Assembly: GCF_042100115.1 (NCBI RefSeq)
Contig: NC_091272.1
Span: forward strand, 4,340,001-4,404,000
Direction of reading: 5' to 3'
DNA from: Alternaria dauci
Taxonomy: Eukaryota; Ascomycota; Dothideomycetes; Pleosporales; Pleosporaceae
DNA: 64,000 nt
Numbering within the stretch: position 1 is the first letter of the stretch; each line of letters begins with the position of its first letter. The notes under the pieces were generated by a model. That model did not search any database. It saw only the letters and a list, made by a program, of their open reading frames with translations, and had not been told where the DNA came from. Position numbers and translations under genes: made by a program. This document shows positions 1 through 64,000 of the stretch, in pieces.

Positions 1-190
1 TTCGCGTCGCAACACAAGTTGGGGAACCTGCCTTGGAATGCGTGAACTTCGAATTACCCGCGTCCATTCTATAACGCATAGCTGTACCGCTAATACAAAT
101 CGACAGAACTCTTCCTATAATATTTTGATCAGTCTTGCATATTCGGGCAATAGAGTAAACAGAAAACTTATTTTGAATTGGAAAGGAACC

Positions 191-1727
191 TTACTCGCTC
201 ATAATAAGCCAGCCACCTCCACCCACGAACACGGCAAATACTAATATAGTAAGAATTGCGGCACCTGCCCTGTCGCCCGTCGTGAGAGCGTCATGTTCAA
301 TCCGCACATTTCCTCCGTCGCTACCCGCAGTAGGATCGTTCTCACTGATTCCACCCGTGTCCAGTCCCACAGGCCCAGAGACTTGATCAACAAGTAAGTT
401 CTGCATAACTTCCAATGCAGACATCTGCTCTCCAACGCCTACTTCTCCATCGTTCACACCGCCTTGCCACCACCGGAGGCCGCATCCACCTTTTCCGGGA
501 CCGCATTGTTTGGCGGCGGCTACAGCGGAGGTACGGAGTTTCGGCATGATTGAGTCGCGGGTCCAGGGTGCGGTCAGCATCGTGTAGCCCATCCAACGGC
601 TGAGGTAGGCCTTGAAGGAACGTTGGTCGTGATCACATAGTCCGTTGCGTTCGCACGCCATTTCAATCATGACGTCTGGGGCACCTTCGGCGTTGAAGAA
701 GACGCCTGTTCCATTGATGATGCCACCTAGGCGCTCTCGCCACCTGCCTGCTGCTTCCTATTCCGCGTTAGATATGCATGTTTGCTTCGAGATGTCAAGT
801 GAGGCTTACAGTATCACCATTCGTTTCTGACATGTTCCATAGCGCCGCGACACCAGACATATGGATTCCAGCGTTGTAGGTCCACTGGATGTGGTTCTTT
901 TCTGTGCAGTTCTGCCTCTCGCTGGTTCCATCTGTAGCAAGGAAATGTTAGATCAGTATATGCATCGCCTGAGGCTTTTGGGCGGGCGCTCTTACCGAAA
1001 AAGTGGTAATCTGGGCTGATGAGTCCAACAGTGTATTCCCAGTCCCATGCTCGCTCCGCCCACTCAACATATGTGGTGTTGCCAGTGTATCTTGCTAGCC
1101 TCGCTGCAATGTTGAAAAAGGCTCCGTTTGAAATTGTGTTTTTGTAGTCGAATCCATTGTTGAATCGGAAAATTTGCCAGTTGAGTCCACCACCGCATGT
1201 CTGGGTGTTCCAACGCGGTACCTGCGTGTTGAATACTGCAATGGCAAGTGACAACCACGACATCTCTCCCTCGACGTCTGGAAGCTTAGTCTCCGCTGCG
1301 GCCATGGCAGTCATGCCCCAGAAAGCTTGATCGTCATTCCCCAGTGTGCTGGTTTGGTTGTCCGGCATGAAGGCCTTGGGGTTTCCAATCTGATGCACCA
1401 TGGCCTGCCGTGTAATAGCATTATATGTGTCGTCGCCGGTGTAGTACCAGTAGTCGATGAAGGAATTAAACATGGCTCCGCATAGCCACCAGTAGTAGGG
1501 ATCTGGCAAGTTTCCGGGTACATCGCCTGGCCGGTCACCAGTGTACCATTCTCTTAGGCCCGCTGCTACAACTTTGGTAGCTTCCCGAATAGAGGCTGGC
1601 TACGTTAGTCAAGCTCGAAAACAGTCGCAGTGTGCCCACCTGGATCGTCAACATTAATCTCCAGCGCGGATGTGGTAATAGGCGACAGCAGGCCAACCGC
1701 CGCGAAAACAAGGTTCGAAGGTCTCAT
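191..1727 (-). CDS. GH76 alpha-1,6-mannanase, Dfg5/Dcw1-like, membrane/GPI-type
   Basis: Family GH76 endo-alpha-1,6-mannanase/transglycosidase, which in fungi acts at the plasma membrane or wall on mannan or GPI-anchor glycans. Four exons on the minus strand: 1727-1640, 1595-996, 931-810, 757-191, giving 458 aa, a normal length for the family. Visible: a signal peptide (residues 1-22) running into a VDDP segment, YYWW and DYWYYTGD motifs, and the paired catalytic aspartates in NDDQAFWG near residues 117-118. The C-terminal RSFKAYLSRWM segment is typical, and a hydrophobic tail (AILTILVFAVFVGGGGW) ends the protein. Every splice junction restores a conserved GH76 block, for example QNCTEKNHIQWTYNAG after intron 2. 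The reaction is family knowledge; the role in wall protein attachment is inferred from Dfg5/Dcw1. Confidence 0.93.
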
Positions 1728-3037
1728 TGCGGAATCTCCGGGATATCAATAGAAAGCAAGGTGTTCAGAGCTCGGCATGCGTATGCAAACGAGGGTGCCT
1801 GAGGCACTACACAGCGAACGACGTAGTGGGGCCTGAGGTTGGTAGGTTGGTGGTGAAGGAGAGTGAGAGGTCCAGGAGAGCGACACTCTGGGGCTGCGAA
1901 TGGTGATGTTATGAAACCCCTTCCGCCAGCCAAGTAACGGCGCTGAGCCGCCGCAGTAGCTGGGCAACAGTGCAGTGCTTGGAAGTCATCCTTGCGCGCC
2001 GGTACGAGGCTAGGGTTGGATCGTTAAAATGACTGCGAAACTCAGACAGGCTTGGCGATCTATTCGGGCCCTGGATACCATCTCCTATCATAATTGCGCG
2101 CGGTTTCCGTTTGACCTGGTACAAAAGGGGTGGTGTGCGTAATGCAAGCTGCCAAGTTTGAAGATGACATTGGCGTTGCTTGGAATTGTCTTGGGCGCCG
2201 AGGAGCTTAGGCGCCTCACAACACGCCGACACGTCGTTCCGCCACGTCCGGGCGACTGTACTGCGATCAAGGAAATTGCATCTGTTCCTACATCGTGGAT
2301 GATGCGGGGAAGATCAAATGCGCTTCGCTACGCGTCATTGGGGTCGCGCGGGCCGGATGATCGGGTGCGAGGCGTGCTGGGGTCGTGGTGCAGCCGGGTA
2401 TCCGAGACAGTCGCGCCAGCAGACAAGATGAGCAATGATTCTTTGGTATGCACCAAGTTTGCGACGTTAGCAATTGATGGTCAGAGCAAAGCACGTGCAC
2501 GGTCTAGAGTGCCCGCCTGCACAAGTGGCATTGCGAGTGCGGGGGAGCGTCCCTGGGATTGTCAAATCTCCTATCATCTCACACATGCTTTGGGGAGTGG
2601 GCACGTTGGTGTTTCGCAACCCTATTACTTTTCCTGCGTCCCCCAACCCTAATCAAGGTGCGTACCTGTGTGTACGGACTAACAAATTATCGCCAGCAAA
2701 TCCCAAAAATAGCCAAAACCAACCACGCAGACCGACACTTTGCTATTCTGTGCGCAACAACCACCAGGTGTAATAGAACCGTCACTGGAAACACCATATT
2801 ACATTTTGCCGTGTGCGTCGCTGTTTCGATCACACCATCTTGAAGGGAAAAAAAGCCGGAGTACAACCAGAAATACATAAACGAAACTGAGGTATCGAGA
2901 CTAGAAGGATGATCAGGTACCTATGATAGTGAATAGCGCGCCCGCCTTCCAACCCTGCTGTGTTCGATCGATACAAGAGAGCAGGCAAGTCTTCGGAAAT
3001 CCACCAAGTACCTCGCCCCTTAACACGTCACCAGCCT
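1728..3037. other. Intergenic region, no supported gene
   Basis: Only overlapping short frames are present. The longest, about 164 codons on the plus strand from 2158, begins with a hydrophobic stretch but continues as Arg-rich, domain-free sequence, as expected for a GC-rich non-coding frame. The segment would hold the GH76 promoter and the 3' flank of the 647-aa gene. Confidence 0.6.
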
Positions 3038-5170
3038 TCAAGTGCTTGCGTCGGCCTTCATCTGCTCGACCAACCAACTCCTGAAAGCTTTCGCCTTGCT
3101 ACCTGTTCCTATGCCCGCCGTCATATCCATATGGCTAGCAATCGAGAAGGCTTCAACGACACGTATAGCTGTTGCCTGCTCAGCTTCGTCGAAAAGTATC
3201 AAGTCCAGAAGTTGCCTCAGGGTGATGGAACCCAGCTTAACTCGCAACTGTACGACATAATCGACGCTAGTAACGTCCATGACAGTCAGCGGTGTTCGTG
3301 CAATAAGGTCCCATCCATTGTTTCTAGTAGAGCTCTGTCGAGCGTAAAGCTGCTCAGCTGAAGCTAGCTGTACAAATGCTCGAGAGACGGCGTTTCTAGT
3401 AGTGGTGTGCGTTGTTGAGATTTCCAGGACTTCTAAGAAGTCCTCTAACGAGCCAGTCCCTATAAAGGTATGTCGATACTCGTACTCCAGATCCCGTTCT
3501 TCTGCGTGCCATATGTCCAATCCCGTAGCAGAGTGGGCGAGCTCAGCGCCAGCCAACGGTTGGGTCCAATCCTCGGTATTAGGCTGTTGAGATTGCTGAA
3601 ATCCGCTGTGCTGATCCACATGCGAGTTGACTGGGAGATTCAGAGAAATTCTATGGCGGTGTCTGCCTCGGTGAACATTGGCCGTAGGCTCCTTAGAGGA
3701 ATTTTCCCTGAACAGATGCAGGCCGTCGTTCGTTTTTGCTCTCGATTGTACGGAAGCTGAGGGTGCTTGGACAACGTCAGGGACTGAATTGGACGAGACG
3801 TACCGACGGTGTCGGATATATTTTTTCGCTACTGGAGTCTAAATAGTGATGTACAGAATCAGTGTTTGTCTCTTATGCTGTTCGTACAGGCAGACTTACA
3901 GTCGGTTCGTACTCTTTGACTGGTCTGGCACGCTCGGCTGGCATTTCCATCCTTAGAATGCCGTCATGATCTGTGTTTTGCCGAACGTCTTCACCGCAGC
4001 CTGATGGGCTGACTGAGCATAGTGGCCCGTCTTCAACAAGGGTCGTATCCGAGGTTGGCGATGCTGTCTCACTCGATACTTTGGGACGCGGTGGCGGAAC
4101 ACTAGTTGTGGATGTATGGTTATCTTCAGAGGAAGGGAAGCGGAAAGCCGTCGGAACCGGGTATTTTTGGTTGGCCATATCTTGCGACGCTTGTGTTACA
4201 GTCTTGCGCTCATCCAGAATTTGTTCTTTAGGATATGTTCCTTGGCCATCTGACTCCGCAACTGTGGGCGCGGTCGGAGCGCTTCTATCCGCCTTGAGCT
4301 GTAAAGCCACCAGAACAGCGCTGCCAGTACGTTTGCGCTTCGTGGTTGACGCCCGAACGCTGAACTTGCGTGGATACACTGCCGTGGTTATATATTAGTT
4401 TCCGATCCAAGATATTTCTCAATTCCGTACGCGACTTTGACCTACTTGTTGCTGCACTGGTCCTGTCCAAAGTGACCATACTCATCCCATTCGTCTCTGT
4501 GCAACGGTCTTCTCTCATGGTTGATGCAGTGAGCGGCCGTGAAGTCACCATCAAGTTCTGCTCCGTTCGTGGTTCGTCATACGGCACGCCCTCAAATGTG
4601 ACAGTCAAAAGCTTGACGTGGTGCTCGGGGTGCCCGCGGTTAGTCGCATCATAGTAAGGCTGTTTCCTTCGGCGCAAGCACTCGTTTGCAATCGCGCAGC
4701 GAGCGACAGTCGATAGGTTCATAGCAGCTATGAGCCTGGATGGTGTTCGGACGCTTATGACGACTGCGCGCAGATGGCCGTCGGGCGGTTTTTGTGGCGG
4801 AATGAAGAGCACACGTATCGAGAACACATGGCAACAGACAAGTGAATGATCCACTCTCACCGACTGGAGTGACTTCAGACGATCGAAAGGAGATAAGACG
4901 ATGCGAAGCGCGTAGTGCAGCCAGACAATACGCACCATCGCCTTGTCAGTGAGCGCATTCCTGGGAAGGAACCACGGTTAGTTTCTTACTAGATGTCAGA
5001 CAAATGGTCCACTGTACACACCTCGATTTCGCAAGCAAAAACAATACCGGTTTATCAAGAGAGCTGAGTGGTGTAAGTTGGGACAGCGCCAAGTCGAATA
5101 TCATTGTGACATATTGTGGCCCGACTATGTGGCGACTAACGGATCCAGAAGGAGCAATACAAGGCAACAT
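3038..5170 (-). CDS. Conserved-looking hypothetical protein, 647 aa
   Basis: I do not recognise this protein. Four exons splice cleanly: 5170-5022, 4960-4446, 4378-3900, 3838-3038. Introns have GTGTGT/GTAGGT/GTAAGT donors, branch-like CTAAC/CTAAT motifs (introns 1 and 2) and CAG/TAG acceptors. The N-terminal third (about residues 20-150) looks folded, with alternating hydrophobic helices (IFDLALSQLTPLSSLDKP, MVRIVWLHYALRIVL) and then strands (HLRAVVISVRTPSRLI, KLLTVTFEGVPYDEP). The middle is basic and disordered, with a possible nuclear signal TTKRKRTG. The C-terminal about 120 residues are again helical (LRQLLDLILFDEAEQA). The start is uncertain: the first ATG is at 5170, and an internal Met (MIFDLALSQ) lies 22 codons later. 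It lies 101 bp downstream of the ZNF511-like gene on the same strand. Confidence 0.7.
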
Positions 5171-5271
5171 AGCTCAACGAGATTCCCGACAGAGATGAGT
5201 ATCATGAGAGTGCAAGAGCAGAGACATTGGTGGTTGTCTAACTCGGTTTCTTCGTTTAGGGACTCGGCAAC

Positions 5272-6245
5272 TCAGGCGCCTCCTCCCCTGCCCCTTCCAC
5301 GCGCCACCCGGACACTGTGAGGGATGAATTTGAGTGAAGACATGCTGGAAGTTAGACTGTCCATGGGGTCGGCTGACTGAACAGCGGTAGCCGGCTTCGT
5401 GGTAGTAGCGACTTTCGCTGCCTCTTCACGTCCGAGCCCGCGACCGCCAAATCCTCCACGCCCATGGAGCTTGGTAGGATAACGACGAGCATCTCCTTCG
5501 TCGTGATCCGTCTCCATACTATCACCTACTGTGCTTGCATTCGACTCACCTCTCCGTCGTCCGGTAGCGTTGCTCGCTGAACTCATGGTAGAGCTCCTGC
5601 GTCGATGAGAGGGTATCAACATGCTACTTCTGCGGTCTATGCCATCCTTTACAACAATAAAGTCGAACTCGCGGGGGAATTGGTGTTTGTCTATGCAGTG
5701 CAGGCGGCGCTTTTGTGGCGTGCTGCACATGCGATCGCACTCGGGTAGAAGACAGGCGTACTGTAAGCTGTTAGCTGCGATATTCAAGCGACGGCGCTCT
5801 GACCCCGCATACCTCATCGATCTCGCTTCAACAGACGGATGAACGTGTCAAGAGGAAGGTGCCTCTCCATAAGGGGAAGGAGCAAACACGTGACATACTA
5901 GGGGCGGAAATGACCTACCGTCTTCTCTCCTTGATCCCGCTTGGCAGCATTGATGGGATCGTGATACTCTGCAATGTGCAGATGGAGATAATGCTGGTCT
6001 GGAAAGTTCTTGTGGCATTCGCTGCATCGATTCATGTGAACCTTCTGATAGTGCACATCATGATCTTCGATAGAAGCGAAGGCCAGCGGCTCGTGTGGAG
6101 GCAGTGAGCACTTCATGATGGTTGGTTCGTCAGAGACGGCAGATTCGGTATCTAAGTGGACAATCTTGATGTCGACAGACGTCTCACGCGAGTAGGGTGT
6201 GCTGTCTGATGACGAGGAATCGCGGTGTGAGCGCTTGATCCCCAT
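5272..6245 (-). CDS. C2H2 zinc-finger protein, ZNF511-like
   Basis: Two exons, 6245-5919 and 5760-5272, with a 158-nt intron, give 271 aa. The arrangement matches the ZNF511 family. A finger-like CSLPPHEPLAF...HDVHYQKVH segment precedes RCSECHKNFPDQHYLHLHIAEYH. After the splice comes YACLLPECDRMCSTPQKRRLH and then a YPxDF-like FPREFDFIV stretch. The splice joins EKT to YACLL, completing the third finger. The C-terminal half is Ser-rich and ends in an RG-rich tail (RVARGRGRGGG), suggesting RNA or nucleic-acid contact. I chose the ATG at 6245 (MGIKRSHRD) because the upstream in-frame sequence looks like leader. Divergent from the EST1/SMG7 gene. Molecular role unknown. Confidence 0.82.
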
Positions 6246-6714
6246 TGTATGTTGATTGGGATTGATTACGAGTGTGAAAAGGCGTAGATGAGAGGGGCAG
6301 TACCTTTTACCGACAAGAGTGTTGTCTCGCAGGGGCTGTTTCACTTTGACGTTGGCTGTGCGGCGGAAGGGAGGGGAGGTGGGAACTTGGTAGAGAGATG
6401 TGTTGGAGCCGTGGTACCTTAGCTCCGAGACTGCTGCCCGCTAGTTCGCGACTCATCCATCGACCAACCTTACTTTCTCTCACCTCACACGACGGCCATC
6501 GCCTCCTACTCTAACGCCATACATCTGCGTCTTGGGCGCTGTTTGCCTCCGAGACCCTTCCGATCGCTGATTGTCCTACACGCAGGGCATACAACTTCAC
6601 CATAAATGGAGCACGCCAGCCACAACGTCCGCCGCCTGCTCCGTGCCTTCGTCTGACCTGCCCGCCGGCCGTGGGGTCACATAGGAACGTCGCCGGCTCC
6701 TGCACACAGAAGGC
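6246..6714. promoter_or_regulatory. Divergent promoter between ZNF511-like and EST1/SMG7-like genes
   Basis: 469 bp separate two start codons on opposite strands. The region has pyrimidine-rich tracts around 6445-6500 (towards the plus-strand gene) and 6340-6400 (read on the minus strand), common in fungal core promoters. No TATA box is evident. No coding frame in it is convincing. Confidence 0.5.
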
Positions 6715-9475
6715 ATGGCCACGAACACTGAACAACTCGACAGGTGTGTCATAGCGCCATCACGACCCATGCCCGTCGGGTGCTAACATTGTGTAGGCGG
6801 GCGAAGGCGATTGAGAGGGAGCTTTATAAGCGCGCTGATGGCGGCTCTTCGTGCGCCGAGTTAGCTGCGGTGCTGCAAGAGTAGGGCAATGCTGCCACTT
6901 CCAGCAGGCGACGACTAACGCTCAACAGGTACCGCGCCGCCTGCGAAGCCCTCATCTTCTCCAACTTCGAGTACGCATCCGCCCGCGAACTCCAGACGAC
7001 GCTGTGGAATGCGCATCTGAAGGTCAACACCAAATTCAGGCAAGAACACAAACTCGTGCGTTGTCGAGACAAGGAGGGCAAGGGACAACGCTAACATCCG
7101 GGCAGCTCAAGCGCTCCAAGGACCATGTCGTCGAGATCCGAAAGTTCCAGAAGACATATCTCCAGTTCATCAAAGCCAGCCAGCGCTTCTACCGCCAGTA
7201 CATACTGAACCTCGACACCCAATTCGACGGCATTCCAGAACTGCGCAAAATCGCCCAGAAATGGAAGGATGACAGTAAGCACGTTCGGCTCGCTCCACGC
7301 GATACCACTGACAGTAGAGCAGCCTCCAAGTCATCGCCGCGCCAGCGCATCCCCGCCAAACTCAAGACGCCGGTCCTCGTCTCTTGCCACCAGACGCTCA
7401 TCCAACTCGGCGATCTTTCCCGCTACCGCGAAACCGAACTCGTCGAGAAGAACAAGGAGCGAAACTGGGGCCCGGCCAAAGGTTACTACGACCTCGCCGC
7501 AGAGATATATCCCGATTCTGGGCATGCGCCAAACCAGCTTGCAGTAATCGCGCGCGAAGACGGCGACCACTTCCGCTGCGTATATCACCTCTACCGCTCG
7601 CTAGCAAGCAAAGAACCGTACCCTTCGGCCAAGGCAAATCTGGCAACCGAGTTCAAGCGCGTCATTACTGCGTGGGATAACGGGCAGCTCATCAACAATC
7701 ACAAATCAGCCGACGGTAATACCGGTCGGGCTCTGATTGCTTGGTTCATTAGACTGCATAGCAAGCTCTACAAGGGCGAGGAGTTCGCTGCTCACGATGA
7801 GCTAGAGGGCGAAGTGCTCAGCCACTTGGCTATCGAGCTTAAAGAGCGCCCATTGGACTCCATCTTGACCAAGATCATCCTCATCAATATGTCCGCCGAA
7901 TACTTCGCGACGGTGCAGTTGCAGAGTATGTTCCTCAATCTCCACAAACTGACTATGCTGACTCCCGCAGGCGAGAACCCACCTCCGAACATCATGCGCA
8001 CATATTTCTATTACCTTCGTCTGAATGTCAAGACGTTCTTTATCCTTCTACAGGTTCTACAGCCCGAGCTGGATCGCCTGTCCGAAGGTAACGACGTGAA
8101 GCACCAGAACGGCGATCGCCCCGCCCACTTGTCCGACAAGATCACAGCTGTAGCACGCCGCATCCTCCCAGGTCTTCGTTTGTACAGCACCTGGTTCACG
8201 CGCTACTGGAAGGTCCTCAACGCCAACATCGCTGATACCTTGAATACGGTAGACGTCCAGGAGCTCTGGAAAGCCTATGCTGCGACGCTGTCGCTCTTGG
8301 CCTCGAGCTTCCCTGTTGACCAGCTCCCGCAAGAAAACTACATGCTGGAGGAAGACACGGATACGATCGGCTTCGAGCCGCTGATTCACCCAGACGCTGT
8401 GAAGCTCTGGTATGACGGAGATGTCATGAAGCAGAAATGGACCGAGTTGGAGCGCAACCACCCGAATGTCGAGATGCTTATGCGGGTTAAGGATCTGCTC
8501 ATCGACGGTTTGCTCCTCACGCAGATTGATGACGCCCCTCTGGACTTGGACCTGGCAGGCTCACGATTTATCTACCGAGAAGAGGGTTTACCATCGGAAC
8601 TTTTGGCGAGTCCCACGAACCGAGCTGATGGATCTCCTGTTCTGGCAGTCCAGGCAACCGATCTGCCTCTATTTGAGCACACGCATGCGCACATTCCAGA
8701 TGACCAGAAGTCACACTCCGTTGCGGCAGCTTCGGAATCTGCATCCACTACGCTTGCTAAGGACAATGCGATGCGCAACATGGTGGACGATCTAGTTGGT
8801 GACGAGACCGGACTGGACCCTTTAGTTGAAGAAGACGAAAATATTCCGCCTACACCACCGGAGCAGACATTCGACGATACAGCCGTTGTCAACGACAACA
8901 CATTCGTGCCCGCGGCATTGTCGATCAACGACTTGGTCAACTCGGTTAGAAACTACAAGCCCCTGTCCCCCGCTCCCATGCCTACGATGCTCTCCACGCC
9001 TATGGGAAGATCCGGTTCTACCTCTTCTATTCGCCAGCCACCGAACTTGCCCTCTGTGCCTGATGGTCAGTGGAACTCGAATTCTATCTGGAATCGTGCG
9101 CCTGGTCCAGCATCCCCTTCCATGTTGAACGCCAACGGCCTCGGTAATGACCTCCGACGATCTCCCATGAATGGTACGAAACCCAGGATGTCTGGCCATG
9201 TGCGAGGCGACTCGGCAAACTCGCTTTTGAGCGTCGAGACTGGTACTCCCATTGCGACTCGAGCTCCCAGTGGTATTGGTAGTGGTGCTGCTTGGGGAAC
9301 TCATGTCAGCAGCCCCTCCACCTGGGGATCGGCATATGGCAGCGACTTGAACAACCCCCACCAATACGCCTTTGCAAATAGTGCAAGCATGGCGAGTCCG
9401 CTCCTGTTCAGCTCGTACCGTGATGGTGCTGAGAGCTCTTGGGGGCGCACCCCTCCCAACGGCCAAGGCGGTTGA
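6715..9475 (+). CDS. EST1/SMG7 (EBS1)-family protein
   Basis: Member of the EST1/SMG5-7 family: tetratricopeptide-like proteins with a 14-3-3-like fold that act in nonsense-mediated decay (SMG7, yeast Ebs1) or telomerase recruitment (Est1). Six exons: 6715-6743, 6797-6880, 6929-7055, 7106-7274, 7323-7925, 7971-9475, total 838 aa. The N-terminal EST1 region includes YRAACEALIFSNFEYASAR and FYRQYILNLD. The central EST1 nucleic-acid-binding domain has RNWGPAKGYYDLAAEIYP, GHAPNQLAVIA and YHLYRSLASKEPYPSAK, which is highly diagnostic. From about residue 560 the protein is Ser/Pro-rich and disordered. No PIN domain follows, so SMG7/EBS1 fits better than SMG6. Introns 4 (48 nt) and 5 (45 nt) are stop-free and frame-preserving. 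Confidence 0.92.
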
Positions 9476-10345
9476 TCTGACCCCAACGCAGCCGTAGCAG
9501 GCTGCTTAATGCTGTCTTCTCATCAGTCGTTATTGTCATCAGACATGCCGCTCGCCAGAATACCGTTCTGGGTACTGCAAGACTGTCATGCCGAGCTGAG
9601 GAGCTCGTTGGAGGGCTTTCAAGAATGCTTTCTGGCTGAATGAGCGCACGTACTGTCCCGAATGCTGGATGTGTACTCCTATAATGCTTTCGCTTGCAAG
9701 TCACAGGTCGTTCTTGACGTCCGTCGAAGATCGAGGGGAAGTTACTTAGATGGGGAATTTTCTGCTTCACAGACTGGAATTATTGCAATATCTCTTGGGG
9801 TTTTCCTGGTTGCGCGCTCGCCAGGCTATTGTTGGGCTTGGTGCATGGCTTGTCTTCCAAAACACCAAGGCTTTGGGTCGTTGGATGGAAGATGGGCTGA
9901 GTCTCAATGTTCTAACTCTAGCTTAGGGGGCTTCTTTTTTGCTTTATTATTATGACATGGAGTTATGCGAACATACCTGATTCTTGACATTCTTGTGCTG
10001 CTGTTCTCGACAGACTCTGGCTATGTTTCGAGTGAGGTGGTGGTGGTCTGACATGGCGTGAGCCTCATTCGAGAGCAAGGTCATGTCTAACATATACGCA
10101 GCACTCAAACAGTCCCGCCTTCTCATGCATCACGTATGTGAATCTCTAACATGTCGTCTTACCTCGCATGCTCGACACAATTCTGCACTCGGCTATACCT
10201 TCCTTGTTTGACTCGGCGCATGCCTGTCGGCGTAATTTCTAGCGCGAAGCTTGCTGCCCCTCGCTGTCCGAAACCCTGACCCACATTCTGCACTTTCTCT
10301 CCGTTACGACACCAACAGAGTCTCTCTTCACCCACTACAACCAAG
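9476..10345. other. Intergenic: SMG7-like 3' flank and adenosine kinase promoter
   Basis: No supported gene. The last 70 bp before the kinase ATG are pyrimidine-rich and end in a CACCCACTACAACCAAG leader, typical of highly expressed fungal genes. Confidence 0.55.
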
Positions 10346-11531
10346 ATGCCTGGAAACTACGAACTATTGTGCCTTGAGAACCCGCTTCTGGACATCCAGG
10401 GTGTTGGGTAAGTTCATTCTCCTTCTAGTCAGAGCCACAATGCTTCGCAACAAGTGCCGAGCAGCACAGTGAGCTTTGCTGACAGCTAGCAGTGACCAGG
10501 CTCTCCTCGACAAGTATGGCCTGAAGGCCAACGATGCCATCCTCGCCGACCCAGAGAAGCACATGGGCCTGTACGAGGACCTGCTCCAGAACTACAACGC
10601 TGTCCTCATTGCTGGTGGCGCGGCACAAAACACTGCCCGTGGTGCGGCTTACATACTCGAGCCCAACTCGGTCGTCTACATCGGATGCATTGGCAAGGAC
10701 AAGTACGGCGAGACTCTCGAGAAGATCTCTGCCGATGCTGGTGTCAAGACTGAGTACCTCTACGACGAGAAGACTCCCACTGGTCGCTGCGGTGTCGTCA
10801 TTACCGGCCACAACCGCTCCATGTGCACCGATCTCGCTGCTGCCAACAACTACAAGATCGAACATTTGAAGCAGGACCACATCTGGAAGCAAGTCGAAAA
10901 CGCAAAGGTTTTCTACGTCGGTGGCTTCCACTTGACCGTCTGCGTACCAGCCATCAAGGCACTGGCTGAGGAGGCTGCTGCCAAGGACAAGGTACGACGA
11001 GTTCGGATGAATTGAGGGAAGATCAATGTGCTGACTGAACTCTAGCAATTCATTCTCAACCTTTCCGCACCCTTCATCTCACAGTTTTTCAAGGACCCTC
11101 TTGACGAGGTCCTCCCATACGTCGACATTGTCATCGGCAACGAAACTGAAGCCGCCGCCTTCGCCGAGGCACATGGCTGGGAGACCAAGGACGTAAAGGA
11201 GATCGCCAAGAAGATTGCCAGCACACCCAAGCAGAACACCAAGCGACCCAGGACTGTTATCATCACCCAGGGCACTGACCCAACCGTTGCGGTCACCGCA
11301 AAGGAGGGTGGTGACGCCGATGTCAAGGAGGTCGCCGTACATGCCATCAAGGCAGACCAGATCAACGACACCAACGGTGCCGGTGACGCCTTCGCCGGAG
11401 GTTTCGTTGCTGGTATCGTTCAGGGCAAGCCGCTCGAGAAGGCCATCGACATGGGTCAATGGCTCGCCAAGCTTAGCATCCAGGAGCTCGGCCCTTCATA
11501 CCCGCAGCCCAAGCAAACTTACAGTAGCTAA
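10346..11531 (+). CDS. ADK: Adenosine kinase
   Basis: Adenosine kinase (PfkB/ribokinase superfamily), cytosolic, converts adenosine plus ATP to AMP plus ADP. It salvages adenosine and pulls the S-adenosylhomocysteine reaction of the methyl cycle forward. Three exons: 10346-10407, 10493-10991, 11046-11531, 348 aa, the usual length. The N-terminal ENPLLDIQG motif is followed by the nucleoside-binding GGAAQNTARGA loop, the GCIGKDKYG segment and YVGGFHLTV. The C-terminal PfkB signature DTNGAGDAFAGGFVAG carries the catalytic Asp. The first splice joins GVG to DQALLDKYGL, the second joins AAKDK to QFILNLSAPF, both conserved junctions. Confidence 0.97.
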
Positions 11532-12276
11532 GCGTCCTCACATCAAGTGAGCGCTGAAGCTCGTGTATTTCAACAATCTACGAGGGCATGCCTCCACGAG
11601 AAGGTTTGTGCTTACCATGCCTAGCAGCTGTCGTTGATGTGCTCAGCTAGGTATAGGTATCGTCGAGGCATCGCGGTGGTGTTTCTGGCGTAAAGACAAA
11701 AGAATGATCCGGCCTTTCAACAGCCGGAGATAGATACCCTCAGCTTTGATGCTGCTAAAATGAATGAACAAATTAACGAACAGGCCAACCAACGTGTTTA
11801 TACGATGATGTGATGCTTTTACAAGTGCTGGTCTACTCACCCCAAGCTTCTGAAGCTCTGATCGACTGGATTTGAACAGAATTATTTGCGTATTGGTAAG
11901 GCCTATACCAAAGCTCCTACCACTGACAGCTGGGCGGCAACGATTCAGCCTAGAGGTAATCGCATGGTTGCGTCAAGCAGAACTTACTCGTACCATCTCG
12001 AATGCTACTAGGCTCTCGATTCCATATACCTCGTCTCTAACCACTATCACTCGTGGATATCTAGCATCTGGCACAGCGACATATAGCAATATAACGTTGT
12101 GACAAACAAAACAGGACTTAACTAGGCCTCACTATCGTATTCGGATACCAGTATTCTGGAGTCAAAGACTTGCAATATAATTAAGAATGTTCATTATATG
12201 AGTATTACGTAAATCATCACTTCGTATGTTGTGCTAACCATCATCAACTACTCTCCATGCCATCAACATCAGCGAT
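11532..12276. other. Intergenic, AT-richer, convergent 3' ends
   Basis: Lies between the 3' ends of the adenosine kinase (plus) and the repeat protein (minus). The stretch 11860-12240 is AT-richer than its surroundings, with many TA steps, but I find no terminal repeats, transposase frame or tRNA. Confidence 0.5.
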
Positions 12277-15200
12277 CTAGTATGGCGTGTCGGCCTTTTT
12301 GATCGCTTCCCAGTCCGTCGCAGTTTGACCTGATGTTGCACCAGGAACGCCATGTTGATGGTAGCCATGAATAGCAGGGTTACCATCTGTTCCGCCGGTA
12401 CCGGTGCCGTAGCGCTCGGTGTTCATGGGTAAGCCGGTATGTGGCTCAGTGACAGTGTTGTTATGATCCAGGTCGGAGACAGGATGCGCGCCGTAGACAC
12501 CCTTTCGAGTCTCACTATAGTGTGTGTTAGAGGCTGTTTAATCGACGAGGATTGTAGATGGGATCTTACCGGTCGCCAGAGATCATGTTTGGGTCACCAA
12601 TTGGACCATCCACACCAACGTGTTCCTTCTTTCCTGTGGAGCCATACGGATTAGTCTGGTACTGCTGCTGCTCCATAGCTTCACGTGCGGGGTGGCCCTT
12701 GGGTGGGTCCTTGTGCAAGAGGTGCTTTCCTTTCCAGCGTGGTGAGTCTGGGTGATCGTCGCTGTAGTCCCTAGATTGCCTAGGGCTGTAGTCTCGAGAC
12801 TGGCGTGGTGAAGACTCAGGGCTAGCAGAAGACTTCTCCCTCTTGGACTTGTCACGATGCAAGAATCCAAGAAGACCCCCCTTCTTCTTCTCCTCGCCGT
12901 CATTCTCCTTTTCAAGCTCTTTCTCACGCTGATGTTGCTCCTTGATCAGGCGGGCCTGCTCCCTCTCATGTTCCTTAGCCAGACGATGCTCCTCCTTCTC
13001 GTGAGCTGCAAGAGCCTTGTCGTGCTTGTGGACTTCTTTGTCATGCTTGTGCTGTTCCTTGTCAAGCCTATGTTGCTCCTTCTCCCTCTCGTGGGCAATC
13101 TTCTTGAGGCGCTCTTCGGCCTCGCGATCGTCTTGGTTCTGAGAGTTGGCGTAGGCTGCACCGCCCAGCCCTGCTGCACCCACAGCGCCACCTAGAATAG
13201 CAGCGTTGCGCTTATCGTTGTTCTCGTTTGTGGAATTTCTAGCTCCATATGGTTGAAGGGTTGGGTCCTGAGCATGCGTGTTGTGTGGTGCGATGGTACC
13301 TGAGGTAGGGTATGATGCAGTCGTGGCTATCTCATGCATGGGATAGGAAGACTGCGTCGTGCCTTGGACCGGATGTGTAGACTGACCAGATGCCGCCAAG
13401 TCTTGTTTTTGTCGAAGAGGGAGTTGAGTTGTGTTCCCGTTATGCTTGGATCCTGCATAAGCTCCTGCACCTAATCCGGCAGCAGCAAGACCTGCTCCAC
13501 CGAAAGCAGCATTCCTGTTGACGTGGTCGTTGGGATCAGTGCGATTCACATTGCTCTGAGTAACAGGATCGTTGTAGTCGTACTGGGTCCTTGATGAGAC
13601 AGGGTTGGAAGCACGTGCGCTGGTAGCTGCGGGATCGTATCTCTGTTCTGGCATAGCAGCTTCAGGCTGTGTCATCCTGTGGTCACCATATGCATTGATA
13701 GCCTCCAATGCTCGCTGTTTCATGCTTTGGTTGCCGTGAACATTTGTGGCTTGGTATGCTCCATAACCGGCGGCGCCCGCACCTCCGACAACAGCAGCAT
13801 CACGGCCATAGTGATGTCCGCCCTGCTGGCCAGTCTTTTCATCAACCTTGGGATCCAGGCGGTTCAGTGTATCTGACTGATGCGGTCCCACTGTAGTGTG
13901 TGCCTTTTGCTTTGACGGGTCAGGCTGGACTCTGGGATCTATGATATTAGCAATGTTGCTGTCGTGCGGCCCGATTGTTCGCGAAGCAGGGTCCTCAGAC
14001 ATCGGTTCAACGGTGCTTGAAGCTGATCCACTGTTGAAGTTGTCACGATTAGCAGCGTATAGACCGCCAGCAGCAGCAGCTCCGGCTCCGGCCAGGCCCA
14101 CATCGCGCCCGTAATGGTGCTCAGAGCGCTTCTCCGGAACTGTGGTGGCAGTAGGTGCCTGACTAGGATTAATCGATAGCTGCTGGGTGGTTGTGTCTGG
14201 AATTGGCGCAGGAGCTCCCTTTGCGCCATAGAAGTCACCGTGTCCTACGGGCTGAGAAGCCGAGGTGCCCGCGGTAGGAAGAGGCTTGGAAAAGTTTGAA
14301 GTTGGTTGAAGGGCAACTACATCAGATCCAGTAGCGGAAGTGTAAGAGGGGCCTTCAGGGAGCACAGCAGTACCAACCGCAGGGGTATCATTTCGGTTGA
14401 GGGCGTGGTGCACCCCACCAGCTGCTGCGGCACCTGTGCCAAGTAAAGCAGCATCTCGGCCATAGTGATGCTGTGAGCCGGCCGTCTGGGACAGATCGTG
14501 GGTGACTGGAGGTCCAGAGATAGTTGAGCCACTGCTAGGGGCTGCCTCAGTCTTGGCCTGTGGATCGAACCTCTGCTCGTCGAACTTTTGCTCCTCCAGC
14601 CTGGACTTTTCACCCAAAACGCGAGGATCAAGTACTTTACTACTGTACGGGCTGGATTCCTCATAAAGAGGCTGGGTACTACCAATATCCTGGGTATCGT
14701 GCTTCCTTGAAGCTGCATGAGCACCTAAGCCCACAGCGCCAGCACCAAGGCCTCCGGCAATTGCAGCGTTACGGCCGTAGTTGTGGCCATCAGCTGATTT
14801 TGGTCGGGGCTCCTCGAGTGTTCCCGTATGTCTAAGCTCGTGAGGCTCGCTTGTAGAGGTAGGCTCAACAGTAGACTGAACGTGAGACGGGTCCAATGTA
14901 GACGTAGGCTCTATATTCGATAGGTTTCCGCTTGGGCCAGCTGAAGTGGGTTGGATGACAGGAGCGTAATTGAGGAACGTCTTCTCATCACTTGGTGTTG
15001 CGATATATTCGCCGGGGACGTGTCTGTGCGACTCAAGTCGGGGATTCAGTGGTCGCTCGTCAGTGCTTGACATCCCAGTGGTGGGAGCAGCTGCAATCGT
15101 AGAATGCGTGGGTCCAGATGGACTGATGCCCTGAGCCCCATGCTCGTGTCCCTGGGTAGACGATGGAAGGTCAGAAGATCTCGAAGCGGCAACAGTCGCG

Positions 15201-16439
15201 GCAGCCAAAGCCTCCGGATGATAATTAGATGTCGACTGGCTCGGGACATTGCCTGTCTGGGTAGTCGCTGTAGCAGTAGCTGGTGGAACATCTCCATATG
15301 TAGCCTGGCGAGTTTCGAGGCCTTGATCCTGAACATCTTTTTCTGCTGGATGTGAAAGTGTCTTGGAGGCGCCAATGGCAGTGGCGGCTGCCGCTGCTCC
15401 AGCCAGTCCTTCACGTCCATAACTGTCATGAACAGGACTCTCGGTGTTATGTATACCAGCTTGCTTCTCTTTTGTGCCTGGCTCACGCTCACTGATTCCC
15501 TTGTTGTGAATGGACGAGGTGTACTCAGTCTGATGTCGAGTGAAGGTAGAATCCTCTTGAGGTTTTGTGATAACACCTCCAGCAAGAGGGAAAGATCGAT
15601 CGGTATCCGCGGTGTAGCTCTCCTGTCGCAAAGTGCTCTCATAAGGTTGACACTCTGTGGTATAAGCAGGGCTAGAGCCTAATGGCCCACTACCAATTAC
15701 GCCGGATTCTACACACAGTCAATTCATATGCGTCAAATAGTAGATTCACTCTACGTACGAGCATGTGTCTGCCCTGGGTTTGCACCGCTTCCTTCGTTCA
15801 GGCCAGCAGTTCCCGGATCTCCACCTCCGACTACCTGGTCTTGGCTCAACTCCTGAAAGGGCTTGTGTGTCGGCATGGCAGCATGTCCTTGATTTGCACC
15901 CGCGCCAAATCCGATTACGCCGCTCTTGATGCTCGCAACACTCGGTTCTTGAGTGTGGCCATGAGGATAGGCATTGGGGCGATGTTCATCTTGCGTAGTT
16001 GTGCCTGCACTTCCCAGTGGCTGCGAAGTAGTAGCATGGTCTTGGGTCCTGCTGGGGTTGAATTGAGCGCCGGTTGCAGCTGTGCTGGTACTTCCAATGG
16101 GTCCATCGGTACCGACATGTGCAGGTCTTCCGTGCACATCGTGTGCGTGGAGGCCTGCTGATCCGCTTGGCTGGGCGAGTTCTGTGTATGGCGCCCCACT
16201 GGTGGTCTTAATATCGTACATTGGCTGTCCTGTATGTCCTGCAGTTGTATTCCGACCTTCGTCTCCGGTGCTCATCTGGTCGTAGATTGGGTGTTGCTGA
16301 CTGGGATTGATATTAGTGCGGACCACAGCCAGAAAGAGCAAAGCACGAACCCGTCAGCAGTAGACGAAGGTGTGTGCGCATCGTGGGCGACAGTGTCATC
16401 TTTCTTGTGTCCGTGAAGGACACTCTTGATCTTCTGCAT
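12277..16439 (-). CDS. Large glycine-zipper repeat / coiled-coil hydrophilic protein
   Basis: Four exons, 16439-16351, 16300-15759, 15708-12570, 12514-12277, encode 1335 aa. The body is hydrophilic, rich in Thr/Ser/Pro/Gly, and interrupted by about seven Gly/Ala modules introduced by a basic cap. Examples are HHYGRDAALLGTGAAAAGG, HHYGRDVGLAGAGAAAAGG, HNYGRNAAIAGGLGAGAVG and KRNAAILGGAVGAAGLGG. Near residues 1071-1153 is a charged coiled coil (HEREKEQHRLDKEQHKHDKE), followed by GGLLGFLHRDKSKREKS. The motif HVGxDGPIG occurs near both ends (about residues 91-99 and 1236-1244). These Gly/Ala modules resemble glycine zippers that pack in membranes. Such DUF3824-like or LEA-like proteins are common in filamentous fungi but lack a defined function. 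The N-terminal MQKIKSVLHGHKKDD is a plausible amphipathic start. Confidence 0.82.
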
Positions 16440-18100
16440 GTTGTTGCTGATTAACTGCGGCAATGCAGCGGGAGGATGAGCTTGGAAGGCTCTAGTTGTA
16501 TTCAAGGATCAGTTCGAGCGCAGTGCTAGAGTAGGAGAAAGCAGGGCACAGGTCGTGAACTACACGACATGATGGCGTTTGTGGTAGCTACGCAGCTTGA
16601 CGCCGATGAGGTCATACAGATGGGGTAGCGGCAGGAGCTAGACGGCGGCCGTCCACTAGAAGGGCCAGGTGCCGCATTCCAGCCACGAACAGCCACGCCG
16701 TATGCCCATTGCAGCGGTTCGACCTCTCTTCAGTGCAGCGTAGAGGTGTTGATGTCGCCAAAGCAAGTTGTTTGACCTGCGGGGCAGCGTCATCCTGGTA
16801 AGCGATCATTTCGATTCGAGCCATGAGCCCTGAGCCTCGGATTGATTGAGGTTCCGGGGGATCCTCGGCAGATGTGCCCGTGGGAGGATGACTAAGAGCA
16901 ACTCGCCCCGTGGGTTGGCAGTACAGTCAGTACTGCTCCATCCGGCATCATTGACTGACCGCTGAGTGTGTAGTGGTATCAAGACGGGCAATCGGCGCTG
17001 GCGGCGTGTGCAATTATAGCGATGACTTCACCGATCGTGTCCCACACAAAGTTACCCCACACTGTGTTGCGCAATTTCCGACCACCTGACCAAGGCCCAT
17101 TGAGGTAGGCCGGATGCAGGCACGCTGGCGACTGGATGGAACCTGAGTGGGACGTCAGATCGTGACCGGAGCTTTGGCGGCAATGAGTTCGAGTAAGGCG
17201 TCTAGGAGGCACCATTCCAGACAGAGCCCAAGTTGCGCCGCGTATTGCTCAAAGAATACGCTGCTGGTGCCCTCTGGACGCTCGGCGTGCAGCACCCTCA
17301 ACACACCATCCCAACCACCTTCCGCAAGCTGTGCGGCCACTCTCCCGACAGTCAGCGAATGAGGGCGGAGATTGCGCGAATTACGACGGTGGCAAGCCAT
17401 GGATGCCACTCCCAACGGCAGTTCACCCTCCAACAGCCTAGCGCTCCTCGACGAGCAGTCTGGCCCACCTCTGCACCTCTGGCTGGGAAGCGCTCGGCCG
17501 ACGGAAGCCAGCTGCTTCACGCCGTCTGCTGCGCTTTTCGCGCCTGCTTCCGTTCTAGAAAACTTCTACCGCCAGGCATGCATGCAGCAACCTAGTTTCT
17601 CAATAGCTGACCCCCCCTTCCCTTCTTCGCTCGTCGGTTCAGCGTGGTAGCGAGCCTCCGTCACTTGCACGCCCAACATCGCGTTATTGCACTGCAGGCT
17701 GCGACCAAGCTTTGCACTTCTCCGCGTTTTCTTCTAGCCTGGCCTGCGCGTTTCATCCGCCGCATCGCTGCCCATATACAACCCACCATCTTCCCCAGTG
17801 CACAGTGCCTGACCACTGGACCGTCCCACCGCAGTTTCGGATACTCCATCTTTCGCCCAGCACTCGACCAGGGCCAGGTTGACTGCAGCGTCTGTGCCCC
17901 CGACCCACTCCCTAATCAGCCTCACCCTGCTGCCGACATCATACCGGACCATCCTGCCGAGTGCCCTCTTCCTTCTTCTCCAACATCGCTCCCACACTCC
18001 GCAAACATTCACACCATTACTCACCCACGCCTACTTTAATCTTCCTCGCTGCTCCTGCCCTGGTTCACACGCTCCGGTTCAACTGCACCCTCCGCCCACA
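16440..18100. other. Divergent intergenic region
   Basis: 1.66 kb between two divergent start codons. Overlapping frames of about 60-130 codons exist on both strands between 17150 and 18040. They are Arg/Ser/Ala-rich, lack domains and overlap each other, so I treat them as GC-rich shadows. The segment 17600-18100 is C/T-rich on the plus strand, as expected for the 5' leader of the next gene. Confidence 0.5.
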
Positions 18101-19194
18101 ATGCCTGGCCATCTTCGCACTCGCTTAAAGCGCGTTCTTACTGCTGGCTCACACAGGAATGCAAAACCAGAGGAGCCAGAATCTGATTTCTACAAGCCTG
18201 GCGAGAAGATGCCTCCACTGAAATACCGTCGTGCCGTCGATCCTGAACACAAGAAGAAACTCGAGGCTTTCAGCTTCTCGACAGCATGGCGCCGACACAG
18301 CAACGCTTCGCTGTATTCACCCATGGGTAGCAGGCTACCGAGCCGTAGGAGCAGTTTTAGGAGACGCAGCCGCAGCCGTAGTATGCACCGAAGTCGGAGA
18401 GGAAGCTGCTCCTCAGACTACGATGCTGAAGAGTGGGTAGACAGCGGCATCGGAGCGAGCATCGCTGGCGACGACAGGCCGGCAAACATCAGGGAGGCCT
18501 CCGACGACGAAGGCGATGTGCTTAATGGTGTGTTTTATTTTTCGTGTGTGTGACCATTCTTTTACTGACGCGCCTAGTCGGCCTCTCCCGCAATCCAACC
18601 GAAGACCCTCGTGACGCTCGACGACAAGCCGCTCGCCGCTCCAGCTCCGTTCAGCTATCATCGAGACCTGCCACTGGCTCCGACCGCACTCGCAACCCCT
18701 CGCAACCTTTTTCGCCCGAAGAACTGGAGATGGCGCTACAAAAATCACACCTCGAGGCCACAAAAGAGGAGTCGGATAAGAGTGCCAACGAGAGTCCTTT
18801 TGAGGACTTTGACGACCCAAGTCCCTTTCTCAGACCGCGTGGTGGATCCATTTATGTACCTTACAACGGCCAGGGTACGCCTCCAAAGCTGCCTTTCTGG
18901 GGCACTGCATACCCCTCATGCGACGACGCGCTCTCCGCTGGCCATTTCTCGAGACGGCCATCCGTTTTCCTTGCTTCTGAAGATGGATGTTGCACACCGC
19001 AGTACGATCGCCGCGCATCGTTTTTCGTGCCAATGGACGCTCCAGGCCTGACACAAGCACGCCAAACTTCCGTCTTCGTACCCGCTGACGACGAGTGCGT
19101 CTGTCCCCCACCAGCTGCTGAAGCACCGAAACGCAAACCCCAGCCTTGCGCTCCATGTGACGCCATTGCTGCGATCCTCGCAAGGCCCGACTGA
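18101..19194 (+). CDS. Basic Ser/Arg-rich hypothetical protein, 347 aa
   Basis: Not recognised. Two exons, 18101-18527 and 18578-19194. The intron starts GTGTGT and ends CCTAG, and the splice gives DVLN-VGLSRNPTEDP in frame. Residues 1-60 contain a conserved-looking basic block (PGHLRTRLKRVLTAGSHR, KMPPLKYRRAVDPEHKKKL). Residues 75-110 are Arg/Ser-rich (SRRSSFRRRSRSRSMHRS), resembling an SR segment and nuclear localisation signal. The middle is acidic. The C-terminus repeats an RxxSVFLA/RRASFFVP/RQTSVFVP element three times and ends with Cys/Pro-rich ECVCPPP...QPCAPCDAI. The repeated S-(V/F)-F-(V/L) elements after basic residues may be phosphorylation or docking sites; this is inference. Confidence 0.72.
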
Positions 19195-19838
19195 TTTTCC
19201 TCTCTGCATTAGCGTTCATTTCACTGTCGATATTCGATTCATTCCGTCTGTACATATTGTCTATTGCATTTCTCTGGCGTTATCTCCATGTAAGAACCCT
19301 CTGATTGGTTCCATGTCTACAAGCCAGGGATTGGCCTTTTCTTTCACGGACGGGGGTTACTTCATAGACTATATTGTCAATGGGTTCCATTCTTCACATC
19401 ATCATCATATAACGAAATCTTCCATGGTCTCGGTCGTATCACATTTTCCTTATTATTACTATTGAGCCCCGTCTCGTGTATACGTGTGATTGCGGACGCA
19501 CTCATAATGCTCGAATAATTGATAATTCACGAGCTCACTGCATGACTGCGCGTTCAACAATTCTCCAAGTCATGATTGCAGCCACAGTAGTACGTGTTCA
19601 ACGTTTAGTGCACCTGCGGTCTTCGGAGCCGTCCACCCACACCATCCCAGCGATCACCGCCAACCAACTGTCATTGATATGCAATGCATTGTCACTCACT
19701 GAGCCTCACTCTAGCGATCCCAGTCTCAGCACACGAGGGAAAAAGGACAACTCCCCAATGGCCATCTAATACAACAGATTGGCCTTGCAGAACACGCGTC
19801 GCATTGCGTCGTCGCGTCTTCTCCTTTACCGACAAATG

Positions 19839-19857
19839 GCGCGCGCGCGCGTGCGCG
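19839..19857. repeat. Alternating GC dinucleotide tract
   Basis: Nineteen bases of strictly alternating G/C with one T (GCGCGCGCGCGCGTGCGCG). Such alternating purine-pyrimidine DNA can adopt Z-form; no function is implied. Confidence 0.8.
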
Positions 19858-20520
19858 GTCGATCAGCACGTTGTTCTTTTTTCCCTTTCGCTGTGTCCCA
19901 GCACGATGGTAGGCACATACTCCACAATATGCATTGCTGCTCAACACGTGAGATTTTTCCCACGGTGTCAGCCGTTTGCTTTTCGCATCGACGCACACTC
20001 GGCCCTTTTTCATGCCGCCGCCCTCGTGGGGTTGGGAGGTTGGTTCGAATGTTCAAAGCTTGCATACGTTATGCTAAAAGACTATGCTTGATGCGTACAG
20101 TACAGCATAGTACAGCTTGATCCCAGGGGCATGGACCAACATCCCCCCAACTTAGGTTCTTGGTTTGTGGAAGATTTCTACCACCAGTAGAAAACTGACC
20201 GCTGGAGAACCTACGATCCGGCTCGTCCTGAAGAATATCACGCCATGAATGCAGTTTGTGCGGTTGGAATCGAACAATTGCCGATACTTTCCGCTGCTAG
20301 AGACACACGGGACAGGATACGCTTTGACGCAATCCCCGTTCGCGGGGGCATTAGGTCGGTTGGGACTTTTTCATCCCCATTCCATCATCCCGCCTATAGT
20401 GCGGAAACAAGTGAGAGCGGACGGATGGGAGAATGGAGAGGGGCAGCACAGAAGCACTCCGGCACGCGTCAGTATGTAGGGCGGGATACTACTTACGTAT
20501 AGTGCTTAGGTAGTCTCACC

Positions 20521-20554
20521 TTTTTGCCTCCCCTCCCTCCCTCCCTCGCTCTCT
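20521..20554. repeat. Pyrimidine tract with CCCT repeats
   Basis: A plus-strand tract of T and C with four tandem CCCT/CCTC steps, interrupted only by G at two positions. It resembles CT-rich fungal promoter elements, but no supported gene starts within 1 kb downstream. Confidence 0.6.
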
Positions 20555-23330
20555 TGGTGCGGTTATTTTCTGCCCACCCCCACCCCGCGCTTTTGCTCGC
20601 GACTCGGCGGCCTGGGCAGATCATGGCTTCATGGGATAGTGTGCTCGGCGGCATCGCGGAACCCGAACATCATTACGTAGATGAACTTGGCTCTTTGTCC
20701 GCTACGCCGAGCGGAATACTTGCTTTTTTGAGCTGTGCATGGTACTGTTTGCCTGTGCTCGAGACGAATTCGCGATTCGTGTAAAAGGCGGATTGCACAT
20801 GGCATGAGTCGTACGTGTTGCGATTACTGATCCTTTGGTTGGGGGCTCAGTTTAGGTCGAACGGGTGGGATGAGCAGGTGTGTGTGAACAAGGGTTGAGG
20901 GAGGCATGGGGATGACGAGGTGATGTAAGATGTAAGACATGTCGATAGTTACCTAAGTGGGGAGTTGAGGTTATGCCACTAGGAAAATGTTACCTCGTAG
21001 CGTATGATAGAACGAGGGCTTGGGTTACCTTATTTGGTCTGCAAGGTACCCGGGTAAGACGGAGAGGAAGCGGGGATGTAACATGAAGATTGGCTGGAAC
21101 GCCTTGCTGTTTGGTCATGTATACGCTGTGTCTGTAGTTGTAAAGAGCTGGGAAACATATGAAGATGACTTTGCATATTTCCTAGGTAGTATGGATGCAT
21201 TGATATAACGAATAGTACGGGCTTAGTTGACAATTGCAGCTCTAGGCGCGAAGCAATGTCACCTGTTGTTGTGTAAAGATTTTTGCTAACAGTATACCTA
21301 GGTGCAAGGGAGAGATAAAAGACGTTCTTAGCTATGCGAGATCATATACAAAGAGTCGTTGACCGTATGGACCTATCCTCGTAGCTCGTTGATCACCTCA
21401 GGATTGGCAAGAAACGCTGCATCGGATATCAATGTGACGAGATGACCAGGAAACAAGCTGGGATATTCTGGTACTCGTGCAGCTTTCACTAACAAGGACT
21501 GAAAACAACGAAGCGTAAATTCTCGAGAGTTTCACTGCCATCTCGTAGCTTATTCCGGCTCAGGTACGAAAACAGGGTAAAGTCTTCCTTTGTCTAGGTC
21601 ATGGACTGTTAGTGGTGGATTGTTCTATGCTAAGATCTATTTTTGTATTCATTACGAATGTTCTAGGACAGGATGCTCATCTCGCCCTTTTGTGTCGTAT
21701 TTTAACCACATTCGTCTTTTCTACCATCCGTTTGACATCCATGTGCAAAGAATTCAAGCATCTAGCTATTCCAGATTTGGAAATCGCCTCGCGGCACGAT
21801 AAGAAATGGAATGTAGACTAAGGAGCGGAGCTGCGGGATAGGGACTGCGGCTGTGGATCTGACGATACGAGATGGGTCCCTTTAGGCCCAAGATAGATAG
21901 GATGATAGAATGCTTCGCGGTTCTATTCACCAAGCACATACAGAGCGGTATTTCATGAAAGCGACACCGGGAAAAGAAGAAAAAGGCTATCTTTGTGTTT
22001 GTGCACAGCGTGGATCTAAATGCTGAATGGTAGGTTGTGTGAGGTACAATTTAGAATCCGAGGAGGGCATAGGAAAGAGATAGAACTGTGAGGAATGTGC
22101 TTGAAGAAGTGATGGAAATTCCAGAATATGCCCGAAGTGCAAGCCAAGATCTGAATTCGTATGAGATGTGTCGATGACTTTGCAGACTAGGGTGCAGGAT
22201 GGCTTCCAAGGCTTCCTGGGCACGGTGTACCACTCTTGCTAATGCGCCTCAAGATGGTCGTGGCTTGCTGCGCCATATGCACTGCTGTGTCAACGTTATT
22301 GTGATGTCAAGTTCTCGGCTGTAAGATAAAACGATTTAGAGCTATTGCTCTGCTCGCATTTTAGATATGGCTGCTCTACATTACCTAGGTGTGCTCCACC
22401 ACAGGTCTGGACCATGACAACAAATAAACATCTGTCATACACGACGCTCAAACCAACAAAGGCAAATACAACCATGGGCGGAAAGACGATGGAGGATGCG
22501 CCGACGGCGAGTGCGAGGTAGTTTGTTGATGGAAAGCTGCACGCAAATCAGCCAGGCTCCGAGGACAATCGCGCACGCGAGCGCTCCGAACGATAAGATT
22601 CAGACGAGTCGTCCTCTCTATCTCAGCTGGATAGTTCGCGCATGTCTAGATATGCTCAGTGAGGTAATTCACATGCATACTCGACAGTAGCGCAACGTCG
22701 CGATCCGGGTGTGTCGGAGATGACTGAATCACGAACCATTCCTTGCCAATGGGATTGCTTCCGATGCGCATTACAATGGTACGATCATCGCCACGCACCC
22801 CAAGTTGCCCGACCGCCTCGTTCTTACCAGACTACGCCCACGGCCCGCCGTTGCGAATGGAAGGTGCGGGCAGAGTTCGCAGTAAACATGGCAACGAGAG
22901 CAGCGGAGACCCTGACAACATGCTGGCTCGGGAAATGAGCCATGACAGTGCCCTCTTGCACCACAAAATCCCGTGAAAAGCTGCAGACTCTGGACAAACA
23001 TTCCCGCATCTGGGCAATTCGTCGCACAGAAACTCCACACGGCGCAGGAAGATTATGCCCACCCCTCGTTAGTCCCCCGACGCTTTGCTGCATCGCTGCA
23101 AGCTGCCCGATATCGCCATGCGCCGAGATGCGCCAGTGACGGCAGAGGCCCAGCTGCTCGCCCCACTCTGGCAGCCCGAGCCGACGACTGTAAGATCGCA
23201 GCCGCGGCGAGACAAAGTCGACAAATACAACGAAGTCAAGCACCTGGAATACGATAATGACATCTCGTCTTTAGCGCTGGGATTTGTTCCGTTTCCCTTT
23301 ACCTCTGGCGGTGGCATCACATACAACACA

Positions 23331-24999
23331 ATGGACGCCCCGGAAGCGCGCAGGTTCTCCACGAGTACGGCTGAGCGCGTCGGCTTGCTCAAGTCGCACG
23401 ATAACGCGGCGAAGCAGCGTCAGTATGGCGCAATCCCGGATCCTTCTGAGATTGAGAGTTTGCTGGGAGGAGAGGGGACGACAGAAGAGCTGGGAACGAC
23501 GGCGGGACAGGAAGCCAGGTTGCTGCTAAAGTACAGCGTTCCGCTTATGGGGACGTACCTACTGCAGTACTCATTCAGCCTGGTCACCATATTCGTCGTC
23601 GGACATAGTAAGTACCCAGAACAGAGAGTCTTTCGGACACAAGCTGACTGATATTGCCTATAGTCGGGACGGATGAGCTTGGTGCGGTATCTCTGGCTAC
23701 GATGACCGCCAACATCACCGGACTCGCAGTCTACGAGGGACTGGCCACGTCCTTGGATACTCTCTGCGCGCAAGCCTATGGTTCCGGAAAGAAGACGATG
23801 GTGGGCCTCCATCTTCAGCGCATGATACTCTTCATGCTGGCTGTTACCATCCCTATTGCAGCGATCTGGCTATGTTCTGGTTGGATCCTCGCAGCTCTCG
23901 TTCCGGAAAAAGCAATCGCGCATCTTGCCGGATACTACCTCTCTCTACTTCTTGCCGGAGCACCGGGCTACGCCATCTTTGAGGCCGGCAAGCGGTTTAC
24001 GCAAGCCCAGGGCCTTTTCAACGCTTCACTTTTCGTCCTACTTATCGCGACGCCCATAAACATAGCTTTGAACTATGTTTTCGTCTTTGTTCTGGATTGG
24101 GATTTGACGGGAGCTGCACTTGCGACTGTCATCTCCAATAACCTCCTACCGCTGTTGCTCTGGATTTACGTATACTTTGTCAATCCGTCTTCGCTGGAAT
24201 GCTGGGGTGGCTTCACCAAAGCTGCTTTTACGAATTGGGGACCCATGGCCAAACTGGCTGTCCCGGGTATCGTCATGGTGGAGACGGAGTGGCTGGCTTT
24301 TGTACGTTCTGCATTGTGCATTGACGAATATCGAGTACATGCTAATTTTTCTACAGGACATTCTTACATTCTCCACAAGCTATCTTTCCACAGCCCATTT
24401 GGCGGCGCAGTCGATGTAAGAACTACTCCTTCTTAACGTATTCAGCAAATGTTAACATCCACAGCGTCATGACACTCGCAGTAGCTATTTACCACGTACC
24501 TTTTTCGGTCGGCGTGGCTGTATCAACACGCTTGGGCAACCTAATCGGCGCGGGTTCCCTCTCCGCAGCCCGCACCGCTACAAAAACGTATATATTGACC
24601 TTCCTCGCCATCGGTCTCATCGACTTTGCATTCTTGACCGCTTGTCGAAATATCCTTCCCAAAGCCTTTACCAGCGATCCGGAAGTCGTCAGCATAGTAG
24701 CCACCGTACTGCCCCTACTTGCCGCGTTCCAATTCGCCGACTCCACCACCGCACTAGTGAATGCACTGCTCCGTGGCTTGGGTAAGCAAAATATCGGGGG
24801 TTGGTGTAACCTTTTTGTGTACTATATTATTGCTGTGCCATTGGCACTTTTCCTTTGTTTCAAACAGGATATGAAGTTGGTGGGTCTTTGGACTGGATGT
24901 GCAGTTGGCTCGAGCTGCATCACGATAACGGAGGGTATTTACATGAAGTTCTATAATTGGGCTCAGGCGATTGATGATGCGCGGGACAGGCAAGAGTAG
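23331..24999 (+). CDS. MATE-family multidrug/toxin efflux transporter
   Basis: Twelve-helix antiporter of the MATE (MatE) family, expected to export organic cations or drugs by cation exchange at the plasma or vacuolar membrane. Four exons: 23331-23607, 23664-24301, 24357-24415, 24465-24999, 502 aa. Diagnostic pieces are YSVPLMGTYLLQYSFSLV, VVGHIGTDELGAVSLATM (restored by the first splice), GLATSLDTLCAQAYGSG, and AVSTRLGNLIGAG in the second half. The 59-nt third exon restores DILTFSTSYLSTAHLAAQSIVMTLAV in two pieces. I chose the ATG at 23331 because of its CACAATGG context. The frame stays open upstream to 23085, so a longer N-terminus is possible. Converges on the RTA1 gene. Confidence 0.93.
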
Positions 25000-25505
25000 A
25001 GGAATCGAGGTTTCTGAGGTTTGGGTTAGAGGGAAAGAAAGGGCGGTCGAGGAGACAGGCGTGGAGTACCCGTGATATGGTTTCGCAAGTAGTCAGGATG
25101 TGGATAGTGCCACAGAAAGAGATATGGCTAGTACCCAGTTTAAGACCGAGTAGTTTATGTTTCTCGAGCAGTTCCAATATGAGCAAGGCCGAATATCCAA
25201 AATCAGGTTGTCGTCAAAGCAATAACATCATGAAAGCGCAACGAAGGTGGCAAAGAACAAAGCGTTAGACCAAACAAGATCTGCATCAGTTATACTAGAT
25301 ATCTATAACGATCCCATAACACCTCCATCGCTACTGTTGTCGACGCGCTCTTCCCTCATCCAAAACGCATAAGCCTGAACGCTACACAAAGAAAACAAAT
25401 ATGCCGTGCCTGTAGAAACACTTCCGTTCCTGCTATCAAGCTTCCTCTAGACCCGTTTCCTGCTGTCATATACCGTCACTCATGCAAAAGTATGTTTTGA
25501 CTACT
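25000..25505. other. Convergent 3' intergenic region
   Basis: 506 bp between the stop codons of the MATE gene (plus) and the RTA1 gene (minus). No gene or repeat seen; it should carry both polyadenylation regions. Confidence 0.55.
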
Positions 25506-26535
25506 CTATCGACGAGCAAACTCGATATCGGTCTTGCGACGCGGCTTGATGTTGGGGTCATACCACCAGATGCATACTACAAGCGTGATCATCATAGGGA
25601 GGAAGTCGTAGACGTAGATGGGCCATTCGTGGGAGAGTAGGTAACCATCCTAGATTCTGTTAGTGATCTGTCCACATTTAGAAAAAGTAGGAGGAGTGGA
25701 GCATACCTTGCCCATAGCGTATTCAATAACCCTGCACAGGTTACGGATAGTGATGCAGACACTAGCAGCATACAAGAACCAGATCAGCTTCGTCCACGGA
25801 ATATCCGCGGACGAAGCTGTAGGTCCCTTTTGAAGTCGTACGTGCCAGATGCTCGCTACGACGACGAAGAAGCCGAAGATGAGGATTTGAAGGATCAGTC
25901 CGCCGAGGATGATGTTCTCGCCGCGCTTGAAACCGTCTTTGTCATCGGCTGAGACGAGCATACCAGCACCACCGGCTTGGATCATGCTAGAGATCAGGTT
26001 AGTATAGTTATTCATACAAACTGTGAACGGTAGACATGAACGTACAAGCAGAGAATGTCGCCGCCAACGAAGATCTTGGTCAACCAATTGACCCGTATCA
26101 GAGAGTATTCCGCAGAGTCCGTACGGCGAATGAGACGACCGAGAATCATGTATATGGAAGCCGCGAATAGAATGGGCGCGAGGAGGATGAGTGTGGATTG
26201 GATAATGTAAGGTGTTTTGCCTTCGGTATTGTTATGGGCTGCGGCGCGAGCGGAGTAACCTATGGCTTCACACTAGGGCAGACGTTAGCTTCTTGTCCTC
26301 TATTCAAGTATTTCCATGTGTAGAAGCTGGTGGTAGTGGGTAGTAAATAACATACTAGAGCTCCAACGACGAACGGTATACAAAACCATGTCTTGTTCTT
26401 GACGAGGCGGAATGTGTGGACGAAGAATAGTATGAACATAACGACGGCGGCAATGGCACCAGATGCTATGGTTGGCGTGTACGGCCAGAGTACATATTCT
26501 GGCACTGCCGAGGAGTCGTCTGCTGGTCTCGACAT
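25506..26535 (-). CDS. RTA1-like lipid-translocating 7-TM protein
   Basis: RTA1 family of fungal seven-helix membrane proteins, which includes Rta1, Rsb1 (sphingoid base export) and Pug1. Exons 26535-26356, 26272-26046, 25986-25707, 25649-25506 give 276 aa. Family hallmarks are LWPYTPTIASGAIAAVV at the start, TWFCIPFVVGALCEAIGYSAR across the first splice, TPYIIQSTLILLAPILFAASIYMILGRLIR, then TKIFVGGDILCFMIQAGGAG across the second, and a basic tail after YDPNIKPRRKTD. The substrate cannot be told from sequence; lipid or drug resistance is family knowledge. Confidence 0.93.
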
Positions 26536-27536
26536 CGTGAGGTGGGATTAGATGTATATGGTAGACGCCAATGGTCAGGAGCCCGTCTGATATAGCAGAG
26601 CCAAGCCAGAGAGAAACACACTGAGCTTGATGGTGTGAGCGGTGTCTGAGGTAGTACACTGTTGAAATAGAAGTGTTATAACCGGGGTTGGCTAATGGAG
26701 GAATAAATGGCATGGTCTTTATGTATAGAAGTCGCAACAGATGGCTGTGGGGCACAGCCCGCCTAGCCGTATCTCGTACATGGATTCTCTAGACCCGTAC
26801 AAAGATTGCCTGAGCAACCCGTTCCCGTCGCCCGTTGGGATATGTAGATGCCTCAGGGAAGAGAGAACGGGGTCCGTGCATACGACTAGCGTCCTCAAAT
26901 ACGACGAGCCAATCGCATTGCTCTCTGAATACTCGGATCCCTCCTTTTCGATTATTGTTTGAGCGGTGGCTCAAATCATACATTAGCTCTCCACATAAAG
27001 TAGTTTCAAACACGGGGTAGCAGGATAAAGGTTTTGAGTGTCGCGTCCAGTATACGTCGTTACACTTCTCGTAGTTGGTGCAGATAGAAAAGCTGTCTGC
27101 CCCGTTCGTCTCGCACAGCCTCCTCCTGAATGTATCTGGATCAGGGTATAGGTCTTTCTGAACTGGTGGAATATGTTCCATATCGGTGGTCTGAACAGTA
27201 AGTAAATGTGTGGGGACTTGAGCTAGGCCGCTTTCACTTACAATTAAGACTTCATCAAGCCTACCAAGCACTCTTCGCAAGCATTTCCCAAAGCAGTTTG
27301 ACGAGAGGAACAAACAATGCCGATTTGGCGCAGGAATATTGTTTCGATGCAATAGCTTCACGTCTGTTGCTAGTGCTCAGGCAAAATTGCGACCCAGTGT
27401 CTGCGCAATGGGTAGCATTACCGCGTCGAACGGCTTGTTCCATGAGCAAGGCTCACTTCATACAGCAGACTGAAGGCATCCGCGGTTCGGAGACACGATG
27501 TTGAGAGGTTGTAAAAGCCTGTTTACATTTCAGGCT
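26536..27536. other. Intergenic, with one doubtful ORF
   Basis: About 1 kb between the RTA1 start and the 3' end of the Zn2Cys6 gene. Apart from the doubtful frame at 26789-27181 I see nothing supportable. Confidence 0.4.
26789..27181 (-). CDS. Possible small hypothetical protein (doubtful)
   Basis: An open frame of 130 codons (MEHIPPVQKDLYPDPDTF...) has protein-like composition with seven Cys and balanced hydrophobics, unlike the Arg-rich shadow frames around it. Upstream in the same frame a canonical 51-nt intron can be drawn (27183-27250 area: GTAAGT donor, CAG acceptor), preceded by RRVLGRLDEVLI. No domain, signal peptide or homologue is recognised, and I could not find a convincing first exon. 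It may be a degraded gene or a missed multi-exon gene. Confidence 0.22.
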   Translation of the reverse strand: MEHIPPVQKDLYPDPDTFRRRLCETNGADSFSICTNYEKCNDVYWTRHSKPLSCYPVFETTLCGELMYDLSHRSNNNRKGGIRVFREQCDWLVVFEDASRMHGPRSLFPEASTYPNGRRERVAQAIFVRV

Positions 27537-28985
27537 TCATGTCGTATGTCCTGAATACGGTGTGGGCGGAACGGAGGCACCACGAATCTGCTCCTTCGGC
27601 CACTGCAACCACGACTTCCATTCATTGGGGACCATATGATCTGCAATGAGAAGTATCTGCTCTGCAACTCCTTCTAGATACCAGTAGCTCTCTGCTGCTC
27701 TATGCATGATGACAGCATAGTGTGCAAAGATGATCAAAGACCCTGGTTGCCTTTCAGATAGGAGCTCGATATAGCGGTCGGAGACGAGGTGTATCCAGAT
27801 TTTCAAGAGTGCGTCGGAAGGCGGCTTTGTAGAATTCTCTGCAACCCGGAATACGAGTTCGAGGATATGACAGGCATATCCATATGCATCGACAATGTCG
27901 GGAGGGTAAACGTGATGGACGACCTCTGAGAACTTGCGGAGCTGTACGAGCTCAGTATTGGGCGGTTGCTCTTCGGTCTGCCAATCGATATTCTTCACGT
28001 CGTCTGGAATTACACGACCTAGTTCGCTCTCCTTCATTTGTTCATAGACACCGGCTACCATGGGTCTAATCCTCCTAGTCAGGACGAGATTGGAAACGAC
28101 GCTATCGAACACATGATCCAAATCAGTATGAGCTGTAAGTGAAGCAACAAAGGCGTGTGGGAATAGCGTTCCGGCAAACAAAAGGACTGCTTTAAAGTTC
28201 GAAGGTTCGATATCGCGAACCGTTGTCTGGAAGTTGAGCAGAGCTGCTTCATGGTACTTCCCAGCTTGATATGAGTATTGTTGGGCTTCTTCTGGTTCTG
28301 AAGTTCGGCTCAAGTGCAAAGCACTGAGTGCAAGAGCCGCTTGGAGAAGATAGGGATGGTCGAATGCAATCTGTATCAAAGTAGTTGCAAACACCTCCTC
28401 GGCATCAGTATGCGCTGCTAGGCTTTTGGCTGTGACGGTCGTGTAGTGACTACGCACGGAGTTAGCTTACACTTCTAGGTGTATTTCCTATATATATGAG
28501 ATAGACAATTTCGGTTGCTCATTAGGCCATACCAGATCATGGAAGTACAACCATGTGTTGAGACTCAACTACATATGAGAATACGTACTGGAGCAATCGT
28601 AATTGGGGTATGTTCAACGTCAGATCTGGCTGACTAAAAGCGCCATTCACAATAGCATTCCCAAAGTCCGGTAGTGGTTGTTGGTCAAGGAAACCGGAAG
28701 TGCCGTCTGTGGATGATGGCGTGAAAGCTGGCGTTCCAAGCGGTAAAGGCGACACGTTGGAAGCCTCACGACTATCCCGACCCGTGGAAGGCCGGTATTC
28801 ACACACGGTGCCTTGCTTCACGCAGTTTGCGCAATTGGGCTTTTGCTCGTCGCACTTGAAGATGGTCAGTCGCATGCAGATTTCAATACTCGAATGGGAA
28901 GGCGCACTTTGACATGGCGGCCTTTGCACGGTAAGCAGCCATTTCGCGATTTTTTATGTGGCTTGCGAGTCTTAGCTCTGTCCAT
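27537..28985 (-). CDS. Zn(II)2Cys6 transcription factor
   Basis: Fungal binuclear zinc cluster regulator, 418 aa, nuclear. Exons 28985-28908, 28854-28589, 28449-27537. The first splice completes the cluster: Cys at residues 17, 20, 27, 34, 37, 44 (CLPCKGRHVK then CDEQKPNCANCVKQGTVC). The start MDRAKTRKPHKKSRNG gives the usual basic lead-in. After a Ser/Pro linker, the second splice (139-nt intron) restores LLHHYTTVTAKSLA. The fungal-specific regulatory region follows (FDHPYLLQAALALSALHLS, EAALLNFQTTV), as in sterol-regulator-like (UPC2-type) factors. Targets unknown. It lies between a UBX gene and the doubtful ORF, so the context gives no clear pathway. Confidence 0.92.
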
Positions 28986-29383
28986 GTTATTTTGTCGCTA
29001 CGAGGGTCATGTCGGTTGTTTCTATAGGGAACGTGATGGCAGTGGACGATCGAAAGCTTAGGACGGGTGACGAAATCGGGCTGGCTGCATTCACGCTAAT
29101 ACATGGCCTGTGCTCCCGGAGCAGCGTAGGCTGTGCGACTCAAACATCCGGAACACGGAATTGTGGCTGCGTTATCGACAGTCTTGGCAAGCATGTACCA
29201 GGTTACGTGGATCAGGGAATAGTCGAAGCACTGCAAACAACAAAACGCGCGTACAATGCTATACATAGATTCTTACATTCATAACCAACGTAGACATCGT
29301 GTCCAGAACCCAAGTAGATATCCACGTCCCACGCTAAGTCGAGCAGATAGTGTAACGCCAATTCAATGCTCGTCTCCATGCGA
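28986..29383. other. Intergenic spacer
   Basis: 398 bp between the Zn2Cys6 start and the stop of the UBX gene, both on the minus strand. No gene seen. Confidence 0.5.
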
Positions 29384-30931
29384 TCACTGCTCGTCGTCTT
29401 CCTCTTCCTCTTCTAGATCGGTCCGCTCAACAATCAGATTACCGCTCCGTCCAATACGCTCTTTAATTGTACCACCAATCTTGAGCTCATATACCTCGCG
29501 CGGCATAGGGCTGACCAGTTGGAACTTGTACTCATGCTCGAAATCTGTTGGTTTCTCCACTTTCTCCTGTAGGCCTTTTTCAGATTGCAGGATATCGTAG
29601 CATTCAACGAATGCATAGAGTTCCTCGATGTGTGTATCTGCGGCGAACTTGCGAACCACACGCTCGGCATTTGGCATACGAAGACTGATGCGCACAATGT
29701 CCTTGTCGTCGGGCCCGGGCTCAGAGCGTATAGATGCAGCACGCCATTGCCTCCATTGAGCGAGATTTTGTGCGTATCGTTCGATGGCTTGTTCGCGTTC
29801 GAGTGCTTCCTTTTCTTCTCGAGCTTTGCGCTCTGCCTCCTCCTTCTTCTTGCGGGCCTTCTCCCGGTCCGCTGCCAGTGAGCGTTCATATGCGCTGTTT
29901 TGTTGTTCTCGGATGCTTCGTGTCGCTTGTTGTTCCACGCGCTGGCTCCGCACGCGATTGAGCGGCTCCGTGTGTTGCTGCATTGCCTGTCGCAATTTGG
30001 CAATGTACTGTTGTGGGGGCGTCGGACCAGCTACACGCGCCGCGATTCCCATAGCTGTTGACGAAACCTGGGGTGTGTGTACGATCAGACCGGTAAAAGG
30101 GAACTTGGTGCACGACAGGGCAGCGGAAACTTGGTATGCTTCGGAATCTTGCACGTTGCCAGCCCAAAGTATGATGTTGTTCTCGGGGTTTCGTACAAAC
30201 TCGACGACCTCTGGTGAGAGGAGTGTGTCCCGTACGAAAGATGATGTCTCGTCATGCTCTGGGCTGACCAGGACAACCATCAAGAACTGTAGGTTTTTCT
30301 TCGCCAGATCAAAGGCTTGTGCGTATCCGCTCTCGAAGAACGGCAGGTTGTGGCTTCCATATTCCTCCTCGAATTCGCGGATGAAACGCGCCGCTGTGTC
30401 TCGTGGGTTCAGAGGTCGGCGTCCGCTTGCGCTGCGCTGAGAGGTGGGTGTTCTGATGTTGCTAGCTGTAACCCTCCCCCATGCGCGCGGCAGGAAGGGG
30501 AAGATCCATCCCAATAACCGGAAGGATTTTGCAAATAGCGAGTAGACCAGCGAGAACGGCGCAAAGAAAATGGCCAGCACTAGCGGAACTTGTGTGCTGA
30601 CTTGGCTTTCTGGCTGCGGGACCACTCTCGGGGCAGGTTCTATCCGCACTCTCCTCCCACTACTTGTTGATGATCGCGGTGAGGCAAGACCATTAAGTAG
30701 TGTCTCCTGTCGGCGGGTGTCTTGGGGCGGTGGTAGCTGGGCGGCAGCAGCAGCGACCGGATCTTCGGTCGGTTCGCCGTCGAAGAAGCGCGTCACCGCT
30801 ATATTGACGTTCCATTGCGCGCGTTGGAGCAACGGTATCGCATCAGAGGTCGGTTGGTCGGTAACGGCGGTGTATTGTTGAAGGGCGGCTTGCTGGTCGG
30901 CTGTGAGAGATGCGATGTCCGTATCCGCCAT
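29384..30931 (-). CDS. UBX-domain ERAD adaptor, Ubx2/FAF2-like
   Basis: Single exon, 515 aa. Layout matches FAF2/UBXD8 and fungal Ucp10: a UBA-like domain (about 8-52, WNVNIAVTRFFDG), and a hydrophobic hairpin (115-148, LVLAIFFAPFSLVYSLFAKS then LLGWIFPFLP) that inserts into ER or lipid-droplet membrane. A UAS thioredoxin-like domain follows (about 180-325, KKNLQFLMVVLVSPEHDE, NNIILWAGNV), then a charged coiled coil (about 335-390) and a C-terminal UBX domain (about 405-495, ISLRMPNAERVVRKF). These proteins recruit Cdc48/p97 to ubiquitylated substrates in ER-associated degradation. The acidic tail ends EEEEEDDEQ. Membrane-bound role is inferred from the hairpin. Confidence 0.94.
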   Translation of the reverse strand: MADTDIASLTADQQAALQQYTAVTDQPTSDAIPLLQRAQWNVNIAVTRFFDGEPTEDPVAAAAAQLPPPQDTRRQETLLNGLASPRSSTSSGRRVRIEPAPRVVPQPESQVSTQVPLVLAIFFAPFSLVYSLFAKSFRLLGWIFPFLPRAWGRVTASNIRTPTSQRSASGRRPLNPRDTAARFIREFEEEYGSHNLPFFESGYAQAFDLAKKNLQFLMVVLVSPEHDETSSFVRDTLLSPEVVEFVRNPENNIILWAGNVQDSEAYQVSAALSCTKFPFTGLIVHTPQVSSTAMGIAARVAGPTPPQQYIAKLRQAMQQHTEPLNRVRSQRVEQQATRSIREQQNSAYERSLAADREKARKKKEEAERKAREEKEALEREQAIERYAQNLAQWRQWRAASIRSEPGPDDKDIVRISLRMPNAERVVRKFAADTHIEELYAFVECYDILQSEKGLQEKVEKPTDFEHEYKFQLVSPMPREVYELKIGGTIKERIGRSGNLIVERTDLEEEEEDDEQ

Positions 30932-31868
30932 TTTGGCTCCGCAACCAATATAGTTTTTGGCGGGAAGATTCGGTTGTGGAAGATTAGATCTTTAACGTGT
31001 ACGGGTGATGTATACCATCGGAAAGGACTGTAAGATGACAGCGTAGTGTAGGGTGAAAGTACTGGTGTACGTGTTGCCTGGCCTTTGCTGCGATGATGTA
31101 GCGGTGGTCGGAGCTTTCCCTTGAACTAACCGCGGGACAAGGGTGAGGCTAACCTTGGAATCCTCAACCATGGCCACACAGCACTACCAAACCGTATAGT
31201 TGACAGATCGGCACATTTTCAGTTCTCCCTGTCCGACAGGAATATTGCAGGCAGCAAAGTTTCTCATCTGGTAACGTTGTTGCTACGCGACAAGTTCCGG
31301 AACCATGTTCGTAGACTTGCGTCCGTTGGCCTTCTAACATTTGCAATGCTACCTATGTATCTGACACAATGGATCGCGCACGATCACCAATCTTAGAATA
31401 AGGCTACGAGTCTATGATGGTTATACGCAAGACTTGGCACCATATTTACAGGGTATCTTGTCTATATCTATGGCTGGGCGCATTCGCACGAGACAAGACG
31501 TGATGTTCTGAAATGGAATCATGAACCAAGACATAGAGTCGTCTATGTTAAAGATTTGAGATATCCTGATCTCGAGGAATCAACGCGGACGGCGGACGAA
31601 TTGCATACGATCCGTCTATAAGGGTAGAGAAATGACTGCATTCGTGGCCGCTGACCGGGTAGGCTCGTCTTCGGCAGAAGCCAGTAGCTAGTGCGACCAG
31701 AAAGAACAATGAGCTCGGCAAATATCAAGATGCTTCCCCGCACATACTACCGGCATGACAACGACACGCAGGCAGCGCATGAACAAGCTTCCAGGCATGG
31801 GATGCTGCCAAAACAATGTGAAATATAATAGATCTGCACGCTCATTTAATCATATTCAGCGTATCAAC
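30932..31868. other. Intergenic region upstream of tRNA-Thr
   Basis: 937 bp between the UBX start and the tRNA gene. No coding frame is convincing and no second tRNA was found. Confidence 0.5.
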
Positions 31869-31879
31869 GCCCGTTTGGC

Positions 31880-31931
31880 GTAAGTTAACCAATACGACGT
31901 TATCTGAGCAGCATTAACTAACGACATGCAG
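31880..31931 (+). other. Predicted 52-nt GT-AG intron inside tRNA-Thr
   Basis: 5' splice site GTAAGT (perfect to fungal consensus), branch site CTAAC with the A 10 nt before the AG, and 3' splice site CAG. Length 52 nt compares with 44-64 nt for many protein-gene introns here, such as 50 nt in SDA1 intron 1. Only this GT-AG choice gives the perfect GCC/GGC D stem. Confidence 0.8.
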
Positions 31932-31970
31932 CAAGCGGTAAGGCGTCGCACTTGTAATGCGAAGATCACT

Positions 31971-31981
31971 CGTTCGATTCG
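31971..31981 (+). promoter_or_regulatory. Pol III B box of tRNA-Thr
   Basis: CGTTCGATTCG matches the B-box core GTTCGANTC within the T arm. The A box (TGGCCAAGCGG in the spliced tRNA) is split by the intron. Confidence 0.85.
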
Positions 31982-31992
31982 GGTAATGGGCA

Positions 31993-32614
31993 CAGAAATG
32001 ATGTTGATCGTGTCGATCAGGATTTCCTGATTTTCCATCAAATTTTTTTTCGTCTTCACAACTGCTTGGCTGTGCTCTAGCGAAGGCTCTGCTGAGATTA
32101 TCTCTCCGTCCTTGAGTAAGTAAGGTTGTAGTTACAACCATAGCCGAGCTAAAGGGAAGTCAGCACATGCTTTTTGACTTATTAGCATTAGGAGAAAGAT
32201 ACATCACAGCAGAAATCTCACATTATTGACCGCCCTATCAACTGACGTATAATGATGGAAAGGTTTAGATGAGATAGAAGGTATTTATAGTAGTGCATGA
32301 TAGCTGTGTAGAGGACTAGAGATTAATTTTCAAGATACAATGTGCAGGCGTTTACCGACAACTCTTCGATGTCAATCAATAACTCTGAAAAAAAATTCAC
32401 ACATGATGAATCCCTTTGCAACAAATAGCCCGTCATCTCGTGATTTTCCACCGAGCATACCTACATAAATATGCGATAGACAAAACTTTGACGTGACAAC
32501 AAAAGCACTACACAAAACGATGTACCAAGGAATCAAGGTGAGGTGAGGTTAGGCTTATCACGCTTTCTATTCTGACCACTATAGATAAGTTACATAGGAG
32601 CAGGTAGGCATGGT
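31993..32614. other. AT-rich intergenic flank after tRNA-Thr
   Basis: Contains two overlapping hairpins just 3' of the tRNA, then T-runs, and further AT-rich sequence up to the apple-like protein gene. No open frame is convincing. Confidence 0.5.
32043..32050 (+). terminator. Pol III terminator T8 downstream of tRNA-Thr
   Basis: Eight consecutive T residues, 51 nt after the tRNA 3' end. A weaker T4 lies at 32031-32034. Either could end the Pol III transcript. Confidence 0.65.
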
Positions 32615-33535
32615 CTAGACTCTAAATCCCATAACCACCGCTATCAAGAACGGCAGCGCAGCACCCACGACAAACCTCTCCATCAACGCTGCAACCATAT
32701 CCAGCTTAGCACTCTTCTCACCCTCAGAAGTCTTGACATCCTCCTCATACTCTTTTTGCTTCTCAGCACCCAGAACATATCCGTTGCTTCCCGCGATAAC
32801 AACTTCAAAATCCCAATTCTTGTACCCTGTGTTCGTCGCACCGTCTTTCCGCATGTTGCCCTCACCCCAAAGTGCACATTTGATGATGGTGCGACTATCC
32901 GCGTCCTGGCACCGCTCTCCCAGATTGATCGATGGGGAGCGCTCAAAATAGATGTTGAAGCTGTTGCACATTTGCGCGCGTGGCGTGGGCGTGCTGGTAG
33001 GTATAGTGGAGGAACCAGATTCATCTGGGAATAGGGTGGTCGAGGTAACCTCTGGCTCAAATTCCATGCCAGATGCCCCCCACATGCGACATTTACTCGC
33101 ACACTCGGTTGGACTGTATGTTTCCAGTTCGTGGTATCCGAGGTAGTTGGTACCGACGTACGATGCATTCGCCGCGCGAAAAGCGCGGGCATAGTCAGGG
33201 GGTGTGGTAGCTTCTAGAGCGGGAGTGCGAATTAGGGGAGATGTGTAAAAGGACGACGCGTTGTCTTCTTCTGGGACAGGACCGTAGCCTGGGGCTTGGG
33301 GGCGACAGTCGCCTTGGGTGTTCTGGATGGGCTTGGATGGGAGAGTTTGGAGACTCCCGACACTTGTGAGGATGCTGCTGGTGGAATTTGTAGAGGCGGT
33401 TGGTAACGAAATGGTGGATGTCACTGTCGCGATTACCGGAGTAGCCGTGGTGGTGATCATCATGCCTGTGAAGGTAGATATGTTGGCAACGTTGAGCGTT
33501 GCTGCTAACACACCTAGTGAGGTCGTATTTAGCAT
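32615..33535 (-). CDS. Apple/PAN-like surface protein with hydrophobic C-terminus
   Basis: Single exon, 306 aa. The N-terminal 60 residues are Thr/Ser-rich, wall-protein-like, without a clear classical signal peptide, so the true start could lie in an unrecognised upstream exon. Residues about 120-235 have a Cys pattern (YSPTECASKCRMWGASGMEF ... QMCNSFNIYFERSPSI ... ERCQDADSRTIIKCALWG) like fungal apple/PAN-type carbohydrate- or protein-binding modules. The tail ends in a short hydrophobic run (ALPFLIAVVMGFRV) that could be a GPI-attachment signal. Extracellular location and adhesion or carbohydrate binding are inference. Confidence 0.72.
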   Translation of the reverse strand: MLNTTSLGVLAATLNVANISTFTGMMITTTATPVIATVTSTISLPTASTNSTSSILTSVGSLQTLPSKPIQNTQGDCRPQAPGYGPVPEEDNASSFYTSPLIRTPALEATTPPDYARAFRAANASYVGTNYLGYHELETYSPTECASKCRMWGASGMEFEPEVTSTTLFPDESGSSTIPTSTPTPRAQMCNSFNIYFERSPSINLGERCQDADSRTIIKCALWGEGNMRKDGATNTGYKNWDFEVVIAGSNGYVLGAEKQKEYEEDVKTSEGEKSAKLDMVAALMERFVVGAALPFLIAVVMGFRV

Positions 33536-33902
33536 TTTGATGTATTTGAGTTAAAGAATAGTGAAGTCGAATGGTGTGCGAAAACTGTTTTCGTGCTCCG
33601 TTGTTGTCGTTGTATGGTAGCGAACGGGTGGCTGTGTATCCTACATCACCACTTAGACGCTTGGATTACAAGACCCATAACCACCGTGTGAGTGGGTTCC
33701 AGTGCGACCGAAAAGTATTCGTACTTGCACTCTTAGGTTTCTCAGTCTGTTGCGCTAATCTTGAATCGCTTACTTGGTCGTTCACATCGCCGACAGCCTA
33801 CTATAGACAGTCACATCATCCCTGAACGCACTCTGACCTGTCAACACCCGTCAGCAAGCCGAACAAGTCAAAGCTCTACTAGGACAAGCAAGAGCCTAGA
33901 CA
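33536..33902. other. Intergenic spacer
   Basis: 367 bp between two minus-strand genes. No gene seen. Confidence 0.5.
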
Positions 33903-35413
33903 CTAACCTTTCAGACACCGTTCCAGAACCCCAATCCACAGCTCTCTCCCCTTGAACTTCGCCTCCTCCGCTCCCCATCCCTCTACCGCCTTCAGAAAGG
34001 CTTCTTTCTCGCATCCATTCATTCTGTCAACCATGTCGCTCAATGTCTCGGTGCTTGTCCGTGTTGTTACTACCACAGCGCCCGATTTAGGTAAGCGCGC
34101 AAACATCTGCGTCTCAGTGCGTACGAGTAGTTCAGAAGGGTGGAGGTTTGCTATGTTTCCAGCGAAGAAATCGACGGGTCGGGTAATGTGGAGGGTGGAG
34201 GCTAGAGAGCATCGGGGAGGACGGGTTTGGATGAATGTTTGGCTGAGGGATAGAGGGCCAGTGTGAGAGTAGTGAGATAGTGTAGGAAGGTCGAGGGATA
34301 GTATGGATGGCAGACCTGAGAATGTCAGCCTAGCGTGGGTGATGGAAAGATATGAGTCTTACCGGACCAAGGCAACATTGGCGGTCTTCCGTTTCCATCA
34401 CCATGAACCAGTACATTGACCGGTTTCCCCATATAGGGCGTTATGACATACCCAGATGGGAAGAGCGTTGTGCAGGCTTGTAGATACCACATTCTGGTAC
34501 TCTCGCTCCTCTCCCAGATCATAAAGTCTTCCCTACACAGTCTCGCCACAACCTCCAACGGATGTGCCTCCAATCCACCTTCTAATTCGAAATCTTCTCT
34601 CGTCAGCTCATTTAAAATGTGCTTCCTGCGGTGTTTAGTCTTGAATCTGAACTTGTTAGGATGCTGTTCGACCAGGTAAGAAGCAACTTCTTGCAGCAGC
34701 TCGCGACACGCGGATTCACCGTCAGGGGTGACGTGTATACAAGACGAGCGGTTGCGTGACAGGATGTGAGTGCGCGCGGCGTGGTACTCAATGTAGTGTT
34801 CATTAATACTGAGCCAGTCGCCCCGGTCCGTTGTATTTAGCCCTAGTTGTGAGGGGTGAAGGCAGTTGGAGCGAGCGGAATTAGATTCGATAGGTTTGTT
34901 TGTGTAGGGGAGGTCGGGGAAGTAGTCGCCGTTCCCGCAATCATCTGCGTCGAAGGCTGGCATACGGGAGAGGCGACATTCCTCGGCTATATAGGCGCGG
35001 GTTTGAGGGTCCTTGAATGAAGACAGATCTTCCTCGTCGATATCTTGGACGTTCACCATCGTCGTTGCTTGGGAGGAACTATGGGGTTCGAGCGCGGTAG
35101 TACGGGCGGTGTCTTTGGGTGGCGCCGATAATGAAGCATGCGTGAATACGGTCATGCGCCGGTGCCTAACGGTGTTGTTGTGCGTGTCAGACCCGCTGTG
35201 GTTGTCGACCACTGGAATATGGTGCTGAGCGTTCTCGTGCTCGATCCTGACGACGAGGAACTTCTCTGGCGCGGGACCAAGAGCGCCCTTATAGAACCAG
35301 AGCCTGACTGCAGCAGTGCCTAAGAAGAAGAAGTAGATACATATACCAACAACGAGAACGAGAAGAACGTATAGAGATGTCGATCCGTTTTCTTGTACCT
35401 CACCGGCTACCAT
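33903..35413 (-). CDS. DUF3445 / heme-dependent oxidative N-demethylase-like protein, membrane-anchored
   Basis: Two exons, 35413-34363 and 34315-33903, 487 aa, 47-nt intron. An N-terminal transmembrane helix (LYVLLVLVVGICIYFFFLGTAAVRLWF, abbreviated) precedes a linker and the DUF3445 domain from about residue 190. Features are DRGDWLSINEHYIEYHAAR, ESACRELLQEVASYLVEQHP, EAHPLEVVARLCREDFMI, CTTLFPSGYVITPYMGKPV, VHGDGNG and, after the splice, SLSQTFIQTRPPR ... HITRPVDFFAG. Bacterial HDOD enzymes of this fold use heme to demethylate amines; the fungal substrate is unknown. ATG at 35413 (MVAGEVQENG) is the first in-frame Met. Membrane anchoring is inferred. Confidence 0.82.
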
Positions 35414-35930
35414 GTCTGGCAATTAGCAGGCAGGAGTATGGCTACTATGGACTGTAGGAACTGCGATGGAGGTATGCTTCTAATTTCCGGCATTGGGATT
35501 ATGCGTGACTGAATAGCTTTGTGGGGTATAATGCAGTTGTCGTGATATGTTGCTCATATTTGTTAGTGATGCGAGGATGTGAATCTTGCCACACACGCCG
35601 CATTTCAATGCAAACGAAAGGGAGCAATGGGAAGAATAACCAATTCACCGGTCATACGATACTATGCTCGTACTAGCACATGTTACAGACAGTGACAGCA
35701 AGACAAAATGACAAGAGAAAGGAGGTTGGGGGAATATTGGGTATCGCGTTGTTGACTACGGAGAAAAGTAAAAGTAAAACAGTACTCCGTACTCCATACT
35801 CCCGAGTATGTCCCTGTATGCGTCGTAATAGTCCGCCGGTCAGGGAGCATGTAAAACGAAAGAAGCTAGAAGACCCTCGATCATCCTTCAAACTGAAAGT
35901 CGCTGTCCATATACTGAATGAATCCACCTC
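35414..35930. other. Intergenic spacer
   Basis: 517 bp between two minus-strand genes. The part near 35760-35800 contains short repeats of TACTCCGTACTCC type. No gene seen. Confidence 0.5.
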
Positions 35931-37160
35931 TTACTCGACATTAGGCAGAGCATCAATCTTCGCGTACAGTTCCTGCGCTTCTTCGAAGACATACCAGACC
36001 TCCTTAGGAACACCCTTGAAGGCCTTCTCGAATCGTTCCGGGCAGTTCTTTTTGCCCTCATCCATTTCCGCAACGCCCGTCACCTTACGGATATAGATGG
36101 CACCGATCCAGTTCTTGCCAAATTTGCGGTAGGCTTCGCCATACGATTCAGGGTCTGTTTGGGTCGAGTCGCCGATAAGGATGAACTTCCGCTTAGGAAA
36201 CCAGCCGTGAACTTTCTCAATCCGATCAACCTTGTAAGCTTGAGTACCTTGCGTCAAGTTTGCGAGGAAGCCAGCCAAGTTCATCCAGCTAGCATCGCGT
36301 AAGATGAGGGTACCGTTGGGGTAGTATTGCTCGCGGAAGTTGCGCAAAAACGGATAAAGGTTGTATGGAGACGCGGAGAGGTACCAGAAGGGCGGGTTGT
36401 CGAGCTTTTGCACGATGTGCCTGTACAACTCTGGCATGCCCCTGATCGGCTCTGGCTCTTCGGCGAAGGTGGTGGTCAGGATACCGACAGGTGACGATGT
36501 CAGAGTCTTCTTGATTGTGTCGTCGACATCGGAAAGGACGGCCCAGCCCTTGGGTTTCGCGAAGGTAATGTTGAATGATGTCGCCTCAGCATTGACAGCC
36601 TGGAACTTGTTGATCTGACCGTCCTTGTAGTCGGCTCCGGGAATGGCCAACTCGTCTGAGCTGATACCGTCGCGGCCACTGGGTCCCAGTCTAGTTTTGA
36701 GACCATTCAGGTCAATCTCCACAGCGTGCGCTGGGAGGATTGCGTCGGCAAAGGGCTGGAGCCTCTGGGCAACTGTTGCTCTAGCCTGTTCGTCGTCTGC
36801 CAGGCCAACCTTCTCGCTGACCCATGCGACGAGCTGGGAGAGATCCTTGCCACTATTCTTAACAAAGTAGGCAGCAACGAGTTCCGCCTTCCACCTCCCT
36901 AGGCGGTTCTGGTTTGCAGTCGTATCCAGAATCCATACATAGTCGGTATCCGGGTTTACGTTGGTGAAGAAGGGGTTCTTGCGACCAAGGTAGGAGGAAA
37001 GGTTATCCCTGAGGGAAAAGCTGAATCGGTTGGCGAGTTTAGGCATATCTGCTTCGAATGTGGCAAAACCCGAGTTCTCTCTGGTAATATGCTCTTGTTC
37101 AGTTTCTTCGACACGCATGCGAGCCTGGCCAGCCAGGGCGGAAGCGGATTCAGGCGCCAT
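35931..37160 (-). CDS. APP1-type phosphatidate phosphatase (DUF2183)
   Basis: Single exon, 409 aa. The HAD-like catalytic motif DVDDT is at residues 211-215 (VLSDVDDTIKKTLTSS). It is followed by the family blocks RGMPELYRHIVQKL, FWYLSASPYNLYPFLR, WFPKRKFILIGDSTQTDPE and YIRKVTG. This matches the DUF2183 domain of yeast App1, a Mg-dependent phosphatidate phosphatase converting phosphatidate to diacylglycerol. The upstream part (40-200) is the usual N-terminal beta-rich region. This copy lacks the long C-terminal proline-rich tail that lets yeast App1 bind actin-patch SH3 proteins. Start chosen at the first ATG (MAPESASALAG). Confidence 0.9.
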   Translation of the reverse strand: MAPESASALAGQARMRVEETEQEHITRENSGFATFEADMPKLANRFSFSLRDNLSSYLGRKNPFFTNVNPDTDYVWILDTTANQNRLGRWKAELVAAYFVKNSGKDLSQLVAWVSEKVGLADDEQARATVAQRLQPFADAILPAHAVEIDLNGLKTRLGPSGRDGISSDELAIPGADYKDGQINKFQAVNAEATSFNITFAKPKGWAVLSDVDDTIKKTLTSSPVGILTTTFAEEPEPIRGMPELYRHIVQKLDNPPFWYLSASPYNLYPFLRNFREQYYPNGTLILRDASWMNLAGFLANLTQGTQAYKVDRIEKVHGWFPKRKFILIGDSTQTDPESYGEAYRKFGKNWIGAIYIRKVTGVAEMDEGKKNCPERFEKAFKGVPKEVWYVFEEAQELYAKIDALPNVE

Positions 37161-38532
37161 TTTGTAGGTGATGTCGAACAAAGGCGCGGGTGCCTATGGA
37201 GGTGGTGAGGTCAGGAGGTGGGTGTATTGCACGGGACGGTGGGAGGCGAGGGCCATGGTTCGAGGTCATATACTTTGTGCCTGGCACTTGACCAAGGCAA
37301 GGTGAGTGGCTGTCGAGTTGTCTCATGAATCGACCAAGTGCGCATGAAGAATGACGTCTAGCCAAGCCGTAGCGGCGGCGTCGTGTAGGAATGATCGCTT
37401 GCCGAGGAAGCGTGGATCCTTGATCCTTGTCGCTGTATCCCCTCGAATGGGTAGGCACAGCTCAGAGGCGACACTCGCAGTCTCCAACACTAGCAGGTTT
37501 TGGGGGGCATAGTCACAGCTGCTGGCAGCAAATGGCAGCTCGCTGGTGCCGATGCGAGCAAAGTGACGCACGCAACCACAGCCAAGCTACCACCACAGTG
37601 TAAGACTGTGATATCTGTAGGTGCCCGTGACAGGTTGATTTCCTCGAACCTAAACAACATGTCGCTGACTCCGTCTGTTGACAAAAGCCTTCACTTGGCT
37701 GTGCCAGATTTTGGAGATGCTGAGATGGAAGACGGGGCACTACTGAAGCATTGGGCTGGGTCGTGACGTTTGACGTGTCTTGCAGCATAGCGTTGGCACG
37801 GATAGATGGGTACTGTGCTCAGGCCATGCGACCGTCGTACCTCTCAGCGACAAAGAAGAAGACAGAGAAGACGACAACTGCCAGGCTGGCTTTTGTGATT
37901 GTGTACTCGACCGCCGTCTGCATGTTGCCGCCACGGGTCGAAGAGAGGAAGCATGGTATCACGCGGCCGCAACGTAAGCAGGTACCCGGTCATGTGCTCC
38001 TGCCTTGACGTGTTCTGGGGTGCTCATGAGGCGACTGGTGTCCAGCAGCAGTGGACTGCGTGTGGATGCACGGAAAGGGTCCGATAAAAAAGCAGACTAC
38101 CGGGCCGTGGGTCTGCAGCAAATGGCCGATGGCATCTCTTGGCACAGCCTCCGCCATCCAGGACGCGTAGATGGCGCCGTGTGGGGAGTGAGATGGTGGT
38201 GCAGCAGAGCGGTCGAGGCCGCGTCGCCATACGTTGTACGCGGTGGTTTACATTGCGTGTGCGTGTGTTCGCGAAGCTGTCGTGGCTTGGCAACAAGAGG
38301 CGCAGCCCTACCTAGGTAACTGTCGGAGCGAGGAAGGAGCGCTGGAGGCCTCAATCTATACCACAGTCCCGCCCATCTTCCTCCTTTCCACCAAGACTCA
38401 CAGATTCGGAGCCAACTCGTGCGCCGTTGCGGTTCTGCGCTTTGCTTTTTGCGCAATCACGTCCAACGCTCCGGCGACCGTTTAACGTTGCGGAACCGCT
38501 CCGCCCGTAGTAGTAATCGTAGGGTAGCAGAC
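37161..38532. other. Divergent intergenic region
   Basis: 1.37 kb between the divergent APP1-like and VHS-GAT genes. Several short overlapping frames exist but none has a domain. Serves both promoters. Confidence 0.5.
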
Positions 38533-40164
38533 ATGGAGCTCAAGAAGCGCCTCAACTTGGGCAGCTTGATGCGCAAACGATCTTGTGAGGCCCACGACGC
38601 ACCCGAGCCTGGCACACTCTAACGCGGCCAGCGCATGCAGCCCAGGATGTCAACATCGATACGAATGCCGACACGCCCGAGGCCAATGTCACCAAGGGAG
38701 TGGTAGGTCCTACCGCCTCGTCGCATCTTCGCACCAGCTAATCGCGAGTAGGTGCTCTTCTGCGAGTCGGGGGCTGCAAACTCGGTATGGGCACTTGTCC
38801 ACACAATCATGGCGCCCTGCTGACGTCTCCAGGGCGAAGAAGTCCTCCACCTGCCTACCATTGTCGAGTCCGCCGTCGCAAGCCCCAGCGCTGCATCAGC
38901 CGCCGCCAGACAGATCCGCATCTTCCTCTCAAAGGAAAACTTTGCCCGCCCTCATGTCCAGTACAATGCCATCATGCTTGTCAGAATCCTGGCCGACAAT
39001 CCGGGCCCTTCGTTTACCAAGAACATCGACAAGCAGTTCGCCGATACCGTCAAGTACCTGCTCCGCAATGGTCAAGACCCAAGTGTAGCGCAGATTGTCA
39101 AGGAGACGCTGGATTCCATGGAGCGAGAAAAGGGTTATGACACCAACCTCAACACGCTGTTCACCATGTACAGGAAAGAGAAGGGTCTCATGGCAGTTGC
39201 CGCAAAGCAGTTCGGTCCCCGAAAGCTCAACGCGCCAGGCTGGTCAGCGTCGCAGAACATACAGGGCGGCTTCAGTTCAGGGCACAGGTCGTCGTCCAAG
39301 ACATTGCCGCCACCCGCAGAGCTGGCAGGTCGCATCGAGGAAGCGCGCACATCGGCCAAGCTTCTCTTGCAGCTCGTGCAGTCCACGCCGGCAAATGAAC
39401 TACTCGGCAACGAGCTGGTCAAGGAGTTCTCTGAGCGCTGCACGGCCGCCCAGCGCAGCATACACGGCTACATCGCATGCGACAACCCGGCACCCGACGA
39501 CGATACTATGCTCACGCTGATCGAAACCAACGAGCAGCTCTCTCTCGCTGCCTCCAAGCACCAGCGCGCTATCCTCCAGGCCCGTCGGCTCATGGGTGCC
39601 TCGCCATCTCCACCGGTGCAGAATGGAAGTGCTATGCCGCCGCCGCTGCCGCCGCAGAGTGGTAATACTAGTCCAGCTGGTGTGCCTACACACAGCGATG
39701 CGCCTTCGATACCCGCTATGAACTTTGGGGCAACGCAGTCCAGCCAACCGGCTGGCACAACATCTACCAACTACGGAAGCGACGAAAACAATCCTCCCCC
39801 GTCGCTGCAGACCGCACCGACTCGTACACAGCCGAGCGCACAGGAAGAGAACCCGTTCGCTGATCACTACACGACTGCATACACACCTCCAGCGCACCAG
39901 AACTCGTCGTCGACCAACGATTATGCTGGCTCACCGGAACCTTACCACCCCGGCTTTCAATCAACTCCATCGTATCTGGGTCGACAAGAGAGCTCTGCAA
40001 ACAACTTGACCATGCACGGCGCGCAACCACCGATTCAGGAAGAAGACGAACACATGCGACCGCGTATTCAACGCCCGCGGACGCCTGACCACAACGTGCC
40101 TCAGCAACAGGCCCACGACGTTTCGCCTGTCGCTGAACGTAATACTGTCACGTACAGATACTAG
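38533..40164 (+). CDS. VHS-GAT domain trafficking adaptor
   Basis: Four exons: 38533-38584, 38641-38702, 38752-38784 (33 nt micro-exon) and 38833-40164, giving 492 aa. The splices assemble MELKKRLNLGSLMRKRSSQD ... ANVTKGVVLFCESGAANS-GEEVLHLPTIVESA. Residues about 45-165 form a VHS/ENTH-like superhelix (NAIMLVRILADNPGPSFTKN, SVAQIVKETLDSME). A GAT three-helix bundle spans about 205-300 (LPPPAELAGRIEEARTSAKLL, LIETNEQLSLAASKHQRAI). The C-terminus is Pro/Ser/Gln-rich with an NPF-like ENPFADHY. VHS-GAT proteins (Lsb5, GGA, Tom1) bind ubiquitylated cargo, Arf or actin regulators at endosomes; the specific partner is inference. Confidence 0.87.
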
Positions 40165-40790
40165 CGACTGTTACGATGGAGGACCGCCACGCGGTCCAGA
40201 CACGGACATGATGATGTGGGGTAACGTTTAACAGGACCGATTTCACTCTCTGAACCCGACGGGTAATCTTGATGCTTTGAAATCACAGAATAGTCCTTTT
40301 CGTTGCGCAGAGTATGAAAACTTGGAATTTACAGGGTGGCTTGGAGCGCAATAGGCAAGAAGAGATACCATGGTGTTGACTTTTCAGTGGAATGTATAGT
40401 TTAATGCTCTTCTACCTGGTCTTGCCCCGCACTTGAGCGCAAGGCTGTGACCTCATGCAGCCCCCCCCCCCGCGGACATGCCATGACCTCGTGCATCTCA
40501 CGCGTCTCTCGTCTGCAGCAATCACGCAATCTACAGCATGCCTGAATCGTCAACATTCCACGGCTCGTCGATGATCTTGGTCAGCGATGAGCCGACCATC
40601 TTCGCAACCAACCCCTCGAATGTGGAAGGCGAGACCCGACACCCCCACACCTCGGCGGACCGCTTCTAGCGCCGAAGATTTCAAAGAGGCCGTCATGTTG
40701 AAGACATGGACTATTGACCGGTCCCGTTCCGCCCTTTCCTTCCGTCCATACTGACTTTGACTTCCTCATGGCACTCTGCTGCAAAAGTCC
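40165..40790. other. Intergenic spacer with poly-C
   Basis: 626 bp between two plus-strand genes. Contains the C11 run and near-duplicate ATGACCTCRTGCA segments on both sides of it. No gene seen. Confidence 0.5.
40461..40471. repeat. Poly-C run (C11)
   Basis: Eleven consecutive C residues between the VHS-GAT and OSGIN-like genes, flanked by similar TGACCTCATGCAG and ATGACCTCGTGCAT segments. Confidence 0.9.
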
Positions 40791-42516
40791 ATGGCTCGCC
40801 CGCTTCCCAAATGCGTCGACACGGTGATCATTGGTACGTCGTGGGAACAACATGCGTGCACAGGCACGACGCTGATTACAAATTCTAGGCAATGGGCCAT
40901 CCGCGCTCATCCTGTCCTACATCCTACACGGCCATGTTCCATACTACGTCGGCGGCCATCATGACGCGATCCTCGACGCCAAGCTGCAGAAATCGCCTAA
41001 TCTGCTTCACCTAACGCCCCATCTCTACGCGCATTTCCTGTCCTCCCTCCGTTACTCGACCCAAGCGCTGCCCGTGAACACACTGCTCGACACACTCGTC
41101 CGACCCAATGCCGATACCGAGCTGAACCCCAAGTCCTGTATCGAATGGCGGTACGAGCCGGAGAAGGCTATTCCGCATGTTGCGATCGGGGAAACAGCCC
41201 ACGCAGGCGGACAGTGGGCAGAGAACCCCGTCTCCGCGAGCGCAGACATTGGCACGTTGAGCTATGCGGAACAGTTGAGCCTCCCTGGCTACTCGTACGC
41301 AGACCACTTGGCTAGGAGCGGAAGGGAAGACGAAGCCGAGTTCGTACGGCCTTCGAGGGTCGAGGTTGCCGACTACCTACGGACATATCCGGGGGCGGTG
41401 GGCATAGCCGATAGCATATACACGGGGCTGAAGGTCGAGCGTGTGCAGCGAACGGTGCGCGGCTTCTCCATTGGGAGCCTTGGGATCTGGTGCAAGCATC
41501 TCGTACTTGCTTCCGGCATCTTTACAGTCAGCATCCCGCCCCCACTCCACCTTGCGCCCGTTGCACAGATGGATTCACAAGAAGCGCCACTACTCGTCAT
41601 TGGATCCGGATTCTCCGCGGCTGATGTCATTATATCTGCGCCGCCGACTCGTAGGATCCTACACGTCTTCCAATGGGCTCCCGAAAAGAGGCCTTCCCCA
41701 TTACGAGGCTGTCACCACACCGCATATCCAGAGTATGCGACCGTCTACCGCCAAATGAAGCTTGCAGCAATTTCATCCAAGAGGAAGAATGCAAAATCTC
41801 CTTCTGTACGGCGTAAGTCGAACCCGTTTCAACAACGCGACTGGACACTCTATGAAGGCCTGCCCAATACCGAGGTCGTCAGCGCATCTGTGTCTGGAAG
41901 CGTAGCCACCGTAGTACTACAATTACCGTCAGGAGAAATCATCACTCGTGAAGTAGGCGGCCTGGCCTATGTTGTCGGCCGACGCGGAACCTTGGATTTT
42001 CTGTCCCCAGAATTATGCGCTGAGATTCTCACTTTGCCCGACCAAATGAGTCCCGACTCACCTTCCGCGCATTTGATCTCAGGCCGAACATTCCGCGCCA
42101 AAGCCGAAGCTACGTCCCTCGAAGTAGCTAGAGACGTCTTCATAATCGGCAGTCTTACCGGTGATTCTCTCATCAGACATGCAATCGGTGGTTGCGTCTT
42201 CGCTGCTGGCCGGATCCTGGGTACCATACCGACTATCTACTCACCTGACAGTACTCCCTCGCCTACCTCGTCAACTCCTCGATCTGCATCACCAGTGTCT
42301 ACCTCTGATACCGAGATTGCTGCCGAAGACATGCAGGCCAGTCCGCGGAAAGAGAAGAGCGGAAGGCGTACGCCGGGTGAATTGACGAACGGGCATGCAG
42401 ATTTACACGTCGATCGGAGGAAGCTTGTAAAGTCGGTGGAGACGGCGAGTGCGGAGAATAGATATTGGGTTGACTCTGGTTGGTGGGCTGGTGGACTGGG
42501 TCCGGGGAGGAGTTGA
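40791..42516 (+). CDS. OSGIN-like FAD/NAD(P)-binding oxidoreductase
   Basis: Two exons, 40791-40833 and 40889-42516, 556 aa. The splice restores the dinucleotide-binding loop VIIGNGPSALILSY (GNGPSA at residues 15-20). Further family features are SPNLLHLTPHL, the FAD-linked HAGGQW block, EVADYLRTYPGAVGI, and a second Rossmann motif VIGSGFSAADVI near residues 252-261. The late RDVFIIGSLTGDSLIRHAIGGCVFAAG segment closes the flavoprotein core. This matches the oxidative-stress-induced growth inhibitor (OSGIN) group, related to flavin monooxygenases. The last 100 residues are Ser/Thr/Pro-rich and probably disordered. Substrate unknown. Confidence 0.87.
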
Positions 42517-42698
42517 ATGCATAGACACGTTGATGCGTCGTCTCCTCGTTGGCGTTAATAGTACATACCCCTTGTTCATGAAACACACTCGTCATTAAGG
42601 ATCTCTAATTCAACATATACGCATCCCTAATGTATTGCAAATAGTGTTATTTAGACACCATCTAGACCTAGCAGTTGCCTGCATCAAGATGGTCCTAT

Positions 42699-44726
42699 TC
42701 AGTACACCTTGAACTCCGCAATTCTAACCTTGCTGCCCACTTTTGGCGTAAAAATCACTCTTACTTGCTGCCCTTCAACCTCTTTCCACTCTACACTCGT
42801 AATACCATTCGCGACAACCTCGCCATAAGTCGCGTCCTGCACATCACTCCACTCACCACTGTTCCCGCTCCCAGGTACCTGGATCTTATACTCTGTCGGC
42901 TCCGCAAACCCTTGCTCCTCGTTCACAAAGAACGCAAGCTCCGCCGCACTTGTGGTAACCGTTTTGCCAAAATCAATCTGGAACCACACTGCAGTTCCAT
43001 TTCCGACCGGTGTATCCCACCCGTTCTTGGCATCTTCCTCGGGGTAGAACCAGATCCGGCCGTCGATGGCGGGATACGTAGCCGCTTGCGTAGTATTGGC
43101 GACGGATGTTGTGCCGCGCGGGTACGCCGTTGTAGCACTGAGTTGGATGGACTGTGCGATGCGGCGGGTAATAGCCGGTGGAGCTTTTCGCTCCACGTCG
43201 ACTAAAAGGCGGGAGAGTGTTGGGGACGAAGCGACGACCTGGCCATCGACTTCGATCTGCAGACCGGCAGTGTTGTAGTGCGAGCCGTCGGCGTCCCATT
43301 GGACGGCGATTTCGTGACCGTGGTAGATGATGCGTTCAGCGCGGAAGTATTTCATCTGCGCGGATGAGGCCAGGGGAGAGACTTCCAGCGTGTCGTTGGC
43401 TGAGGGACGGATTCCGACAAGACCTGATAGCACGAGGTCGTTGAATCCAGAGTGGAAGTAATGATGACTCCGCTTGAGTCCTACAATCGGTAGTCCCGTG
43501 TCGGGGTAGTAGTCTTCTTCCAGATCCAGAATGCCAGTATCAGGATTCCGATGCAATTGAGCATATTGTCTCAGCAAGTTTGTATAGTCGTCGTTGTTGA
43601 CAACATCCGTCTTCTTCCCCTCAGCATAGTGGTCCAGAAAATTCGCGAGGCCAGATAGCACCTGCGTCATCTGAAAAGGCCAAACAGGGCCATTCCACTG
43701 ACATTCCGGATTCGGGCCTTCGTAACGGTACTGTCGCATGTAGTACTCGAAAGAAGGCTCTACAGTACGCAGACCATGCTCACCGGCCAACTCGCTACTG
43801 TTGAGGATGTGCGACCAAGCTTGTGCGTAGGTTGCGGTATCGTCAGGGAGGTTGTGGGTCCAAGGGACCATGCCGACCAGTTCGCGGCCGCGGATGGGAT
43901 CCCAATATGTGACGTTTGTGTTGTTAACTTGGTAGCGGTCGATGAAGTGGGCAAAAGTTGAGTTCCAGAGAGCGTCTTGTACGCGCGACTTGAGAGCAGC
44001 AGCGCGGGAATTGTAGGTGTCGACGGTGCTTTCCAAACCGCCTTTCAAAGATGCCATGTTGGCGATTGCGAGGGCGTTGGCGTACTGGTAGCTGTTGATG
44101 CTGGGGCGGAATGAGTGGCCGCCGAAGAAGCCATCATAGCCACCCGAGGCATCGATACTGGAGATTGTATACTCCGTCGCATCCCGGATGGGCTCAACGT
44201 AATACAGGCCTTTGTCGTCATCGAAGGAATCATCCCACGCCTCATACACTCTCGTCATATCGTCGAGCCTCTTGACCACATCCTCGACCACACCATCAAC
44301 AAGATAGCCTTGCCAAACTGCCGCAGCCATGCTCTCAGAAAACTGCCGACTGTTGCTGTTGCTGCTATACATGAATGTCGCGTAATCTTCTTTAAACCGT
44401 CGATCGCGACACCACCGCCCCTCTAGCAGATGGAAGCCAGTCGCATCGTTCAGACTCGCCCAAGGCATCGTCTGCCACCCGACATCGTCAAGGAATTCCG
44501 TCGAAATGTACCCATTGGCGCCTAGGTCGCGTTGATGTGCGCGGAAAATGGACCACCGGTAGTAAAAGACATCTGTGATATCTGGATCACTAGATTCGAA
44601 AAGAGGGATCCGATCGCGGTACCATGCTGCATCATTGCCGTAGTACTTGTTGGTTATAGCTTCGACATCGAGCGCATAGCTTTGGTAAATCAGAGGGGCG
44701 AGAGCGAGCGAGCTATACAACTTCAT
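42699..44726 (-). CDS. Secreted MGH1-like (GH63-clan) glycoside hydrolase with F5/8-type C-terminal domain
   Basis: Single exon, 675 aa. A signal peptide (MKLYSSLALAPLIYQSYA) supports the ATG at 44726 rather than the in-frame Met 18 codons upstream. Residues about 40-480 are an (alpha/alpha)6 hydrolase like mannosylglycerate hydrolases and GH63 glucosidases. Key blocks are TEFLDDVGWQTMPWASLNDA, EGRWCRDRRFKEDY, SFDDDKGLYYVEPIRDATEY, SFRPSINSYQYANALAIANM, CQWNGPVWPFQMTQVLSG and HHYFHSGFNDLVLSGLVGI. Residues about 545-675 look like a discoidin/F5-8C sugar-binding module (VWFQIDFGKTVTTSAAELAFF). Probably acts on extracellular alpha-glycosides; exact substrate unknown. Its 3' end lies 182 bp from that of the OSGIN-like gene (convergent). 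Confidence 0.88.
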   Translation of the reverse strand: MKLYSSLALAPLIYQSYALDVEAITNKYYGNDAAWYRDRIPLFESSDPDITDVFYYRWSIFRAHQRDLGANGYISTEFLDDVGWQTMPWASLNDATGFHLLEGRWCRDRRFKEDYATFMYSSNSNSRQFSESMAAAVWQGYLVDGVVEDVVKRLDDMTRVYEAWDDSFDDDKGLYYVEPIRDATEYTISSIDASGGYDGFFGGHSFRPSINSYQYANALAIANMASLKGGLESTVDTYNSRAAALKSRVQDALWNSTFAHFIDRYQVNNTNVTYWDPIRGRELVGMVPWTHNLPDDTATYAQAWSHILNSSELAGEHGLRTVEPSFEYYMRQYRYEGPNPECQWNGPVWPFQMTQVLSGLANFLDHYAEGKKTDVVNNDDYTNLLRQYAQLHRNPDTGILDLEEDYYPDTGLPIVGLKRSHHYFHSGFNDLVLSGLVGIRPSANDTLEVSPLASSAQMKYFRAERIIYHGHEIAVQWDADGSHYNTAGLQIEVDGQVVASSPTLSRLLVDVERKAPPAITRRIAQSIQLSATTAYPRGTTSVANTTQAATYPAIDGRIWFYPEEDAKNGWDTPVGNGTAVWFQIDFGKTVTTSAAELAFFVNEEQGFAEPTEYKIQVPGSGNSGEWSDVQDATYGEVVANGITSVEWKEVEGQQVRVIFTPKVGSKVRIAEFKVY

Positions 44727-45430
44727 GATGGGCCGAGTAACCTGGAATAGGTATTTCCAAACCTGGTAGTACCTGAGCATGTGCGATGTCGTCCTTTACA
44801 TAGTCTCTTGCACTAGCTCTACTAGCCTCCCGGTCCTGAACTGAATGCTAATCTCCTTGTCCCCTGGCTTTTCGTTGCAACATGGGTCGTGCATATCGTT
44901 AGCCGTTCCTTGGCCGTTCTCTCCTTCGGGTTATTTCTGAGAAGAGCAGGTCAACTCGTATTCAAACTCGCAAATCTACCCGCCGGCGACTCTCCGAACC
45001 AGGATCGATATGACTTGCCCCACTTCTTCCCCGCAAACTTGTAGATCTGCATGGAGATAGTTTCTCCGTAATGTATTGGCGAGGTTTAACTCTCGTATGC
45101 CGATGTGATGACGCAGAGTTCGGCCGGTGCCGCGGTTGTTATTGCTGTTTGTGGAAGTGCAGGTGCTATCAGGTAACGGATGCAAGGTACGGAACATCGC
45201 AAGCCAGGTCTTGATAATGGGGCCAAGCACTTACGAACCACCATGCTCGAGGATAGTTGGAGACGATTCTCGGGTATCATTCGAGTCTATTGCGACCCAT
45301 ATTCCTGTTTACAAATACAAGTTACTGCTACTTATTCATCAAACACGCTGGAAGCGCAGCACAAGAGCGCCAAGAGCTCTTCAAGGCCCGAAATATCCAA
45401 ACGCCATACTGTGTAGAGAGCATGCTTCAT
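44727..45430. other. Intergenic spacer
   Basis: 704 bp between the glycosidase start and the RSE1 stop, both on the minus strand. Short frames on both strands overlap and lack domains. Confidence 0.5.
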
Positions 45431-48400
45431 CTAGAAAGCATAAAGGCCCCTCATGTTCCAAATCGCCTCATCAATCATACTGGGTGTCCATTCCGCACCC
45501 GTCATCTGGCCAGCGATACTTTCTCGTTTGTCGCGCGATAGTACCAAGAAGCGCTCGATGAGATCGCCATCGATTACGCTCTTGACTGGCGCGAAGTAGC
45601 TGCGGAAGGCGAGATGATCGCGACCCGAAAGTGGCTTATCGTCTGACCGAAGTTGTAGCTCCAGCTGCTGGAACATCTTGTGCTGTCGGCGAGAATTGAA
45701 GGGGATAAGCGCACCAAGAGTACCCTGGAGGCCAGCCCAGAAGATGATGCGTTCACCACCTGATAGCAAAACGGTCTTCTGTATAGAAACAGGAATGTCG
45801 TTCGTAAAGTAGTGTGCAATGAGGTCGAGGCGATTCGGTGTACCACCCAAGTAGCCCTTATCTACTAGGAGATCGGAACCATCAGGCGACTCGTCAGACG
45901 ACTCGGAGACCTTCTGTGGACAGCGCACAAGCCAGATGTTGCCGAACTTGTCACCACCAACTGTGGTGTCATAGTCCAACATCTCTGACGCGGAGGTGTG
46001 GCGGGCAACGGTGTCATCGACAAAAGGAATCAGGCGGTTAGGGTGAACCTGATCTTTGTGTACGACATACGTCACTGACTGCGCCTGATCGGAAACAACC
46101 AGTCGGCTGCCTTGCGTCTTGAGATCGGTGATTCGTGTTGGTACACAGTTCGGTGCCTGAGCTTTGCGCAGGACAGACTTCATACCACAATCGTAGAGGC
46201 ACAAATGACGACCGACACCAGCGATAAGCTTTCCCTTGAATGCAAGCAGCGCCAGAGGCGGATCGCTGACCTCAGTCTCGTGGAAGAACTCCAGCTCGCG
46301 ACCAGTGGGGTTGATCTTGTACACCTGTATAGAAGCAGATGTGTACTTGAAGGGAGTGAAGCTCAAGTCTTTGGCAGCACCAACAACCAAGAATGCTTCG
46401 TCACCACGGCTCTCGAAGAACACCAAGGCAGCGCTGACAAGTGACTGGTTGCCATTGAGCTCTACTGTGTGGGTGATGGTCTTTTCGGTCACAGGATCGA
46501 CTACTTGGATACAAGAGGCCCAGCTGCCCTGAGCTCTTGGATAACCAAAGTCAACTGCTGGAAGCTCGTCGCTATCGTTGGTGCCGTTAGTGTTCTCGAC
46601 TTCCATCGAGCCGTTGGTGCCGTCGTCCTCCTTCTTGACACCAGCGTGTGCGATGAGCTGTTGGCGTCTTTCGGCGCTTATGGTGTTGTTGTCGCTCTCG
46701 ATTACATAGAACACACCCTGGTCGTGCCATCCGACCATCTTCCTTGGGGTGTACCTGAGTGGTATGTTCTCGTAAGTCGTATTGTCCGTCAGGTCGTTGA
46801 AGGTGAAGATTCTGTCGTGGTCAGCAACTGGTCTTGTGTGTTGTGTATGTAATAAAGCCGAGTCGATAACTGCTTTCAGTAGGAACAATTGGAAATTTGT
46901 TATTGCCCTCATCGTGTTTAGGGAGTACAGAGTTTCATCATTGCAGTTGAGAGAAAGAGAAGAGAGGTGCTTACCGTAACTCGTTGCCGCTGACGCAGAT
47001 GATTCCCTTGAATTGGGAACCATCAAAATTCCACGCGGACTTGAATGGAATGTAGTTTAGCGGTGTCAACTGCAACACTCCGGTACGAGGATGTGTGTAG
47101 CCCAGCCATGGCCTTGAGGTCATTGCAATGATAGCAGGTTCGCCGGCAACAGTCACCTTCGCAAACTTGATAGGCTCTGGTCCAAGGAAGCGTCTCCGAG
47201 TATCACCAATGTCGCCAGTCATCTCATCTAGTACCGATCTGATGTATACACCACTTCGTAGACCGATGTGCAAGAACTGGCTGTAACCGCGAGGAGACTT
47301 GTCCGTCATGAGGTTAATGGTCAAGTCACTGGGCGGTGATGTGAGAGCTTGAACAGAGATACTTCGCAGAATGTTTCCTTCCATGTCAGGGCTCAAGTTG
47401 AAGATTCTGACAGTCTGATCGCTACACCCGACAGCCAAGAAGAAAGCTCGCACGCTACCCTCAGGTACATCAGGCATTGCAAGGCAGTTGATGGTGCTGT
47501 CTAAAGCAATCTCCTCCTCGGCCATGGCAAGCGATCCATCTGAGTCGCATTCAAAGTAGAGGGTCTGACCGGAGCTTAGCGCTATAGCAACTTGGCGGTT
47601 GTTAGTCGCACAAGCTACAATAGTGCGATGCGCTGGAGGTTGCCAGTCAGTCAAGCTAGCGTGTGTCGCACTTGCATCGTCATTGGGAAACTGAATGCCC
47701 TGGATATGACGGATACCCTTGGGGTGGATCTGGATGATGCAGTCCTCGCCGAACTGTTGTACGCCAAGCGTATTGGTGTCTGGAAGGAAGCCTGTATTTG
47801 CGGCTTCCTCGACATCGTCACCAATCTTGAGAACGAGCGTTCTGCTGTGAAGGCACATGACAATAAGGGTATCAGTTTCGTCTTCACTGGTTAACTTCGT
47901 GGTCCAGACGTCGGAAGCATTCTGCGGCAACGGCGACTCGATAAGATCCAGAACCTCCAGCGCATTCCTGGTAGTGCGGAACGAACTCCGACCACCGGTA
48001 CCGTTGATGGTGTAAATTTGTGGCGCATCCTCCAACGCAGGGTTGGCAACTTCCATACCCATGATCGGATTGAGACTGGGCATCGTCTCAACTGCAGTGA
48101 GGTTGACAAGCGCACGAGGCTTGAAGAAAGGAGGCGCGAAAGAGGTCTCAGGGTCGACAGGGAACTGGTCGCTCTCGAAAACAGGATCTTCCGTCTCGTC
48201 TCCCAAAGACTCCAGTTCGTACAAGATCCGGTCTCCAGATTCGCAGGCGGCGTACACGAAACCTGCCCTCAGAATGCAAATGCTCGTCGCGACAGGGATG
48301 GTATCAAAGTATTTGATCTTGATCTTGTCGACTGTATTGTTGGTGGCCTCTACGGTAAGCTTGAAGACATCGCCGTCTTCTGTTTGTAGGAGGTAGAAGA

Positions 48401-49455
48401 AATCACCGCCTTTGAGAGAGTACAGGGTACCAGCGACGATCATGCGCTTGCGATTCGGGTCTTCAGTAGCCCCCTCGCGGCGTGGAATGGCCAGTCGATG
48501 CACGCTTGACTTGTTGTTGAAGATGCGTCGGTATGTAATGCTGTCCTCTCCGCAGCATAAAACACCGCTCGGAGCGTTTGGTCCTCCGGGTACCCGGAAA
48601 AGGGTATTGGCAGTACGATCGACTGGCTCCGACCACTTCCGGACGATGTGGTTGAGGCCAAGGTCAAGCTCGTAGTATACCAGCTCCTTCTTGATCTCGT
48701 CATAGGCTTCACCAGTAGGGTCAGTCTCGGAGTTGGAGTAGTCCACCTCCAATGTAGCGAACATGGGATTGTCATATCCGACATCAAGCCCAATGAGGCA
48801 GTAGACCAGCGTCTGCGGCTTGTGTGCTTCGAGCGGCGAGGAAATGGCGATGTCCGTCTGGCCACTTCGGGTGAGGATGTAGACAAGCTTGTTCTTCTCC
48901 GTCGAGGCGATCATGATAGCGCGCCCTTTCGGGTCGGCTGCTAGATACTCGCCCGGCACTACGCGTCGTATTCCAGACTTGCCGAACGTCTCGAAGTGAA
49001 TAGTCTTGAAGGTGTGTTCGTCTGGCATGTACTCATATGTGACTAACCGTCCTGAGTCGGTGGTTATGACAATATGGTCTGACGGAGTCAGTAGAGGTTC
49101 TTAGTGTTTGCAGTCCAGTCCACCGTGGGCTCAGGGAGCGGGGAGCTCGAGGGTGTCGTGTGCTTTGAAAATCACTATACTGCTTGTAGCGGGGAAGACG
49201 GATGAACATACCTTTGGTGCCGCCAGCGATCCTGAACTTGGCTATACGACGGATGATGCCAAACACATCCTGCGAGTACAGCTCTTGAAAGCCCTTCTGT
49301 CGCCGCGAGACCTCGAGAATAGCCAGCCGTGAGCCGCTCGCTGTGAGGATCTGCTGCTTGCCGTTTCCGAGGAAGTCACCGGAAATGGCCTCCTGTGTCG
49401 CTGTCGGCTGCTTCACCGTCAAGGCGTACAGGGACATGGAAGAGAAGCTCGTCAT
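45431..49455 (-). CDS. RSE1: Pre-mRNA-splicing factor RSE1 (SF3b130/SF3B3)
   Basis: Subunit of SF3b in the U2 snRNP, three-beta-propeller scaffold needed for branch-site recognition. Exons 49455-49212, 49078-46975, 46811-45431, total 1242 aa, close to the family length. N-terminal signature LYALTVKQPTATQEAISGDFLG and GKQQILTASGSRLAILE. The first splice joins AGGTK to DHIVITTDSGRLVTYEY. The middle has RRFLGPEPIKFAKV, MTSRPWLGYTHPRTGVLQL and GIICVSGNELR-IFTF, the latter restored by the last splice. The C-terminal CPSF_A region includes DFGYPRAQGSWASCIQVVDP, GAAKDLSFTPF and VGGDKFGNIWLVRCP. Intron 2 (163 nt) carries an snR41-like snoRNA. Divergent from SDA1. Confidence 0.96.
46868..46948 (-). 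ncRNA. snR41: C/D-box snoRNA, snR41-like, in RSE1 intron 2
   Basis: Read on the minus strand: terminal stem AACTGC/GCAGTT (46948-46943 with 46873-46868, perfect 6 bp), C box ATGATGA (46941-46935), C' GATGA (46913-46909), D box CTGA (46879-46876); 81 nt in all. The guide before D is the exact complement of AGGAACAATTGGA (plus strand 46881-46893), a conserved 18S rRNA segment. The D+5 rule picks the first A of GGAAC, equivalent to yeast Am541. The guide before the degenerate D' pairs with 18S GGGAGTATGG over 10 positions with two G-U pairs (plus strand 46921-46930), the site of yeast Gm1126. These are the two targets I recall for yeast snR41. rRNA sequences are from memory. Confidence 0.85.
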
Positions 49456-49813
49456 GGTGGGCAACGGCGGGCGCTGGCCCAGGAACTACTGTCGCGTCGA
49501 TATCTGAAGGTACGCGGGTAGATGTGAAAGATGGATCACACTCAATCAATCAATCAATCAAGAGTGGTGTATGAGCTTGTTGGATGTGATGCGCGCCGTT
49601 GTAGGGCAGCGCGACTGAAAAGTGGCTGGCGCAAGCTGTGGAGGATGAAAGATTTACGCGCAAAGAGGCCAGAGCTTCTCGGCCCAGTGTCGGTCCGCCC
49701 TGACCAATCGATGGAACGGGCCCCACTAAAATTTCATGTCGCAAAGTCTACCAGGCGCATACTCGACGGCTGCCACGACAACTTCCTCGGCCCCCCAAAT
49801 ACAAATCCACACA
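49456..49813. promoter_or_regulatory. Bidirectional promoter of RSE1 and SDA1
   Basis: 358 bp between the two start codons. Contains a TCAA repeat at 49542-49561 and a CCAAT motif at 49704-49708, about 105 bp before the SDA1 ATG. An in-frame ATG at 49736 upstream of SDA1 would add 26 residues unlike the family. Confidence 0.65.
49542..49561. repeat. TCAA tetranucleotide microsatellite, 5 copies
   Basis: Five uninterrupted TCAA units in the RSE1/SDA1 bidirectional promoter. Confidence 0.9.
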
Positions 49814-52334
49814 ATGAAGCGCAAAGTCGGTGCCCTCGAGAAGCTCGAGTCTGATCATGCAGCACTCCGCTTCAAGCTGAAACGAGACCCTCAGTCGTAC
49901 AGGGACGACTTTGAGCAGCAATGGCAGCAGTACCGCACCCTCCTCGACCTCTTCCTGGCCGACCCAAGCACCTCAGACAGCGGCCTGGTCGCGCTCAAGG
50001 ACCTCATTGAATTCGTCTCGCATACCTCAGACCTCTACCCCGACATCGCATCAGAGTTTCCCCGCGATCTAGAGCTGCTGCTCACCCACCACGAGGTGCT
50101 GGAGTACGACTTGAGGGACAAGGTTGTCGGGGCATACTGCCTGCTCAAGCGGAAAGAAGTCATTGACTCGGTCACGCTCCTCAACACGCTGTTTCCCATT
50201 CTTGTGACGACCAACAGCAAGAGTCTGCGACAACTACTCTACACAAAGATCATCTCAGACCTACGGTCGTCCAACGCAAAGACTGTAAACCATAAGCTCA
50301 ACAAGTCCATGCAGACAGCGCTCTACAAGTATGCAATTCTCCACGAACGTAGCATGATCACCGACTAACTAGTCGAAGCCTCCTAGAATCAGACTCCTCC
50401 TCGCCCAAGGGTATATGGGCCGTCAAGATCACAAGAGAACTTTGGAAGCGTCAGATATGGACCGATGCGCGCGCTGTCGAGGTCATGCGCTTGGCCGCTC
50501 TGAGCGATAACGAAAAGACTGTTTTCGGCGGCACCAAGTTCTTCCTTGGTGGCGACGAGGAACGAGAAGCCGCTGCAGAGGAGAGCAGCGACGATGACAA
50601 CGATGTCGACATAGCCAAGCTGAAGCATTCAGCCGGCATCAACAAGAAGAGCAAGAAGAAGGCCCGCGAACTGAAGACTGCAGCTGCCACTCTGAAGAAG
50701 AAGCAAAAGAAGAAGAATGCACCGCATCCTCTCAACTTTAGTGCGCTGCACCTCCTCCACGATCCTCAAGGCTTCGCCGAAACGCTCTTCTCGAAGCACG
50801 TCCAGAATTCCAAGAACAAGCTTGCCCTCGAAACGAAGCTACTGGTACTGCAGCTTGTGACTCGACTTGTCGGATTACATCAGCTCACGGTCCTCCCGCT
50901 ATACTCGTACTTCTTGAAGCATCTCACTCCTCGGCAAGCGTCTGTCACAAGTTACCTGGCATGTTTAGCCCAAGCGACACATACGTATGTACCGCCAGAT
51001 GTACTCGAACCGCTTGTGCAGAAAATCGCGAACGAGTTCGTCTCAGAAGCATCAGCCTCTGAGGTCGCGGCAGCAGGTTTGAATGCCATTCGCGAGGTTT
51101 GCGCACGTCAACCATTAGCCATGACGGACACCTTGCTCCAGGACTTGGTTATGGTAAGTCAACTCACATTTTTTATCCTCCGACTGCATCGCGTCGCACT
51201 CCACGTCGTTCATGATGAGAACATTTGGTCCGTGTTAATGAGGCGGCTTAAGACCCCGCTATCTGAATACAAACCCAAGCGCTTGTCGCAACTCTGATAC
51301 CCCTTGTTTCTGCTACATCCTCTCAGACACCTCATTCTGGTATCATGATGTATACTGACACAAGATAGTACCGTAAATCCAAGGACAAGGGCACGATGAT
51401 GGCTGCCAAAGGCCTGCTCTCACTCTACCGTGAAGTTGGCGCCGACCTCCTCAAGAAACGCGATCGTGGCAAGGACGCAACAATGGGTATCCGGGCTGGC
51501 ACTATCAAAGAACGCCGCTACGGCGAAGAAGCTATTGGAGAGATTGAGGGTATTGAGCTACTCGAGAAGTGGAAAGAAGAGGAGCGCAGGAAAAAGCTCG
51601 AAGCTGCTGGTCTGGATCCTGATGCGGACAATGGCGACGTTGAGCTTGATGACGAAGACGACTGGAAAAAGTGGGAGGTGGAAAGTGACGGTGATAGCGA
51701 CGATTCAGGCGGCTGGATTAATGTCGAGAGCGATGGCGAGGATATCCAAATCAGCGACTCTGAAGACGAAAAGGAAAAGAAAGACAGGCCGGCGAAGAAG
51801 GCCAAGCTCGATACCACGACACCAACACCAGGACCAGACAGCAAAGAACCCTCCAAGAGCGCCGAACCAGAGAGCAAACCAATCTCTAAACTCCTCACCA
51901 CTACTATCCTAACCCCAGCCGATCTTAAACAACTCCAAGCCCTCCGTGCCTCCTCAACAATAACGTCCTCCCTCGCCTCCTCCAAACGCGCCCAACTCCT
52001 CGCCGCGCGCCACGCCGATGAAGCCATCACGGCCGATACCATCGAGCTTGCCGCCAAGATCGGCAAGAAGAACACCAAAGAAGAGAAGATTGCTCTTGCA
52101 CGCGCAGACCGTGAGACAAACCACAGTTCGCATGCCAAGAAGAAGAAGGAGCAAAAGGCGGCCGAGGGCAAGAGCACGACGAATCAGGAGAAGGCAAGGA
52201 AGAAGAACTTCTTGATGACACTCGGCAAGGCCAAGATTAAGAACAAGAGGAGTTTGGGAGATGTTAAGAAGACGTTGTTGGGCCATGTGGAGAGGAAGAA
52301 GAGAGGAGGCAAGAGGGGTAACAAGGGCAACTAG
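49814..52334 (+). CDS. SDA1: Nucleolar protein SDA1 (60S export/assembly)
   Basis: SDA1 family, needed for 60S pre-ribosome maturation and export. Exons 49814-50328, 50379-51153, 51369-52334, total 751 aa. Start MKRKVGALEKLESDHAALRF matches the family; the upstream in-frame Met does not. Conserved blocks are FVSHTSDLYP, LRQLLYTKIISDLR, and TALYNLLESDSSSPKGIWAVK (restored by splice 1). They continue with ELWKRQIWTDARAVEVM, HPLNFSALHLLHDPQGFAE, LVTRLVGLHQLTVLPLY, GLNAIREVCARQPLAM and, across splice 2, YRKSKDKGTMMAAKGLLSLYR. An acidic Asp/Glu/Ser stretch and a very basic tail (ERKKRGGKRGNKGN) follow, typical of nucleolar assembly factors. Intron 2 is 215 nt and carries a U18-like snoRNA. Confidence 0.96.
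51207..51302 (+). ncRNA. snR18: C/D-box snoRNA, U18-like, in SDA1 intron 2
   Basis: C box ATGATGA at 51212-51218 is followed by TTTGGTCCGTGTT at 51224-51236. Its complement contains AACACGGACCAA, a conserved 25S/28S rRNA segment. With a degenerate D' ATGA (51238-51241) the +5 rule selects the A of CAC, equivalent to yeast Am649, a U18 target. Vertebrate U18 carries the same TTGGTCCGTGTT guide at the same place after its C box. Candidate D boxes CTGA lie at 51263-51266 and 51294-51297, so the 3' end is uncertain. I see no convincing terminal stem, which lowers confidence. rRNA and U18 sequences are from memory. Confidence 0.62.
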
Positions 52335-52645
52335 TGGATTTGTAGATATGATCTTGGTGCTAGGCATGGCGCTGATTTAGTTTACTGGACATGAAAAGGG
52401 AATAGTCACTTGATACCCAATAGAATATGGATCATGAGAGATGAGAAGTTTCGCTTTTCTGCATAATTCTATAGTATGCAATGGTGCTTTACACCACCCC
52501 GTTGCAACACCTACAAAACCTTTCGCTTCCAGCCTACTCGAAACACATAATGGCTGATACACATACACCCCTTCCCAGCACTCTTCAACTCATCAGTCCT
52601 CTTCTACCATCAGTTCAGCACTCGCATCCATATCATCCTTTTCGC
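52335..52645. other. Convergent 3' intergenic spacer
   Basis: 311 bp between the SDA1 stop (plus) and the stop of the 664-aa gene (minus). No gene seen. Confidence 0.5.
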
Positions 52646-54699
52646 TTACTCCTTCGATAATGGGTTTGCCCCTGCTTGCCCACTGACAGCATTTGCACGT
52701 GGTTCAAATCGAAAGACTGGTCTCTGATGCCGGGAGACCTTTGAGCTCTCACTACAGACATTGATGTTGTTGGGAACATAGATTCCGTCGTCGTCGGAAC
52801 TTGGAGCTTGATGCTGTATGGTTGCGGGTTTGCTGCGTTTTCTATAATTACTGTGGGCTGGGGAGCGGCTGTGCATGGGATTGGGAGAGTGCTCGATGTG
52901 ACTAGTGACGGGATATGAGGCGACACTGTTGTGAGCTTCCGGGTCTTTGGAAGGACTTGAGGAATGATTCGAAGCGGTCGAACTTTTAGTGTGATCCTTT
53001 GGGCTAATCGACGGGCCTCCGCATTTCGCCCAGATTTCCTCAGTGACGGATAGACCTTTCCGATGCGCTGATACTGCGTTGGAAACCGGGATCTGCTTCA
53101 TAGAAGTTGTGATGGCGCTGCCAGTAGTGCCGCTCTTTTCCTGGATCTTAATGTAGGTGTACGAAGTCAGTGTAGGTATCACATGCAACCCGTACAGACA
53201 CTTACGATAGGAAGACTGTGTGCCATCGAGATCGAAGGCATATGCACAGAATCGGCTATTCCCCTATTGAAACTGCCCGCCACTGGCGATGATGCAGGCA
53301 TGGCCGCGAACGCGTCCGCAACGCCATGTCCTGTACCATCTTGCCACATATCGGCATTGGCAGAGAGAACCTGTCGCAACGTGTTGTCTTTCTCATTCTG
53401 GATCCTGTTCGTAGGAGTTGTGATCAGCTGTGGGCGATCATCGAGGCTGACGCTGCTACTACTGTCAATCTTGCGTCGCTTGCGCGAGTCAAGTGATTCA
53501 ACCTTCATCCAATCAGCCACATATTGATTCTGGATTTGAACCATCACTGATATGTCATGCCGTAGACCGTTACGATCGGTTGAGTGAGGATAGAGCTGTA
53601 GCAATGACGTGATGAGTGAAGTATGCTCAATGAGATGTCCGACTAAGAAATCGGGATCTCGATCTCGATGGGTCGTTGGCTCGTGATTGATATGACGGTG
53701 AATGTTACGTATCGTGGATGACGGCATCGAGCGCGACTGAGGAGTTGAAGCGTTTGGTTGCGGCCTAGTATACTCTTGGTGTCCTTTGATTACACCGCCG
53801 CTAGTCGCTTCAGGGTCGGCCTCAGACAGCCACCACTTCTGCGTCGAATGTCGCGAGTACTCCCGGATATAATGAACGGCCCTCCCACGGAGCAGGTCCT
53901 CATTCTGAGATGGAACTATTGGATACACACGAGTCTCTGGAGGACCTTGAGCCTGATGATTCTGCACATACGGCGACTGATGTTGTGATGCGTTTCGCTG
54001 TTGCGTAAGAACCTGCGCGGAGAGCGGGTATTGCACTTCAAAAGGTACGTTCAGGGTGTGGCGGCCCCATGCGGCGTTGGGACTGAAATTTGGTACTGCA
54101 GTCATCTTCGCGTTCATCATGCGGTATATGTCATGACTCTGATGTCCAGTGAACGTGCTGCCGTTCGCAGGCATCGCCTCTAATGCTGATCCAGAGGCGT
54201 GATAGCTATACAGGTCTTTATACCCATTGCCGATGAATTGATGGGGTTCCGTCAACTTCTTGTGTCTGGGCTTGCGCTTCGGAGCTCGTACTGCTCGCCG
54301 CGGTGGTGACGCAGTCTCCTCAACGATGATTGGGTTTTGACAACTACCGCTCAAAGTTGCAAGAGGTTTTGGTGCAAGCGTTCGGAGGGCAGAGCAAGCG
54401 GTGCGTTCACCAATATCGACTGAGTCGTGTTCCTTCTTAGGAGTGCTCATTGCGAGTCGCTTTGGAACTTCGCCGGTGCTTGGAGATGTGAGACTGAGGT
54501 CATACTCACTGCTGGTGCTGGAGATGGCTATTCTGGGAGGAGTGCTAGGTATTTTTCGCTGCAGCGAAGCTTGTTTTACCCGCTTCGTAATGGGAATGAG
54601 GACATGAACAGTATCGTTTGCCTTGGAAATAGATTGGGACTGTGCCATGCCAGCCGTTGCCGGCTCTGCGTTTGCAGTGCCTCGCCGAGTGGTGACCAT
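52646..54699 (-). CDS. Hypothetical nuclear-type disordered protein, 664 aa
   Basis: Not recognised. Exons 54699-53206 and 53146-52646 with a 59-nt intron (GTAAGT to TTAAG), giving HSLPI-IQEKSGTTGSAI. The protein is largely disordered: a basic N-terminus (MVTTRRGTANAEP), Ser/Thr-rich low complexity, a very basic patch at about 130-147 (RRAVRAPKRKPRHKK) suiting DNA binding or nuclear import, then Gln/His/Pro-rich sequence. One segment looks folded and helical, about residues 355-415 (DPDFLVGHLIEHTSLITSLL, DISVMVQIQNQYVADWMKVE), followed by SRKRRKID. Short acidic elements after hydrophobics (NPIIVEETASPP, SSDDDGIYVP) could bind SUMO; this is inference. Confidence 0.7.
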
Positions 54700-55162
54700 A
54701 CTGCCTACCCTGTGTCCTGGTTTGTCAGTTCTTCACCGCCGGAAGATATGAGAAGTCTGCTTACTGTTTCTTATCTCCCACTTTGCTTCGCTCTCGTGCC
54801 TAGTGCGCCTATCTGGAACGATGAAGATGAGGCCGAAAGTTCTAGCAACGCTTTTGCTTTGATTTGTATTGTGAAGTGAAGCAGAGCGACGAGAGTGGCG
54901 GAGTTTGGAGCAGAGGATGGTGAAAATAACTGTAAACAAGATTGAGATGTTGCCTACGCGTATACAGAAGGTGCGCCATGTGTGGGAAGGAGCACCCACT
55001 ATCTGAGTGGAAAGTTCGATGCGCGCGCAATCAACAACATTGACGAGCATCTTGCTTCATAGGGTCAAGACGAAACATTCAGAAGACGAAGTGAAAGAAC
55101 TCAGCCAAGAAAGCGGAGAAACACCCAATACATTCACCGTACGTACCTCGCACGATCCCCTC
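54700..55162. other. Intergenic spacer
   Basis: 463 bp between two minus-strand genes. No gene seen. Confidence 0.5.
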
Positions 55163-56275
55163 TCAACCCGCAGTCAGAAAAGCACGAAGCTGGGTTACCT
55201 CCTCTTCATCATCCACCACGTTAACAGTGCGATCAATAGCACCATCATTCCAAGCGATGCCATACCAGAGTAACACGCCTACATCCCTCATTATGCTTAC
55301 ATCTTTCATGCGAGCTCCCAACTCCGGTACGGCATCGATCAAGCGCGTCCAAAACAACTCTCGAAGCTGTGGCGCATCGTCAAAGTATGTCCATATTGGC
55401 GCGATGTTGGAGGCAGGTGGGGTGAGATATCCAAGTAGATACTCGAGTCCGTACAGACATGTTCCGAAAGGTAAGTACTCTGCCTCCGCCCAATCCACTA
55501 GGCCTGTGATCTTCCAGGTATTCTTGTCGACCAGGATATTAGACGGGATGAGATCTCCGTGATTGAGTACCACTGGGTAGTCGCTTATCCTCTGCACCTC
55601 CTGCACTAATTTTCTTGCTCTTTTGCGTAGATTTGTGTCCGGCAGTTCAGCAGCTAACTTCTCGAGCCTAGGAATAATGGTTGAGCCGACCTTGCCGCGG
55701 CACTGCGAGAGTAGCGATGGACTCTCATCCATAGGTGAGTCTGCTCGTATCCCTCTCGAAATAGGCTGGACTGTAGATGGCGAGTGCCAGCTTTGCGCGA
55801 TAAGGTCCGCAAAACTTGCGATGAGACATTGTAGTCGTACCCTTGAGCCAGCGTCGAGTGAACGTTCATGCACCTGTAAACGGGGCAACGGCGTGCCTTC
55901 AAGTTTTTCCATCTCATAGGCGCATATGCCCCTGGGCAAGGCTAGTTCGAGAAGTTCGATAGTTGGAACTAGCGTTGTATAAATCTTGCTAGCAGCATGT
56001 ATGGTATTAAGGTCAAGGGTGTGCTGTGCCGGTCGAAGCTGGACGAGGAAACCAGGTCGTTCCTTGTGGTGCATATCTGTGAGAGCCACAGGAAGAGTGT
56101 CGTTGGTTGAAGACACGCTTCTTAATAGCGGAACAAGAATCGTACAACTGCAGTAACCCTGCTCCTCATACTCTTCCACTTCACAACCTCCATAGTGATT
56201 TCGCACAGCTCTTAAGCATATCTCCCTATCTTCCCGTTGCAGTCCAAATCTGTTCCAAAAGCCCTGGGAAGTCAT
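55163..56275 (-). CDS. Aminoglycoside phosphotransferase (APH)-family kinase-like protein
   Basis: Single exon, 370 aa. Protein-kinase-like fold of the APH/choline kinase group, widespread in fungi with mostly unknown substrates. The catalytic loop is present as VLNHGDLIPSNILVD (His239, Asp241, Asn246). The metal-binding Asp261 lies in ITGLVDWAEAEYLPFG. The N-terminal lobe is divergent; no clear glycine-rich loop or VAIK-type lysine is evident, so ATP binding in that lobe is uncertain. The first in-frame ATG is at 56275 (MTSQGFWNRFG). Not an antibiotic-resistance gene as far as sequence shows. Confidence 0.85.
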   Translation of the reverse strand: MTSQGFWNRFGLQREDREICLRAVRNHYGGCEVEEYEEQGYCSCTILVPLLRSVSSTNDTLPVALTDMHHKERPGFLVQLRPAQHTLDLNTIHAASKIYTTLVPTIELLELALPRGICAYEMEKLEGTPLPRLQVHERSLDAGSRVRLQCLIASFADLIAQSWHSPSTVQPISRGIRADSPMDESPSLLSQCRGKVGSTIIPRLEKLAAELPDTNLRKRARKLVQEVQRISDYPVVLNHGDLIPSNILVDKNTWKITGLVDWAEAEYLPFGTCLYGLEYLLGYLTPPASNIAPIWTYFDDAPQLRELFWTRLIDAVPELGARMKDVSIMRDVGVLLWYGIAWNDGAIDRTVNVVDDEEEVTQLRAFLTAG

Positions 56276-59106
56276 CAATCATGTAACCTGATCGTGGTCG
56301 CAACACAACCTTGGAAGCTGGAGGGCTCGAGCCATCGCGCAGGCTTAAAGTGGTGCCCACTACCCTGTTCCGCATTATCTGTCACGTTTGGTCATAAGCC
56401 GCCTCAAATCAGCTAGAGATTGAAAGGTGTGTTGCACGCAGTCCTGGTTCGTTGAGTGTTTGCACGTGGAGAGTTGGGCGTGGGAGGAAGCCACGAGGTG
56501 GAAGCGGGGATGTGGGGTGGTGGCCTGTTCACCTTGGGCGGCATGTACAGTACGCGTAAGCGATCATCTCTACTCTTCACCTGTCGCGCCAGCCTACGGG
56601 TAGTACTCTTTTATGTCAGTGTACAGGACGCGCCGTCACGCATGCGTTCTAAGATCAGGATCGGGTGTATTTCAAAGTTGTTGACGAAGCTAAAAGCCAT
56701 CGCTATGATGAACACCTGGGCATGAGAGAGAACGAAGCGGCTGTAGTAGGGCTGGTTGAGGCTAGAGGCATCAAAACAGCTACGGGTACCTTCTCTAGAG
56801 CGAAGCAGCATGTAGGCGATGACTGCGAGCAGCGAGGAAGTCTACCTAGGTAGGTACCGATGGATGTCGACGCGACAACTAGTACGCTTGGTGCAAACGA
56901 ACCAAAAACCATCCTCTGGGAAGTTTCAACACCAGGCAACCCTCCAAGGCGCCACGAGCTAATTTCGATACGTTGAAGTGATCATGATTTATCTAAGCGG
57001 AATATTGAAGGTGTGAGAAGACTTTGGTCGAGCATCCAAAGTGAAACCAGGTATACCGAACAAGCTCATGGAAACTCCCGACCGACCCAAACTTCGTTGC
57101 AGCCCATGACGTCATCCATCGCAAACTCAAGATTGCCCTTCCACCTAATCCATGGCTCCCGCAACTCAATAACTCTCGATGAACTTTATCAAAATTTCCA
57201 AATCATTGCATACTCTTGGCTTACGCAAGTCATGACGATTCCTTCCAGTTCTCCCTTATCTCGTCTACATCATACTGCCGCGCATCACCCAAACTCACTC
57301 TTCGCCAACCTGCAGCCTCGCTTGGATGATTTGCAACATGCATGCATACATGTGCCAAGTCCAGGAAGCATAAACTTCCAACGAGCAAGGAGTGTGTTTG
57401 CGAGAATGTAATTGGCTGCGCGACCAACACCTGTTGAGTGGAAGAATCGCGGGTAAATCAGCAGCATGGAAGAGTGTTGCAGATTGAGGCGTAAAGCGAC
57501 AAGTCATCTTCGTCTACCTAGTGTGGTCACCCGGCTGTTGGGCGAGAAGGGCGGAATGTCGCATATGGCGAGCCGCAAACGACCACGACGCTGATCATTC
57601 AGCCTATGTTGATCGCCGTAAACCTTGTTCCGATCACCTCCGCTCGAACTGATGGCAGGCTTCATGCCTTCACTTGATGCCGTCGCCTCTTGATCCCTGT
57701 TCTTCCTATGTAGAACTTGTGCGAAAAATGTTCTGTCAGGCTCTTCGTTCCATGAGTGCATGTCCAACAGCGCAGAGAGACAAGGTAGCCACAACCGCGT
57801 GGCGCAACGCCACGACTGTAGTCTGTAACAGCATTGCGAATCTCGACTGCCGCCGTTAGCCCAAAGAAAAAAAGAAAAAAACTTTTACCGAAACCGTAGG
57901 GCTGGGCGAATCCACATCTTCACGACCTACATGCAAAGACCCCGTTCCAAAAAAGTCAAAGCTGAAAGAAAGTGGTGACATTTCTCTAAACGCTAACAGT
58001 AGCTCTCCCGCCGACTTAGCCTGCGCGCTACACGTCTCCAGTCAGCTTCCATGGCGCATCTAGATCCACTCTCTAGTCCATCGTGGAGAGCTGAAAAGCA
58101 AAATGCTCTACTGTGTACTGGCTGCTGACGTTAGCCGCGCCAGCGCGACCATGCGCCAAATGGGTTGGGATCAAACAAATGCCATGCCGGTGACGCTCTC
58201 ACCACTCATTTCAGCCTCACCGCGCACTCCGGTAATCCGGTTACAAACATTAGTGCATAGGTGTCTCAGCCTTACTGCGTAGTGGTCAGCAACCAAGAGG
58301 CTCGGTGCGGAACTACTGGAATAACAACCTATCAATTTCAAGTGGCGCACACCCCTACCTCACAGAGTGGCTTGCCAAAGTACTGTGTAAGCGAACTCAC
58401 CGGCTGTACTTCGCTGTCAGGTATCGGCAGGCGGTCTGGTAGTCTTCAGTCTAGCCACGCGGCAGGTGGAAGGCGACGGCCCTTCTTGGTGGTGACTACC
58501 GACCGGACGGAATGTAGATGCACATGTAGCTTGGTCGGGCTGAGGTACGCGTACCCGGGAAGTCAACCTGGTTCGGGCTGAGATCTGGATCACTTGAAGA
58601 TCACAATGTTTTAGTCAAATTTGCATTCAGACACGGCACGGTAGAGAACATGCTTGCGGCGAGTGAAGCGCAGCTCGGCAAAACGCTGATCAGCGGCAAC
58701 TGTGGCGATGGAAGAACACGGCTGTAAAGTGGTGAAGGGGTAATGATGATTGTTGTGTCATTGATGATTCTATGTATTTCCTTCATCGCAAAACTCTAGT
58801 AGGGTGAAGGACTACGAAAGGGTATATTCATATGAACAAATGAAAGGTGATGCATCCCAAACGCCCAGCAATGCTATTTTGTCGCACTCTGGGACTTGGA
58901 GTATACTCGTGTGTTGCGCCATATGCAGAATTTGACAGATGCCGAGATAAGGGTGTACGGCAGGTGAATCTGTGTTGCCGACTCTCGGTCTAGAGCGGAA
59001 TGTGTCCCTTTTGGAATGCCGCCGGAATGAGAAATGCTGGATGAAGGTATTTGTGTGCCGAAGAGGAAACGATTATGCTAGTGATGTATGAAATGCTACT
59101 AGACAG
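56276..59106. other. Intergenic region of 2.8 kb
   Basis: Between the APH-like start and the MIF-domain gene stop. Several frames of 60-130 codons overlap; none has a domain or convincing composition. Contains an A-rich run near 57866-57881. No tRNA or transposon signs found. Confidence 0.45.
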
Positions 59107-60253
59107 TTATCTGCGGAAGACGTTCATGAAGCTCTTGCGCTTGTTGACTGCTGGGGTGACAGGCCTGGCGGCAGGAATAGGTGGTGGCGCTGGGTGCGAG
59201 GTAGAGGGCTTCCTGCTGAACTTGGAGAGTAGTGGCTCAGACTTCTTGCTAGGAATCCTGATCTCTTCAATCTTCTCGTTGACAGCTATTCCGGAGTCGC
59301 GGGACGGATCGTGAGAAACCTCAGAGGTGAGGGCTGGTTTTGCGCCACGGTCAGCTTTAGACTGACCACGAGAGAGCATGTTGCTACTCTTTGCCTTGTG
59401 GGCGGATTTGCGCGAGCTCTTGGTCATGGCACGCTTGATGTTGCTACCAGTCTCCTCGGCATGCTGTCGTTCGAGGCGCTCGATTTCGCCCAAGACAGTC
59501 ATACCATTGATGGCGAGGCTCTCTTCTGGGATAGGGACGAACTTGATCACACCGCGGTCTGGCGAGACGCCGATGGACTCGGCCATGAATGTTTGGATCA
59601 GGGCGGCATTGCGCTTGTTGGTCGTAGGCTGCAATTGCACGGGCAGAGCGCTGATAGTGAGCATGTACGTAGGCTCAAAGGATCCACCCAGCAGCAGACA
59701 GGCGGAGTGGTTGACCGTTATCATGACGGAGGCTTCTGGCCTTTGGTAGCGCGTCGAGAGGTGGTGCGAGAGGTCGGTGACCAGGGTATATTCGTCCTTG
59801 ATCTACGTCGGGTTAGTGATTTGCCCAAACAGTGGAGCTCGGCGGAATTCATCAACTTACGATAACATTAGTCCGCAGCTCGGCTACAATTGGTGCATCC
59901 TTGGTCACACGCTCGCGAGCCGACGACGCGATACCGTCCTTGTATGCGAATTGATCTTCGTAAAAGGCAGCACGGGAACGGGAGGTGACGGGGCGCAGGG
60001 GACCGACACCATCGGCGACAGGAGTACGGGCGCGGTCGCGGGAGTCAACCTCGATGTTCTGCACCGACTGGGGTGACGATGCAAAGGAGAACTGCGAGGG
60101 CGAAGGCGAGAGCTGTTCCCCAGCATTTTCCGGTGACAGGAGGGTGGTGCCTGCCTGTTTGGGAAATGCATTGGTGCCAGAGTACGTCGACGTGGACGAC
60201 GGGCGGGACATTTTTGCTTGGGTCGAGGTAGAATTGTTGACCGAATGGGGCAT
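59107..60253 (-). CDS. MIF (macrophage migration inhibitory factor)-superfamily protein with N- and C-terminal extensions
   Basis: Exons 60253-59861 and 59802-59107 encode 362 aa. Residues about 121-242 are a MIF/tautomerase domain: PIVAELRTNVI-IKDEYTLVTDLSHHL across the splice, MITVNHSACLLLGGSFEPTYMLTISALP, NAALIQTFMAESIGVSPDRGVIKFV. MIF proteins normally begin with a free N-terminal Pro that serves as the catalytic base. Here the equivalent Pro121 is internal behind a 120-residue Ser/Pro-rich leader, and the position of MIF Lys32 is Gln/Arg. The C-terminal 120 residues are basic and Ser-rich (NKRKSFMNVFRR end). Tautomerase activity is therefore doubtful unless the leader is cleaved. Start chosen at MPHSVNNSTS; an upstream in-frame Met exists at 60379. 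Confidence 0.87.
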
Positions 60254-62790
60254 GACGGAGAAGAGTAAGAGATGGAGGGGGTGAGAGAGTATAAGAGCGA
60301 CGACCAGGGATATCTGTTTGGGGAGCCGCGAACGAGTTATTCGCCTAGAGATGGATAAAGACGTTGGTGCAACATGCAAGAGCGCAGATCCTGGCGCGCT
60401 TCTCTATCTTGCAATGTGAGACGGGGTCCGAATTAAGACGTGGTGGCGTCTGGTTACCAGGACACGGAACTCTGGGAGGGGAGGTCCGTGTATTGATTGA
60501 CAGTGCTGGGTGGATAGATGGTGCGGCAAGATAGTGTAGTGATGAGCGGTGGGTGGCAGTTCTGGGGGTTCAGGAATAGATGACGGAAGCAAACACACCC
60601 CGCAATCGCAAAAGGAAGGCGTTGGTCGAAGAGGATGGTAGGAGCTGGGCGCTGGGCAGACGACAGCGAACCACTATATGATATGATTTCCATAGAGGGT
60701 CGCCGCATGCCACAGTGCCCTCTCGAGCACCACGCACCCAGCACCAAGCATCTCGGGTAGAGTGACCGGGGTCAGGGCTCCAGATGCAGCGTCACCTGGG
60801 CGCGGGCCAGCCGCCCGCCATGCAGTTTTGGGCGCACGCACACGATCGGACTGGGTATCTGACATTTGGCCTTGCTCAAGACGGCTGTGCGCTGCATCCT
60901 TATCTGGCTACGCGTGTCAAGCGTCGGCCGCTCCATCGTGAGTCCACAATAGCTTCAGCTATCAGCAAGCCCGCGCCCGCTCACTCATCTACGCCACCAC
61001 CCGTACCTGCCAGCTGCCACCTGCAACTACTGCGCTTTCCTAACCCAACGCGCGACTGCCACTCCAAAATAGCACCTTCCACCTTCCACCTTCCACCTTG
61101 CACAGGGCAGGGGAAAAGGGCGACCCCGTAGTCGACGCTTAGCCACCCCTAGCCCAGGACGTTGGCTTCAATCTCAGCGACAACGCAACACCACTCAATC
61201 GAGGTTTGACGCTGTACGCCTAGACTGCGCACTAACCCCATCATCGGCCGCTCTCCTACCCCGCCAGACCCAGCCTAGCCTGGCCCCGCTGCCCTTGGGA
61301 GGACGCTCCGGAGTCTCGACCTCTGTTTGGCGGGCGGGCCTCTTGTGCCATGCCATGTCTCTGCTCTTTTGGCCGAATTTTCTTCACAGTTACGCGGGCG
61401 GGAAGAAGCAGCACCCGCCCTACTCTACCTGGAGCCGCCCTGCTCGCACGGCATGAGCGTGGTGACTGGCACATGCGGTGTCCAGATGCCTAGGCACCAG
61501 CCCGTCACTGAAACAGCCAGTAGCGTGCATCCTTGAATCGTGACGTGAACGTCCAAACGATCCTCCGTGCAAATGGACGGGAGATAAACAGCTGACGCAG
61601 GTACTAGTTCCTCTCCGTCCCAGATTCCCGACTCCAATAACACGGGATCGAGCAATCTCCACTTATATTTAATGCATCCAACCTCGATGACAACTACAAG
61701 CAGCATAGCTCCTTGCCTGCGTAAGGAGATGCACCATGGCAGATAGCCAACCGCCCAACGCTCCCCTTGCCACGTTCGCTGCGCCTCGACTTCTTCCGAA
61801 ATGACTGTCCTAATCCTCACTCGACCAGCACCCAATCGGAATGAAGCGCACTGAGGTCCTCTTGAACCCAAAAAGATGCTCTTTGTTCGTGGCACAGTCC
61901 CATACATGTACTATGTGTCAGGCCTTCTGCATGTCAAGACCCTTTTTCCAAATGTCTGCTGCTAACGCCGTGTAACGACACACCCTACTGGTTGCATAGT
62001 ATCAACTCCATCTCATTTCCCCACGAATGGCTCACGTCCCCTCAACCAGAAGAATAGCTCAGCACCTGGTCTGTTTCTTTGTCTGGTAGAAACCGCCCTG
62101 TTGCGCCACTATGGCGTCTTCATTACACAAGTCCACGGGTGTCTCTAGTTTGCAGCCCCCATCGTAGAGGCTTGATCGAGTGCGGAGACTACGCAAGTAA
62201 CCGTAATTGTTAATACGAATTGAACGGCGCAACCGTGCGGCCCGCCTTTTGGGCTCGCGATCAAGTTGTCAAGCTTTCAAGGTGGGTTTGTGGCGGCGTA
62301 TGAAGGAAGGGTGGTCTGTGTTTATCCGTGGTCGTATGTACAACGGCGTTTTCGTGTACCTATTCAACGGTCGGTTGGATGAGGTCGGCTTGGCAATGAG
62401 CAGCAGTCTTCAGGTATCATCTCGGTTGAGAAAGCGTACATACCTGCGGCAGTGCAGTGTAGCGAGATACAACTGGCACAATAAGGCGCGCACCGTGTTG
62501 GCTATGTAGCATCAAGGCGTAGAATGTGCATGTCCTCGGACATGCAAGCCCGTCATTTGCGCTTCATGATTCGCTTGTCAGGTCGAGCGTCATGAGTATC
62601 ACTGGTATGTTGAATGAAAATGTTACCGTATCAGAGCAATGTCATTGCGCTGGTCAAGGTGATGTCCACGTGAGAGCGCGCAGCGTGTTGCCCAGGTGGG
62701 GATTGGCGCGGGCATCACCATCACCAAACGCAGTCGCCTCACTTCGCACCCCAAGTGACCGCCCGCAACGCAGACCCGATTATATCTCAG
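60254..62790. other. Divergent intergenic region of 2.5 kb
   Basis: Between the MIF-domain gene (minus) and CENP-X (plus). The longest frame is about 160 codons on the minus strand at 61425-61907, with no domain. Holds a heptamer repeat at 61073-61099 and C-rich promoter-like sequence around 60950-61260. Confidence 0.45.
61073..61099. repeat. CACCTTC heptamer tandem repeat, 3.9 copies
   Basis: Perfect CACCTTC units at 61073, 61080 and 61087, then a partial CACCTT. Confidence 0.9.
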
Positions 62791-63363
62791 ATGCCACCAA
62801 AAAATGCGACAGCGAATGCTGCGCGCAGAAAAGGGCCGTCGTTCAACCCACCACGGCCTGTAAACGCGGCTTCCCAGGCATCTACAACCACGAAACGCGC
62901 CCCAGCAGCAGCTTCCCGCGCGGCCGGCCCAGCAAAGAAGAGCAGTGCGACAGGCTCAAAGAGTGGCTTCCAGCCGGCGGCCGATATAATTGACCTCTCT
63001 GATGATGACCAAGATGAAGATGTTGCTGAAGATCTAAATCTCTCAGACTTCGACGACATCATGGAGGACGCGCCCGCTCCCAAGCCACCACCATCAGCAG
63101 CCAAACCTGCCCTTTCCGAGCCCGTCGTACCTCGACCCCTCCTCGCACGTCTGCTTCTCGAGAACTTTGAGGATTCGAACATACAAATACAAACCGGTGC
63201 GATGAAGCTGGTCGGAAAGTACATTGACATCTTCGTCACGGAAGCTTTTCTCAGAAGCCAAGATGAGATGAAAGCGGCTGCAAAAGACGGGGCTTCCATT
63301 GATGGTTTCCTCCAAGTAGAGGATCTGGAGAAGATGACGCCACAACTTGTGTTGGACTTTTGA
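62791..63363 (+). CDS. MHF2: CENP-X / MHF2 histone-fold protein
   Basis: Single exon, 190 aa. The C-terminal about 75 residues are the CENP-X histone fold: RPLLARLLLENFEDSNIQIQ, GAMKLVGKYIDIFVTEA, and the closing VEDLEKMTPQLVLDF, which matches the human DVDQLEKVLPQLLLDF end. CENP-X pairs with CENP-S (MHF1) and binds DNA at kinetochores and with the FANCM/Mph1 helicase at stalled forks. Unlike the short animal protein, this one has a 110-residue N-terminal extension: a Lys/Arg/Ala-rich region, then ADIIDLSDDDQDED (residues 64-77), a textbook SUMO-interacting motif, and an acidic stretch. Start at MPPKNATANAARR. Confidence 0.92.
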   Translation: MPPKNATANAARRKGPSFNPPRPVNAASQASTTTKRAPAAASRAAGPAKKSSATGSKSGFQPAADIIDLSDDDQDEDVAEDLNLSDFDDIMEDAPAPKPPPSAAKPALSEPVVPRPLLARLLLENFEDSNIQIQTGAMKLVGKYIDIFVTEAFLRSQDEMKAAAKDGASIDGFLQVEDLEKMTPQLVLDF

Positions 63364-64000
63364 AAGCGGCAGGTACACGAAGACGTAACGATTCAGCGCG
63401 GACCAGCGATGAGAGGAGAAGAGATACCATCATCTGCCATACGGATGTATGTAAGCCTACTTGAATATGCTGTTGGCGTTGCAATTCGGCTGTATTCCAG
63501 CGAGCAGCCCTTTGCACCGACTACGGCAATGGTTCGACATTTGCGCCGCACCATACACGCACCTTGCACAGCCTGCCTTTGGACGCCGGTGTTTTCAGGC
63601 TATTTTCAGAACATGAGAAGTCAAACAGGGCGAAGGCGGATGTTCGGCGCAATACCACGACTCACAGCAGTCAAGAGGCGGAGAAGGCAAGAGGCCGAAA
63701 CATGGACATGTACATCAGTCGTTTACAGGACGATCTGCCATACGGAATCAGGTCACAAGGACTCATAGACAAATGAAGGACTCAACCGCCTGACACGTTT
63801 GAAACATCTCGCAATGTTGCCTGGCGTCCAAGATCTTGTCGAAGAATTTTACGCGCGCAGCCTGGTAGCCATTTAATGCCCAATCTCGCAAACGCATGTT
63901 CCGGCTGCCTGGCTCGTTCGGTTTTGTGGTTGCCGTTGCCACAGCTGGCTTGAAGCACGATGGGGGTGGGGCTCAAACACAGCCGTAACGTGCAGCGCGT
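63364..64000. other. Intergenic to end of window
   Basis: No supported gene. A frame of about 70-119 codons on the plus strand (63409-63776) has no recognised domain. A gene continuing beyond the window cannot be excluded. Confidence 0.45.

Follow-up and report, generated by a model that had tools for sequence, protein, structure and literature searches.

The splicing of tRNA is taught as independent of the spliceosome. The locus described here raises the question whether a nuclear tRNA gene can nevertheless carry an intron of the mRNA type. We analyzed a window of 64,000 nucleotides (G000:C1:4340001-4404000) from a genome of 34.9 Mb in 10 contigs; coordinates below are those of the window unless a contig is named. 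On its plus strand, a gene for tRNA-Thr(UGU) at 31869-31992 is split into an 11-nt exon, a 52-nt GT-AG segment, and a 61-nt exon. The 5' exon (GCCCGTTTGGC, 31869..31879) provides the 5' strand of the acceptor stem as well as T8, G9, G10, and C11. The 3' exon (31932..31992) extends from tRNA nucleotide 12 to the discriminator A. It contains the anticodon TGT (UGU) at 31953..31955, with no intron at position 37/38, and an intact B box (GTTCGATTC, 31972..31980), and the A box is the element cut by the intron. An earlier note on this DNA had described these letters and coordinates, with an 11-nt exon 52 nt upstream of the tRNA body and a joined length of 72 nt, and all of them were found in place.

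The split tRNA gene is flanked by a gene for a UBX-domain protein (ORF 29384-30991, minus strand), which starts about 0.9 kb away, and by a minus-strand ORF at 32615-33550, with which shorter plus-strand ORFs near the locus (e.g., 32585-33034, 149 aa) overlap. The UBX protein shares 88-89% identity with proteins of Clathrospora elynae, Pyrenophora teres f. maculata, and Bipolaris sorokiniana, and 90% identity over 83% of the query with a protein of Alternaria alternata; the best match reached 94%. These identities suggest a fungus of the Pleosporaceae, perhaps Alternaria or a close genus. Further upstream (23073-24999, plus strand), ORF pieces joined by typical short introns have the look of a multi-spanning membrane transporter, MATE-like by eye.

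When the two exons are joined, the resulting 72 nt form a complete cloverleaf with a UGU anticodon, T8, A14, and GG. All 20 pairs are present, with 3/3 in the D stem, 5/5 in the anticodon stem, 5/5 in the T stem, and 7/7 in the acceptor stem (one of them G.U), so that the repair of the acceptor and D stems by removal of the GT-AG segment, as claimed in the earlier note, is borne out. The GCC...GGCA ends of the joined exons are shared with the second tRNA-Thr(UGU) gene of this genome (L032, see below) and with tRNA-Thr(AGU). ARAGORN identified the joined exons as tRNA-Thr(UGU) and reported no tRNA in the intact DNA of the locus. The Rfam tRNA model gave a partial match at 31930-31984 (model positions 9-63 of 71), with 26.8 bits against a gathering score of 29. 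For the joined RNA, the predicted minimum-energy fold (-21.9 kcal/mol) matches the cloverleaf exactly; the fold predicted for the unspliced RNA differs from it. Neither energy was better than those of shuffled sequences, and the z-scores are uninformative either way.

Could such an arrangement be a product of chance? We searched the window and the fetched nuclear loci on both strands for 13-mers able to form all nine required pairs with the 3' body. They occurred at 33 of 274,960 positions; 12 of these also had T8, and only one was in addition followed by GT. As this sole fit is the real 5' exon, a chance assembly of the 5' exon was ruled out. The boundaries of the insert were assessed by removing each of 1595 segments (starts 31865-31904, ends 31905-31945) and ranking the products by our own score for pairs and conserved bases, with the tRNA start fixed at 31869. 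ARAGORN accepted 318 of the 1595 products as tRNAs. The single best excision was the GT-AG segment 31880-31931, which yields 7/7 acceptor pairs, 3/3 D-stem pairs, T8, A14, and GG, and no better-fitting alternative was found among those tried. The tRNA by itself thus fixes the boundaries, which coincide with GT and AG. The split-gene anatomy at 31869-31992 is real and more than chance.

The insert itself (31880..31931, plus strand, 52 nt) reads as an mRNA-type (U2-type spliceosomal) intron between tRNA nucleotides 11 and 12. Its GT and AG ends fall exactly on the exon junctions, as in U2-type introns. It has the donor GTAAGT (31880..31885), the branch-site motif CTAAC (31918..31922), and the acceptor CAG (31929..31931), with a spacing of 10 nt between the branch A at 31921 and the last G at 31931. 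The anticodon loop is uninterrupted, and the insert is thus no canonical 37/38 tRNA intron; its position outside 37/38 had been recognized correctly before. According to the earlier note, GTAAGT, CTAAC, CAG, and the 10-nt spacing resemble the introns of protein genes. We agree with this. For comparison, since a coding-score intron finder returned only 4 introns, long ORFs were joined instead. These joins were ranked by the same motifs as the insert, so the comparison shows consistency: with its donor, branch site, acceptor, spacing of 10, and length of 52, the insert reached a motif score of 9.5, level with the highest of the 160 right-phase candidates. Joins in the wrong phases served as a control. 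Scores of at least 7.5 were obtained for 19/160 right-phase joins versus 5/151 and 7/152 in the wrong phases, and scores of at least 8.5 for 8 versus 3 and 3, and perhaps about one third of the high-scoring joins are false. In 275,610 bases, the chain GTAAGT..CTRAY..YAG, confined to 75 nt, occurred 10 times, the insert included.

Other kinds of insertion were considered as well. The ribozyme core of group I and group II introns measures well over 150 nt, and a self-splicing intron was rejected on the size of the insert. In Dothideomycetes, new introns known as introner-like elements occur in repeated copies. When 1201 bases spanning the locus were compared with the genome at E values up to 1, they matched only themselves, although short diverged copies could escape such a search; a multi-copy mobile or introner-like element was rejected because no other genomic copy of the locus was found. 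A search of 31700-32100 with Rfam at E values up to 1 yielded nothing beyond the partial tRNA and a sub-threshold match to mir-320. Exact patterns of the tRNA body had no match in viral contigs or in bacterial and archaeal genomes, and a plasmid search for the split tRNA gave no match either, as expected for a fungus.

To judge the transcription signals, we used 20 nuclear tRNA genes found by ARAGORN in the fetched loci as a comparison set, which includes several copies of the same isotype and one boundary trimmed by hand. Upstream of the split gene lie a TATA-like TATAAT (31824..31829, plus strand, -45 from the tRNA start) and a start-site-like TCAAC (31864..31868, plus strand) directly 5' of the 5' exon, at -5. 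A perfect TATAWW within -60..-15 was present in 10/20 nuclear tRNA genes (at -32 to -57) versus 1.4% of the sampled window positions, and its combination with CAA in -8..-1 in 5/20 genes versus 0.12% of 18,230 sampled window positions, a null that was unmatched for A+T content. CAA within 20 nt upstream was found in 16/20 genes. The stretch upstream of the 3' body has neither a TATA-like nor a TCAAC-type element. Both elements precede the 5' exon and not the 3' body, which means that the 5' exon sits at the place where a tRNA gene would be expected to start.

The internal and downstream signals are less regular. The A box, whose consensus we take to be TRGCNNAR..GG, is divided into TGGC and, behind the insert, AAGCGG. 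The donor GTAA behind TGGC restores TRGCNNAR, so the first half of the A box and GTAA stay in place. Downstream, a weak terminator-like TTTT lies at 32031..32034 (plus strand, +39), and a T8 run resembling a Pol III terminator at 32043..32050 (plus strand). No run of at least five T precedes the latter, which lies at +51, whereas such a run is present at +1 to +29 in all 20 other tRNA genes. From these signals, the use of the split gene by Pol III appears likely. The trailer before the T8 run (31993-32050) is unusually long. It contains a box C-like ATGATGT and a box D-like CTGA flanked by GAAA/TTTC; a C/D snoRNA was dropped by eye, as the boxes are too close together and the stretch is too short.

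The earlier note had suggested checking whether this is the only tRNA-Thr(UGU) gene of the genome. It is not. A second one, L032, is located at G000:C2:292163-292231 on the minus strand (53.1 bits). By our own reading of its letters, it carries a 12-nt insert that is an ordinary 37/38 (anticodon-loop) intron; ARAGORN places this insert elsewhere and mislabels the gene as tRNA-Ser(AGA). Acceptor pair 4-69 (standard numbering) of L032 is a T-T mismatch, while the joined split copy has all 20 pairs intact. The earlier note had named other intact tRNA-Thr(UGU) genes, together with missing spliced reads and a silent locus, as signs of a disrupted pseudogene; the point about other genes applies by half, as there is one other gene, L032. 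No third tRNA-Thr(UGU) gene was found in the genome by DNA search or by a pattern running from the anticodon to the B box, the latter covering genes that carry the exact GTTCRANTC. The pattern had 52 matches, two of which are the split gene and L032. ARAGORN detected no tRNA in the 49 regions holding the other 50, and a third gene among them was rejected on this basis; when stems were counted loosely, with the intron length left free, 8/49 regions reached 4/5 pairs in both stems, which we took as chance. Neither the split gene nor L032 was among the 63 of 931 candidates scored in a tRNA family search. In contig C3, a stretch of about 55 kb (G000:C3:3344209-3399162) holds 17 of the 58 tRNA matches listed, together with additional tRNAs and pieces of cox1, most of the latter with in-frame TGA. 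This is a mitochondrial genome inside the contig, which was either joined to it during assembly or inserted into the nuclear DNA recently as a large piece.

The paralogue allowed us to ask how the split copy has changed. Its exons are identical to L032 at 61 of 72 positions. By simple counting, 10 of the 11 differences fall into five pairs, each changed on both sides: 4-68, 5-67, 6-66, 12-22, and 48-64. The first three span the insert and link the 5' exon to the 3' exon. Among 200,000 random derivatives of L032 with 11 changes, none had five two-sided pairs, and only 125 (311 with a transition bias) kept 20/20 pairs. Five paired changes, three of them across the insert, indicate that the joined cloverleaf has been under selection. 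This selection may have acted before or after the arrival of the intron.

The main rival to a working spliceosomal intron is a recently dead gene: an intact tRNA-Thr(UGU) copy would have been broken by a 52-bp intron-like or intron-derived insertion that is unspliced or untranscribed, with L032 supplying the tRNA. We consider this rather unlikely. The existence of L032 speaks for it, since with a second gene the split locus is not proven essential, its loss could be tolerated, and it could be a recently silenced copy. It is also favored by the division of the A box, by the long distance to a T run of at least five, and by the established knowledge that the usual substrates of the spliceosome do not include Pol III transcripts; the paired changes, moreover, may be older than the insertion. 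A dead gene does not, however, account well for an insert that ends exactly in GT and AG and has the full set of intron signals, or for 20/20 intact pairs after joining, compared to one mismatch (4-69) in L032. The upstream elements are intact, and we saw no target-site duplication flanking the insert, the longest word common to both junctions being 4 nt.

Other ways of removing the insert, or of doing without its removal, seem less likely still. The exons could be part of a spliced non-coding Pol II transcript, with excision of the tRNA following ordinary co-transcriptional splicing. No Pol III transcript would then need to be spliced, and the opposite-strand UBX gene, with its start about 0.9 kb off, could drive a divergent transcript. 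The TATA-like box at -45, TCAAC, the intact B box, and the downstream T8 run fit Pol III instead, and we regard a Pol II origin as very unlikely. Cutting by the tRNA splicing endonuclease and sealing by tRNA ligase, as for tRNA introns of the archaeal or red-algal type, seems highly unlikely to us. Introns outside 37/38 do occur in archaea and Cyanidioschyzon, as a review describes (PMC3978253), and L032 shows that a 37/38-type insert is present in the same genome. On the other hand, the structure expected for such cutting, which the earlier note had named as evidence against the spliceosome, was looked for in vain: a bulge-helix-bulge (BHB) is absent from the junctions, with at most 1/4 central pairs, and none qualifies within 8 nt of them. 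An archaeal-type BHB intron was rejected for this reason, and the set of GTAAGT, CTAAC, and CAG would have to be a coincidence. The same review considers it unlikely that the C. merolae endonuclease cuts elsewhere when it carries its accessory subunits, given that Sen54 of yeast probably contacts both the D arm and the acceptor stem (PMC3978253). Finally, the locus might be a TFIIIC-binding (B-box-only) site or a tRNA relic kept as a chromatin element. The intact B box and the merely partial tRNA seen by Rfam would suit this idea, but it explains neither the 5' exon and the changes paired between this exon and the 3' end nor the intron signals, and we think it extremely unlikely.

We therefore favor a real spliceosomal intron in the D arm of a nuclear, Pol III-type tRNA-Thr(UGU) gene, which on the sequence evidence is the probable explanation. 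The exact GT-AG excision, the splice signals, the lack of a BHB, the upstream elements, and the paired changes across the insertion support the spliceosomal reading of the earlier note. Against it stand the second tRNA-Thr(UGU) gene, the split A box, the late T run, and the predicted fold of the unspliced RNA, which is unlike a cloverleaf; nor is a further split tRNA known from this genome. We infer a transcript that would begin just upstream of 31869 and cover exon 1, the intron, and exon 2 as far as one of the T runs (32031 or 32043). Recognition of GTAAGT by U1 and attack by the branch A (31921) would lead, through two transesterifications, to exons joined at 31879/31932 and a standard 72-nt tRNA. 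RNase P, RNase Z, and CCA addition would finish the tRNA, which would then be used in translation. It is somewhat more likely than its opposite, though less secure than the intron itself, that the spliceosome matures this nuclear tRNA, with pre-mRNA splicing alone uniting the acceptor and D arm of its Pol III precursor, whereas the sister gene for the same anticodon uses the tRNA splicing endonuclease.

If true, a working spliceosomal tRNA intron would show that the separation between tRNA splicing and mRNA splicing is not complete, and would tie translation capacity to pre-mRNA splicing. It would also offer a clean test of new spliceosomal introns entering genes that do not code for protein. 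The pair of paralogues, with one intron of each type, makes the question directly testable within one organism. Since both ARAGORN and the Rfam tRNA threshold miss the split gene, more such genes may exist in fungal genomes, and intron-rich fungi may have more tRNA genes than their catalogues list.

How does this gene compare with known systems? The earlier note knew of no established case of a spliceosomal intron in a nuclear tRNA, and we found no earlier report either among the literature matches listed, which cover titles and the starts of abstracts, with few subscription papers and no preprints. Messenger-type introns in small structured RNAs are already known; in a tRNA, none was found reported. 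Genes for rRNA and U2 snRNA are transcribed by Pol I or Pol II and are not tRNA genes. Like the gene described here, ascomycete rDNA and a U2 snRNA gene are reported non-coding hosts of mRNA-type introns, going by titles in the reference list of PMC2586383.

Canonical eukaryotic tRNA introns share with the insert their location in nuclear tRNAs, and L032 has one of 12 nt by our reading. They lie at 37/38 and are cut by the endonuclease, whereas the insert lies at 11/12, is 52 nt long, and has splice and branch signals and no BHB. Ectopic tRNA introns of archaea, Cyanidioschyzon, and nucleomorphs likewise lie outside 37/38, with the D arm among their sites, as stated in PMC3978253. Those of archaea and Cyanidioschyzon are BHB-mediated, unlike the intron of the split tRNA, which is without a BHB; many of those in the Guillardia nucleomorph have no defined BHB, and a dimer of catalytic subunits was proposed for cutting at ectopic sites (PMC3978253).

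The introns of U3 and U6 offer a further comparison. According to PMC5832005, no other small structured RNAs are known to contain introns frequently; for Alternaria brassicicola, the paper also reports that one of its two U3 genes has an intron. We found two U3 genes in our genome. By eye, a GT-AG intron of 49 nt (gtaatt...cactaacagccgcgcag) seems to interrupt L041 (G000:C10:937193-937414) near the 5' end, with CACTAAC...GCGCAG as its last part just 5' of the conserved TACTTCATAG. L040, the second copy, looks intronless, and the Rfam alignments of both genes contain no intron. An intron in L041 and none in L040 would fit the A. brassicicola report (PMC5832005). Fungal U3 introns thus resemble the insert as short GT-AG introns near the 5' end of a structured non-coding RNA, but U3 is not a tRNA. 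Both full-length U6 copies of this genome (91.7 bits) look intronless, and an mRNA-type intron in U6 was rejected here. Two low-scoring U6-like matches were also noted, L037 (G000:C1:5437718-5437778, 44.4 bits), about 0.2 kb from a full-length U6 copy, and L038 (G000:C4:1141949-1142058, 43.9 bits). In fission yeast, an mRNA-type intron is spliced out of U6, and reverse splicing near the catalytic nucleotides was proposed as the origin of U6 introns (PMC10484740). The U6 introns of fission yeast and other fungi covered there are likewise of the mRNA type and interrupt a small structured Pol III product (PMC10484740); their host is a spliceosomal RNA, whereas here the host is a tRNA.
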